A stretch of 48,928 bases of DNA from Methanolobus sp. GTDB taxonomy: Archaea > Halobacteriota > Methanosarcinia > Methanosarcinales > Methanosarcinaceae. This document shows, piece after piece, positions 1-48,928 of the stretch. The translations under genes were made by a program, and so were the position numbers. How positions within the stretch are numbered: the first letter of the stretch is position 1; each line of letters begins with the position of its first letter. The DNA lies in contig NZ_JADQBY010000027.1 in the NCBI RefSeq assembly GCF_016278385.1, positions 1-48,928 of the forward strand, given 5' to 3'. Under the pieces are notes generated by a model. It was not told the DNA's origin. It saw nothing but the letters and a program-made list of their open reading frames with translations, and ran no database searches.

Positions 1-3000
1 TGTTAGCATTGATATCGGCAACTGGAATTATGACATCGTTTATGGTGATGTTCATTACCTGAGAATCAACTGATCCATAACCATCACTTACGTTGAATTC
101 AACGTAGTAGGTTCCTGCATCACTGAGATCAGTTATCCACAAACCTTCACCAGTACTGGTGTTGAAAGTATCGAACAGGGCACTATTGTTGCAGCCAAAT
201 ACCGGTGTATCGCTATCTGCATCCGTGAAGTTGATGTCAAAGGTAACATTTTCCCCTTCACTGACCGTAATGTCAGTTACATTGAGAATGCTGACTGCAT
301 TGTTAGAAACCTGAACGTTGTCACTGGCTCCTAGTGAAATTGTGGAATCAGTGGCGTTGTATGCATAGACTGTGATGTTGGACCAGGCATGAGCAGAAAG
401 TACGGTATGATTGAAACTGTTTGTCGTACCGTTCTGCCAGTTCCCGTTGTAGCTTACGTTATAGGAATCGCTCACATCTCCAGTTCCTGCACTCCAGCTA
501 TGGCTCACCCAGAAATTGCCGGTGGTGTTTGTGAAACTTTCAGGTGTTCCCGGTATGAAAAGGGATTGAACTATAAAGTTTTTCGCTATTGAGGTCTGTC
601 CGTCCGGGTTGATTACATACAGTGACCAGTCACCGGCAATAGCCTGTGTCAGATCGAATGTAGTGTTAATCGTAGTATAAGTGATACTGTTAATTGTTCC
701 ATTTATCGGAGTTTGACCAGCCATTGTCAGGTTTACAAATACAGTATCTGTGATGTTAAAGCTACATCCTGTGACGTTCAGCCAGAATGATGTACTGCCG
801 TCAGTGTTGTTGATACCACTACTTGACGATATGGACTCTACGTATGGAATCGGTGCTGGCATATCCTGATACTGGAAGAACGGAAGGGTATAGCCATCTA
901 TTATTTTCCATACAAAACCCGAATTATCGGCTGTTGTGATATTATTGCCACTTTCATTCCAGTAAAGACCTGAGTTTCCTGAAACGAATGCGAAACTGGT
1001 GAAGTTGGCAAAGGAAGAGGTAGTTCCAGCACCAGCAACCGGAACGCCGGAATAATAACTGTTGCTCACAGTGCCAGCATTAGACCCGACAAGACCGCCG
1101 ACATGCGTACCACCTGTGGCACTACCAGTGGCAAAACTATTTGCCACAATTCCGGAACTATACCCAACAAGACCACCGACATAATTACCACTACCAGTAA
1201 CATTACCAGTGGCATAACTGTTGGCCACTGTGGTGTCGCTGCCAGTATTATACCCGACAAGACCGCCGACTTTATCGCTTCCATCAACATTACCAGTGGC
1301 ATAACTGTTGCTCACAATGCCAACATTATTCCACCCGACAAGACCGCCGACATACAGAATACCAATAACATTGCCAGTGGCATAACTGTTGCTCACAGTT
1401 CCCTCGCTATACCCGACAAGACCACCAACATAATTATTACCACTGCCAGTAACATTGCCAGTAGCATAACTGTTGGTCACTGTGCCACTATTCCACCCGA
1501 CAACACCACCGACACGATCATAACCTGTGACACTTCCAGTGGTATAACTGTTGGTTACTGTGCCGCCATCATTAAATCCGACAAGACCGCCGACATAATC
1601 ACCAGTTGTTGAAATAACACCATCTGAGCTTATTTCTACTCCAAGGTCATGGATGTTAGCACCGGTATTTGTATAGCCAAAGAATCCGACCTTGTCTCCA
1701 GTCTGATAAATGGTCAGGTTCTGAATGACAAATCCGCTTCCGTTAAAGTTACCTGTGAACTTTGTGCCGTCATTACCAATCGGAGTGTGATTGCCTACAA
1801 GTGTGATGTCCTGTGTCAGTGTGAAGTTACTGCCCCAATCAGCAGAAGTTGCTGACAGGTCATCAATGTCGCTGTCAGTTGAGAGCAGATAAGGATCAGC
1901 TTCTGTACCACTGCCACCGGAGTAAATCAAGGCTGAAATTGTAAAGTTTTTCGCTATTGAGGTCTGTCCGTCCGGGTTGATGACGTACAGTGACCAGTCA
2001 CCTGCAATAGCCTGTGTTAGATCGAATGTAGTGTTGATAGTAGTATATGTGATATTGTTAATTGTTCCATTTATCGGAGTTTGACCAGCCATTGTCAGGT
2101 TTACAAAGACAGTATCTGTGATGTTAAAGCTACATCCTGTGACGTTGAGCAGGAATGATGTACTTCCGGCACTGTTGTTGATACCACTATTCACCGATAT
2201 GGACTCCACGTATGGAATCGGTGCAGGCATATCCTGATACTGGAAGTACGGCAGAGTGTAATCTTCCACCATCTTCCATACAAAGCCAGAGTCATCGGCT
2301 GTTGTGATATTATTGCCACTTTCATTCCAGTAAAGACCTGAGTTTCCTGAAACGAATGCGAAACTGGTGAAGTTGGCATATGAGGTTAAAGTACCAAGAC
2401 TATTCGTATACGAACCCGTACTGGAATAATAACTGTTGGTCACAGTGCCACCGTTGTTAACCCCAACAAGACCGCCGACAGAAGGACTACTAGTAACACT
2501 ACCAGTGGCAAAACTGTTGCTCACAGTGCCATAATTATACCCGACAAGACCGCCAACATAATTAGTGCTATCGGTAACATTACCAGTGGCATAACTGTTG
2601 TTCACAATGCCACGATTTAACCCGACAAGACCGCCGACATAAAGACTACCACTTACATCACCAGTGGCATAACTGTTGCTCACAGTATCATCATCACCAC
2701 TATACCCAACAAGACCGCCGACAGAATTACCACCACTAACATTGCCAGTGGCATAACTGTTGCTCACATTGCCGGAATTATACCCGACAAGACCGCCAAC
2801 ATCAGTAGCGCTACCGGTAACATTACCCGTAGCATAACTGTTGTTCACAGTGCCGCCATAATTATACCCGACAAGACCGCCGACACGATTATTGCCAGTA
2901 ACACCTTCTGAACTTATTTCTACTCCAATATCATGGATGTTAGCACCAGAACCTATAGAGCCAAAGAATCCGGCATAATCTCCAGCCTGATAAACGGTCA

Positions 3001-3349
3001 GGTTCTTTACTGCGAATCCGCTTCCACTAAAGTTACCTGTGAACTTTGTGTTGATATTACCAATTGGAGTGTGATTGCCCACAAGTGTGATGTCTTGTGT
3101 CAGTATGAAGTTATATTGATTGCCCCAATATCCAGAGCTTGCTGACAGAGTATCAATGTCGCTGTCAGACGAGAGTTGATAAGGGTTTCCAATCGTACCG
3201 TTGCCGCCGGAGAAAGTGGCGGCTGATGCAGGTATGCTGAGAGATAAACAAAGCATCAGCAAAATTGATATTTTTAGGATGCTGTGCTTGAATTTTGATG
3301 TGTGAATATTGCTTTTGTGTGTATGAGAGTTTGTTGATGCTGTTATCAT
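1..3349 (-). CDS. GLUG-repeat cell-surface protein (C-terminus outside window)
   Basis: At least 1116 codons stay open on the minus strand up to the window edge, so the C-terminus is missing. The ATG at 3349 has a GAGG Shine-Dalgarno and opens a signal peptide: charged, His/Lys-rich first 25 residues, hydrophobic core ILLMLCLSLSIPASA, cleavage near residue 44. Two arrays of GLUG-type repeats (VGGLVGYN...GTVSNSYATGNVTGS) follow, 6 units near residues 150-305 and 7 near 585-765. Each array is followed by an Ig-like domain rich in N-x-T/S sequons (for example NITDTVFVNLTMAGQTPING). The last visible part has a fibronectin-like stretch and a cadherin-like domain (SEGENVTFDINFTDADSD). Secreted or S-layer-associated adhesin-type protein is the likely role; the ligand is unknown. 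A C-terminal anchor would lie outside the window. Confidence 0.9.
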   Translation of the reverse strand, partial: MITASTNSHTHKSNIHTSKFKHSILKISILLMLCLSLSIPASAATFSGGNGTIGNPYQLSSDSDIDTLSASSGYWGNQYNFILTQDITLVGNHTPIGNINTKFTGNFSGSGFAVKNLTVYQAGDYAGFFGSIGSGANIHDIGVEISSEGVTGNNRVGGLVGYNYGGTVNNSYATGNVTGSATDVGGLVGYNSGNVSNSYATGNVSGGNSVGGLVGYSGDDDTVSNSYATGDVSGSLYVGGLVGLNRGIVNNSYATGNVTDSTNYVGGLVGYNYGTVSNSFATGSVTSSPSVGGLVGVNNGGTVTNSYYSSTGSYTNSLGTLTSYANFTSFAFVSGNSGLYWNESGNNITTADDSGFVWKMVEDYTLPYFQYQDMPAPIPYVESISVNSGINNSAGSTSFLLNVTGCSFNITDTVFVNLTMAGQTPINGTINNITYTTINTTFDLTQAIAGDWSLYVINPDGQTSIAKNFTISALIYSGGSGTEADPYLLSTDSDIDDLSATSADWGSNFTLTQDITLVGNHTPIGNDGTKFTGNFNGSGFVIQNLTIYQTGDKVGFFGYTNTGANIHDLGVEISSDGVISTTGDYVGGLVGFNDGGTVTNSYTTGSVTGYDRVGGVVGWNSGTVTNSYATGNVTGSGNNYVGGLVGYSEGTVSNSYATGNVIGILYVGGLVGWNNVGIVSNSYATGNVDGSDKVGGLVGYNTGSDTTVANSYATGNVTGSGNYVGGLVGYSSGIVANSFATGSATGGTHVGGLVGSNAGTVSNSYYSGVPVAGAGTTSSFANFTSFAFVSGNSGLYWNESGNNITTADNSGFVWKIIDGYTLPFFQYQDMPAPIPYVESISSSSGINNTDGSTSFWLNVTGCSFNITDTVFVNLTMAGQTPINGTINSITYTTINTTFDLTQAIAGDWSLYVINPDGQTSIAKNFIVQSLFIPGTPESFTNTTGNFWVSHSWSAGTGDVSDSYNVSYNGNWQNGTTNSFNHTVLSAHAWSNITVYAYNATDSTISLGASDNVQVSNNAVSILNVTDITVSEGENVTFDINFTDADSDTPVFGCNNSALFDTFNTSTGEGLWITDLSDAGTYYVEFNVSDGYGSVDSQVMNITINDVIIPVADINAN
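563..1935 (-). repeat. Second copy of a 456-residue internal tandem duplication
   Basis: This block repeats the one at 1936-3228. The Ig-like part (about 575-1010) is nearly identical in DNA to about 1943-2380 with a constant 1368-bp offset, which is 456 codons. This copy carries seven GLUG units, one more than the other copy. Boundaries are approximate. Confidence 0.85.
1936..3228 (-). repeat. First copy of a 456-residue internal tandem duplication
   Basis: N-proximal copy, starting soon after the signal peptide with a GGNGT...PYQLSSDSDID segment and ending at the Ig-like domain. It has six GLUG units. The GLUG parts have diverged between the copies while the Ig-like parts have not, which points to recent recombination or gene conversion within the gene. 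Confidence 0.85.
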
Positions 3350-3833
3350 GATCTTGCCTCGGGATTTCATTCAGGCGATGTTTACTGGAATACGATAATA
3401 TGATCGATTTATCTGGAGACTTTTTTTACCGGGACTGCCTTACCATACTAATATATATACGATATTATATATTGATATATTTAAAACCTTTTAATATTAA
3501 TCTTGAGAAATCCCATTTTAAGAATAGGCATAGCCCTGACAGGTATGTCGGGATTGCGTACTAATATTTTTGTATTCAGGTTCTATGATATTGTTTAAAA
3601 ATGTCATTGTCTGATTTGCATTGTGTATTTTCCCTGGCATATTAAAACCAGTAACAATAGATTTAGCAGTATCAATGGGAATGCTTACTTTCAGGAATTA
3701 GCTACGTTCCTTCTTTTTCCGCAATGCGTAATCCTGGTTACTTTTGGATGCACTTGTATAGTAAATAACTTTTTATAGAAGAACAAACAATGCAAATATA
3801 CTTAGAAATGACACCATATCTAAGAGGAAAATC
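3350..3833. promoter_or_regulatory. AT-rich divergent intergenic region
   Basis: This 484-bp region separates the surface-protein gene from htpX. For the surface gene a TATA-like TTTAAATATATC lies on the minus strand at about 3474-3487, giving a leader near 100 nt. For htpX a TATA-like CTTTTTATA lies at 3769-3777 with an AGAGGAAA Shine-Dalgarno before the ATG. No gene or RNA was recognised here. Confidence 0.5.
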
Positions 3834-4691
3834 ATGGGAAATATGATAAAAACAACATTGTTACTGGCATCCCTTACCGGTTTATTGGTTATCGTCGGTC
3901 AGATGATAGGTGGGACGTCAGGAATGATAATTGCATTTATATTCGCGATTATCATGAATTTTGGAACTTACTGGTACAGTGACAAAATTGTCCTGAAAAT
4001 GTACCATGCTCAGGAAGTCACTTCAACTGAAGCTCCAGAACTTTATGGAATTGTACAGAAACTGGCAATGCGTGCAAACCTGCCAATGCCAAAGGTATAT
4101 ATTGTAAATACCTCCATGCCAAATGCATTTGCAACAGGAAGAGACCCACAGCATGCAGCTGTCGCTGCAACCTCGGGAATACTGGACCTTCTGACAGCAG
4201 AAGAGCTTGAAGGCGTACTGGCACATGAAATGGCACACGTAAAGAACCGTGACACACTGATAAGTGCCGTTACTGCAACCATTGCCGGTGTTATCACTAT
4301 GGTAGCTACATGGGTCAAATGGGCAGCCATATTCGGAGGAATTGGCGGAAGGGACGATAACGGTGCAAACAATATAATCGGTTTCCTTGCACTTGCCATC
4401 GTTGCACCGCTGGCAGCAACAATTATACAGCTTGCTATTTCAAGATCAAGAGAATTTGCAGCCGATGAAGAAGGAGCGCGTATCTCCCAGAAACCCTGGG
4501 CACTTGCAAGCGCATTGGAGAAACTTGAATACGGAAGTAAAAATTACCGCCAGAGAAGAGGCGATGTACAGCCATCCCAGACCACTGCACATATGTTCAT
4601 AGTGAACCCATTAAAGGGAAGTGTTCTTATGAACCTGTTCAGGACACACCCTGTAACAGAAGAACGTGTAAGACGTCTTCGTGCAATGTAA
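3834..4691 (+). CDS. htpX: HtpX-type membrane zinc metalloprotease
   Basis: Predicted M48 peptidase that degrades damaged membrane proteins. The 285-residue length fits the family. Two hydrophobic segments at about residues 7-23 and 29-46 anchor the N-terminus. The zinc motif HEMAH is at 131-135. Two more hydrophobic stretches (about 142-172 and 181-203) precede [11 protein letters not shown] at about 204-214, which supplies the third zinc ligand (Glu). An AGAGGAAA Shine-Dalgarno precedes the ATG. It is monocistronic and convergent with the DUF488 gene. Specific substrates cannot be told from sequence. Confidence 0.93.
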
Positions 4692-4703
4692 GATCAATAA
4701 CAT

Positions 4704-5138
4704 TTAGAAACTAAAGAGGCTTGTCTGTCCTTGTTCTACGAGGTGGATGACCTCTACACCATTTTCTTCAAGTTTTATAGAAAGATATTCCCTGTGGCAC
4801 CCTTTCGGACTTTTTTCCGCACACATTAGTACAATTCTACCATCATTTTCATTTACTTTTCGGACATGATCCAGAAGCTTTCTCAGACTGCTCCTAAAAG
4901 GATCGGTACTCATATATTCCACATAAGTAGAATCACGCATCCCTCCAACGCCTTCGCAATGGGTGTAAAGTATCCCATGTTTTGGAAACAGCAATTCCAG
5001 TGATTCTTTATCGTAATCCTTGAATGTTGATTGCGGATATCTTCTTATGTCCACAAGGTGAGTCACCTCGTTCTCAATGAGCATATCCATGAAATCATCT
5101 ATCTTACGATTTCCATATCCTATAGTATAGCATTTCAT
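4704..5138 (-). CDS. DUF488 family protein
   Basis: Small protein (144 residues) of the DUF488 family, which is widespread but functionally undefined. It begins with the typical MKCYTIGYGNR. Conserved features visible are the VDIRRYPQS strand and a cysteine pair in LMCAEKSPKGCHRE near the C-terminus. The ATG at 5138 was preferred to the one at 5150, because it gives the family N-terminus and has GGTG seven bases upstream. It is convergent with htpX, with 12 bp between stops. No substrate is assigned; the CxxxxxxxCHR motif suggests nucleotide or metal chemistry, but this is inference. Confidence 0.8.
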   Translation of the reverse strand: MKCYTIGYGNRKIDDFMDMLIENEVTHLVDIRRYPQSTFKDYDKESLELLFPKHGILYTHCEGVGGMRDSTYVEYMSTDPFRSSLRKLLDHVRKVNENDGRIVLMCAEKSPKGCHREYLSIKLEENGVEVIHLVEQGQTSLFSF

Positions 5139-5447
5139 TCTTGACACCATTAATTATGTAATAGGAGAGGCATTATTTCAATTTGAATGTTGCTATGCAT
5201 AATAATCATTCAGCAAATATTGATTGGACAGGATTGATAATACCATTAGAGCATTGAAATTTCCCCTTTTATCGATAAGAATATCATTGAGAAAGGCTAT
5301 TTGTCCATGGTATTGCCGTATTACAAGGAAAATTTAATATTGGTTTTGTTTAAACTAGTATAATACCCTTTTAGATGCATATGGGAATGGCGTCTTAAGG
5401 AGATCAAATTGTATATCTTATTCAAATTTACAATTAAAGAGGATAAA
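5139..5447. other. Intergenic region between DUF488 gene and aroA
   Basis: A TATA-like AGTATAATA lies at 5357-5365. A strong AAGGAGAT precedes a TTG at 5409 that is in frame with aroA, so translation could start 13 codons early. Nothing else was recognised. Confidence 0.4.
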
Positions 5448-6728
5448 ATGAAAGTATCTGTCAGCACTTCAAAGATCAATGGTGAAGTATTTGCACCGCC
5501 GTCTAAAAGTTATACACACCGGGCAATCACCATTGCTGCCCTGTCGGATGAATGCACAATTCACCGGCCTCTTCTATCGGCTGATACACTTGCAACCATA
5601 CGTGCATGTGAGGCACTGGGAGCAACTATTGAAAAATCCGAAGATCAGCTTCATATCAGGGGAGTTAACGGTAAACCCTTCGTACCTAATAATGTTATTG
5701 ATGTAGCAAACTCAGGAACCACCCTTCGTTTCATGACAGCTGTTTCTGCACTTACAAACGGAGTAACTGTTCTTACAGGCGACAGCTCCATAAGAGGCAG
5801 ACCAAACCAGCCCTTACTTGATGTAATGAACAAACTTAGTGTAGAAGCATATTCCACCCGCGGAAATGGATGTGCCCCCCTTGTAGTACGTGGAGGACTT
5901 AAAGGTGCAATAACAACCATAGATGGATCAATAAGCTCACAGTTCATTTCCGCACTTCTTATCGCATGTCCTCTGACAACTCAGAGTACAACCCTCTCCA
6001 TAAAAGGAGAAATGAAGTCAAGACCTTATGTTGATGTCACAATAGAGATCATTGAACAGGCTGGTGCTGAAATACTGGTAGAAGAAGGCAACACTATAAA
6101 ATTCATAATCCCTGCCAACCAGAAATACAACCTTAAAGATTATACCGTCCCGGGAGACTTCTCATCAGCTTCCTATCTGCTGGCTGCTGCAGCCATGACA
6201 GAATCAGAAGTTACCGTTAAGAACCTCTTCCCTTCCAGACAAGGAGATGTAGAGATAATCGATGTCCTTGAACGCATGGGAGCAGAGGTCTCATGGAACA
6301 AGGAAAATGGAATTGTAAAAGTCAAAGGTAACGGCCTTAAAGGAACAACATTTGATGCAGGAGCAACACCTGACCTTGTACCTACAATCGCCGTGCTTGC
6401 TGCATGTGCTGAAGGTGTTACTGTCATTGAAAATGCAGAACATGTCCGCTATAAAGAGACGGACAGGCTTCATGCCATGGCACTTGAGCTGACCAAGATG
6501 GGAATTTCTGTCAAGGAAGAGCCGGACCAGCTAATAATCACCGGCGGAACTCTACATGGTGCAGAACTGCACGGGTGGCATGACCATAGGATCGTAATGG
6601 CCCTTACTATTGCAGGTATGGTCGCAGGAGACACAGTAATAGACACAGCAGAGTCAGTGGAAATATCATTCCCCAACTTCTTTGCTGAAATGATCGCTCT
6701 TGGAGCACAGATAAATACTCTCAAATAA
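5448..6728 (+). CDS. aroA: 3-phosphoshikimate 1-carboxyvinyltransferase (EPSP synthase)
   Basis: Catalyses shikimate-3-phosphate + PEP to EPSP, the sixth common step of aromatic amino acid synthesis, in the cytoplasm. The 426-residue product has family motifs in order: PPSKSYTHRA near residue 18, SGTTLRFMTA, LTGDSSIRGRPNQPLL, RYKETDRLHAMA and WHDHRIVMAL. The ATG at 5448 gives the conserved N-terminus and has AGAGGATAAA before it. An in-frame TTG at 5409 with its own Shine-Dalgarno would add 13 residues. No other aro genes are adjacent, so it looks monocistronic. Confidence 0.96.
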   Translation: MKVSVSTSKINGEVFAPPSKSYTHRAITIAALSDECTIHRPLLSADTLATIRACEALGATIEKSEDQLHIRGVNGKPFVPNNVIDVANSGTTLRFMTAVSALTNGVTVLTGDSSIRGRPNQPLLDVMNKLSVEAYSTRGNGCAPLVVRGGLKGAITTIDGSISSQFISALLIACPLTTQSTTLSIKGEMKSRPYVDVTIEIIEQAGAEILVEEGNTIKFIIPANQKYNLKDYTVPGDFSSASYLLAAAAMTESEVTVKNLFPSRQGDVEIIDVLERMGAEVSWNKENGIVKVKGNGLKGTTFDAGATPDLVPTIAVLAACAEGVTVIENAEHVRYKETDRLHAMALELTKMGISVKEEPDQLIITGGTLHGAELHGWHDHRIVMALTIAGMVAGDTVIDTAESVEISFPNFFAEMIALGAQINTLK

Positions 6729-6736
6729 AAAAGAAT

Positions 6737-6756
6737 AAGGGAAGATAACTTCCCTT
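6737..6756 (-). terminator. Hairpin terminator at the end of the hyuA-like gene
   Basis: Perfect 8-bp stem AAGGGAAG / CTTCCCTT around an ATAA loop. On the minus strand it begins at the stop codon of the hyuA-like gene and is followed by TATTCTTTTTTATTTG. It may also serve aroA on the plus strand, where the downstream sequence is less T-rich. Confidence 0.65.
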
Positions 6757-8804
6757 TACTTTCCAGAATAAGAACTTTCAGCAGATCTGCTACTAATGGC
6801 TTTTTTGCGCATGTAATCCGGAATTACGTCTTTTTCCACGACAAGTTTGGATGTGCCAATTCCAACTACAATAACCTTACTCTCAACAGGTTCTTCACCC
6901 TCCCTTACCATAAGGTCTTTTTTGGTGATTTCAATCTCAACCTCATCCTTGGAGTAACCCGCTGATTTCATGTACTCCATTATGATTTTCTTACCGGTGT
7001 CGCGGGCAAATTCAAACGCCCCTATATAATCCTGGTAAATTGCTCTGCCTTCCGGAGTGAAAACAAAATAACTGATGACCTCTTTAGTGTTCTTCAACTC
7101 CTCATCCGTTACATCTTCACCTGTGATCGGAGCAAAGTCTCTTTTGATAAGTACCTCAACACGTTTGATACCCTTACCTACAAGAGCTCCTACAGCATTA
7201 CCCACACTGGCATGTTTAGGAACAACTATATTAGCATCAATGAGTTTTTCCATCTCCTCCTTGTAGGCAACTACCGGACCACCCAGTAATACAACCGGAG
7301 TTTCTACCTTAAAGCGAGTGTAGTTGTCTCCGGAAAGCATTTGATCGACAACTGCCTGCGGAATTCCGTCAACAAGATAAGAAACAAGATCTGATGCCAT
7401 GTTCTTTGCAACTTTCTGTTTTACCATGGTAGCGACCTCTTCCTTGCTGACCCTTAGCTGCTTGGCAAGTCTTTCAGCACCTATCATGGAGGCTTCTGTT
7501 TCCCATGTTCTGAAATCACCAAGCACATGTAGAGCATCAGTAGGAGTAAAACCAATTGATTGCACCAGACGTTTCTGAATTAAACCATCCAGCCCACGTA
7601 CACTTGGCTGTTTCTTAAGACGCTGGAAAATATCGACATAGGAAACAGGGACACCCTGGATAACATCAAATATCTCTTCCTCTGTCCTTGATAGTTCAAG
7701 TGGCTTCAGGCCTGTGCGCACAAAGAATTTCGTTGGCTGTACATTTTCACAAAGAAGCTTTCTTGAAGGAGACTTAGACTCTTTCAATCTATCAAGGAAA
7801 CCAGTATATTCAACAGCGGCACGACAAAGAGGGATAACCCTTCTAGGACCAATATAGAACTTTTGATCCTCAACCCATACATGACTGTCACCACCTGTTG
7901 CTGATGTTTCCATCCTGATAGCCTTTACCATTGTTTTCCATCCGCCAACAATAGCACCCTGATTACTCAGTTCAGGAACACCGTTCCTGATAAGGGCAAC
8001 GTCCGTACTGGTACCTCCTACATCCACCATTGCACAGGTATCATACTTTGTAAGGAAGGCTGCGCCCACAAGACTTGCAGCAGGTCCGGAAAATATCGAT
8101 TCAATCGGACGCTCCAGTGCCTCATCCATACCCACAACAGAGCCATCACATTTAAGCATAAGAAGGTTTGCATCAATTCCCCTGGATTTGATGTCAGTCA
8201 TAATAGACTGAATGAATTTATGTGTGATTGGCAAAAGCTGGGCATTAAGATATGCAGTAATAGCTCTGTCATATGCACCTACTTCCTGGGAAAGTTCATG
8301 TCCGCAAACCACAGGAAGCCCTGTAAGCTCACGGATTATCTGCTTGACACGAAGTTCATGTTCAGAATTACGATTACTGAAAAAAGAAGACACAGAGAAT
8401 GCCGCAACATGGTCTTTTACCTCAAGGGCAAATTGTTTGACCCCATCCTCATCAAGAGGCGCAGCTTCTTCACCGTTACTGGTATGGCCACCACTGAGTC
8501 TCACATAGTAATTTGCAGGGAAGCCTTCTTTAGGAATCACATAATCGCCAACCAGAATGACACCTACCGGGAAACCTGTATCCTCAAGTATGGTATTTGT
8601 AGAAAGAGTGGTCGAAACCGAAACCAGTTTTACGTCTTTCACATAATCAGGATTCAACGAGTCTATTACTTTTTTAATCCCGCCAATTGGATCTGGATAA
8701 GTTGTAAGCACTTTAGTGGCATCAAGTATTACTCCATCAGAGTCACGGATAATAACACCGTCTGTAAAAGTTCCTCCGGCATCAATGCCCAGACTGTATT
8801 GCAT
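6756..8804 (-). CDS. Hydantoinase/oxoprolinase HyuA-like ATPase
   Basis: This 682-residue protein is of the HyuA / 5-oxoprolinase N-terminal type, an acetate-kinase-fold ATPase. The phosphate-binding loops are visible: GIDAGGTFTDGV at residues 6-17, and MVDVGGTSTDVALI in the middle. A third glycine-rich segment, TPVVLLGGPV, lies in the C-terminal half. Known relatives hydrolyse cyclic amides using ATP together with HyuB, but no hyuB-like gene is present here, so hydantoinase activity cannot be assumed. It has a clear AAAGGAGTGA Shine-Dalgarno before its ATG. It lies directly downstream of mcrA on the same strand, separated by 200 bp that contain a terminator, so it is probably a separate unit. 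Confidence 0.82.
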   Translation of the reverse strand: MQYSLGIDAGGTFTDGVIIRDSDGVILDATKVLTTYPDPIGGIKKVIDSLNPDYVKDVKLVSVSTTLSTNTILEDTGFPVGVILVGDYVIPKEGFPANYYVRLSGGHTSNGEEAAPLDEDGVKQFALEVKDHVAAFSVSSFFSNRNSEHELRVKQIIRELTGLPVVCGHELSQEVGAYDRAITAYLNAQLLPITHKFIQSIMTDIKSRGIDANLLMLKCDGSVVGMDEALERPIESIFSGPAASLVGAAFLTKYDTCAMVDVGGTSTDVALIRNGVPELSNQGAIVGGWKTMVKAIRMETSATGGDSHVWVEDQKFYIGPRRVIPLCRAAVEYTGFLDRLKESKSPSRKLLCENVQPTKFFVRTGLKPLELSRTEEEIFDVIQGVPVSYVDIFQRLKKQPSVRGLDGLIQKRLVQSIGFTPTDALHVLGDFRTWETEASMIGAERLAKQLRVSKEEVATMVKQKVAKNMASDLVSYLVDGIPQAVVDQMLSGDNYTRFKVETPVVLLGGPVVAYKEEMEKLIDANIVVPKHASVGNAVGALVGKGIKRVEVLIKRDFAPITGEDVTDEELKNTKEVISYFVFTPEGRAIYQDYIGAFEFARDTGKKIIMEYMKSAGYSKDEVEIEITKKDLMVREGEEPVESKVIVVGIGTSKLVVEKDVIPDYMRKKAISSRSAESSYSGK

Positions 8805-8956
8805 TTTGGTTCACTCCTTTAAAATAAAAATCATATTTAATAATTTGTAGTGTAAAATTGAATGGTTTTGCAATATTTAAGCATTACCACGCAATGCAGA
8901 AAGAAACAGTAGGTAAACAGAAAACAGAGCAAAAACTGAATCAAAGTAAGAAAATA

Positions 8957-8991
8957 ACCAAAAAAGAATAAGTAGTAGGCATAAAGCCTAC
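8957..8991 (-). terminator. Terminator of the mcr operon
   Basis: On the minus strand, just after the mcrA stop, a 6-bp stem GTAGGC / GCCTAC with loop TTTAT is followed by TACTTATTCTTTTTTGG. A hairpin plus U-run directly behind a very highly expressed operon is convincing. Confidence 0.75.
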
Positions 8992-9004
8992 ACTTGTTTT
9001 AAAA

Positions 9005-10723
9005 TTATTTTGCTGGAATGATGAGTGATCTCTCACCAGCAGGCTCGAACTCTCTGAGAGCTCCTCTGGCAAACTCCTTCCTTGGCTTTGTAAAGTCAAA
9101 TGGCAAGAGCTTGTCCGCGAAGCAGACCTTGATGAGTGGATTGACTGCGTATGCGTCGCCACGTCCAGCGTGTGCAGCAGAAGTGATAGCTGCGTATCCG
9201 CCCTGGTGACCTACGTTCATTGCGTAGTTTGGATAGTTTGGTCCACGCAGTTCAAGAGCCAGACCTTCGTCGGACTGGTATGAGAGTACATTTGTAGCAC
9301 CACACTGATCCTGCAGGTCGTATCCGAAGAAACCGAGTCTTCCGAGTGCTTCCTTGTGCAGGTACATACAGAGGTACCAGCCTGACAGACCAGCGTTTCC
9401 GTTTCCTGTTGCCAGGGATACAGCGGAACCAGCTGCTGCTGAAAGACTTGTTGCTCTCTGTGATCCACCAAAGTGGTCTTCAAGGGTTGTTGGGTACTTC
9501 TCGTAGTTCTCAAGACCATAGATTGTGGACTCTGTTGCGATGTCCTTTACTACATCAAGAGTTGCCTTTACCTTGTTGTCTGTACCCTTGTTTGCTGCAC
9601 CATCGTACTTGTCGTTGATGTAGTCAACGTTGTAGTAGAGGTTGTCATCAAGGATGTTGTTACAGTATGCTGCTGTTGCGTACTGAGTGAAACCTACACC
9701 ACCGGACATGTATGAACCGAGCCAGATCTGGTCGTAAAGCATACATCCTGCACCGACTACTTCAAGAGCTACGTGTGCTGGGTCGTCTGCATCTACACGG
9801 CTTGTCTGTACGATATCTGCGAGGTGACCGAATGGAATTCCTCCAGGCTCGTTTGGTGCACGTGCACGTCTTGCTGGAAGCATTTCACCCATCTGGATAA
9901 CACCAGCGTGCTTTGCTGCGTATGAAAGGTCAGCTACTGCTGCTTCACCAGCACACATGCTGTATGCTGAAATGAATGACATACCGACCTGCATAGCCAT
10001 CCACCTGCTTGTCTGACCACCGTCTGTGGTTCTGCTGACAATTGTTGGAATGTGTGCTGCCTGCCAGGAGGTCTTGCCGATAGCTGCTTTGAGCTGCTCT
10101 GCCTGCTCTGCTGGGAATTCCTTGTTGATGTCAATAAGGAACTGCTTGTCGATCTCATCTGCAAGTTCATCGTCACCGGTGAAGATCTTACAGTAACAGT
10201 CATCCACAAGTGCTGGGTGTGTCTCAACCATGTGTTCCTGAACGACTGCTCCACCAGGAAGTGCGTGGTTCAGTGTCTCAAGGTAGTGGTTGATTGTTTC
10301 TGGTGTGACTTCGATACCGAGTCTCTTCTCGAGGGTCTCGTGTGCCATGTCCATACCGACAATTACGGTCCTTCTGATGTCATCCCACATCTGCTGCATT
10401 GCAGCGTTGTTGACGTAGTGAAGATCATCGATCTCGACCATATCATCTGTTCCTGAAAGGAAGGATGGTGTAAGTGCTCTCTGACCGAGTGGGATACCAC
10501 CACAGTGCATCATAGGGTTGTAACCGACAAGTCCCCTCTTATCTGCGAGTTCTTTTCCAGCCTTTTTCATCTCTAATTTTCTAGGATTCTGATCGACACC
10601 AAGTCTGTAATATGTTACAGTCTTGTCTGTGATGTCTCCGCCTTCCATCTTGTTAGTACCATGCTCTTTTGTGTACTTGAGTTCCATGTGTTTTGCAAAC
10701 ATCTTCTGTTTGTCATTTGCCAT
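9005..10723 (-). CDS. mcrA: Methyl-coenzyme M reductase alpha subunit
   Basis: Alpha subunit of the enzyme that releases methane from methyl-CoM and CoB with nickel F430. The product is 572 residues. Landmarks by alignment to known McrA: Gln162 in AVVQEHMVE (F430 axial ligand), His272 (N-methyl-His site), Arg286 in LPARRARAP (methyl-Arg site, the Mmp10 target), Tyr348 in TQYATAAY, Gln422 in GGSQRA, Gly467 in [10 protein letters not shown] (thioglycine site), Asp472 and Cys474. Whether each residue is modified cannot be seen from DNA. The ATG at 10723 follows a GAGGTGAT Shine-Dalgarno and lies 10 bp after mcrG. The longer open frame to 10885 is overlap with mcrG. Confidence 0.98.
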
Positions 10724-10733
10724 TATCATCACC

Positions 10734-11483
10734 TCAGTTTTCCGGCTTGAAACCATAAATGGTTCTCTTATCAAATACCCTGTGTACCCATTCAATGACT
10801 TCAGCATCGTCTCTGAATGCAACGTTGTCAACACGGTATATAGTTGTTCTCTTTGCTGCCTCTTCTGCAGACATTGGCTTTCCAAGGTTGACCTTCTTGT
10901 CGATAGGTCTTCCTACCTGATCCTTGTGCATTATGATTACATCGCCTTCTTTTCTGCACCTGTCAAGCATGTCGAACATTACTCCATCTTCAGGAAGCCT
11001 GAGTGAGTGACCGTGTACTGTTGCACCTCTAAGACTTGCGAGTGCTGGGCAGGTCATTTCAGTTTCCATCTGGAACTTTGCGAGCTCTTCCATGTCTCTT
11101 TCACGAGCTTCAACGACCTGACGACCGGAAAGTGTACCTGGGTCGACACCTCTGAAGTTGATTGCTGCTGCGTAGGACCTGAAGTATGGGGTGGATGGTG
11201 CATTGTACATTGAGTCAACAAACTGTACGTACCTTACCCTGTCACCAGCTTTTGCACCTGGTGTTGGTTCTACCATTTCTCTGACTGAGCATTCTGGCTC
11301 GCCCATCTCTGCAAGTGGTGGGTGTGTGCTTGGGTAGTCGCTACCTGGTGCACGGTGTCCAAGAATGAGTGTCAGATCATCGTCGGAGATATCTCTTATT
11401 TTCTCCACTTTACCTGACATGTGTTTTCTTCTATTTTCAGCAACGGATGTTGCTCCTGGATAATATTGTGGTTCATATGCCAT
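10734..11483 (-). CDS. mcrG: Methyl-coenzyme M reductase gamma subunit
   Basis: Gamma subunit (249 residues) of the alpha2-beta2-gamma2 MCR complex; it helps form the F430 pocket. It starts [19 protein letters not shown] and ends with the family's [11 protein letters not shown] region. Conserved blocks include [14 protein letters not shown] and [14 protein letters not shown]. The ATG has a TTAGGAGTGA Shine-Dalgarno that overlaps the TAG stop of mcrC, suggesting translational coupling. It is the fourth gene of mcrBDCGA. Confidence 0.98.
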
Positions 11484-11495
11484 AATTATTCACTC

Positions 11496-12098
11496 CTAAT
11501 TCTCTAATGATCTCATTGTGGTTTTCACAGCTTTCACGAGTTCGTTCAGTTTTTCCCTTGAACATGATTCCCCTCGTGTAACTCCTGTCACAATTTCCAT
11601 AACCCTTCCCTTTGCTAAAATATCACTATCAATAGGTTTAACAAGTCGTGTCTTTACTCCTGCCCTTGCAAAATCCTCGAAATCAACGAGGGCCTGACAA
11701 ACAACTACTGCAGGAATTTCAGCTTCTTCAAGAATTGCCTTTACTTTCCTTACCACATGGTCCCTGATGTTCCCTGTGTGGATAACAGCAACTTTGTGTC
11801 TGTTTATCTGTGCTATCTCTTCAGGACTTATTCCAAAAGAGCCGGAACCCACGTTGGTATCCGGAACACCTGAACCGGTGTTAAGCACAAGCACACTTAC
11901 CTGGATTTCCTCACGGCGCATGCCATATGTGAGTTCACAGACTGGTTTTGTGATATGTCTTCTTCCGGGACTCATTGCAACTGCAATCACATCAGGCCTG
12001 CCAGTTTCGGAAAGAGTACCTCGCTGTGCGAGTCCTCCACCTCTGCCAAGACCCATCCCGTGTCTGCAATCTACAACTTGTGTTTCCCGGTCAAACAT
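11496..12098 (-). CDS. mcrC: Methyl-coenzyme M reductase operon protein C
   Basis: McrC (200 residues) is not a subunit of the mature enzyme. Family work places it in the MCR activation complex that reduces nickel to Ni(I) with ATP. Visible family features include the N-terminal RHGMGLGRGGGLAQRGT segment and VLVLNTGSGVPD. The ATG lies 7 nt behind the mcrD stop, so the two are coupled. It ends in TAG with a TGA one codon later; the TAG is part of the Shine-Dalgarno region of mcrG. Confidence 0.95.
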   Translation of the reverse strand: MFDRETQVVDCRHGMGLGRGGGLAQRGTLSETGRPDVIAVAMSPGRRHITKPVCELTYGMRREEIQVSVLVLNTGSGVPDTNVGSGSFGISPEEIAQINRHKVAVIHTGNIRDHVVRKVKAILEEAEIPAVVVCQALVDFEDFARAGVKTRLVKPIDSDILAKGRVMEIVTGVTRGESCSREKLNELVKAVKTTMRSLEN

Positions 12099-12105
12099 AT
12101 TATCA

Positions 12106-12600
12106 CTATTCCATGTCGTCAGGTTTAAGGATACATACTGGCTGGTCTTTCAGTTTGCCTTTAGGATCAGTCATTCCAATCATCATAGGATCAGCGCCAG
12201 GTCCGCGTTTTGCATAATCGCTGACAGTCTGTCTCCTTGGAATGAAATTACCCTCTCTAAACTCAAAGGGTACTGAAAGAACATTCTCACAAACTTCCCT
12301 GACCTGCTCTTTTACATCTACGTCCACAACTTCCATACGGATGCTGCCAACATACACGGCAAGTTCTATTGCCTGACCTGCAACCTCGATTACAGTGTTC
12401 CCAGGATGGTTCACAGGCAGTCCTGTGGCAGGTCCGTAAGGAACGGTCTGGGGAAGTCTTGGGCCATGAACAAACAGCCTTATGATTCCCTCAAGATCAG
12501 TGATCTCACGGAGTAAATTCTGGGCTGTTTCGGGCTTTAGCAACCTTGAAGGAAATATTTCAAGCTGCACATAGTTTGCGTCTGAAAGCGTATCGGACAT
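12106..12600 (-). CDS. mcrD: Methyl-coenzyme M reductase operon protein D
   Basis: McrD (164 residues) is an MCR-associated protein thought to act in assembly or cofactor delivery; it is not part of mature MCR. Recognised by LEIFPSRLLKPETAQNLL near the N-terminus, VHGPRLPQTVPYGPATGLP and RRQTVSDYAKRGPGADP. The ATG is 48 nt after the mcrB stop, preceded by AAAGGTAACA. The gene ends GAA-TAG-TGA, two stop codons in a row. Confidence 0.95.
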   Translation of the reverse strand: MSDTLSDANYVQLEIFPSRLLKPETAQNLLREITDLEGIIRLFVHGPRLPQTVPYGPATGLPVNHPGNTVIEVAGQAIELAVYVGSIRMEVVDVDVKEQVREVCENVLSVPFEFREGNFIPRRQTVSDYAKRGPGADPMMIGMTDPKGKLKDQPVCILKPDDME

Positions 12601-12648
12601 TATTGTTACCTTTATGATTATCTGTGAATTTTAAGGAGGGTGTGTGTC

Positions 12649-13953
12649 TTAGAGTGCACCTGCCACTGCCTTGATTGGCTCCTTGAACTCTGGAATGGAT
12701 CCAAATACGTTACCAACAAGTGAGGATGTCTTCTCTACTGTGGACATCTGTGTTCCAGCATCAAGTGAAACTGCTGCACATACACAAGGAATTGCGAAAC
12801 CTCTGGAGTGCCTGGTTACAACGTGGTTACCGTTGAAGATACCTGGTCCGCCACCACCATAGATGGAGTGACTGAAGAATGAGAAACCTACTGCAGTACC
12901 CTGTGCTCTACCCATGTCACAACCTGGAAGACCTGTTTCCTTCTCAATCATATCGTTGAAGTAGAGGATTGTTGAGGATACGTTCTGAGCTGCCCTTCCA
13001 GCACCACAGTTTACCATGGTTGCTGCAAGCTGACCTGCTGCTGCACATGCATTCCACATGGAAACATCGTTTGCCTTGTAGTAGTTGTAGCCGGATGGTG
13101 CTGTCTTGTCAACTGAGATGACACCTGCTTCAAGAGCTCTGTCAACTGTGGACTGAATAACAGTACCGATTGTACCGCTCTTACCGTTCTCCTTCACGAT
13201 GTCGTAAACGTAGTTGCCTGCGTTAAGACCCTGATATGCAAGACCGAGTAACTGGTGTCTCTCGAATGGTCCTACAGCATTACCCATCTCGTACATACCT
13301 ACCTGCTCGAAGATGGATGAGAGTGCTGCTGCATTCATTGCCTTCTTACCGGTAATTGCTGCTACATGGTTTGTTGTGATGTTCCTCAGGGAGTAACCAA
13401 GACCTTCGTTGTTCTGTGGAATGCTGAGAATGGATGCGATGTTTGCGCCTTTCATGTCCATTGTCTGTGGGTAGCTTCCCCATACAGCAGACTTTACGAT
13501 TGGTGCATCGAACATGTCAGTGTTGAACATGTCAATGATTGTCTGAACTACTGCTGCACCGGTTACGGTACTTGCGGATACGTAGTCAGCACCGATCTGT
13601 GTCCTGATGCTTGGGATCTGGACAATCAGCTGCTTTCCGCCACCAAGTTCCTTTACATTGGTGTCGTCGTCTTCGGTAACGCTTACGAGCTTTGTTACTG
13701 CGTCCATGATTGCACTTGAATTACCTACAATATCGTAGTCAAGTTCCCTACCAAGGATTTGCTTTTTTGCTCCACCCATAGCGCCTGTCTTCAATGATTT
13801 TTCGATTCCTGCGAGGTTTACAGCAACTGTCCTCTTAGTATCTTTGATGATATTTTGAATCGCTGCGTTCCTTGTTGGCGCAATATCTAAAAGATCAACG
13901 CCACTTTCCAACAGTTTGCCTCTGTCGTCGTAAATGTCTATTTTATCAGACAC
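12649..13953 (-). CDS. mcrB: Methyl-coenzyme M reductase beta subunit
   Basis: Beta subunit (434 residues), first gene of the operon. The conserved substrate-channel segment [20 protein letters not shown] begins at residue 359; its Phe359 and Tyr365 match Phe361/Tyr367 of the Methanothermobacter enzyme. The start codon is GTG at 13953, set by a strong ATAGGAGGAAA Shine-Dalgarno; no upstream ATG is plausible. A GTG start in one of the most highly expressed archaeal genes is notable. Its leader carries a nested hairpin (14004-14060). Confidence 0.98.
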
Positions 13954-14318
13954 GTATATTTTCCTCCTATGTTTCTATTCAGAAATCACCCATTTAATGG
14001 AAACGTACAGATTAGCGAATGAAAGTCAATTACTCTGTACCACACAGTAATTTCTGTACGAAAAGATTCCATCGGGATTCTCGGAATTATTAAGCAACAA
14101 TGACGTTTAAACCTTTTGCATCGTTTTGAGACAATTTCGCAATCATCAAACGCAAGCAAATTTAATTCATCAAATTAATTGAATATGTAAGCAACAGGAA
14201 TAGCTTCACATAAACTTTAAATAAAATGAAAAAATGAACCGGAATTTTCAATTAGGAACACTGATATCAGGGAATATCCACAAACCTTTAAGTACCTCTA
14301 TAATATGTAATCCGTTCT
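13954..14318. promoter_or_regulatory. Divergent promoter region of mcrBDCGA and mmp10
   Basis: For the mcr operon, TATA-like candidates on the minus strand are GGTTTAAACG near 14104-14113 (leader about 130 nt) and TTTATTTAAAG near 14211-14221 (leader over 200 nt). For mmp10, CTTTAAGTA at 14286-14294 would start transcription within a few bases of the ATG at 14319, so its mRNA is probably leaderless; no Shine-Dalgarno is present. Start sites are inferred from spacing only. Confidence 0.5.
14004..14060 (-). promoter_or_regulatory. Nested inverted repeats in the mcrB leader
   Basis: A 7-bp outer stem CGTACAG (14004-14010) / CTGTACG (14054-14060) encloses a second inverted repeat, ATTACT (14029-14034) / AGTAAT (14046-14051). 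In the mcr mRNA this would fold into a closed two-stem element ending about 50 nt upstream of the mcrB GTG. It could be an RNA leader structure or, read as DNA, an operator. Confidence 0.5.
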
Positions 14319-15554
14319 ATGGAAATCACCGCTGACGTAGGGGGCAATCCTGGAATAGATTGCAAAGGCTTCTGTACATACTGCTATTTCAAAAAAGTTA
14401 AAGAAAATCCCCCATTTGGATGCAAATACTGTTTTCCTTTTAAGAAAGGCTGTGACTATTGTACCAGAGGAGTAAGGGAAGCTTACTCCGGCTTCAAACC
14501 TGCACAATACGTCTTTCAGGAACTTTACCAGAGGCTTCTGATGAGTTCAGGGGACATAGACAAGATAACCATCAGCGGTGGTGGGGATGTCAGTTGCTAT
14601 CCTGACCTCATGGAACTCGTCGCCAACCTTGCCCAATTCGGATTACCAATACACCTCGGATACACCAGCGGAAAAGGTTTTGATAAAGGTGATGAAGCTG
14701 AATTCTTTATTGAGTACGGAGTGACCGAAGTTTCTTTCACTGTTTTTGCCACAGATCCGGCCCTGCGAAAGAAATACATGGGAGATCCAAAACCAGAAGC
14801 AGCACTTGAAGTACTACGCCAATTCTGCCAGCATTGTGACGTATATGCTGCAATAGTCCTTATTCCCGGAATCAACGATGGTAAAGTCCTTGACAATACC
14901 TTGCATGATCTTGAGGAAATGGGAGCAAAAGGAGCAATACTCATGCGCTTTGCTAACAGGACAGAAGAAGGCCTCATATTGAACAACGCCCCTGTGATGG
15001 AAAATATTGAAACACATTCCATAGATGAATTCGTACAAATTGTCCGCGATGCTGCTGCAAAACACAACCTGCGCATCACCGGAACACCACTTGAAGACAC
15101 ACTCATTGGCTCACCATATGCCATAAGGAATGAAAAGGAAGCACTTGACAAGCTTCCTGAAATCAGAAAAGATGCTACAATACTTTCCAGCAGAGCTTCT
15201 CAGGAAAGACTTCAGGAAATTTTCACAAAACTTGGAAGTCCAGTAAATGTCGTTGCAGTTGATAAGGACATCGGATGCCTCATTACCATCGAAGACCTGC
15301 AAAAGCTCGATCTCAAAGATGTAAAGGAAACTGTCGTAATACCTGGAAGGGCATTTGTGCATGACCCGGAAGCTGCAGCAGCACTTTCCAGAGACGGGGT
15401 CTCGCGCTTTGTCCGCAGGGGACCTGAAATGCTTACATATGACGGAGAGATGTCAATAGGCCTTTCAAAAGAAGATGTTCTTGAATTTGAGATAGAACAA
15501 CTGACAGAGCTCATCCACGGGATAAATGCCATTGGTGTGGCTTTGAAAGAATAA
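14319..15554 (+). CDS. mmp10: McrA arginine C-methyltransferase, B12-dependent radical SAM (Mmp10)
   Basis: Methanogenesis marker 10 (411 residues). Members are cobalamin-dependent radical SAM enzymes that methylate the McrA active-site arginine, here Arg286. The radical SAM cysteines are Cys15, Cys19 and Cys22 in CKGFCTYC, followed by a second cluster of four cysteines (Cys35, 38, 45, 48). SAM-binding [12 protein letters not shown] lies downstream. The gene diverges from mcrB, its substrate operon, which supports the assignment. No Shine-Dalgarno; a TATA-like box about 29 nt upstream of the ATG suggests a leaderless mRNA. It converges with the polD gene, with 43 bp between stops. Confidence 0.93.
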
Positions 15555-15597
15555 CTATTGGAATACCATCAGAACATATTGAGAAAAGCAGATACGG

Positions 15598-18500
15598 CTA
15601 CATGAACTCCATAAGCCCCGTCTGCTTTGAGCGGTCATTCTCAAAAAGGGATTTCATATCCAGCCCAATAATTTCTATTCTTTGTTTCGTATAACTCGAG
15701 ACATTGTAATCATGGGCTACTTTCTTTGATACTTCAAGATATTTTTTCACAGACCCTTCATGAACTGTCAGTATGACAGATCCGCCACATTTAGGACAGA
15801 CGCCTGTAAGCGGTGGCCTGCGATACTTTGCAGCACACTTAAGGCACCTTGTACTCTGACGGGAGAATGCCCTGAGATTACCGAACATGTCCGGCAGGAA
15901 GTGGGATATAAGTACCCTCTCAGCTACATCGGAAGCGTCAACAGCACGTATCTTATCCCCCAATGCAAGCTGTGCATCCATCTTTTCCACCATACTCCCA
16001 AGGGTCTTGTAGGCACTGTGAAGCGGACCTGAAGCAATGTCATTGGTAGAATGTGTGAACATAAAATGATCATATTGCTCAGGAGTTCCAAGTCTGCGAC
16101 TTATGAGGTCAATTTTACCCTCCAATTCCTTGGGGTTTGTATAATTCAGGGTCGCTTCATAAAACTCAAGTGGATAATGATCACACACATCGATATTATG
16201 TGCCTCCTTATCAACCTCACTTGGATCTATACGTGTAGTAAGCACAAGAGGTGCATCCATTTTCCCACCTCTCTTTTCAGGCAGGTAATCCCTCGAGAAA
16301 TTCATCAGACCATCCATTAACAACATGACACAATCCTCATCACCATCGCAGTTTCTCCTTTTTGCTGCGTGGAAGAACGGATGCGCATAACCCACAGATG
16401 CCTTAGTAAAACCTATAAGTCGTCCAAGGACACCTGCTGACGTATGCGGTGCAAGACCCATGAGCATCACACCCACAATATCGTCGATGGTCTCGGCATT
16501 ATAGTAAGATTCTTCATGATAATACTTCACAAGCAGATCATCGATGTATTTGGTAATTCTCAGGAGATATTCACCACAATCATAGGAAACAACAAGATCC
16601 TGCACTTTAAGGCAAACTACCTGATCCTCTGTTTCAAGGGGTTTGCCATATATGTCCTCAGTGTACCCCAGTTTCTTCAGTTGCTCAACCGTGATGCTAA
16701 GTTCATCGGCACGAATATGCGTAAGCGGAATGTCGGACATGTCATACCTGACCGTCCCGTCCTTAAAAGTGAAGAGATCATGTTTGGCCCGCAAGATACC
16801 TTTTTCAAGGGGTTCAGGAGTCATTGTGCCGGACATCATGCGCTTGACACCTTTTACCTCGATATTAGTATCCCTCTCACCGAGGTTTTCAAAAGCAGCC
16901 TGATAGACCTCTTTGAAATCGATGTTCTGCATTTTCACACAGGTAGTTTTCGAACCGCATTTAGGGCAAAGTTCTTTCTGTACGGATATACCACACCGAG
17001 GACAGGATAATTTAGGAACTGTGAATTCGCCGCAATCACAACGATACCAGAATGTGTCTTTTCCACATCCAGAACACACACGATTGCCAATCTCCACACG
17101 GATCTGCCCGACCTTCCCGTTCATAGAGGACATGTAACCTGCAGCAGCTTCCATTTTACGGGTATTCCCGGCAGAATCCCCTATCGGGAACAATACATGC
17201 GGAGCAGGAGTCATCTTCCTCTTATTTGATTTTTCCGGGCGTCCCATCCTTGCACCAATCCTCACAGGTGCACGTGGACGCACTATCAGCCCGCTCACTT
17301 CATTGACAGCTCCTATGGTGTCTGCGGATTCAAGAGCATCCCATTTCTTAGTCAGGTCCTTATTCAGACCCATACACCTTATAAAAGGCAGAGGATCACC
17401 AATGATCATCTTCCCTTCTTCCACCCTGTGCAGGACAAGCAAATGCTCAAGAAGTGTCTTCATCCCTTTTTCGATGATTGTGTCCAGTGGAAGTTCAAGA
17501 CTTGCACCATCATTTGAAAGGATGCCGTTCTCTGTTACAAACGCAACAAGTGTAGTAAACTCATCAATTTTGATATCGTGCCAGAGATATGTAAATGCAG
17601 GATGCAGTGGAACACCGTATTTGTCACACAGTTCAAGTGCAAGTTCCTGTGAAGGTAATTCCAGTTCACTTCGTAAGTATGGCGTAGTTGTGACCTGCTT
17701 CTCAAACTCCTGTATCCACCATTCAAAACAATATGAAGATGGTACAAGAGGATGATTATTCTCGAGGAAATCACCATAATTGATTAATATCTCCCCGATA
17801 TCAAGTATGCACTCAACCTCAGGATGAATCTGTATTGCGTGTTCCTCATCATCCACCCTGATAACATCACCGGACCTGAGCCTGACAGTAGGACCTTCTA
17901 TACTATCTACCGGTGCCATTCCGGCAGCTTTTCCCGGACGCTCCACCTTAAGCTGGGTACCTGCAACGATAAAACTATCCATTATATACATACTGGCAGG
18001 GCTTATGCCGGCGGCTGCAAAGGATGTGTTTCTTGACCTGCCATACCTTAACCTGAACCCACCGGGACGCATCGGATGCGAGAACACAGGCCTGCCTGCT
18101 ATCAGATCACGCAGGTATTTGTCTTTTGGTTTTACACCGATAAAACCATCATCATCGTCATCATCGCTACTCTTCGCTCCGGCTATGAGTGTGTTCAGCC
18201 AATCCCATCCATCTATTTCAAGCTTGTTGACGTGTTTGAGAACCTTCGGGGCTTTCAGAGCCAGACCTTCTGCAAGCACAAGACACATACCGCCACGTAC
18301 CCTGTTGGTACCTATCCTGTCAAGGTTCCTGTAACCTTCAACCTCTTCAGCTTCCGTGGGTTCCCCGTCAATACATATAGGACAGTTCTCCACGATAAGC
18401 CTTATTTCATCTTCCGATGGAGTATACTGCAAGGTTGCCACACGCCTGTAAAGCAGGATCTCCTCAACATATCTCTCAACCTCTTCCTTACGTGGCTTGA

Positions 18501-19023
18501 ACCTGTCAATACCAACCGCACGGCGCACATAGTCACCCACAAGAACCGAAAGTGCCTGGGCAGTACCTCCTGCACTGCGTATAGGACCCGAATAAAATAT
18601 CCTGATAAACTCGCTTCCGTCATCGTTCTTGCCAAGGGTCACCTTATCTATTCCCTCAATTGGCGCGGCAACCACGCCTTCTGTGAGCATGGCAACGGAT
18701 ACACGTATAGCAGCTTCTATTGCAGCTTCTTTGGATTCAAATTCCCCAACAACACCCTCTGCAACAGCTTTGCCTATTGCCAGAGCACCTTCTTCACGAG
18801 ACATAGTCTCATCAAATATCCTTATCTGCTCAGCTACACCTTTCACACCAATGAGATTCTCTACCCTGTCTGCGAGGTCTTTTGCCAGAGGAATCTCTAT
18901 ATGCGGTTTTGGGTCCCTGCCTTTTGAACGTGCACTGTTTGCGATATCTATTTCCCTGTGAAGCTTTGATTCAATCTCCTCAAAATACTCTCGCATTGAA
19001 TCGCTTACTACTATTTCACCCAT
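15598..19023 (-). CDS. polC: DNA polymerase D large subunit (DP2)
   Basis: Catalytic subunit of the archaeal replicative polymerase D, 1141 residues, the normal intein-free length. An Asp-rich linker (DDDDDD) occurs at 287-292. A zinc-ribbon set (CSGCG...CPRCG...CPKCG) lies near 648-690, the catalytic NCDGDED motif near 892-898, and a C-terminal zinc finger (CLKCA...CPKCG) near 1058-1080. The last eight residues QTGLMEFM match a PCNA-interacting PIP box. The stop is TAG. The DP1 small subunit is not in this window. It is convergent with mmp10 and divergent from the SCP2-like gene. Confidence 0.96.
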
Positions 19024-19093
19024 AAAGAACAGCCTTCTTTGACCTGTACTATGCTTTAGTCATTAAAATTATTTTCCTGCATTAAGTGTATGG

Positions 19094-19135
19094 ATTATTA
19101 TTTAATAGATTGAAGTACAAATAATTATTATTTAA
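19094..19135. repeat. Paired 12-bp direct repeat in a divergent promoter
   Basis: ATTATTATTTAA occurs at 19094-19105 and again at 19124-19135, exactly 30 bp apart, between the polD gene and the SCP2-like gene. They may be two TATA elements, one for each direction, or a regulator site. Confidence 0.4.
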
Positions 19136-19158
19136 CTAGCGTAAACCTTAGGAGGGAT

Positions 19159-19623
19159 GTGGATAAAAAACAAATCATCATATTAATGTTAATGCTAACT
19201 GCGCTTATACCTATTGCCAATGCAGACATTGTCAGCGACCTTGAGATTAAGGTGAATGAATACAATGAGATTTCAGATAGTTTGCCTTCTTTTCTTAAAA
19301 GCCTTCTGGGCAATGAAGTTATCAAACTGGTTATAATGGAAAATGATGGCGAAGATATCTATATAAAAGCAGTCACTGAAAATGCATATGTGACTGTTTA
19401 TGAAGAAATCGATGAAACCGCTGAGATTGAAGAAACCATAGTTATGAGAACAAACGAAGACACAGTTCAAAGTATACTTAATTCTGAAGATCCACTGACT
19501 ACTTTCCTTGATGCAAAGGATAACGGGGAGATAATAATCGAACCCGTGGGTTTTGTGGACAATGTTAAATTTACCGTGGCAAATATATTGTTAAAACTGT
19601 CACAACTGTTTGGACCGGTATAA
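19159..19623 (+). CDS. Secreted SCP2-like hypothetical protein
   Basis: 154 residues from a GTG start set by TTAGGAGGGAT. The first 22 residues form a signal peptide (KKQIIILMLMLTALIPIANA). The mature part resembles the SCP2 sterol-carrier fold: beta-rich IYIKAVTENAYVTVYEE, then MRTNEDTVQSILNSEDPLTTFL, then a C-terminal helix with a hydrophobic tail. SCP2-like domains bind hydrophobic ligands, so lipid handling at the cell surface is possible; this is inference from pattern only. It is divergent from the polD gene, with no clear operon partner. Confidence 0.7.
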   Translation: MDKKQIIILMLMLTALIPIANADIVSDLEIKVNEYNEISDSLPSFLKSLLGNEVIKLVIMENDGEDIYIKAVTENAYVTVYEEIDETAEIEETIVMRTNEDTVQSILNSEDPLTTFLDAKDNGEIIIEPVGFVDNVKFTVANILLKLSQLFGPV

Positions 19624-19655
19624 AATTAAAAAGAAAAAAAGAGAAATTACGAAGG

Positions 19656-19899
19656 TCAGTAAATATCTAATTCACTGGCCATTTCCCGATATAATTTCCC
19701 TTTGTCAGTTGTTACAAAAAAAACTCCCTTTTGCTCTATGAGCTGTTTTTCCTCAAGACTTGTAAGGTATTTGTTAGCAATTGTAGAATTCAGATTCGCA
19801 CCGTAAACTATCTGAGTTTTTTTAGCCCCGTCCTGTGCTATCTTTAATATAGCTATTATGATATCTAACCTACTCCGCCTAATAGTAATGCCCCCACAT
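19656..19899 (-). pseudogene. Winged-helix regulator with disrupted start (possible frameshift)
   Basis: A clear 75-codon frame ends at the TGA at 19656 and encodes an archaeal winged-helix domain (RRSRLDIIIAILKIAQDGAK, then YLTSLEEKQLIEQKG). It has no ATG, GTG or TTG start: the frame runs up to a TAA with no usable start codon. An ATG at 19899 is out of frame by one base, across a run of five Gs (19891-19895). With four Gs it would read ATG-TGG-GGC-ATT in frame. It is therefore either a frameshift mutation, a sequencing error, or a gene using an ATT start at 19883. Similar small proteins are DNA-binding regulators. Confidence 0.6.
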
Positions 19900-19930
19900 T
19901 CTATCCAAGTTTAACGCTAAAACTAACAAA

Positions 19931-19962
19931 TAGCAGTGCGTAAATTATAGCAGTGCGTAAAT
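19931..19962. repeat. Short tandem repeat TAGCAGTGCGTAAAT
   Basis: Two exact 15-bp copies at 19931-19945 and 19948-19962, period 17 bp, between the broken winged-helix gene and the tRNA. Just upstream of the disrupted gene, so it may be its operator or a replication-slippage scar. Confidence 0.5.
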
Positions 19963-20083
19963 AATAGTCTATTTAAATTATCATTAAACACGTATTTAAC
20001 ATCATCGACCCTAACAATAATATATTCTTAACAAAGGATTTATGAAACGTATACATAATTTGAAAAGCAAGGCAACAGTTAAA

Positions 20084-20091
20084 TTTATAAT
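20084..20091 (+). promoter_or_regulatory. TATA box of tRNA-Leu
   Basis: TTTATAAT lies 35-42 bp upstream of the mature tRNA 5' end, so transcription would start about 10-14 nt before it. This is the normal archaeal spacing. Confidence 0.5.
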
Positions 20092-20125
20092 AAATACTGC
20101 AATAGAGGTATCGTTAACTCCTGAT

Positions 20126-20211
20126 GCGGGAGTAACCAAGCGGTCAACGGTGGTAGACTCAAGATCTACTCGCGTAGGCGTTCGGGGGTTCGAGTCCCTT
20201 CTCCCGCACCA
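20126..20211 (+). tRNA. tRNA-Leu (anticodon CAA)
   Basis: Class II tRNA. The acceptor stem GCGGGAG pairs with CTCCCGC (20201-20207), followed by discriminator A and an encoded CCA at 20209-20211. D stem ACC/GGT; anticodon stem GTAGA/TCTAC with loop CTCAAGA and anticodon CAA at 20160-20162; a long variable arm (CGC/GCG stem); T loop TTCGAGT. It decodes UUG. The T stem contains two G-T pairs. No intron. Confidence 0.95.
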
Positions 20212-20229
20212 CATCAAAGGTGATCTTTT

Positions 20230-21069
20230 TTGTCCAATCCAATTCATTATGATACGGTTGTATCGGCTGTTTTTGATATTCTAAAAAAAGCAGAGACCAT
20301 GTTGCCAGATGATGTTGTCAATTCCCTCAAAATGGCTGTGACAGATGAAACATCCACTGTTGCAAAGGAACAACTTGAAGCAATCCTTAAGAACATCGAA
20401 ATTGCGGGCAACACGAAAGTTCCCATTTGCCAGGATACAGGAATACTCATATTTTTTGTTGAACTTGGACGTAAAGCTGTTTTAGACTTCAGTCTTGAGG
20501 ATGCTATCCTTGAAGGCGTTAGAGTAGCAACCGAATCCATTCCACTTCGCCCTAATGCCGTGGACCCTATAAATCGCAATAACAGCGGAAATAACATCGG
20601 AAAAGGGATCCCTGATATAAATTATGAACTGACAGAAGGAAGCAATATCAAAATAACTGTTGCTCCAAAGGGGGCAGGTTCAGAGAATATGAGCGCAATA
20701 AAAATGCTAAATCCAACTGAAAAGGACAGGATACGTAATTTTGTCCTTGAGACTGTTCTGAATGCAGGTGGTAAACCATGTCCACCAATAATAGTTGGTG
20801 TTGGCATTGGTGGCTCCTTTGACAAGGCCGCAAGAATTGCGAAATCAGCCCTACTTAAAAATGTTGACGATATGAATGAAGAAGAGCTAAATCTGCTCGA
20901 GGACATCAACTCCCTTGGAATAGGACCAATGGGACTTGGCGGAAAGACAACAGCACTTGCAGTACATATCAAAAAAGCTCATTGTCACACTGCATCACTC
21001 CCTGTAGCTGTAAATATCCAGTGCTGGGCCAATCGTCATGCATCAGTAACCCTGGGTGATGATGAATAA
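20230..21069 (+). CDS. fumA: Class I fumarate hydratase alpha subunit
   Basis: N-terminal half of the two-subunit [4Fe-4S] fumarase (fumarate + water to malate), used in the incomplete TCA pathway of methanogens. 279 residues. Cluster cysteines are visible in [24 protein letters not shown] and [10 protein letters not shown]. The start is TTG at 20230, preceded by AAAGGTGATC. That Shine-Dalgarno begins within about 5 nt of the tRNA CCA end, so the mRNA may start as a tRNA-mRNA precursor. The stop overlaps the beta-subunit ATG (TAATG). Domain-based naming; fumA here means the alpha subunit. Confidence 0.93.
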
Positions 21070-21644
21070 TGGTGTATCGACTGAGAACTCCATTGAAAGA
21101 AGAAGATATTAAAGAACTCAATGCCGGTGACATAGTATACCTGAGCGGAACTATATACACAGCCAGGGATGAAGCTCATGCAAGAATCCTGGAAATGGCA
21201 GAGGAGAAGAAAGAACTGCCCTTTGACCTGAAAGGTTCTGTAATCTATCACTGTGGGCCCCTTATGCGGGAACTGGATGGGAACTGGGAAGTTGTTGCTG
21301 CCGGACCTACTACAAGTGCCCGCATGTCGAAGATGACACCAGAACTTCTCAAGATACATGATGTCCGTGCCTTTGTGGGAAAAGGTGGAATGGACAATGT
21401 AAAAGAATCTATGGATAATAAGGCGGTCTACCTTGCTTTTACAGGAGGATGCGCCGCATTGGCAGCTATGAGCATTCAAAAAGTAACCCACGTCTATTGG
21501 CTGGACTTAGGCATGCCCGAAGCAGTATGGGAACTTGAAGTAAAAGATTTCGGACCTCTGGTTGTTGGAATAGACTCACATAAAAATGACCTGTTCTTGG
21601 AAATTAGTAAAAAAGCAAAGGCGGCTTATTCCAAACTCGAATAA
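21069..21644 (+). CDS. fumB: Class I fumarate hydratase beta subunit
   Basis: C-terminal half of the class I fumarase as a separate 191-residue subunit. Typical features: [23 protein letters not shown]-like start region, GAVIYHCGP-type segment (here VIYHCGPL), GPTTSARM, and VGKGGM. It begins at an ATG sharing one base with the alpha-subunit stop, so both subunits are made from one mRNA. It is convergent with the Tad-like locus; the 28 bp between are T-rich and may end both units. Confidence 0.93.
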
Positions 21645-21672
21645 GCCAGACTATTTATTTTTAATATTTGTT

Positions 21673-22662
21673 TCAAATCAAGAAAGTGAAGATACTCCAG
21701 GCGATAAGTGTCATAATAATAGAGTGTTTTAAACCCAAAAACGCCGAACCTTCACCCATCTGCCCTGCTACCAGTCCACTCATGAAACCCTGAATGACTG
21801 TTGCATGAAACATCAGACGGGTATACTTTGCCGGATCGAAAGCCCCAATGAAACTGCTTCCTGCACCTGCTGCAGATGCAGCCTTACCTGCTTCTGCCAT
21901 GGTTGGCACGAAGGTAGCAGTGAGCATGGCTATTACAAAAATGAAAACGAAGAATGACATGTAAGTGATAACCACATACACCATCATGTTACCACGTCTT
22001 TCACGCTCCAGCATTTTTACTTCTCTTGCATCACGGGCAGCAGCCTCGAGGACAGAAGATACACGACCTCCAGCCTTGCTTGCTTGGGTAATAAGGGAAA
22101 CTGACCTTACAATAATAGGGGTTGATATCCTAACTGCGAAAGTTTTCAATGACTCCTCAAAAGATACGCCCCATGACATTGAGGAATCCATTATCTGGAC
22201 TTCCTTGGTCAAAGCACCATATTCACCTTTAGCTACAGTATTAACAGCATTTGGAAGAGTTAACCCTGCCCTACTCATTTCAGATATATCCCTCAAAAAA
22301 GTAGGGAGGTACTCCTCGATTGTACTTGTCCTTTTGTACTTTTTATGAAAAGCAATGGAAGGAGGTGTTACAGCTAGAAGGACTGTGAAAATGATTACAT
22401 CATCAATTATTGGTGTACCCCAGGTAATGGCAAATCCAATCATAAAAAATACCAGAGCTACAGGAATACTAAGAGCAAACGTATATTCCGGATTTAGGCT
22501 AAGTGTTTTCACCGGTTCCTTGAAGAAGTTTTTCACAAGCACATTTCTAGTTGCTTCTTCCATCTTTGCATCTATCAGACTGTCTTCAAGCACAGATAGT
22601 TCTTCCTCTGTAAGCAATTCACTGGACTGTGTTTCTCTTCGGAAAAAATCAAGTATCTTCAT
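21673..22662 (-). CDS. TadC-like type II secretion F-domain membrane protein
   Basis: 329 residues. An N-terminal cytoplasmic part precedes hydrophobic pairs at about residues 67-100 and 235-260, and a final one at the C-terminus (LKHSIIMTLIAWSIFTFLI). A GspF/TadC domain lies between (FLRDISEMSRAGLTLPNAV...). Such proteins form the inner-membrane platform driven by the TadA-type ATPase. The ATG follows the previous gene directly, with GGAGGC as Shine-Dalgarno. It is the last gene of the four-gene Tad-like locus. Confidence 0.85.
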   Translation of the reverse strand: MKILDFFRRETQSSELLTEEELSVLEDSLIDAKMEEATRNVLVKNFFKEPVKTLSLNPEYTFALSIPVALVFFMIGFAITWGTPIIDDVIIFTVLLAVTPPSIAFHKKYKRTSTIEEYLPTFLRDISEMSRAGLTLPNAVNTVAKGEYGALTKEVQIMDSSMSWGVSFEESLKTFAVRISTPIIVRSVSLITQASKAGGRVSSVLEAAARDAREVKMLERERRGNMMVYVVITYMSFFVFIFVIAMLTATFVPTMAEAGKAASAAGAGSSFIGAFDPAKYTRLMFHATVIQGFMSGLVAGQMGEGSAFLGLKHSIIMTLIAWSIFTFLI

Positions 22663-22663
22663 T

Positions 22664-23587
22664 TTATGCCTCCGGAGTAAGCATACTGATGACTACCACA
22701 TACATTATGCTGCCAATTGGTATCAATGCGTAAATAATGATATAGAGGAAAGCCATCTGTGCATTTCCCATAATTGACATAATTGATATAACCACCACAA
22801 GGAAAAGAGGACCAGCAACAAAAGCCGTCACATAGGTTTCACCCATAAGGCCCAATGTCTCTAGGAATTCTTTCTGGGTCTGACGATTCTCCATGATATA
22901 TTGATCCGTCTTTATCTTGAAATAGGACTCAAGCTGACCACCAGACGTCACAACCGTAATTGCACCCTGCAGGAAGTCCTGCAATGAAGTGGAAGGAGTT
23001 GTAACTGCAAGATTCTTCATTGCACTGACAAGGTCCTGACCAAGTATCTCAAGATCACGTACCAGATAGCGGCACTCCACTGACATCTCACCATAAATGT
23101 CATTTATTGCAAGTGATCTGAAAAGATCAACGGGAAGCACACCTGCACCGGACATTGCAGACATGTAGTTCACAGCATATGGAAGCATGCTGTCAATTCT
23201 TCTTTTTCGGTCTCCTGCCATTATAGAAGGATATGCCTGGAACAACTTGTAGACAACTACAAACACCAGAATTGTGAACATTAAACCAAGTATTACACCT
23301 ACAATAATAGGCTTGTACTGAATTAACGGCTCAACCCATCCAGGGAACATGATTCTGGTAGCCTTCACGTCTGGGACACCAAACACCAGAAGAATTAATG
23401 AAATGAAACCAAGAGCACCAAAAGCACTCAGAATGGAACTTAACAGTGCACTGGACATGAAGACATCATAACTAACATCCATTCTGTTCTTCAGGATACT
23501 ATGACGAAGGCCAAAAAAATCAAGCCTTCTCTTTTCATAGTATTTTCCAAAAAGATTGTAAGCAAAAACTTCATAAATATTAACCAT
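22664..23587 (-). CDS. TadB-like type II secretion F-domain membrane protein
   Basis: 307 residues with four to five membrane segments: about residues 44-70, 90-115, and a C-terminal pair (FVAGPLFLVVVISIMSIMG, AFLYIIIYALIPIGSIMYV). The central GspF domain has the pattern YAVNYMSAMSGAGVLPVDLF. It probably pairs with the downstream TadC-like protein as the membrane platform. The ATG overlaps the ATPase stop by 8 nt, showing translational coupling. TadB/TadC naming is by position and class, not by close identity. Confidence 0.85.
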   Translation of the reverse strand: MVNIYEVFAYNLFGKYYEKRRLDFFGLRHSILKNRMDVSYDVFMSSALLSSILSAFGALGFISLILLVFGVPDVKATRIMFPGWVEPLIQYKPIIVGVILGLMFTILVFVVVYKLFQAYPSIMAGDRKRRIDSMLPYAVNYMSAMSGAGVLPVDLFRSLAINDIYGEMSVECRYLVRDLEILGQDLVSAMKNLAVTTPSTSLQDFLQGAITVVTSGGQLESYFKIKTDQYIMENRQTQKEFLETLGLMGETYVTAFVAGPLFLVVVISIMSIMGNAQMAFLYIIIYALIPIGSIMYVVVISMLTPEA

Positions 23588-25664
23588 ATAATTCCTGCCT
23601 TACAACTTTCATTATCATTTCCGGTTCACGGCTATAACCCACAATAATTTTTGTGAAATCCCTGAAATGCGTTATCTTCTTTACACGGGTCCATTCGAGG
23701 ATATCCTGTCGCTGCTTTAACTCATCACGAACTCTTTCTTCAGTCCAGCCACGGCTTTCCATAACACTTTCTATAACATAGGATCTACCTGAATACTGGA
23801 ACATGTCCTTTGAAGCATCCCATACAAACACGTCATTGGTAAGAAGTTCACCTGTTCTTGGATCAACACCAACTATTTCTGTAAGACTCTTGCAACGCCT
23901 GACACGTTCATCACCCACTTTGACCTGTACCTGTATTGCCACAAGGTCAAGTGCCTGGATCATAATCCTTGGTACGTTAATAGGAGGATTCTCAAGCCTG
24001 TGTACCACCGATTGCACTGAATCAGCGTGCATGGTTGAAAATGTAGTGTGACCAGTTGACATTGCCTGGAAAAGAACATAAGCTTCAGCTCCTCGAACTT
24101 CACCTACAAGGATGTATTCAGGCCTCTGCCTAAGAGATGCTCTCAAGAGTTCATACATCTCAATGGAACCTTTTTCCTCTCCGGAGAATGCTTGTCTGGT
24201 AACACCAGGTATCCAGTTAGGATGAGTAAGGTTAAGTTCCCTTGTATCTTCAATGGAAACAATTTTCATTTCCGGCTGGATGAAAAGTGAAACTGCATTC
24301 ATGGCTGTTGTCTTACCTGAAGCAGTACCTCCTGCAAAGACAAGACTCTTGCTCGAGTCTACAGCAAGCCACATGTATGCCATCATTGCAGTTGAGAAAG
24401 TATGGAATTCAATCAGATTTGCAGGAGTGATTGGATTATCCTTGAATCTTCTTATAGTAAAAGTACTTCCACGAGTTGTAATTTCTCTGCCTAATGTCAT
24501 CTGTATACGTGAACCATCAGGCATAGTAGCATCAAGCAATGGTCTTGCAATTGATATGTGTCTGCCACAAATTTGAGCAATCCTGATAGCAAATGAATCC
24601 AGCTGATCATCAGAAGCGAATTCTATGTTTGAAGGTATTGAGTTGTATTCTTTGTGGTAAATATATATAGGCGTATTAGGACCGTCACATGAAATATCCT
24701 CAATGTATGGATCCCTCATTAGTACATCTATCATACCGTAGCCCACATAGTCACGAACAATATGATATCTGATCCTCTCACGTTTTCTCGGAGAGATATC
24801 TATCTGGAATTCTTTCAGATACTCATACATATTTTCAGATAGGTACTCTTCTGCATCCTTACGGGATACCTTTTTGAGATTTACGTCAAGAGTTTCAACG
24901 AACTTTAACTTTATAGCATCCAGAAGTTCCTGTTCTTTTTTGGAAAGAACCGGTTTAACAGCCTGATACTGAAATTCATGGGATTCAGGATCATATGCTA
25001 TTCTGATGTAACCGTAAAGAGGATTTACCTCATATAACTCAACTTCCTTAAAAGGACTGTCTACAGGCATGGTAAGATCCACAATAGGCCCATGGTCTAC
25101 TACATTGTAAGGATCAAGATTTACTTTCTTTCTGGAAAAAAGTTTACTGACGCGATCAATTACTGACTCTGTTTCTTCTTCATCGATGACAAATTCGTCC
25201 TCAATTGGCTCTATTTTCAATATTTCAGAAATGGTCTTTTCCCAGAAGGATTCCCTATCATCCGGAACAGCATCACTATAAGATGAAATATAGACTTCAT
25301 CAACCCTACTCTTTAGGCTCTCGATGCTCACAGGCTCTGCATCCGGCAAGATTAGATCTGCAAGTTCATTTATGAAATCATCCTGATCTACTGCCAAGAC
25401 ATGATCTAACAACGTACTCTCATCTTCTTCATCCTGTTTTTCATTTGAAATCCCTTCAACAGGAATAGCAGAAGAGTCTATGATATCTGAAGAAGAGTCA
25501 GGTTTAATTTCTTCAGATCCATCATCTTCCGAGGCTTCCGGATATAAAAGAGGAACTTCTTCTCTTTCTAAAAAAAGCCCCTTGTCATCAACACTCACCG
25601 TTTCAACCGGAAGACCGCTTTCATCATCTTTATCTTCAGTTCGGTCACCTGAAATGTTATTCAA
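23580..25664 (-). CDS. TadA/VirB11-like secretion ATPase
   Basis: 694-residue type II/IV secretion ATPase. The first ~120 residues are very acidic and low-complexity, probably disordered. The ATPase core has Walker A GGTASGKTTA near residue 443, Walker B ILVGEVRGAEA near 517 and the His box TGHTTFSTMHADS soon after. It would power pilus assembly or secretion through the two GspF-type membrane proteins encoded next. The start is TTG at 25664 with only a weak Shine-Dalgarno, and no other initiator lies nearby. A 3' overlap of 8 nt couples it to the TadB-like gene. Confidence 0.9.
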   Translation of the reverse strand: MNNISGDRTEDKDDESGLPVETVSVDDKGLFLEREEVPLLYPEASEDDGSEEIKPDSSSDIIDSSAIPVEGISNEKQDEEDESTLLDHVLAVDQDDFINELADLILPDAEPVSIESLKSRVDEVYISSYSDAVPDDRESFWEKTISEILKIEPIEDEFVIDEEETESVIDRVSKLFSRKKVNLDPYNVVDHGPIVDLTMPVDSPFKEVELYEVNPLYGYIRIAYDPESHEFQYQAVKPVLSKKEQELLDAIKLKFVETLDVNLKKVSRKDAEEYLSENMYEYLKEFQIDISPRKRERIRYHIVRDYVGYGMIDVLMRDPYIEDISCDGPNTPIYIYHKEYNSIPSNIEFASDDQLDSFAIRIAQICGRHISIARPLLDATMPDGSRIQMTLGREITTRGSTFTIRRFKDNPITPANLIEFHTFSTAMMAYMWLAVDSSKSLVFAGGTASGKTTAMNAVSLFIQPEMKIVSIEDTRELNLTHPNWIPGVTRQAFSGEEKGSIEMYELLRASLRQRPEYILVGEVRGAEAYVLFQAMSTGHTTFSTMHADSVQSVVHRLENPPINVPRIMIQALDLVAIQVQVKVGDERVRRCKSLTEIVGVDPRTGELLTNDVFVWDASKDMFQYSGRSYVIESVMESRGWTEERVRDELKQRQDILEWTRVKKITHFRDFTKIIVGYSREPEMIMKVVRQELYG

Positions 25665-25748
25665 TTACTACCAACCCCAATATTAGTGGTCATATAATTT
25701 TCTTCAAAATTAACCATACAGCATCTAATCATGAATTTGATTGCGAGG

Positions 25749-26546
25749 TCATTTCTTGTCCTTTGACAATGAAAATTTCTTCCCCTTCTTTTTCTGATCT
25801 TTTCCTGCTTCCCTTCCAACAGTTTCAGCAGATACTTTTATGCCTGCTATTTCAGCCCCTTCTTTGTTGAAGCCAACTGCTGCCTGGGAACCTGGATACT
25901 TAACGACAACTGGTGCTTTAAAGGCCAGAGAATTCTTCACGTTATTATCTTCCCTTATTGTTGCCAGTATTTTGAGACCAAGAGCTGTTTCAATTCGTTC
26001 TGCACTTAACTCATTCTGAGTAACACCTGTCCTGTTGAGAAAAACTCCACGGAAAGGTTTTCCCATGTTATCAGAAATTGCCTTTATTTTCATTGCACCG
26101 GCAAGGGATACTATATCCGGGTTTACGACCAGAATAAGCTCATCTGCAAGTGATATGGAATTAATAGAATTTTTGTTGATACCTGTGGGAGAATCAATGA
26201 CAATAAAATCATATTTTTCTTTTATACCATCTATGATCTCACCGATAATGTCGGTATTTGCGTTCAAAAAACTGTGAAGAGAAATGCTTCCCGGTAAAAC
26301 ATGCAGATTATTTGGACCATCGTAAATGGCGTCTTTTAAATCTGCAGTGCCTGCAAGAACATCATGAAGGCTCGCTTTTGAAGTATCTAATCCCAACATC
26401 AGCCCGATAGTGGGCATTCCGATATCAGCATCAATTATAAGAGTCTTTTTTGCAAACCCTGCAAGTGCAGCACTAAGATTAATTGCAGCCGTAGTTGTGC
26501 CGACACCACCCTTCCCTGAAACAATCGTAATAGTCGTTGCTGTCAT
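25749..26546 (-). CDS. MinD/TadZ-like P-loop ATPase
   Basis: 265-residue ATPase of the MinD/ParA class. The deviant Walker A motif KGGVGTTT is at residues 12-19, followed by DADIGMPTIGLMLGLD and DSPTGINKNS. As the first gene of the Tad-like locus it fits TadZ/CpaE, which places the pilus machine in the cell. The C-terminal ~20 residues are strongly basic (KDQKKKGKKFSLSKDKK) and do not look like the usual amphipathic MinD membrane helix. 84 bp separate it from the ATPase gene. MinD proper or a flagellar FlhG-type role is possible, but the neighbours favour TadZ. Confidence 0.82.
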   Translation of the reverse strand: MTATTITIVSGKGGVGTTTAAINLSAALAGFAKKTLIIDADIGMPTIGLMLGLDTSKASLHDVLAGTADLKDAIYDGPNNLHVLPGSISLHSFLNANTDIIGEIIDGIKEKYDFIVIDSPTGINKNSINSISLADELILVVNPDIVSLAGAMKIKAISDNMGKPFRGVFLNRTGVTQNELSAERIETALGLKILATIREDNNVKNSLAFKAPVVVKYPGSQAAVGFNKEGAEIAGIKVSAETVGREAGKDQKKKGKKFSLSKDKK

Positions 26547-26697
26547 AAAATGCCTCTATATTATAGTTTCCTTTCCAGTTGAAGACCTGTCAATATCATG
26601 TCATCTAAAGTATATACTAAACTAAATATCACTTATAAATATAAATACATATCTATATAATATACTGATAAATTTGATGTATCAATTATCAATATAT

Positions 26698-27243
26698 ATG
26701 ATCAGAGAACATCTTGTTCACATGACACTACCTGAAGAAAAGGACATTAATCTCTTCCTTTATCACGCAAAACAATGTGATCCAAAGAAATGCACTGGCA
26801 AGAAAATGGCAAAGTTCGGACTTGTGAATCTTTTTGAAAAAATAGATAGAATACCTTCAGGGTCCATACTTCTTGACCCAATGGCAGAAAAAGCTCTGTC
26901 TCCTACAGATAATACTAAAAAAGGAATCACTGTCCTTGACTGTTCATGGGAAGAAGTTGAAAGGGTGTTTCCTCAACTGATGAAACTGCGACTTGAACAC
27001 CGTGCACTGCCATACCTTGTTGCTGCAAATCCAGTGAATTTTGGAAGGCCTTTCAAACTCACATCAGTTGAGGCCTTTGCCGCCACTCTGTACATACTGG
27101 GAAATAAACAGCAGGCAGAGAAAATCATGTCCAAATTCAACTGGGGGCACACGTTCATTGAACTGAACCACGAACCTCTTGAGGAATACTCACAAGCAAA
27201 AGATAGCAAAGATATCTTAAAGATACAAAGTGAATATATGTAA
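26698..27243 (+). CDS. tsr3: 16S rRNA aminocarboxypropyltransferase (Tsr3 family)
   Basis: Tsr3/DUF367 protein, which transfers the 3-amino-3-carboxypropyl group of SAM to an N1-methylpseudouridine of small-subunit rRNA. Recognised by [46 protein letters not shown] and [15 protein letters not shown]. The start is uncertain. TATA-like CTATATAATATA at 26653-26664 predicts transcription near 26684, which favours the ATG at 26698 as near-leaderless (181 residues) over upstream TTG/ATG at 26674/26677. An ATG at 26722 would also keep the whole domain. Confidence 0.9.
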
Positions 27244-27275
27244 ACTGACAGGCTGAGACAATCGGAAGTGGGAAA

Positions 27276-27728
27276 TTGATACAAATAGGAGTTATTGGTG
27301 CAGGCTCATGTGATCTAAATTTGAGGCAAATAGCAGAAGAAGTAGGCGCTGAGATTGCAAAAAAGAATGCTATACTTATCTGTGGAGGACATGGAGGGGT
27401 AATGGAAGCATCGGCTGCCGGTGCTAAAAAGGAAGGTGGAACCACAGTTGGGATTCTCCCGGGAGATAGCCGCAAAACTGCTAATCCTTTTATAGACATA
27501 GTAATTGTGACTGAAATGAGACATGCACGCAATGTCATAATTGCACGCTCTGCTGATGCACTAATAGCTGTCGGAGGAGAGTTTGGCACGCTTTCGGAAA
27601 TAGCACACTCCCTGAAAATGGGCAAAACCGTAGTTACACTGGATTCAAAATGGGATATTGAAGGCACCATTAAAGCAAAATGTCCAGAGGATGCTGTCAG
27701 AATCGCAATTAACAGCATTGAAATGTAA
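27276..27728 (+). CDS. SLOG/LOG-like Rossmann protein (TIGR00725 type)
   Basis: 150 residues. It has the SLOG nucleotide-binding pattern: IGVIGAGSC at the N-terminus, ICGGHGGVMEASAAGAKKEGG at about 34-54, and GGEFGTLSEIA later. Relatives include LOG-type nucleotide phosphoribohydrolases and sensor domains; substrate is unknown. The start is TTG at 27276 with GGAAGTGGG upstream. It follows tsr3 by 32 nt and is probably in the same operon. It converges with xthA. Confidence 0.82.
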   Translation: MIQIGVIGAGSCDLNLRQIAEEVGAEIAKKNAILICGGHGGVMEASAAGAKKEGGTTVGILPGDSRKTANPFIDIVIVTEMRHARNVIIARSADALIAVGGEFGTLSEIAHSLKMGKTVVTLDSKWDIEGTIKAKCPEDAVRIAINSIEM

Positions 27729-27770
27729 GAATACAACTGGATTTTATTGTTTATTCATTTTATTTTTAGA

Positions 27771-28544
27771 TTAAAATTCAAGGTTGATGCCTATTGGACA
27801 GTGGTCGGAACCCATTACATCAGGCAGAATGAACGCATCTTTTATATTGTTTTTAATATTGTCACTTGCAAAGAAGTAATCTATTCTCCATCCAACATTT
27901 CTTTCCCTTGCCCTTGTCCTCATACTCCACCAAGTATAGTTCTCCGGTCCTTCATTGAACATTCTTAAAGTATCCACATATCCGTTATCTAATAGTTTGT
28001 CAATCCAAGCACGTTCTTCTGGAAGGAAACCGGAGACTGTTTCGTTATCTTTCGGGCGGGCAAGGTCTATTTCCTTGTGCGCAGTGTTAACGTCCCCACA
28101 TACGATAATTTTCTTGCCTTTAGACTTGAGGGTATTGGCATAATCAAGGAAAGCATCATAAAACTCCATTTTATAATCAAGCCTCTCAGTGGATGCCTTA
28201 CCGTTAGGGAAGTATATGTTGAAAAGGACAAAGTCCCCATAGTCAGCTATCTGAATGCGGCCCTCACTGTCAAACTTATCAATGCCGAATCCACATTTAA
28301 TATCAACCGGTTCTTTTTTAGTGTAAATAGCAACACCGCTGTAACCTTTTTTCTCAGCGGAGGAAAAATAATTGAGGTAACCGTCAATTTCAAGCATCTC
28401 AGTAGGAAGTTGTTCCCTGCGGGCTTTTGTTTCCTGGATGCAGAGTATATCGGGTCCCTCTTCATTAAACCAATCAAGGAAACCCTTTTTGTGAACTGCC
28501 CTGATACCATTTACATTCCATGAAATTATCCTTATGTTGCTCAT
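27771..28544 (-). CDS. xthA: Exodeoxyribonuclease III / AP endonuclease
   Basis: Base-excision repair enzyme of the exonuclease III family (257 residues). Motifs: [10 protein letters not shown] at the N-terminus, [13 protein letters not shown] (metal-binding Glu), [38 protein letters not shown] and the terminal GSDHCPIGI with catalytic Asp-His. A GGAGA Shine-Dalgarno precedes the ATG. It diverges from the PerR-type oxidative-stress operon. Confidence 0.95.
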
Positions 28545-28670
28545 TTTGTGTCTCCGGGAACTTTGATGAGTAGTTGAGAACTTATCTATTAAGTATCTTG
28601 CTCAACAGCTTGTATTTTTCCTGAGCCTGAAAAACCATATTCCTACTAAGAACGATCATGATATATAGTA

Positions 28671-28729
28671 CTAAATAGGTCTAAATACTAAATAAGAATA
28701 ATGCTTAAATAATAATAATTACTATTTAG
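28671..28729. promoter_or_regulatory. CTAAATA repeats upstream of the Fur/PerR-type operon
   Basis: CTAAATA occurs three times (28671-28677, 28681-28687, 28688-28694) and once inverted as TATTTAG (28723-28729). Between them lies AT-rich AAATAATAATAATTACTATTT, an imperfect palindrome of the kind bound by Fur/PerR proteins. Candidate autoregulatory operator and core promoter. Confidence 0.45.
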
Positions 28730-28786
28730 GATTTGTTCTTACATATGAGATGTGAGAAATATGAAAAACAAAAAAGTGGGACAAAT

Positions 28787-29182
28787 ATGAAACAACAAGA
28801 CATCAAGTACACAAACCAGCGGATTGAGATCCTGGATTTTCTCAGGGAATTTGATGGTCATCCTACTGTAGATGATGTCTATGAGGGAGTAAGACAAAAA
28901 TTAACACGTATCAGCAAGGCTACAGTTTATAGTAATCTGAAGTTCCTGGCTGAAAAAGGCCTGATAAAGGAGGTGAATGTAAAAGGGGTTTCAAGATTTG
29001 AATCCAATCTGATACCTCACCATCACACAATCTGTATAGAATGTGGAGAAATAAGAGACTACGAATCAGAAGAGCTTAGCCAATATGCCATGAGCATAGC
29101 AGAAGAAATAGATGACTTCAAAATAGAATCATCCGATACTAATTTTTACGGGATATGCAAAAAATGCATGGAGATGGAGTAA
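28787..29182 (+). CDS. Fur/PerR-family metal-dependent repressor
   Basis: 131 residues from the ATG at 28787. An N-terminal winged helix (TNQRIEILDFLREFDGHPTV...ISKATVYSNLKFLAEKGLI) is followed by a dimerisation domain with HHH at 78-80 and two Cys pairs, Cys83/Cys86 (CIEC) and Cys124/Cys127 (CKKC), which form the structural zinc site. It lies one base before a peroxiredoxin gene and is followed by a Dps-like gene, so a PerR-type peroxide sensor is the best inference. In-frame alternative starts exist at 28745 (ATG) and 28733 (TTG). Confidence 0.9.
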   Translation: MKQQDIKYTNQRIEILDFLREFDGHPTVDDVYEGVRQKLTRISKATVYSNLKFLAEKGLIKEVNVKGVSRFESNLIPHHHTICIECGEIRDYESEELSQYAMSIAEEIDDFKIESSDTNFYGICKKCMEME

Positions 29183-29183
29183 T

Positions 29184-29858
29184 ATGGAAGAAGAAATAGT
29201 AACAATGCCGCTTATAGGCGACGATGCACCGTCATTTAAAGCAAAAACAACAATGGGAGAAATTAATTTCCCAAAAGATTACAAAGGGAAGTGGGTAATT
29301 CTTTTCAGTCACCCTGCTGACTTTACACCAGTATGTACAACTGAATTTATGACATTTGCGACAATGCAGGAAGAATTCAGGGAATTAAATACCGAGTTAA
29401 TCGGACTTTCCATTGACAGTATCTATGCACACATTGCATGGCTTAGGACCATCAAAGAAAAGATCGTGTACAAGGGAATGAAAGACGTTGAAGTGAATTT
29501 CCCTGTCATTGAAGATCTTAAAATGGATGTTGCAAAGAAGTTTGGGATGGTACAACCAAATGCATCGGACACCCAGGCAGTAAGAGCAGTATTCATGATG
29601 GACCCAAAGGCAAAGGTAAGAGCTATTCTCTATTATCCACTATCCAATGGAAGGAACATGGATGAGATCAAGAGATTAATTCTGGCAATGCAGAAGTCAG
29701 ATGCGGAGAATATTGCAACTCCAGCCAACTGGCAACCAGGTGACGATGTAATCATTCCACCACCAGGATCATGCGGATCTGCAAAGGAAAGAGTTGAGAC
29801 TGAAGAAGAAGGAAAGTACTGCCTTGACTGGTTCATGTGCCTCAGGAAACAGTCTTAA
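29184..29858 (+). CDS. Peroxiredoxin (archaeal Prx6/TPx type)
   Basis: Thiol peroxidase that reduces peroxides, 224 residues. The peroxidatic cysteine is Cys51 in DFTPVCTTEF. The long C-terminal extension has Cys197, Cys213 and Cys219 (CLDWFMC), the arrangement of archaeal decameric enzymes that resolve through C-terminal cysteines. It starts one base after the repressor gene stop. Electron donor could be the thioredoxin system at 47262-48430, but this is inference. Confidence 0.95.
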   Translation: MEEEIVTMPLIGDDAPSFKAKTTMGEINFPKDYKGKWVILFSHPADFTPVCTTEFMTFATMQEEFRELNTELIGLSIDSIYAHIAWLRTIKEKIVYKGMKDVEVNFPVIEDLKMDVAKKFGMVQPNASDTQAVRAVFMMDPKAKVRAILYYPLSNGRNMDEIKRLILAMQKSDAENIATPANWQPGDDVIIPPPGSCGSAKERVETEEEGKYCLDWFMCLRKQS

Positions 29859-29894
29859 GTACGATGCAAAAATATATTTTAGAGGTGACCAATT

Positions 29895-30392
29895 ATGGGA
29901 ACAAAAGGCGTTGAAATACTTAACTTAGATGTTAATGAACTGATAGATTTACTGAACAAGGCACTCGCAGATGAGTGGCTGGCATACTACCAGTACTGGA
30001 TTGGTGCAAAGGTTATCAAAGGACCAATGAGAGAAGCTACTGTAGCTGAACTTCTCCAGCATGCCACAGATGAACTGCGCCATGCTGATATGGTATCCAA
30101 CAGGATATTACAGCTTGGTGGAACACCTGTCCTCTCCCCAATGGACTGGGAGAAACTCAGCAACTGCGGATACGAATCTCCAGAGGACCCTTTTGTGAAA
30201 AAGATACTTGCGCAGAACATCAAAGGAGAGCAGTGTGCTATCCAGGTGTACAATTCCATCCTTGGAAAGGTCAAGGATAAGGACCCTGTTACATACGAAA
30301 TGGTATTACAGATCCTTACCGATGAGATCGAGCATGAAGATGACCTACAGGCCATCATGGAAGATATCGAACTTATGCAAAGAATGGATTAA
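29895..30392 (+). CDS. Dps-like ferritin (DPSL/thioferritin type)
   Basis: 165-residue four-helix ferritin-like protein. Metal-binding patterns: ALADEWLAYYQYW in helix A, HATDELRHADM in helix B, NIKGEQCAIQVYN in helix C and TDEIEHEDDLQ in helix D. Two cysteines (in LSNCGYES and GEQCAIQ) sit where archaeal DPSL proteins have a characteristic Cys pair. Such cages oxidise iron with peroxide and protect DNA. It is the third gene of the PerR-type operon, 36 nt after the peroxiredoxin, with a GAGGTGACC Shine-Dalgarno. Confidence 0.88.
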   Translation: MGTKGVEILNLDVNELIDLLNKALADEWLAYYQYWIGAKVIKGPMREATVAELLQHATDELRHADMVSNRILQLGGTPVLSPMDWEKLSNCGYESPEDPFVKKILAQNIKGEQCAIQVYNSILGKVKDKDPVTYEMVLQILTDEIEHEDDLQAIMEDIELMQRMD

Positions 30393-30702
30393 CCATTCAA
30401 TGGCTGGATAAGATTGGTCATTTTCTGTCCCGGTAAAAGGGATAGGAAATGTTCATCTACTTTTTTGATACTGTGCGTCAGTGCACACATGTTGACAGTT
30501 CATAATACTGTTACTTGATAGTGTTTTTCCTACATACATCCAAGTTTCCATATCTTTTGGATTTGCGATAGATATATTTAGAAGAATGTTTGTTAGATTT
30601 AGTCATTAAATAACCGTATAAAAATAAAGATTTTCGATCAGAACTATCTAATGTAACATCCAATAACACATTTATTGACTATTCAAAAATCACGGAGATA
30701 AC
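30393..30702. other. Intergenic region before topA
   Basis: A hairpin CTGTCCC (30425-30431) / GGGATAG (30439-30445), with one G-T pair, is followed by a T-run at 30461-30466; it may end the oxidative-stress operon. Another short inverted repeat TGTGC/GCACA lies near 30475-30490. TATA-like CGTATAAAAATA at 30615-30626 is a candidate topA promoter. No gene was seen. Confidence 0.4.
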
Positions 30703-32943
30703 ATGCATCTCATCATAGCAGAAAAGCACATTGCAGCAAAAAGGATAGCTGCTATCCTGGCTCCCGGGAAGACAAAACAGGTCCGTGTAAGCGGAGTAGA
30801 TACATATGAATATGAATCAGATGAAGGAACAAAGATATTTATAGGACTTAGTGGACACATTGTAAAACTGGATTTCCCCAAAGCCTACAACAACTGGCAA
30901 AAAGTAGAGGCAAACGAGCTTATTGACGCAGATGTGATCACAACTTCGACACAGGTAAAAATAGTAGCTGCACTGAAGAAACTGGGAAAAACAGCTACCA
31001 AAGTAACCATTGCAACTGACTACGACAGGGAAGGAGAACTCATTGGAGTTGAAGCCCTTGACATAATCAGAGAGATCAATCCTGATGTGGTATTTGAACG
31101 TGTACATTACAGTGCCATTACCCCAAAAGCTATTGACGATGCTTTTTCAAACCCTGTGAATGTTGACTTCAACCTGGCAGATGCCGGACATTCACGACAG
31201 GTCATAGACCTTGTATGGGGTGCTTCAATGACTCGTTACATATCTCTTGCGGCCGGACGCCTTGGAAAAATGTTCCTTTCAGTAGGAAGAGTACAGTCAC
31301 CCACTCTTTCACTAATAGTGGAGCGTGAGAAGGAAAGAGATGCTTTTATCCCGAAACCATATTGGGAACTATCAGCAATACTGGATAGTAAAAGCGGAGT
31401 ACAGTTCAAGGTAGAACATCGTACGAAGCGTTTCTGGGAGAAAGCAGAAGTAGATGCTGCAATGGCAAATGTATCAGTAGGCGATGATGCTCTTGTAATC
31501 GAACTCACCACTTCCGAGAAGATAGACAAACCACCAACGCCTTTTAACACTACCGAATTCATTGGTGCTGCGAGTTCTATCGGTTTTACAGCGGCTAATG
31601 CAATGAGAATTGCTGAGACACTTTATACAAACGGTTTCATCTCATATCCAAGAACCGATAACACAGTCTACCCTGAAAGTATTGATCTCAGGGCACAGAT
31701 AGAGATATTCAAGACCGGTGCTTTCAAGCAATACGCACTCAAATTACTTGAAAAAGAAGAACTTGTACCTACAAAAGGCAAGAAAGAGACAACAGACCAT
31801 CCACCTATCTTCCCTGCATCCCTTGCCAAAAAATCAGAAATGAATGAGCAGGAATGGAAACTTTACGAACTCGTGGTCAGGCGCTTTTTTGCGACATTTG
31901 CCGACCCTGCAAAATGGGAGACCATCAAATCGAAATTCGACATAAACGGAGAGGATTTCAAAGCAAATGGTGCAAGACTCGTTGTTCCCGGATGGAGATG
32001 GTATTATCATTATAATGCACCTGAGGACAGACTGTTACCAGAACTGACCGAAGGCGATAAGCTCAAAGTGGACAAAGTGGAAGTTGAGGCTAAAGAGACA
32101 CAACCACCCGGAAGATACGGCCAGGGCAGACTCATTAAGATAATGGAAGATATGGGACTCGGTACCAAAGCAACACGCCATGAGATTATCAGCAAACTCT
32201 ATTCCAGAGCATATGTGCATGGAAACCCCCTGCAACCCACAAAAACCGCAATTGCAGTTGTGGACACCCTTGAAACATTCGCACCAACAATGTCCAAACC
32301 TGACATGACAAGCAAACTTGAAGCTGATATGGACAGGATAGCAGAAGGTAAAATACCAGAAGATGAAGTGTTGAACGAATCCAGGGAAATGTTGGGACTC
32401 ATATTCAAAGAACTTGAAATAAACAAGGAAGATATCAGCGAATCACTACGTGCCGGTCTTCGCGAGGATAAGATCATAGGCGTATGTTCCAATTGTGAGT
32501 CCAACCTCATGGTAATGAGGTCAAAGCGAGGTTCACGATTTATAGGATGTGACGGTTACCCGGACTGCAATTTCGCATTGCCACTCCCACGCTCAGGGCA
32601 GGTAGTGGTTACGGATAAATTGTGCGAAGAACATGGAATGTACCACATACGCATCATCAATTCAGGAAAAAGACCCTGGAACCTGGGATGTCCACATTGT
32701 AATTTCCTCGAATGGCAAAAATCGCAAGCAGAGGAGAAAGAAAAACAAGGCACTGACAATAATAAAGAGCGTCCGAAGACGATCAATGACATATCAGGGA
32801 TTGGGAAGGTTACTGCGGAAAAACTTTCTGATGCCGGTATTTGCAGTGTAGAAGACTTATGTACCGCAGATGCTGTAGAACTTGCGAAAGTTACAAGTAT
32901 ACCTGTTAAGAAATTAAAGAAATGGCAATCTGAAATAGATTGA
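30703..32943 (+). CDS. topA: DNA topoisomerase I (type IA)
   Basis: Relaxes negative supercoils; 746 residues. The TOPRIM domain starts at the N-terminus (LIIAEKHIAAKRIAAIL) and contains DYDREGELIG. The catalytic tyrosine is about residue 315 in GFISYPRTDN. A C-terminal zinc ribbon follows (CSNCESNLMV...GCDGYPDCNF), then a second Cys/His cluster, and finally a helix-hairpin-helix (INDISGIGKVTAEKL) at the end. The ATG has ACGGAGAT upstream. It is 16 nt upstream of the beta-CASP gene, so both are likely co-transcribed. Confidence 0.95.
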   Translation: MHLIIAEKHIAAKRIAAILAPGKTKQVRVSGVDTYEYESDEGTKIFIGLSGHIVKLDFPKAYNNWQKVEANELIDADVITTSTQVKIVAALKKLGKTATKVTIATDYDREGELIGVEALDIIREINPDVVFERVHYSAITPKAIDDAFSNPVNVDFNLADAGHSRQVIDLVWGASMTRYISLAAGRLGKMFLSVGRVQSPTLSLIVEREKERDAFIPKPYWELSAILDSKSGVQFKVEHRTKRFWEKAEVDAAMANVSVGDDALVIELTTSEKIDKPPTPFNTTEFIGAASSIGFTAANAMRIAETLYTNGFISYPRTDNTVYPESIDLRAQIEIFKTGAFKQYALKLLEKEELVPTKGKKETTDHPPIFPASLAKKSEMNEQEWKLYELVVRRFFATFADPAKWETIKSKFDINGEDFKANGARLVVPGWRWYYHYNAPEDRLLPELTEGDKLKVDKVEVEAKETQPPGRYGQGRLIKIMEDMGLGTKATRHEIISKLYSRAYVHGNPLQPTKTAIAVVDTLETFAPTMSKPDMTSKLEADMDRIAEGKIPEDEVLNESREMLGLIFKELEINKEDISESLRAGLREDKIIGVCSNCESNLMVMRSKRGSRFIGCDGYPDCNFALPLPRSGQVVVTDKLCEEHGMYHIRIINSGKRPWNLGCPHCNFLEWQKSQAEEKEKQGTDNNKERPKTINDISGIGKVTAEKLSDAGICSVEDLCTADAVELAKVTSIPVKKLKKWQSEID

Positions 32944-32959
32944 CAGGAGTGAAGTATAA

Positions 32960-34198
32960 ATGGAATTGGAATTCAAGGGTGCATGCAGGGAAGTCGGAAG
33001 ATCGGCAGTTCTTGTCGATGATAAGCTAATGATGGATTACGGGGTATCTCCCGGAGAACACGTTAAGTACCCCTTGAATGGGTCGCGTCCTGATGCTGTG
33101 CTTCTATCCCACGCACACATAGACCATTCCGGTGCAATTCCAAATCTCATGGACTTTGAACCTGATGTCTACATGACACCACCTACTTTTGATCTTACAT
33201 ATATGCTTGCAAAGGATACATTAAGAATTGCAGAAAGAGAAGGAGAGATGCCGGCATATGACGCCATTGAACTCTCTAAATTTGCGCATCAAACAAAACA
33301 GGTAGATACAGGAATTGAATTTAACGTACATGGATACGATGTTGAGTTCCTGAATGCCGGACACATACCCGGTGCATCAGCTATCCATGTAAGGGACAAA
33401 GAGAATAAAAGCCTGTTCTATACAGGAGATATCAATACTGCTGACACGCGATTGGTTCTTGGTGCAATTGACTTCCCTGATTCAGACATACTAATAACTG
33501 AAAGCACGTATTTTGGAGATGAACATCTTCCCAGAAAAGAAATTGAAAAGGAATTCATTGATTCCGTTCATGACACACTGAACATAGGAGGCAGTGTGAT
33601 AATTCCTGCCTTTGCTATTGGAAGAACGCAGGAAATACTGATGCTTCTGGATGCATACGGCATCAGGGCTTACGTTGACGGAATGGGTGTACAGGCATAC
33701 AAGATCATGTCAAAACATCCTGAATACCTGCACAATCCAACTCACCTTAAAAAGGCATTTGATAATGCCACACTGGTAACTGGCCATAAAAGAAATAAAA
33801 TAGCCCTTGAATCTTCCGTAATTGTAACTACGGCCGGAATGCTCAACGGTGGACCTGTGCTTTATTACATCAACAAACTGTACAAGGACCCGAAATCAAA
33901 GATAATACTTACAGGATATCAGGTAGAGGGCACCAACGGCAGAATGGCAATGGATACTGGCAACATAGACAATGACGGAGTTATCCAGCACCTCAAACCA
34001 AAAATAGAACAATATGATTTTTCCGCCCATTCCGGGGACAGGGAGCTTAAAGAAATGGTAAGGGCTTTCTGCAACAATGGAACTGAGCATGTCTTCACGA
34101 TGCATGGAGATAACTGCGAAGGATTTGCAGACTGGATTAAAGAAGAAATAGGTGTTGAGACATTCGCACCTGAAATCGGTGAACGCTTTACATTATAA
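32960..34198 (+). CDS. Beta-CASP metallo-beta-lactamase RNase (aCPSF2-like)
   Basis: RNA-processing nuclease class, 412 residues. The zinc motif HAHIDHSG is at 51-58, then AGHIPGASAIHV, YTGDINTADT and the beta-CASP motifs ESTYFGDE, VIIPAFAIGRTQE, TTAGMLNGGP and DFSAHSGDRE. It lacks the N-terminal KH domains of aCPSF1, which places it nearer aCPSF2. Other members are 5'-3' RNases, so the exact polarity is not certain. SD ACAGGAGTGA before the ATG. Confidence 0.9.
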   Translation: MELEFKGACREVGRSAVLVDDKLMMDYGVSPGEHVKYPLNGSRPDAVLLSHAHIDHSGAIPNLMDFEPDVYMTPPTFDLTYMLAKDTLRIAEREGEMPAYDAIELSKFAHQTKQVDTGIEFNVHGYDVEFLNAGHIPGASAIHVRDKENKSLFYTGDINTADTRLVLGAIDFPDSDILITESTYFGDEHLPRKEIEKEFIDSVHDTLNIGGSVIIPAFAIGRTQEILMLLDAYGIRAYVDGMGVQAYKIMSKHPEYLHNPTHLKKAFDNATLVTGHKRNKIALESSVIVTTAGMLNGGPVLYYINKLYKDPKSKIILTGYQVEGTNGRMAMDTGNIDNDGVIQHLKPKIEQYDFSAHSGDRELKEMVRAFCNNGTEHVFTMHGDNCEGFADWIKEEIGVETFAPEIGERFTL

Positions 34199-34221
34199 AG
34201 TAAAATATAAGACAATTTTAT

Positions 34222-34863
34222 TCACATATAGGAAGAACTTTGATATTTCATATCATCGTTCACCTTTTTAGCTTTTACCATTGCAGCCTTCAGATTTTCT
34301 ATTGCATCACTATGTTCAGGGTCTATTTTAAGGACTCTGGTAAAACATTCCGCTGCATCATCATATTTTCCAAGACCAAAGTAAGCAAGTCCTTTTTTGT
34401 TCCACACAATCGCAAATTTATTATCCAGTTCTATTTCCTTGTGAACTTTGCTATAGCATTCAATGGCTTCATTATGATTTCCCATCAATTCCAGAATATC
34501 CCCTTTGTTTACCCATGCATTTTCATTGTTGGGATCAAGGGTGAGTATCCGGTTATAGCATTTAATGGACTCTTCATATCGACCAATATTAAAAAGAACC
34601 ACACCCATATTACATAAAACATCAACATCGTTTTTATTAAGAAAAACAGACTTCCTGAAGCATTCCACCGCTTCTTCATCCCGTCCCAGAAAAGAAAGCG
34701 CTATGCCCTTATTGTTCCATACCAGCGCCATAGCCTCATTGCTCCATAGCTCAGGATCCAGATGCTCACACTCCAGTATAAGCGAAAAATACTCAATCTT
34801 CTCTTCCGGATCTTCGGCATCAAATGCTAATTTGAACCATTCTTCCGGTTTATCAGGATCCAT
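34222..34863 (-). CDS. TPR-repeat protein
   Basis: 213 residues of tetratricopeptide repeats; about five units are visible (for example AWVNKGDILELMGNHNEAIE and VWNKKGLAYFGLGKYDDAAE). These mediate protein-protein contacts; the partner is unknown. The ATG at 34863 was chosen because GGAG lies about 12 nt upstream; a GTG at 34893 would add ten residues. No signal peptide. It converges with the beta-CASP gene. Confidence 0.82.
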   Translation of the reverse strand: MDPDKPEEWFKLAFDAEDPEEKIEYFSLILECEHLDPELWSNEAMALVWNNKGIALSFLGRDEEAVECFRKSVFLNKNDVDVLCNMGVVLFNIGRYEESIKCYNRILTLDPNNENAWVNKGDILELMGNHNEAIECYSKVHKEIELDNKFAIVWNKKGLAYFGLGKYDDAAECFTRVLKIDPEHSDAIENLKAAMVKAKKVNDDMKYQSSSYM

Positions 34864-35152
34864 CCAGCTGACCAACTCCAAGATAAATAACACAGCATAA
34901 TATCGTGTCTAAACAGTATATTCTTAATTTTTACTTTTCCTTAATGTACATAACATATTAATTAAGTTATCGAAATTATTCGGCCGCTATGAAAAGTATA
35001 TCAACTTCGTTCTTAAAACTCCATTTCTAATTTGAGATGATTTTCTTAAAAGAATCTCCAAAATAAGTTACTTCATGCAAACCTAGTTAACATAAGGAAA
35101 CAGAGTATAGTATTATTTTTATACGTACAACATTATAATCAAGGAGGATTAT

Positions 35153-35998
35153 ATGAACATATTACATATTTCGGATATGCATTTCGGTCCTCGTCACTGG
35201 GATGGAGACGATCAAATTCTGCTTGATATGATCAATTCGTTTGATGCTGACATCGTAATCAACACAGGGGACAATACAACAGATGGCATGGAAGATGAAT
35301 GTGCTGAAGCAGGCCGTTTCCTAAAAGGAATAAAGTGCAAAAATGTAATCTCTACTTTGGGCAATCATGACAAAAGGAATATGCGCTCCCATGAACTATT
35401 CCGGAAATATATTGATAGCTCCGAGATAATAACTATCTCCAAAACAATAAAAACAACAAAGAAAAACCTTTTTTTAAACCGGGAAATCACTAAGGTTGAT
35501 GAGAATTTTACCGATCTGAATTTCATTAAATCTATTTCGATTACTGGAAAAAAGGTATTAATTCTCAGCATCGATACCGCTGAACTATATAGTGATGAAG
35601 GGTATGTTGAAAAAGAGATGCTAAATGCTGTTTCAAAAGAAATTGAACAGCTAGAATATGACCTGCTTTTGTTGATTACCCATTATTCTATTTTGGGTAC
35701 AGATGAGCTTCCCCTACAAAATTCCGCTGCACTTATTGATTTTGTACAAAAACATAAAATCGAATACGTTTTTTGCGGTCATACTCACGAACTGGAAATT
35801 ATGCAAGCCAATGATCTATACCAAGGTCATTCATTTATTCATTCTATGTGTGGCAGTTTATCCTCTAGCAATCATCCCAATGATGATAACATGTTCTTGT
35901 ATTATGAAAATGTGGGCAGCGAAGATATGCATATGCATCTGATACGAATCTTTTCAGAGATGGAGAGGGTACATTTCAAACACGAAATAATATTTTAG
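35153..35998 (+). CDS. Calcineurin-like metallophosphoesterase
   Basis: 281 residues with the complete metallophosphoesterase pattern: SDMHFG (Asp8, His10), NTGDNT, STLGNHD, ITHYSI and CGHTHE. It cleaves phosphomono- or diesters with two metal ions; substrate unknown. A very good AAGGAGGATTAT Shine-Dalgarno lies before the ATG. It ends in TAG. 91 bp and a new TATA box separate it from the nucleotidylyltransferase gene, so it is probably not in that operon, although it could supply a phosphatase step to it. Confidence 0.85.
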   Translation: MNILHISDMHFGPRHWDGDDQILLDMINSFDADIVINTGDNTTDGMEDECAEAGRFLKGIKCKNVISTLGNHDKRNMRSHELFRKYIDSSEIITISKTIKTTKKNLFLNREITKVDENFTDLNFIKSISITGKKVLILSIDTAELYSDEGYVEKEMLNAVSKEIEQLEYDLLLLITHYSILGTDELPLQNSAALIDFVQKHKIEYVFCGHTHELEIMQANDLYQGHSFIHSMCGSLSSSNHPNDDNMFLYYENVGSEDMHMHLIRIFSEMERVHFKHEIIF

Positions 35999-36051
35999 GG
36001 AAGACTTTCAGAAATAATACTTTTATAAGTTCCTTTAATACAGTTGACAGT

Positions 36052-36061
36052 CTTATATATA
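36052..36061 (+). promoter_or_regulatory. TATA box of the head-group cluster
   Basis: CTTATATATA centred about 33 bp before the ATG at 36090 implies a leader of only a few bases and a separate transcription unit from the metallophosphoesterase gene. No Shine-Dalgarno precedes the ATG. Confidence 0.5.
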
Positions 36062-36089
36062 CGATGAATACCAACCAATCGGATTTCCA

Positions 36090-37082
36090 ATGAATTCGAA
36101 TCACAGCAATAGTGATAATGGAGTTATAACAACCGCATTATTATTGGCAGCTGGCAAGGGCAGTCGTTTGTATCCTCTAACAAGCGACACACCGAAGTGC
36201 CTTACAATGGTTCATGAGGCTTCTATACTTGAACGACTTGTCATTAATTTGAAAAAACAAGGCTTCAAACGTCTTGTCATTGTCACAGGATATCAGGAAA
36301 AATGTATTCGTGACTTTTTAGAAACGCGTTCCTGCGGTATGACAATCGATTATATTTTCAGTCCCCTTTACGCGACCACCAATAACATCTATTCACTCTG
36401 GATGGCGCGGGATATTATTAATGAGCCTTTCTTACTTATTGAAAGCGACCTCATCTTTGATGAATCCCTTCTGGATGGTATGTGCTCTCCTGACCGAATT
36501 GCCGTTGGATGTATGCAACCATGGATGAATGGTTCCACTGTTACAGCCAGTAGATCACATCATGTTAAGAAATTCCAAAGCGGTATTGCCGGCCCTCTTG
36601 ATGAGATAAGATACAAGACTGTCAATATTTACAGTTTTTCCCTCCCTTCGTGGCATAGCATTAAAGAAAGGCTGGGTCAGTACATTTCAGCCGGCAAAGT
36701 AAATGACTATTATGAAAACGTTTTTGCGGAAATGGTAGCTGATGGCAGTCTATCTCTTGAAACAGTATCATTTGATGGCAAGCGATGGTACGAAATAGAC
36801 ACAATTGCAGACCTTGCAAAAGCTGAGAAACTATTTTCAGCAGACAAATATGAAACGATAATTCCTTACAATATCATGCCAAAGATATCTGGAATATCAA
36901 GACCCTTTTTTTTGACACGCAAAAAACATGGAGAAAAAGCGGTTACTCGTTCACTTTCCAGCCTAAGCCCGTTGACCCAGTCTAACCCATTGAATTTAAA
37001 GGCAATTCATAAAGCCCATCCTTTAAAAAAGGAAGTGCCTTTTCTAAATCATTTAAGAGAAATAATACCTGATGCAACATAA
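36090..37082 (+). CDS. LicC/PntC-type nucleotidylyltransferase
   Basis: 330-residue sugar-nucleotidyltransferase-fold protein. The nucleotide loop AAGKGSRLYPLT is at 20-31 with Lys36; TNNIYSLWM at 97-105 is the pattern of enzymes that activate phosphocholine, phosphoethanolamine or aminoethylphosphonate as CDP derivatives, rather than of sugar-phosphate enzymes. ESDLIFD at 118-124 supplies a metal Asp. The last ~75 residues are an extra, basic, low-complexity tail. Its stop overlaps the next gene by 11 nt; in some bacteria these two domains are fused in one protein. CTP is the inferred nucleotide; the alcohol is unknown. Confidence 0.82.
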   Translation: MNSNHSNSDNGVITTALLLAAGKGSRLYPLTSDTPKCLTMVHEASILERLVINLKKQGFKRLVIVTGYQEKCIRDFLETRSCGMTIDYIFSPLYATTNNIYSLWMARDIINEPFLLIESDLIFDESLLDGMCSPDRIAVGCMQPWMNGSTVTASRSHHVKKFQSGIAGPLDEIRYKTVNIYSFSLPSWHSIKERLGQYISAGKVNDYYENVFAEMVADGSLSLETVSFDGKRWYEIDTIADLAKAEKLFSADKYETIIPYNIMPKISGISRPFFLTRKKHGEKAVTRSLSSLSPLTQSNPLNLKAIHKAHPLKKEVPFLNHLREIIPDAT

Positions 37083-38187
37083 TTACAAGACTCAAACTGA
37101 AAAATACGAATTCGTATCCGGACAACATGGTGGTTACTATCACCATGACTTTATTGATCATTCTTATCTTTACAATTTGTATTTCCCGCCAGAGGCAGTT
37201 TTTACAACTTTAAAAGATAAAATTCATGACCTTGTCCTTAACTACCCGATTGCACAGGATGCTCTTGCCGATCTCATCGGTGATCTGATCGACCAGCCTG
37301 CTGAAAGGATCGTTGTAGGAAACGGTGCTGCCGAACTTATCAAAATCATATCCGGCCACATAGCCAGCAAGTTGATCGTTCCAGTACCATCTTTTAATGA
37401 ATATGTGAATGCAGCACCATTAGGCAAAGTAGTTGAATTTCCTCTTGAATTTCCATCTTTTCAATTAGATGTAGACAAATTCGCTGATGAAGCGATCAAA
37501 GTTAAAGCAGATGTTGCTGTTGTGGTAACACCTAATAACCCTACATCGATATTAGTTCCCAAGTCCGATCTAATATCTCTTGCACAAAAACTTGCAGACC
37601 ATGATTGTATGTTGATCATCGATGAATCCTTCATGGATTTTGTGCATGATCCTGATAAGGCAACTCTGGAACATGAACTCGAACATTATCCAAATATAGC
37701 AATCCTTAAAAGCATGAGCAAAGCCTATGGCATCTGTGGTCTCAGAATCGGGTACATGCTAACTGCAAATTTAGAATTTGCTGAATCTGTAAGAAAAGGC
37801 GTGCATATATGGAATATTAACGGATTTGCCGAAGAGTTTCTGCGAATATTGCCTGATTACAGACAGGAATTTATCGATAGCTGTAAGCAGGTACGGACAG
37901 ACAGGTATAATCTATATAAACACTTGTGCACTATCCCTGGAATAATCGTTTATAAACCTGATGCAAACTTTATTTTCTGTCGCCTCCCAGATCACGCACA
38001 AAGTGGTCCTGAAGTCACGAAGAGATTGTTCATTGAGCATAACATGTACATAAAACACTGCTTGGACAAGACCCTACCCGATTCCAGCCGTTATGTTCGT
38101 ATCGCCAGCCGTACTGAAGCAGAAAATTGCAAATTAGTTGAATCGTTGGTAGATGTTATTAACTCAAATAAAGTGGAAGCACTCTGA
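37072..38187 (+). CDS. Fold-type I PLP enzyme (HisC/CobD-like aminotransferase or decarboxylase)
   Basis: 371 residues. PLP-binding features: TPNNPT at 153-158, Asp184 in IDES, Schiff-base Lys217 in KSMSKAYG and Arg225 in GLRIGY. The closest classes are histidinol-phosphate aminotransferase and threonine/serine-phosphate decarboxylase (CobD-like); I cannot tell transamination from decarboxylation by reading. Its ATG lies 11 nt inside the nucleotidylyltransferase gene and its TGA overlaps the next ATG, so the three proteins are made in step. A decarboxylase acting on serine phosphate would give phosphoethanolamine, the natural substrate for the upstream enzyme; this is inference. Confidence 0.85.
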   Translation: MQHNYKTQTEKYEFVSGQHGGYYHHDFIDHSYLYNLYFPPEAVFTTLKDKIHDLVLNYPIAQDALADLIGDLIDQPAERIVVGNGAAELIKIISGHIASKLIVPVPSFNEYVNAAPLGKVVEFPLEFPSFQLDVDKFADEAIKVKADVAVVVTPNNPTSILVPKSDLISLAQKLADHDCMLIIDESFMDFVHDPDKATLEHELEHYPNIAILKSMSKAYGICGLRIGYMLTANLEFAESVRKGVHIWNINGFAEEFLRILPDYRQEFIDSCKQVRTDRYNLYKHLCTIPGIIVYKPDANFIFCRLPDHAQSGPEVTKRLFIEHNMYIKHCLDKTLPDSSRYVRIASRTEAENCKLVESLVDVINSNKVEAL

Positions 38188-38819
38188 TGAACGATTCTGA
38201 TCAGCAGCAATCGCATCAGATAGGAATGCTTGCTTTTGCCAGAGATCTTCCAAATATCTGTTCTCTTGCAGGACTGTTGTTTGCTGTCCTTAGTATATAC
38301 TATGCTATATTAGGCAATTTGTCAATTGCGATAATTGGAATGCTCTGGGCTGTTGTTTTTGACTGGGGAGACGGATTAATTGCCCGGCGGATGAAAGGAC
38401 GAACTGATGAATATCGGGCTTTTGGCGGACAGCTTGATTCATTGATAGATATAGTAAGTTTTGGAATTTGCCCCGCTGTATTTCTCTTAAGCTATGGAAA
38501 TTTTAGTCCGTGGTTCCTGCCCGGTGCTTTCGTAATTGTTGCTGTTGGTGTAATAAGGCTGAGTTACTTCAATGTTTTCGGTCTTGTCGATAACTCGACA
38601 TATATGGGATTAGCACTTGACAACAATGTCCTTATTCTTGCCTTTATCTTTCTGTTTAATAGTTATTTCAGCCAGCCGGTCTTTACAATAGCTGTATATG
38701 CACTGTTAATGATCATAGCTGCCTTTAATGTAGCACCAATCAGAACCCCAAAGTTTTCCAGTAAATGGTTTTCTGTTCTCCTGATTTACGTTATGGGATT
38801 GACAGCTATTTACATATGA
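38187..38819 (+). CDS. CDP-alcohol phosphatidyltransferase
   Basis: 210-residue integral membrane protein with about six hydrophobic segments. The family signature is present: Asp59, Asp62-Gly63, Ala66-Arg67, then Gly80, Asp84 and Asp88. The spacing between Ala-Arg and Gly is 12 residues instead of the usual 8. The QLDSLIDIVSFGICPA segment resembles phosphatidylserine/archaetidylserine synthases. It would exchange a CDP-linked group for an alcohol on a lipid. Starts at an ATG sharing a base with the upstream TGA. Confidence 0.88.
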   Translation: MNDSDQQQSHQIGMLAFARDLPNICSLAGLLFAVLSIYYAILGNLSIAIIGMLWAVVFDWGDGLIARRMKGRTDEYRAFGGQLDSLIDIVSFGICPAVFLLSYGNFSPWFLPGAFVIVAVGVIRLSYFNVFGLVDNSTYMGLALDNNVLILAFIFLFNSYFSQPVFTIAVYALLMIIAAFNVAPIRTPKFSSKWFSVLLIYVMGLTAIYI

Positions 38820-38880
38820 TTTTCTGAACAAATATCATTCTATTTGAATCAGATTATAATTAAAAAAGGAGGTACACCAT

Positions 38881-40152
38881 ATGTATGGTTACCAGCCACT
38901 AAGGAAATGTATCTCAAACAATGATGATGAGTTAATAGTTTACGGAGCAGATTCTTTCTCTCAGTTCCCTCGCCGTGATGCATCTGTACATTCAAAATGT
39001 GACAGAGCACTTCCAATTGCACGCCATGATGATCTGGTAGTTCTACGTGGAAAACTGGATCGTGACTATCATAAATGGCTGCGTTCTCATGGGCTTGGGT
39101 CGGATAATATTGCCGAATATAATATTCATTCTCCAGAAATGACTCTTTCAGAACTGATCATTAATGATCCTGAACCAGTCAATAAAATAATCAGACGGCT
39201 TGGGAAACTGCCTATATATGTGCCATGGTTTTCAGGGTGCATGGAGGCCGAAGCTGCAAAGGCCCTTGGAGCTGATCTTTTCGGGGCTACTGAACTTGCA
39301 ACACTAACGTATAATGATAAATCCGCTTTTAAGACCTTATGTCGAAAATTGGACATATCTGTTGTTGAAGGCAGTTTATTTGACATGTATCCTGAAGATA
39401 CTAATAATTGCGTAGAGATGGAAAACGTTATCGAAGGGTATCTCTCAACCTGTGAAACGGTTATAATTCGAGGTACTATAGGCGAAGCAGGCATGTCTTT
39501 ATACAAAACAAAAGGCAATGATATTTCAGATATATATCACGAAATTGCAATCAGCGGTGAAAAAACAGTTATTATTGAGCCTTTTCTGAATGTATCGTCT
39601 TCTCCGAATGATCAGTGGGTAATTAGCAGAAATGGAACTGTGCATTCTCTTGGTATGCGAGATCAGATATGCGAAAGAGGCATGATACACATTGGTACAC
39701 TTAAAGGGGCAAAAACTTCACCCGATATTTCAAATTATATTACCAAAACATCTGCAGAAATTGTAAACAATATGTTTGAATCAGGCTATCGGGGAGTAGT
39801 AGGCATTGATTACATTGTGTCGAATGATGGTATATTTCCGGTTGAAAATAATGCTCGTTTTAATGGTTCCTCCTATGTGGGCATGATAGTAGATAACATT
39901 GAAGAACTGACATTCCCTATTCCATACTGGAAGTTTATGAAAATGAAAACAGCAGTGTGTTCATTTCCTGAACTCATTGAACGTATTGGTCCAATACTAT
40001 ATGACGGCAAAAAATCAAACTCTGTATTTCCTTTTTGTTGTGACTCGTTACCGGTATCTGGTGATTTTGCTGTTATAATGTTAGCCCAAAACATGGATGA
40101 GATTTTTAAAATGGAAGAAAATTTGAAAGAAATAGGTGTTAAATGGTTTTAA
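38881..40152 (+). CDS. ATP-grasp ligase-like protein
   Basis: 423 residues. The central and C-terminal parts show ATP-grasp features: TVIIRGTIGEAGMSLYK (ATP-binding strand-loop), EKTVIIEPFL, and the metal site FPVENNARFNGSSY with E-x-N. The N-terminal 110 residues look like a pre-ATP-grasp domain. Such enzymes join a carboxylate to an amine via an acyl phosphate. The strong AAAGGAGGT Shine-Dalgarno and a 61-bp gap place it as the last gene of the cluster. Amino-acylation of a head-group amine is one possibility. No close characterised relative was recognised. Confidence 0.78.
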   Translation: MYGYQPLRKCISNNDDELIVYGADSFSQFPRRDASVHSKCDRALPIARHDDLVVLRGKLDRDYHKWLRSHGLGSDNIAEYNIHSPEMTLSELIINDPEPVNKIIRRLGKLPIYVPWFSGCMEAEAAKALGADLFGATELATLTYNDKSAFKTLCRKLDISVVEGSLFDMYPEDTNNCVEMENVIEGYLSTCETVIIRGTIGEAGMSLYKTKGNDISDIYHEIAISGEKTVIIEPFLNVSSSPNDQWVISRNGTVHSLGMRDQICERGMIHIGTLKGAKTSPDISNYITKTSAEIVNNMFESGYRGVVGIDYIVSNDGIFPVENNARFNGSSYVGMIVDNIEELTFPIPYWKFMKMKTAVCSFPELIERIGPILYDGKKSNSVFPFCCDSLPVSGDFAVIMLAQNMDEIFKMEENLKEIGVKWF

Positions 40153-40239
40153 TCAAACCTGTATAACATAAAGAAAAATAGCAATAATATAAGAAAAAAT
40201 ACTTAAAAATAAATTTTATGGCTTGATGAATGATCAACA

Positions 40240-40773
40240 CTAACATTTGCCTGTAATATTTTTCCTTATATCATCTATATGCATAAGCCTGTTGGCATCT
40301 ATACCCACCAGACACATACCTTTTTTGTCCATTGCCCATACATAATAATTGTCATCAATGTCCTCCGGTATCTTCTCAGATGGTAGTTCAGCGGGGTTAA
40401 TACTACATGCCTGAAGACCCGGATATTCATCAGGATTGAGTTCCATTATTGTAACTACTTTCTTTAGCAGTGACAACAGGACATTTATATCTTCATGGTC
40501 CCACTTCCTAATTCTCTCGCACATAAGAGAAATGAGAACTTTTGCCACACCGATGTTTGAAAGGATTTTATTGGAAAGACAGATGGATGCATTGTCATAT
40601 TTAACATTATCATTCGGTCCTCTGAAGCAGAATATACCTTCTGTGACCAATGTATTAAGGTCCAGTGGTTCTTCTGAAAAGTTTATCGCATTCTCCACGA
40701 CCTCAATATCAATGTCGTACTCATCTGCAATTTTCCAGATAGCTTTTTCTATAACAATACCATGATCTATCAT
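40240..40773 (-). CDS. Hypothetical protein
   Basis: 177 residues; I do not recognise a family. The N-terminal half is helical and acidic (KAIWKIADEYDIDIEVVENA). The C-terminal half reads like a small alpha/beta domain (NYYVWAMDKKGMCLVGIDANRLMHIDDI) with four cysteines in the whole protein. The ATG at 40773 was chosen because AGGGATGTG lies just upstream; it starts 28 nt after mobA and is probably co-transcribed with it. The gene ends TGT-TAG-TGT-TGA, so a second stop follows one codon later. Confidence 0.65.
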   Translation of the reverse strand: MIDHGIVIEKAIWKIADEYDIDIEVVENAINFSEEPLDLNTLVTEGIFCFRGPNDNVKYDNASICLSNKILSNIGVAKVLISLMCERIRKWDHEDINVLLSLLKKVVTIMELNPDEYPGLQACSINPAELPSEKIPEDIDDNYYVWAMDKKGMCLVGIDANRLMHIDDIRKNITGKC

Positions 40774-40800
40774 TTTGACACATCCCTGCCGGCAGAACAA

Positions 40801-41421
40801 TCAGACATCATCAGGATTAAGGTTATCCAGCTTTACCATATCTGATGGTGTATTTATGTTGACAAAACTTTTAAGGTCTTTGTCTATTTTTTTCATTGCA
40901 TCGGCATCCAGATATAAAATATTTTCCAGATAGGATACCGGAGTAAGTATGCTCCTGTGCCCGTCCTCCATGGCAGTTTCAATTGCTGCAAGCATCTTGT
41001 CCCGGCGATACACAGAATGTAGAGGTTCCTTTTTGCCATACTCACTAATAGGCATCAAAGCATCATGATTCCCTACCATATCAAACATCATATCGATTAA
41101 GCGCCCATTGAGAAATGGCATGTCACATGCTACCGTAAAAACATAGTCCCCGCAAGCTTCCTCAAAACCTGCAAACATTCCCGCAAGCGGACCCGCGTTC
41201 CTAATTTTATCGGTTACAACTTTCCTATCCCCCATATATTTGGAGAATTGCTGCACCTGTTCATCATCCCTTAGTGACACTATAACCTCATCGGAGATAT
41301 CTTCCAGTACTGTCAGAGTACGTTGTAGCAAAGTGCTGTCCTGGCATACCAGCAATGCTTTTTCCCTTCCATCAAGACGAGTTCCTAAACCACCTGCCAG
41401 TAATAGTGAAGACCTTTTCAT
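40801..41421 (-). CDS. mobA: Molybdenum cofactor guanylyltransferase
   Basis: Adds GMP to molybdopterin to give the MGD cofactor, used for example by formylmethanofuran dehydrogenase. 206 residues. The GTP loop LLAGGLGTRLDGREKALL is at 7-24, followed by GPLAGMFAGFE and VACDMPFLN. A GAGAGGT Shine-Dalgarno precedes the ATG. It is 40 nt after the DUF460 gene stop and in the same direction. Confidence 0.9.
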   Translation of the reverse strand: MKRSSLLLAGGLGTRLDGREKALLVCQDSTLLQRTLTVLEDISDEVIVSLRDDEQVQQFSKYMGDRKVVTDKIRNAGPLAGMFAGFEEACGDYVFTVACDMPFLNGRLIDMMFDMVGNHDALMPISEYGKKEPLHSVYRRDKMLAAIETAMEDGHRSILTPVSYLENILYLDADAMKKIDKDLKSFVNINTPSDMVKLDNLNPDDV

Positions 41422-41461
41422 AAACTGTAACCTCTCATTCGTTTTCCTGCAAGCACCCTAT

Positions 41462-43441
41462 CTAAGCAAGTCCTCTCCTGCGTTCACTTCTGTATTCTTC
41501 AAGAATGAACTGGACCTGCTTATGTTCTTTTTCCTTACGCCGCTCATCAGCCCCTTTTTGCCATACACCTATTGCACTTTCCAGAATTTCAGGATTCACA
41601 GAAGCAAGGTCACCAATGATTTGGATCTGCATATCCTTCAATACGGGAACCTCACCATCATAGAATGATTCCAGTGCACTATGTGGCATATCCTCACTTA
41701 TGAGAACTGCCCTTACTCCAGATTCGACCAGCAATGATGCAGTTACAGGACCTCCGCCGCTTGGATCGTTCAGATAGATAACATCATTCTCCTTGATACC
41801 ATACAGCTCCTTTGTGTGCTGTATCGCTTCTCTTGTAAATGATGAGATAACTTTTACCGGAAGACCTTCGCCCCGCACTTCTTTTTTACGTATCTGTTTA
41901 AGGCGTTTGTTCTGGTTACGCTGGTTACGCAAGGCTTTTTTTGTTTTACTAAGCTCCTTATTGAGACGTTCGATTTCGTTATCCCTTATCTGCATCTCTT
42001 TTTCACGCCTAACCTGACGGTAAATAGAGTTTTTTACCTTCTTGATGTGCATTTCAAGTTGTTCGATGAGTCTTTCCTTTTGTCCACTCTGGTATTTCAG
42101 TTCGGCAACATACTCTTTGAGCTGTTTTAACTGGGAATTCCTTTGACTGATCTCACTACGCAGCTTTTTTATTTGTTCATCCACATCTGCAGGCTCTTCT
42201 TTTTGTGGTTCAGGTCCCGGTTTTATCCTTACCTGTATCTTTGACTCGGCTGCCACCTTTTCAATAGCTTCATCTATGGAATCACCATTGATAACATGGA
42301 ACTTTATATTGTCAACATCAAGATATTTAGGAGTTCTCTTCTCAACCCTTGTGAATACATTTTTGTAAGCTTTGTATGCAGATAATGCTGCAGTGAGTGA
42401 ATCACGCTCATGATCATTGGAGTATCCGAATTCCCGGGCAATTGCAATCTTATCCTCAGACCTTATCTCCCCTCCGGGAGTCCAGGCAACCGCTTTAAAA
42501 CTACGGCGTATCTTTTCAACGGCTGACGGAACAGGATAGACATCTGTGGCTACCAGTGCAGGTTTACCGTAGTCGGCTATCAACTTGACAACTTCATCGT
42601 GTGAGATACCACGTGTACTATCAGAAAGAAGCAGTTCTCCGTCAAGAGAGAGAATGGCAACTCCTACTGTTGTTCCGGGATCAATTCCGACGATAGTATA
42701 TTTGCGTCCTGCTTTTTTGATCGGCAGGTACTGGATCTTATCCCTTTCAACATTTTTAACAGTGACCTGTACATCAGCATTTGCAGATGGTTTGACCGGT
42801 ACACGTTCACGTCTTGCACTTACAGTATATTCTGCCCGGACATAACCACCGAAACCTTCAGTGATATGTTCGGAGAAAGTGAATCCAGTTTCCCGGGAGA
42901 ATCTGCGCAGGGTGTACTCTACTTCCCTGCTCTTTTCCCTGACAGCACCGTGTACTTTTCTGCGGTAACGGTTCTGGCTCCATCCACCTCTGCCAAGGGA
43001 ACGGGCACGACTTACTTTTATGCGGGTGATATCTTCAAAAAGAGATACTTCAGCACCTACACCAAGACTTGCAAGAATTGCACATGCTTCTGCTTCCTGA
43101 TTCGGGTCGAACTGATTTAGGGAAAGGCCGTGTTCCTTGGCCAGCCGAAGCAGCGGTTTCTGGCGGATACCCCCGGTGACCTGTACCAGTTTTGTATTCT
43201 CAGGGAGTTTTTCAAGAAAATGTATTAGTTCCCTTTTATTTGGGGCGAGTTCAAAAATGTTATCTACTGCAATGTAATCAGGACGATCTTGGTTCAGCAT
43301 CCGGAATATCCTGTGTAACCGGACCATAGTATAATGGTTTATTTCGCCATCCTTGAGAACGGCAACGGCATATCTGGGAGCTACCTGTGCTCTGGAAGAG
43401 CCCTTTGCTATGTCAATGCCGTATATGACACCGTTTTGCAT
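41462..43441 (-). CDS. DUF460 family RNase H-like protein with coiled coil
   Basis: 659 residues, an archaea-specific family. The N-terminus has GIDIAKGSSR and a second RNase H/RuvC-like segment GIDPGTTVGVAILSLDG begins near residue 250. Asp-rich strands (TDVYPVP, NDHERDSLTAAL) agree with a nuclease-like fold. A charged coiled coil covers about residues 424-520. The C-terminal 130 residues form a separate small domain. Function is not established; a nucleic acid-processing role is likely. It ends in TAG. rio2 lies directly upstream on the same strand. Confidence 0.88.
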   Translation of the reverse strand: MQNGVIYGIDIAKGSSRAQVAPRYAVAVLKDGEINHYTMVRLHRIFRMLNQDRPDYIAVDNIFELAPNKRELIHFLEKLPENTKLVQVTGGIRQKPLLRLAKEHGLSLNQFDPNQEAEACAILASLGVGAEVSLFEDITRIKVSRARSLGRGGWSQNRYRRKVHGAVREKSREVEYTLRRFSRETGFTFSEHITEGFGGYVRAEYTVSARRERVPVKPSANADVQVTVKNVERDKIQYLPIKKAGRKYTIVGIDPGTTVGVAILSLDGELLLSDSTRGISHDEVVKLIADYGKPALVATDVYPVPSAVEKIRRSFKAVAWTPGGEIRSEDKIAIAREFGYSNDHERDSLTAALSAYKAYKNVFTRVEKRTPKYLDVDNIKFHVINGDSIDEAIEKVAAESKIQVRIKPGPEPQKEEPADVDEQIKKLRSEISQRNSQLKQLKEYVAELKYQSGQKERLIEQLEMHIKKVKNSIYRQVRREKEMQIRDNEIERLNKELSKTKKALRNQRNQNKRLKQIRKKEVRGEGLPVKVISSFTREAIQHTKELYGIKENDVIYLNDPSGGGPVTASLLVESGVRAVLISEDMPHSALESFYDGEVPVLKDMQIQIIGDLASVNPEILESAIGVWQKGADERRKEKEHKQVQFILEEYRSERRRGLA

Positions 43442-43473
43442 ACAGTTTATTTTATGTTGTTACTAGGATATAT

Positions 43474-44370
43474 CTATGACTCTATACCACTTTTTATTTG
43501 TGATATGGCTTCACCCACATCCATTTTAATATTGTATTTGCGCTTAAAATGTGTGAGTACGTTGGAGACATCCCTTTCAAGCAGCTCATCCGCATGAGGA
43601 TGGCTTATTTCCACAGACTGCGGCCAGTCTATGAACTGCACTCCGCCATCGATAACAAATATGTTGTACTCGCTAAGATCAGAATGTATGTAGCCTTTTT
43701 CGTAGACTATGGCTACCTGCCTTAGTATCTCATCAAGGAACCACTGCGGCTCTGCAAGCTTTGTCTTGTAGAGAAGAGTCCCTTTTGCAACTTCCATGAC
43801 AAGAGCATGACGATTACTATCAATTAACTTTGGAACCGACACATCAGGATATAGTTTCCTGATGACTTCTGCCTCTCTTTGTGCAGCAAGTCTTGCGGCA
43901 TATATCCATGAAAAATGATCCTTTCCGTCAAGATGAGAGCGTGACCTTTTGATACTCTTAAAACTGGTCCTGCCTTCTCTATGGAATTTCAGAATGACAC
44001 CCTGGGGATCACCCAGACCAAGTTCCGGTTGTCTCACAGCCTCATGGACCACGGATTCCTTTCCAACACCAATCTCATCACCAATTGCACTGATAACTCC
44101 CTTTTTTACAAATGCATTAAGAGCAAGGGCATCGTAGGCATCGAAGTATATCTGATAACCTTCATATGGCTGGTTGGTCCCGATGACCATGTTGTTCCTT
44201 ATCAGCAACTTAAGCTTATACTCAAGGGAAGAATACGGTAGGCGGGTGAACTTCAGTAACTCCTCCACCGGCACCCATTCAAAGTGCTTCATGCTAAGCT
44301 CAATACCTGTGAGGATGCGCAGGTCTTTGCTATCCATTTTGTTGAATAACTTCACAACGTCGTCTATCAT
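43474..44370 (-). CDS. rio2: RIO2-type atypical protein kinase
   Basis: 298 residues. An N-terminal winged helix (about 1-85) marks RIO2 rather than RIO1. Kinase features: flexible P-loop GVGKES at 101-106, Lys128 in ILKFHREG, catalytic HSDLSEYN at 229-236 (Asp231, Asn236) and metal Asp248 in IDWPQS. RIO2 ATPase/kinase acts in late small-subunit ribosome maturation. It ends in TAG, 33 bp before the DUF460 ATG. Confidence 0.95.
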   Translation of the reverse strand: MIDDVVKLFNKMDSKDLRILTGIELSMKHFEWVPVEELLKFTRLPYSSLEYKLKLLIRNNMVIGTNQPYEGYQIYFDAYDALALNAFVKKGVISAIGDEIGVGKESVVHEAVRQPELGLGDPQGVILKFHREGRTSFKSIKRSRSHLDGKDHFSWIYAARLAAQREAEVIRKLYPDVSVPKLIDSNRHALVMEVAKGTLLYKTKLAEPQWFLDEILRQVAIVYEKGYIHSDLSEYNIFVIDGGVQFIDWPQSVEISHPHADELLERDVSNVLTHFKRKYNIKMDVGEAISQIKSGIES

Positions 44371-44469
44371 TTGCTTTCTAATTGCCGGGATGGTTTAGAT
44401 TGTTTGTGGTAGGTCAAAGAATAAAGAGATAAAACAAAAAAGATAATACGAATAAAATATGAAGGAAGT

Positions 44470-45654
44470 CTATTCAAACTTCCCCCACGCCTCTTCCTCG
44501 ACCCGCCTGATAACTTCCTTCAATGGCAGACCAACTTTATCAGCAACCTTGCGGCAGTCCTCATACTCAGCAGAGATGTGCAATATCTCACCTGTCTTGT
44601 CCTGAGCTATCTTTACGGCAACCGTGAATTCCTCACCCTTTAAATGAATGCTTACCGTGTCCATCCTGCGGTCAGCAACAAAACGATGGACAGTAGGAAT
44701 CACACGTATCCCCAAGGTACCAGTCTCTTTCATAATCTCTCGGGCAACCCTTTCACTGTTCTGTGACTTTGTTATGACCTTGATAATATGACCGGACCTG
44801 CCTTTCTTCATTATCGTAGGAGTGATGGCAACATCCCGTGCTCCTGCGGCAAGTAACTTATCAAACAGGTTTCCCAGTACCTCACCGGTTACATCATCCA
44901 CATTGGTTTCCAGTACCTCTATCTGGTCCTTTGTCAGCACGTCGGCAACTTCCATGAGCATGGTACGCAATACATTTGGATCTTCTGTATCAGCATCTCC
45001 CGCTCCGTAACCTACAGAAAGGACCTTGCCTTTGGGAAGATTATCAATGGGCTTTGCAAAATAGGACAATAAAGCAGCACCTGTAGGAGTTAGTAATTCC
45101 CTGTTACCTGAACCGTATGAAAGAAGATTGCCTGACCTTAGAATCTCAAGAGTTGCAGGTGCCGGTACAGCCATGGTGCCGTGTGCGGCTTTTACCCTGC
45201 CACCACCTACATTCACAGGAGTGCAGAAAATTGAATCGGCACCTAGTTCATGGATAGCTGCACATGAACCAATAACATCAGCAAGGGCATCATTTTGTCC
45301 AACCTCGTGGAAATGGAGTTTTTCCAAGGACTCGCCATGTACTTTAGACTCGGCTTCTGCCATGATGGCAAAGACATCAAGGGCACTCTTTTCAACCTGT
45401 GAAGGCAGACCTGCAGATATGATGATATCTACAAGCTCATGATAGTGTCGTGAATGTTCCTCATGTGGTACATGTATATGAACATCAGTAGCATCGATGC
45501 CTTTCTTATTGGCACGGTTCAGAGAGACTGACACATCAACTGCGGATTCAATGATCTCACGTATCTTTGAGCCATCGACTCCAAGGTCAATGAGGCTTCC
45601 AAGTATCATATCTCCGGCTGCACCTGAGAATGGATCGAATATCAGGGATCTCAT
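44470..45654 (-). CDS. larC: Nickel insertion protein for the nickel-pincer cofactor
   Basis: LarC (394 residues) inserts nickel into the pyridinium dithio-cofactor of lactate racemase-type enzymes using CTP. Recognised by the N-terminal FDPFSGAAGDMILGSLIDLG, His-rich HVPHEEHSRHYHEL, KLHFHEVGQNDALADVIG and ETNVDDVTGEVLG. In Lactiplantibacillus the gene needs a programmed frameshift; here it is one unbroken frame. It ends in TAG. larB lies immediately upstream, so this is a larBC pair; larE and larA are not in this window. Confidence 0.93.
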   Translation of the reverse strand: MRSLIFDPFSGAAGDMILGSLIDLGVDGSKIREIIESAVDVSVSLNRANKKGIDATDVHIHVPHEEHSRHYHELVDIIISAGLPSQVEKSALDVFAIMAEAESKVHGESLEKLHFHEVGQNDALADVIGSCAAIHELGADSIFCTPVNVGGGRVKAAHGTMAVPAPATLEILRSGNLLSYGSGNRELLTPTGAALLSYFAKPIDNLPKGKVLSVGYGAGDADTEDPNVLRTMLMEVADVLTKDQIEVLETNVDDVTGEVLGNLFDKLLAAGARDVAITPTIMKKGRSGHIIKVITKSQNSERVAREIMKETGTLGIRVIPTVHRFVADRRMDTVSIHLKGEEFTVAVKIAQDKTGEILHISAEYEDCRKVADKVGLPLKEVIRRVEEEAWGKFE

Positions 45655-45704
45655 ATTATCATTTCCAAGTTGTATATTTCAAACTGTAAACATTAAACAA
45701 GTGA

Positions 45705-46490
45705 TTATTCCTGAGGTTTACGGCTCCTTGCCTCAGCAACCCTGTTGGCTATCCTTGCTGCAAAAGCACCTGCAACAAACCCTGCATCTATATTCACAAC
45801 AGAAAGCACGGAGCATGATTGCAACATTGATAACAGGGCAGCCTCTCCCTTTGCACCGGCACCGTATCCTGTTGATACAGGCAGTCCTATGACAGGAACG
45901 TCCATAAGACCTGAGACAACCGTTGGCAGAGTACCTTCCCTTCCGGCAGCCACGACAATGGAATCCGGTTTTTTGTCCTGCAATATCTGCATCTCACCGA
46001 TAAGCCTATGAAATCCGGCAACACCGACATCATAAATAGCAACTGTATCGCACCCCATCTCGGATGCCACCATCCGTGCCTCCTCCGCAACGTCAATATC
46101 AGCAGTACCAGCAGTGATTATTGCAACAACGCCACCTGTTCGGGGTGCAGGCGTCCCGTTATGGACCACTGCGGCTGTTGAATGAAGAGTCCATTCAAGT
46201 TCTTCAGCTTTAAAACTTGAGATCAGCAATTCCCTGTGTTTATCCCCAAGTCTGGTGATAAGCACCCTACCTGTTGCGGCTACCTGTGCTTTTGCTATTT
46301 CTACAACATCCTTTGGGTCTTTGCCCTCAGCAAGTATCGCTTCCATGATACCCGTACGATGCTTGCGGAATATATCGATCTTGGCGATATCTGTGACGGG
46401 AACGTACCCCATAGAACGAATAAGGGACTCTGCAGTTTCCATGTCCGTTTCGTTATTTTTCAGCTTGTTTAATACGCTTTTCAGATCCAT
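45705..46490 (-). CDS. larB: Pyridinium-3,5-biscarboxylic acid mononucleotide synthase
   Basis: LarB (261 residues) carboxylates and hydrolyses nicotinic acid adenine dinucleotide, the first step in nickel-pincer cofactor synthesis. The C-terminal PurE-like domain is clear: VVAIITAGTADIDVAEEA, YDVGVAGFHRL, VAAGREGTLPTVVSGLMDVP and PVSTGYGAGAKGEAAL. The N-terminal ~110 residues are the family's helical extension. It is 50 nt upstream of larC on the same strand. Confidence 0.93.
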   Translation of the reverse strand: MDLKSVLNKLKNNETDMETAESLIRSMGYVPVTDIAKIDIFRKHRTGIMEAILAEGKDPKDVVEIAKAQVAATGRVLITRLGDKHRELLISSFKAEELEWTLHSTAAVVHNGTPAPRTGGVVAIITAGTADIDVAEEARMVASEMGCDTVAIYDVGVAGFHRLIGEMQILQDKKPDSIVVAAGREGTLPTVVSGLMDVPVIGLPVSTGYGAGAKGEAALLSMLQSCSVLSVVNIDAGFVAGAFAARIANRVAEARSRKPQE

Positions 46491-46584
46491 TTTTATTCAC
46501 GTCTATTTTAGATGAACTGGTATTTAAGAGTAAACAGAGGATACGAATAGAAAACTATAATATGGATAAAATGTTGTACCAACT

Positions 46585-46797
46585 ATGGAAGGACTACTTG
46601 GGAAAATTTACAGCATGCCATCTGTTATATTGCTGGTAATAGGCATGGTTTTGAGTGTTTTCCTTTTCTATAGCCTGATGAAGGCGGCAGAAAATGGAAA
46701 CTTATTGATGGTAATATTACTTGCAGTAGCGATTTCTATTGTAGCTTTTGTGATAAGTAAGGCAATTAAATTTCAGAAAATGAAAGAATTTAGATAG
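46585..46797 (+). CDS. Small two-helix membrane protein
   Basis: 70 residues, only gene on the plus strand in this part. Two hydrophobic helices, VILLVIGMVLSVFLFYSLM (about 14-32) and LLMVILLAVAISIVAFVISK (about 40-59), end in a short basic tail. No family recognised. The ATG at 46585 has no Shine-Dalgarno, so a leaderless mRNA is likely. It ends in TAG, 9 bp before the DUF2111 stop on the other strand. Confidence 0.6.
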   Translation: MEGLLGKIYSMPSVILLVIGMVLSVFLFYSLMKAAENGNLLMVILLAVAISIVAFVISKAIKFQKMKEFR

Positions 46798-46806
46798 TAT
46801 ATGTTA

Positions 46807-47226
46807 TTATTTCATCTTCCTTCTTGATTCTTCCACTTCATCAACTATTCCGGGGTATTCCTTGAACATTGAGAGGATGTCAAGGGCTGCAACAATATCC
46901 ACAACACCTATTGCACCGATAGCTTCACCTTGAATTGTCCTGATAGGAGCTACTACAACTGATTTGCCTCTGTATATTCCCTCTGTAGGCACGGTTCTTA
47001 TAGTGTTGTTTGTCCTGATGACCTCTTCGAGTATCGGACCGGTGTATTCCCTGTCAATTATCATTCCTCTTTCCATCCGAATCCCTCTACAGTTGAGACT
47101 GCGAATGGTTATTGGAATCCCAAGAAGGGAGTGTATTGCAATTGCTATTGGTTCCAGGTCATCAGACGTGGAGTCAGAGCATATTTTTAGACAAAACGCA
47201 CCACTGGATTCTTCATCGCATATCAT
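46807..47226 (-). CDS. DUF2111 family protein
   Basis: 139 residues of a family found mainly in methanogens. Features: PIAIAIHSLLGIPITIRSL, a nucleotide- or ligand-like ERGMIIDREYTGPILEEVI, and VVVAPIRTIQGEAIGAIGVVD, which resembles a GAF-like sensor fold. Function unknown. GGTGAG lies 6 nt before the ATG. It follows the thioredoxin-reductase gene by 35 bp on the same strand and may be co-transcribed. Confidence 0.85.
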   Translation of the reverse strand: MICDEESSGAFCLKICSDSTSDDLEPIAIAIHSLLGIPITIRSLNCRGIRMERGMIIDREYTGPILEEVIRTNNTIRTVPTEGIYRGKSVVVAPIRTIQGEAIGAIGVVDIVAALDILSMFKEYPGIVDEVEESRRKMK

Positions 47227-47261
47227 TTTAGACTCACCTTTTTAATTGAATGGAAGAGAAT

Positions 47262-48176
47262 TTAGTTATCAAATTTAACAGACGTAATATATTCATGAGC
47301 AGATATAGCTGCTACCGCACCATCAGAAACAGCTGTAACAACCTGCCACATGGAAGTTCTTCTGCAGTCACCTGCTGCAAATATCCCGCTTACCGAACTT
47401 TCCATCCGGTCATTGGTTACAATAAACCCTACATCTGTCTTGTCAACATCCACCATTGCAGTGTTTGGGTCAATGCCTACATAGATAAAGACACCATCAA
47501 TATCCATCTCGGTCATTTCACTTGTCTTCGTGTTCTTCAGGACAACCTTTTCAACGAGTTCCTCGCCCTTGATCTCCTGCACTTCAGTGTCCCATATAAA
47601 ACTGACATTCTTTGTACTGAACGCCCTTTTCTGAAGCAGAGAGCATGCCCGTAGCTCATCACGTCTGTGCACCACGTGGACCTTACTTGCAATACCTGAA
47701 AGTATGAGAGCATCGGTAACCGCAGACTCACCACCGCCTACAACGATCACTTCCAGACCACTATAGAATGGACCATCGCAGGTAGCACAATATGAAACCC
47801 CTTTTGTAAGCAGACGTTCCTCACCGGGAACTCCCAAATGCCTGGGATTTGCACCGGTTGCAATTATCACTGCAAGCGCCTCAAGCTCACCGTCATCTGT
47901 TACAACTATTTTTCTGTCACCTGCGTCCCTGACAGTTTTCACACCAGTGACCTGTACCTTCACACCTGTCTTTTCTGCATGGTCGCTGAATTTTTGCATT
48001 AGTTCCATTCCTGATATCGAGGAAAAGCCCGGATAATTCTCCACCTTATCGGCTGTAGATATCTGTCCAGGAACAACGTTCTTTTCAAGTACAAGGGTAT
48101 CAAGGCCATAACGAACCGCATATATAGCTGCAGTTAATCCTGCGGGACCCCCTCCTATAATAATGAGATCATGCAT
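47262..48176 (-). CDS. trxB: Thioredoxin reductase
   Basis: FAD-dependent disulfide reductase of 304 residues. FAD loop GGGPAGLTAAIYA at 8-20; redox centre Cys130-x-x-Cys133 in CATCDGPF; pyridine-nucleotide loop VVGGGESAVTDA at 145-156; second FAD contact GIFAAGDCRR near the C-terminus. Electron donor (NADPH or F420-type) cannot be told from sequence. Starts 5 nt after the stop of the redoxin gene, its probable substrate. Confidence 0.95.
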   Translation of the reverse strand: MHDLIIIGGGPAGLTAAIYAVRYGLDTLVLEKNVVPGQISTADKVENYPGFSSISGMELMQKFSDHAEKTGVKVQVTGVKTVRDAGDRKIVVTDDGELEALAVIIATGANPRHLGVPGEERLLTKGVSYCATCDGPFYSGLEVIVVGGGESAVTDALILSGIASKVHVVHRRDELRACSLLQKRAFSTKNVSFIWDTEVQEIKGEELVEKVVLKNTKTSEMTEMDIDGVFIYVGIDPNTAMVDVDKTDVGFIVTNDRMESSVSGIFAAGDCRRTSMWQVVTAVSDGAVAAISAHEYITSVKFDN

Positions 48177-48181
48177 GTCAA

Positions 48182-48430
48182 TCAGCTAGCATCACAAACG
48201 TTGCTTGCCTTTTCTTTGTCAGGAACTCCCACAAAGGCAACCTTGTCATCAATGATCGTTGTAGGTATTGAACGGATCTTGAACTTTTTTGCAAGCTCTT
48301 TTCCTTCAGGCGTGTCCAATTCTACTTCCTCGTACTCAAAATCGCACTGTTCTTTCAAGTCCCGCCACATTTTCTTTGCAGTAGGACAAAAGTGACACCA
48401 TTCAGAATGAACTAAAGTAACCTTTACCAT
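48182..48430 (-). CDS. Thioredoxin/glutaredoxin-like small redoxin
   Basis: 82 residues with a thioredoxin fold. The redox motif Cys12-His-Phe-Cys15 (EWCHFCP) is near the N-terminus, cis-Pro in RSIPTTIID follows. The ATG at 48430 is preferred to a GTG at 48442 because the AAAGGAGTG Shine-Dalgarno sits at proper distance. It forms a two-gene redox unit with trxB. Its targets may include the peroxiredoxin at 29184, but this is inference. Confidence 0.9.
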   Translation of the reverse strand: MVKVTLVHSEWCHFCPTAKKMWRDLKEQCDFEYEEVELDTPEGKELAKKFKIRSIPTTIIDDKVAFVGVPDKEKASNVCDAS

Positions 48431-48928
48431 TATATTCCACACTCCTTTTTACTGGTCATTATTCTATTAGTTAGTAGAGTATATCAAATTAATGACTGTA
48501 AAAAGTTAGTTTTCACTGTTAACCAGTCTCATTGACCTGCTATCTTTTGAAGAAGAACATCATAGATGAATTTGTGAAAAGTACAGGGCAAAAAGACCTT
48601 GGACAGGGAAATTTCGAACTTGAATAAGTATAATGTGCAGCTCTCTTACTTCCCAGACCATCTTAGTCTGACATACCTCTTCATAGGTTTTTCTGCCCAT
48701 CAGAATCAAACTTTATATATCAATAATACCAGACGTCTTTATTCTAGTCCGTGAAAAACCAATCTACACAACCGTTCTTCTTTGCAATGAATCCAGAATG
48801 TGAATAAAATAAAAATAGAGTGGAAAACTTTACTCTCTATTAAATGTTATTGTCTAGCATCTTATTGGATATCGAGGTTATCTAATCAGCTCCCAACCTC
48901 TTCCATTCTAATTAGACAAAACATTTTC
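48431..48928. other. Intergenic stretch at the window end
   Basis: No convincing gene in 498 bp. A 33-codon frame on the plus strand (about 48525-48627, ending FVKSTGQKDLGQGNFELE) lacks a good start and could be the tail of a decayed gene. Two small inverted repeats are present: CAGAC/GTCTG at 48654-48670 and AATAGAG/CTCTATT at 48814-48841; the second may be a terminator. Confidence 0.4.

Follow-up and report, generated by a model that had tools for sequence, protein, structure and literature searches.

Archaeal phospholipids are normally built from CDP-archaeol, that is, in the opposite direction to a route in which the CDP is carried by the head group. One half of FrbH, an enzyme of FR-900098 biosynthesis, is a PLP decarboxylase. 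FrbH cytidylylates L-2-amino-4-phosphonobutyrate (PMC6697681). The cytidylyltransferase PntC touches the primary amine of AEP with Glu104 and Glu196, at which positions LicC has Asp (PMC6697681). Finally, Cj1436 forms ethanolamine phosphate by decarboxylating phosphoserine (PMC12409886, PMC11800397). Here we compare these systems with a gene cassette in a stretch of 48,928 nucleotides from Methanolobus sp., the whole of which we refer to as the window. The genes are as follows.

35153 to 35998, + strand: calcineurin-like metallophosphoesterase, 281 aa (PF00149, 64.6 bits), accessory gene
36090 to 37082, + strand: LicC/PntC-type cytidylyltransferase (NTase), 330 aa, NTP_transferase
37072 to 38187, + strand: CobD/HisC-fold PLP enzyme, 371 aa, Aminotran_1_2, candidate O-phosphoserine decarboxylase
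38187 to 38819, + strand: CDP-alcohol phosphotransferase (CDPOH), 210 aa, CDP-OH_P_transf, longer motif spacing
38881 to 40152, + strand: ATP-grasp ligase, 423 aa, optional cassette member, distantly resembling amino-acid ligases

An earlier note on this DNA had described the last four genes as one unit. Their reading frames were found again on the same strand and are strongly conserved, with NTase, PLP enzyme and CDPOH as the core, but the unit is larger, and the metallophosphoesterase, which had been missed, belongs to it too. Protein identities within the cassette are 68-90% across the Methanosarcinales and purifying selection is strong (NTase core: dN 0.03, dS 0.29 against the nearest relative). 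The note had also argued that the genes overlap and are thus made together. The overlaps of 11 nt (NTase/PLP) and 1 nt (PLP/CDPOH) are exact in the window, and the former is exact in several archaea and many Desulfobacterota and Spirochaetota as well. It is absent in genus g7, where a TAG closes the NTase frame 230 nt ahead of the PLP start, and therefore the case for joint production rests on the conserved gene order and not on the overlap. We assigned the enzyme classes with Pfam, NCBIfam and PDB comparisons, which agreed with the classes proposed before. For the ATP-grasp ligase, which is LdmS/BesA-like, the Pfam match is weak (PF02655, 21.2 bits against a cut-off of 23.2), the metal-binding motif E-x-N-x-R is intact with an invariant E322-N-N-A-R326, and the profile matches the ATP-grasp ligases 7r8p, 8ynd and 8yi6.

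The best solved match of the NTase is LicC (1jyk, across the full core), followed by PntC (6pd1). The catalytic core comprises residues 13 to 250, approximately, and the C-terminal tail up to residue 330 is variable; conservation across all 330 residues was considered and rejected, as the part beyond about 250 is poorly conserved and contains stops or frameshifts in several relatives. The motif GxG(T/S)RX4-8PK is present as G22-K-G24-S-R26...P35-K36, with G22, R26 and K36 invariant in 48/48 cassette copies. E118 and E209 are invariant in the 48 cassette rows, and together with the motif residues they are likewise invariant in all 37 rows of distant NTase-PLP pairs. E118 and E209 align with Glu104 and Glu196 of PntC, whereas LicC has Asp there (D105, D192), and this glutamate pair suggests a small primary amine as the predicted substrate. 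In the tree the cassette NTases (45 rows) form one clade with support 99. The six sugar-type rows, which are few, lie apart from all NTase-PLP enzymes in a tree with very long LicC/IPCT branches, and together with the LicC match this is in keeping with the earlier assignment as a LicC/PntC-type enzyme rather than a sugar enzyme.

The PLP enzyme is nearest to CobD-type decarboxylases. Its best NCBIfam model is CobD with 171.5 bits, which is below the equivalog cut-off of 290.55, while another gene in the same genome exceeds that cut-off with 298 bits. The cassette enzyme falls in a clade separate from the other CobD-like proteins of the genome, and its Schiff-base motif is KSMSK217. The AlphaFold models of the PLP enzyme and the ATP-grasp ligase had a mean pLDDT of 46 and 44 with shallow alignments and were excluded from the fold searches.

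CDPOH scores 50.6 bits for the Pfam family CDP-OH_P_transf (cut-off 22), and hydrophobic segments run along its length according to hydropathy. Its best NCBIfam model is archaetidylserine synthase (NF038087), with 97.9 bits below the cut-off of 240, and its nearest solved relatives are PSS enzymes (7b1k), which use a CDP-lipid and free serine. The PROSITE motif PS00379 reads DxxDGxxAR-x(7,8)-GxxxDxxxD (quoted in PMC9385802). All catalytic residues are present in CDPOH, and the pattern is missed owing to the spacing, which is AR-x12-G in all 56 cassette copies compared to x7 or x8 in the three other members encoded by the genome. By its Pfam score CDPOH is classed as a variant family member with a longer motif spacing. 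PSS contacts serine through Asp62, Ser63, Asp66 and Phe105 (PMC8633023), and CDPOH has counterparts of these residues.

The order NTase-PLP-CDPOH is kept in nearly all relatives with long enough contigs. Because about ten bacterial phyla carry the cassette and the archaeal copies form a single clade (support 100/99) nested among bacteria, the cassette is a bacterial module that was gained horizontally by the Methanosarcinales in one transfer; the description of the pathway as archaeal is not supported. Among the genomes sampled, Methanosarcinales are the only archaea with a copy. The distribution is patchy and mobile. Conservation of all four genes together had been proposed as a check, and it was found for NTase, PLP enzyme and CDPOH from archaea to many bacterial phyla, but the ATP-grasp gene is optional. 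In Methanosarcinales the latter never occurs without the cassette where the contig reaches far enough; two apparent exceptions (G179 and G184) were rejected, as both contigs end within the cassette. The metallophosphoesterase was detected in 10/186 Methanosarcinales genomes; each of these ten has the core as well, in genus g7 at a distant site. Orthologues with 67-87% identity lie near the cassette in Desulfobacterota, other bacteria and two Methanosarcinales relatives. Methyltransferases adjoin the core in four bacteria and fit an amine head group. A search of viral contigs for cassette relatives found none, and the relatives on plasmids are all below 60% identity and have informative contexts. 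Existing annotations of the cassette, in marine sediment bacteria, read 'phosphocholine cytidylyltransferase family', 'histidinol-phosphate aminotransferase' and 'CDP-alcohol phosphatidyltransferase', and Desulfogranum marinum DSM 2058 is a cultured carrier.

The two-domain unit of the FrbH type is encoded by adjacent genes in the window and is fused in distant members. A single NTase-PLP protein was found in L056, L092, L094, L095 and on the Priestia plasmid L156; L089 was rejected as a fusion, since its two parts are in different frames. LicD adjoins the pair in 15/41 distant loci and also lies beside L081, L072 and L092. In L081 the LicD gene, with Mf1 as best NCBIfam model, follows the pair at the place where CDPOH is expected in the cassette, and Mf1 accepts CDP-ethanolamine (PMC11982090). 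A CDP-glycerol:poly(glycerophosphate) transferase lies beside the fusion of Methanosarcina (L056). Bradyrhizobium shows the gene row aepX-NTase-CDPOH-PLP, for which a CMP-aminophosphonate would be expected as the donor, and its CDPOH relative has the same long spacing. These neighbours (LicD, CDP-glycerol transferase, CDP-OH) fit the logic put forward in the earlier note, namely that a PLP enzyme and a cytidylyltransferase yield a CDP-amino head group for a transferase.

On balance we think it probable, with some reserve, that the acquired cassette makes a CDP-activated amino head group from phosphoserine and passes it on to an acceptor in the membrane. The CobD-like enzyme would decarboxylate a phospho-amino acid, most likely O-phospho-L-serine to phosphoethanolamine, for which Cj1436 is a precedent. 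The LicC/PntC-type enzyme, a class assigned by sequence, would then add CMP from CTP. In the alternative order, as in FrbH, the cytidylyltransferase would act first and the PLP enzyme would decarboxylate the CMP-conjugate, giving the same end product, CDP-ethanolamine. CDPOH would transfer the phospho-amino-alcohol to a lipid alcohol, which in bacteria would be diacyl- or dialkylglycerol and here presumably archaeol. In cassettes that include it, the ATP-grasp enzyme might ligate an amino acid or other carboxylate onto the free amine, and as a guess the metallophosphoesterase could supply the lipid alcohol or trim an intermediate. This would amount to a Kennedy-type branch from phosphoserine beside the ordinary archaetidylserine synthase/decarboxylase route.

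The same genome has that canonical route as well, with a CDP-OH gene next to a decarboxylase (G000:C46:14640-15607). Phosphatidylserine decarboxylase is present in 16/16 archaeal and 23/33 bacterial carriers tested, which would make plain PE/AE superfluous; the product may be something other than an ethanolamine lipid, for example an aminopropanol or aminoacyl form. One could thus propose the same module with another amino alcohol, either (R)-1-aminopropan-2-ol from L-threonine phosphate or a form aminoacylated or N-methylated by the accessory enzymes. CobD, the best family match of the PLP enzyme, acts on threonine phosphate, the ATP-grasp and methyltransferase genes are optional additions, and a head group other than ethanolamine would account for the retention of the ordinary PE/AE route in carriers. 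However, the PntC-type glutamates point to a small primary amine and suit ethanolamine and aminopropanol alike, and we regard this variant as unlikely. It is very unlikely, in our view, that CDPOH is an ordinary archaetidyl- or phosphatidyl-alcohol synthase working on a CDP-lipid and a free alcohol, with the NTase-PLP pair making that alcohol or a separate product. The match to serine synthases among structures and models and the retained serine contacts speak for it, but a fixed link to a CTP-activating enzyme would then be pointless, the x12 spacing sets CDPOH apart from ordinary members, LicD or CDP-glycerol-type transferases take its place beside distant pairs, and a CDPOH relative sits in the aepX cluster. 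The likely donor of CDPOH, on this comparison of motifs and neighbours, is a CDP-head-group rather than CDP-archaeol.

Within the CDP-alcohol family, the DIPPS branch yields a soluble product, and a soluble phosphodiester or natural product (a solute, signal or antibiotic-like compound) instead of a membrane lipid would agree with the patchy, mobile distribution, with the resemblance of the ATP-grasp enzyme to dipeptide ligases and with the Priestia plasmid, on which two ATP-grasp genes, an AAC(3)-like gene and a Dxr-like gene lie beside the fusion. The closest relatives of CDPOH are nevertheless lipid-forming members rather than DIPPS, and such a product appears distinctly unlikely. The phosphonate option of the earlier note, in which an aminophosphonate (AEP or phosphonoalanine) ends in a phosphonolipid, draws on the PntC-like NTase and on rhizobial plasmid relatives that adjoin PEP mutase. 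PEP mutase was found neither in the genome of the window (PF13714; 100% complete by tool estimate) nor in four other archaeal carriers (TIGR02320), so that de novo phosphonate synthesis is disfavoured and the option is not supported for this genome. Of the genomes tested, 2/49 were above the PEP mutase cut-off, only one of them (L093) a cassette carrier; the cassette genome L064 scored just below it. The cells would need to import the phosphonate, and we consider the option highly improbable.

Returning to the lipid product, a more specific proposal is that Methanosarcinales with the acquired cassette make a new archaeal polar lipid class, in which archaeol carries a phospho-amino-alcohol from the CDP-head-group and the ATP-grasp ligase adds an amino acid as a cap. 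We put this forward tentatively and rather doubt it as a whole. If the phosphoserine route is true, it crossed between bacteria and archaea, with their opposite glycerol stereochemistry and different lipid chains, and it would offer a natural experiment on how unselective the final transferase is towards its lipid. A CDP-head-group branch of the Kennedy type would then operate in archaea, and a function could be named for the widespread cytidylyltransferase/aminotransferase/CDP-alcohol annotations, including those in D. marinum DSM 2058.

Compared with known systems, the archaetidylserine synthase/decarboxylase route shares the CDP-alcohol transferase superfamily with CDPOH but uses CDP-archaeol and a free alcohol without a head-group cytidylyltransferase. 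The Kennedy (CDP-ethanolamine) pathway of eukaryotes and bacteria is alike in that CTP activates the head group before its transfer to a lipid alcohol. Here the head group would derive from phosphoserine instead of ethanolamine and a kinase, none of the four genes is an ethanolamine or choline kinase, and the transferase is PssA-type-like, not CEPT1-like. Cj1436, in Campylobacter capsule synthesis, is likened by its reaction, the PLP-catalysed conversion of phosphoserine proposed here, but its product amidates glucuronic acid without activation by CTP. LicC and PntC share the fold, the GxG(S/T)R...PK motif and the metal residues with the NTase, the glutamate pair being that of PntC. In contrast to the Pnt and Lic pathways, no PEP mutase was found and no choline kinase gene adjoins, the partner is a CobD-like enzyme and not a class V AEP transaminase, and the product would go to a CDP-OH transferase. 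FrbH, compared by description, likewise pairs a cytidylyltransferase with a PLP enzyme on a phospho-type amino acid, whereas here the two are mostly separate genes without PEP mutase, followed by a membrane CDP-alcohol transferase. The cassette follows the known logic of LicC, PntC and FrbH in a new variant, whose substrates and product we infer.

The four open reading frames described in the earlier note are present in the window, and the enzyme classes assigned to them were borne out by Pfam, NCBIfam and PDB sequence searches. We list them together with the gene upstream, which that note had left out.

35153-35998, + strand, metallophosphoesterase
36090-37082, + strand, LicC/PntC-type nucleotidylyltransferase (NTase)
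37072-38187, + strand, PLP enzyme of the CobD/HisC fold
38187-38819, + strand, CDP-alcohol transferase (CDPOH)
38881-40152, + strand, divergent ATP-grasp protein

The NTase, PLP and CDPOH genes (the core, or cassette) are conserved together, with identical order in 20/20 loci fetched, and purifying selection on their proteins is strong. The ATP-grasp gene follows the core in 13 of these loci; in one there is a fragment of it, and in two it was located on a separate contig. Within the order we saw none without the cassette in loci whose contig suffices to judge. Of 186 genomes from the order, a patchy minority in three families has an NTase orthologue (68-88% identity); one further match is a 117-residue fragment at a contig edge and all others show ~40% identity or below. 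Two tandem copies of the NTase-PLP-CDPOH block, separated by an ATP-grasp fragment, were seen in a genome of the Methanosarcina group (G171, L042:5829-12151), and in G098 an IS605-type transposase (OrfB, Cas12f-like TNB domain) lies directly upstream of the cassette (L039:6725-7861).

Within the order, orthologues of the metallophosphoesterase are limited to 10 genomes, each of which also carries the cassette. In the window's genus the core was present in 3/27 genomes and the metallophosphoesterase in the same three. The hypergeometric values for this co-occurrence, which ignore relatedness, were 1e-10 (order) and 3e-4 (window's genus). Because of it we extended the unit to 35153-40152. The gene sits at a chromosomal site distant from the cassette in g7, one genus of the order, and close to it in the bacterial loci L071, L087, L088 and L096. 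Any role for this enzyme or the ATP-grasp enzyme is a guess.

Among 84,980 named genomes scanned, those with the cassette (55-80% identity; 45% in Acidimicrobiales) belonged to Desulfobacterota, Acidobacteriota, Spirochaetota, Gammaproteobacteria, Chloroflexota, Gemmatimonadota, Planctomycetota, Kiritimatiellota, Coriobacteriia/Acidimicrobiales and Myxococcota. A search of 393 genomes sampled from the archaeal phylum gave no match outside the order at E 1e-45. In the concatenated tree, beside which the PLP tree was also computed alone, all 22 archaeal rows formed one clade (support 100/99); it lies inside a larger clade, also at 100/99, that includes rows from Desulfobacteraceae, Spirochaetota and Acidobacteriota. 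The simplest account of these sequences would be a single transfer from bacteria to Methanosarcinales, then spread or loss, and for this reason the 'archaeal' part of the pathway proposed earlier falls.

The NTase/PLP overlap is probably ancestral, since an identical 11-nt overlap is seen in several archaea, in Desulfobacterota and in Spirochaetota. Frameshifts occur in further relatives, and in g7 (L037-L041, L043, L044) a TAG at codon 250 closes the NTase frame 230 nt early in 9/9 copies. The 76 codons past the TAG stay open in seven copies, as in <1% of shuffled sequences, with dN < dS in most pairs; the frame is lost in the other two. It is possible that this UAG is read through, e.g. as pyrrolysine.

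Distant NTase-PLP pairs (30-36% identity) occur in Bacteroidota, Bacillota, Spirochaetota and others; one fused protein combines both enzymes in L056 (Methanosarcina), L092, L094, L095 and a Priestia plasmid. LicD lies within 5 kb of the pair in 15/41 distant loci, and three cassette-type loci also have it nearby; in L081 it follows the pair in place of the cassette CDPOH, and in L056 the neighbour is a CDP-glycerol:poly(glycerophosphate) transferase. As these enzymes use CDP-alcohols, the gene neighbourhoods point to a CDP-alcohol as the product. On the Priestia megaterium plasmid pBM700 (L156:1811-9915) a row of fused NTase-PLP, unannotated CDP-alcohol transferase, two ATP-grasp genes, an AAC(3)-like and a Dxr-like gene looks like a small-molecule cluster.

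The CDPOH keeps every catalytic residue of its family, with a spacing (AR-x12-G) that is 4-5 residues longer in 56/56 cassette copies; the other three copies of the window's genome have x7/x8. The longer spacing was also seen in Priestia and, judged by eye, in rhizobial relatives. Its nearest solved relative is PSS, which accepts both glycerol stereochemistries (PMC8633023); such tolerance would let the cassette function in bacteria and archaea. Given this likeness, the donor may instead be a CDP-lipid. In four bacterial phyla (L066, L074, L084, L093) a related methyltransferase gene directly adjoins the CDP-alcohol transferase and may methylate the head-group amine.

Two uncharacterised rhizobial plasmid clusters combine a PntC-like NTase and a CobD-like PLP enzyme with PEP mutase (aepX): aepX-NTase-CDPOH-PLP, the transferase long-spaced, in Bradyrhizobium sp. 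187 (L155:4084-8068) and aepX-PLP-NTase-PLP in Mesorhizobium loti (L157:2567-7041). With PEP mutase adjoining, an aminophosphonate would be expected as the substrate there. A third rhizobial plasmid (L154) carries NTase, PLP enzyme, long-spaced CDP-alcohol transferase and metallophosphoesterase. PEP mutase had no match in the window's genome and none above cut-off in most cassette carriers tested, so a phosphate ester is more likely here.

The PLP enzyme is closest to CobD-type decarboxylases, scoring under the CobD cut-off; the window's genome encodes further CobD-like proteins, one of which exceeds it. A CobD-like PLP gene of this genome, other than that of the cassette, adjoins CDP-OH and phosphatidylserine-decarboxylase-type genes (G000:C46:13043-15607), taken to be an archaetidylserine route. 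A phosphatidylserine-type decarboxylase was found in 16/16 archaeal and 23/33 bacterial carriers tested, so that a branch yielding ethanolamine lipid and nothing more would be redundant. The branch may be conditional, or else it differs in its acceptor or in its finished head group.

One half of FrbH is a PLP decarboxylase, and this protein illustrates that cytidylylation can precede the PLP step. The cytidylyltransfer step of FrbH has been described (PMC6697681). For the decarboxylation of phosphoserine the precedent is Cj1436, which converts it to ethanolamine phosphate (PMC12409886, PMC11800397). In PntC, E104 and E196 touch the primary amine of 2-aminoethylphosphonate, whereas LicC has D105 and D192, leaving space for choline (PMC6697681). 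Automatic alignments were off by one at LicC D105 and we anchored the position on the next metal aspartate. The window NTase shares both glutamates with PntC, invariant in every cassette and distant row, which favours a small primary amine, e.g. phosphoethanolamine, as its substrate. The chemistry proposed earlier, a CDP-activated amino head group, is plausible and has gained support; its description as a new archaeal pathway has not. The cassette is mobile and bacterial, and it encodes a new variation on the LicC/PntC/FrbH logic.
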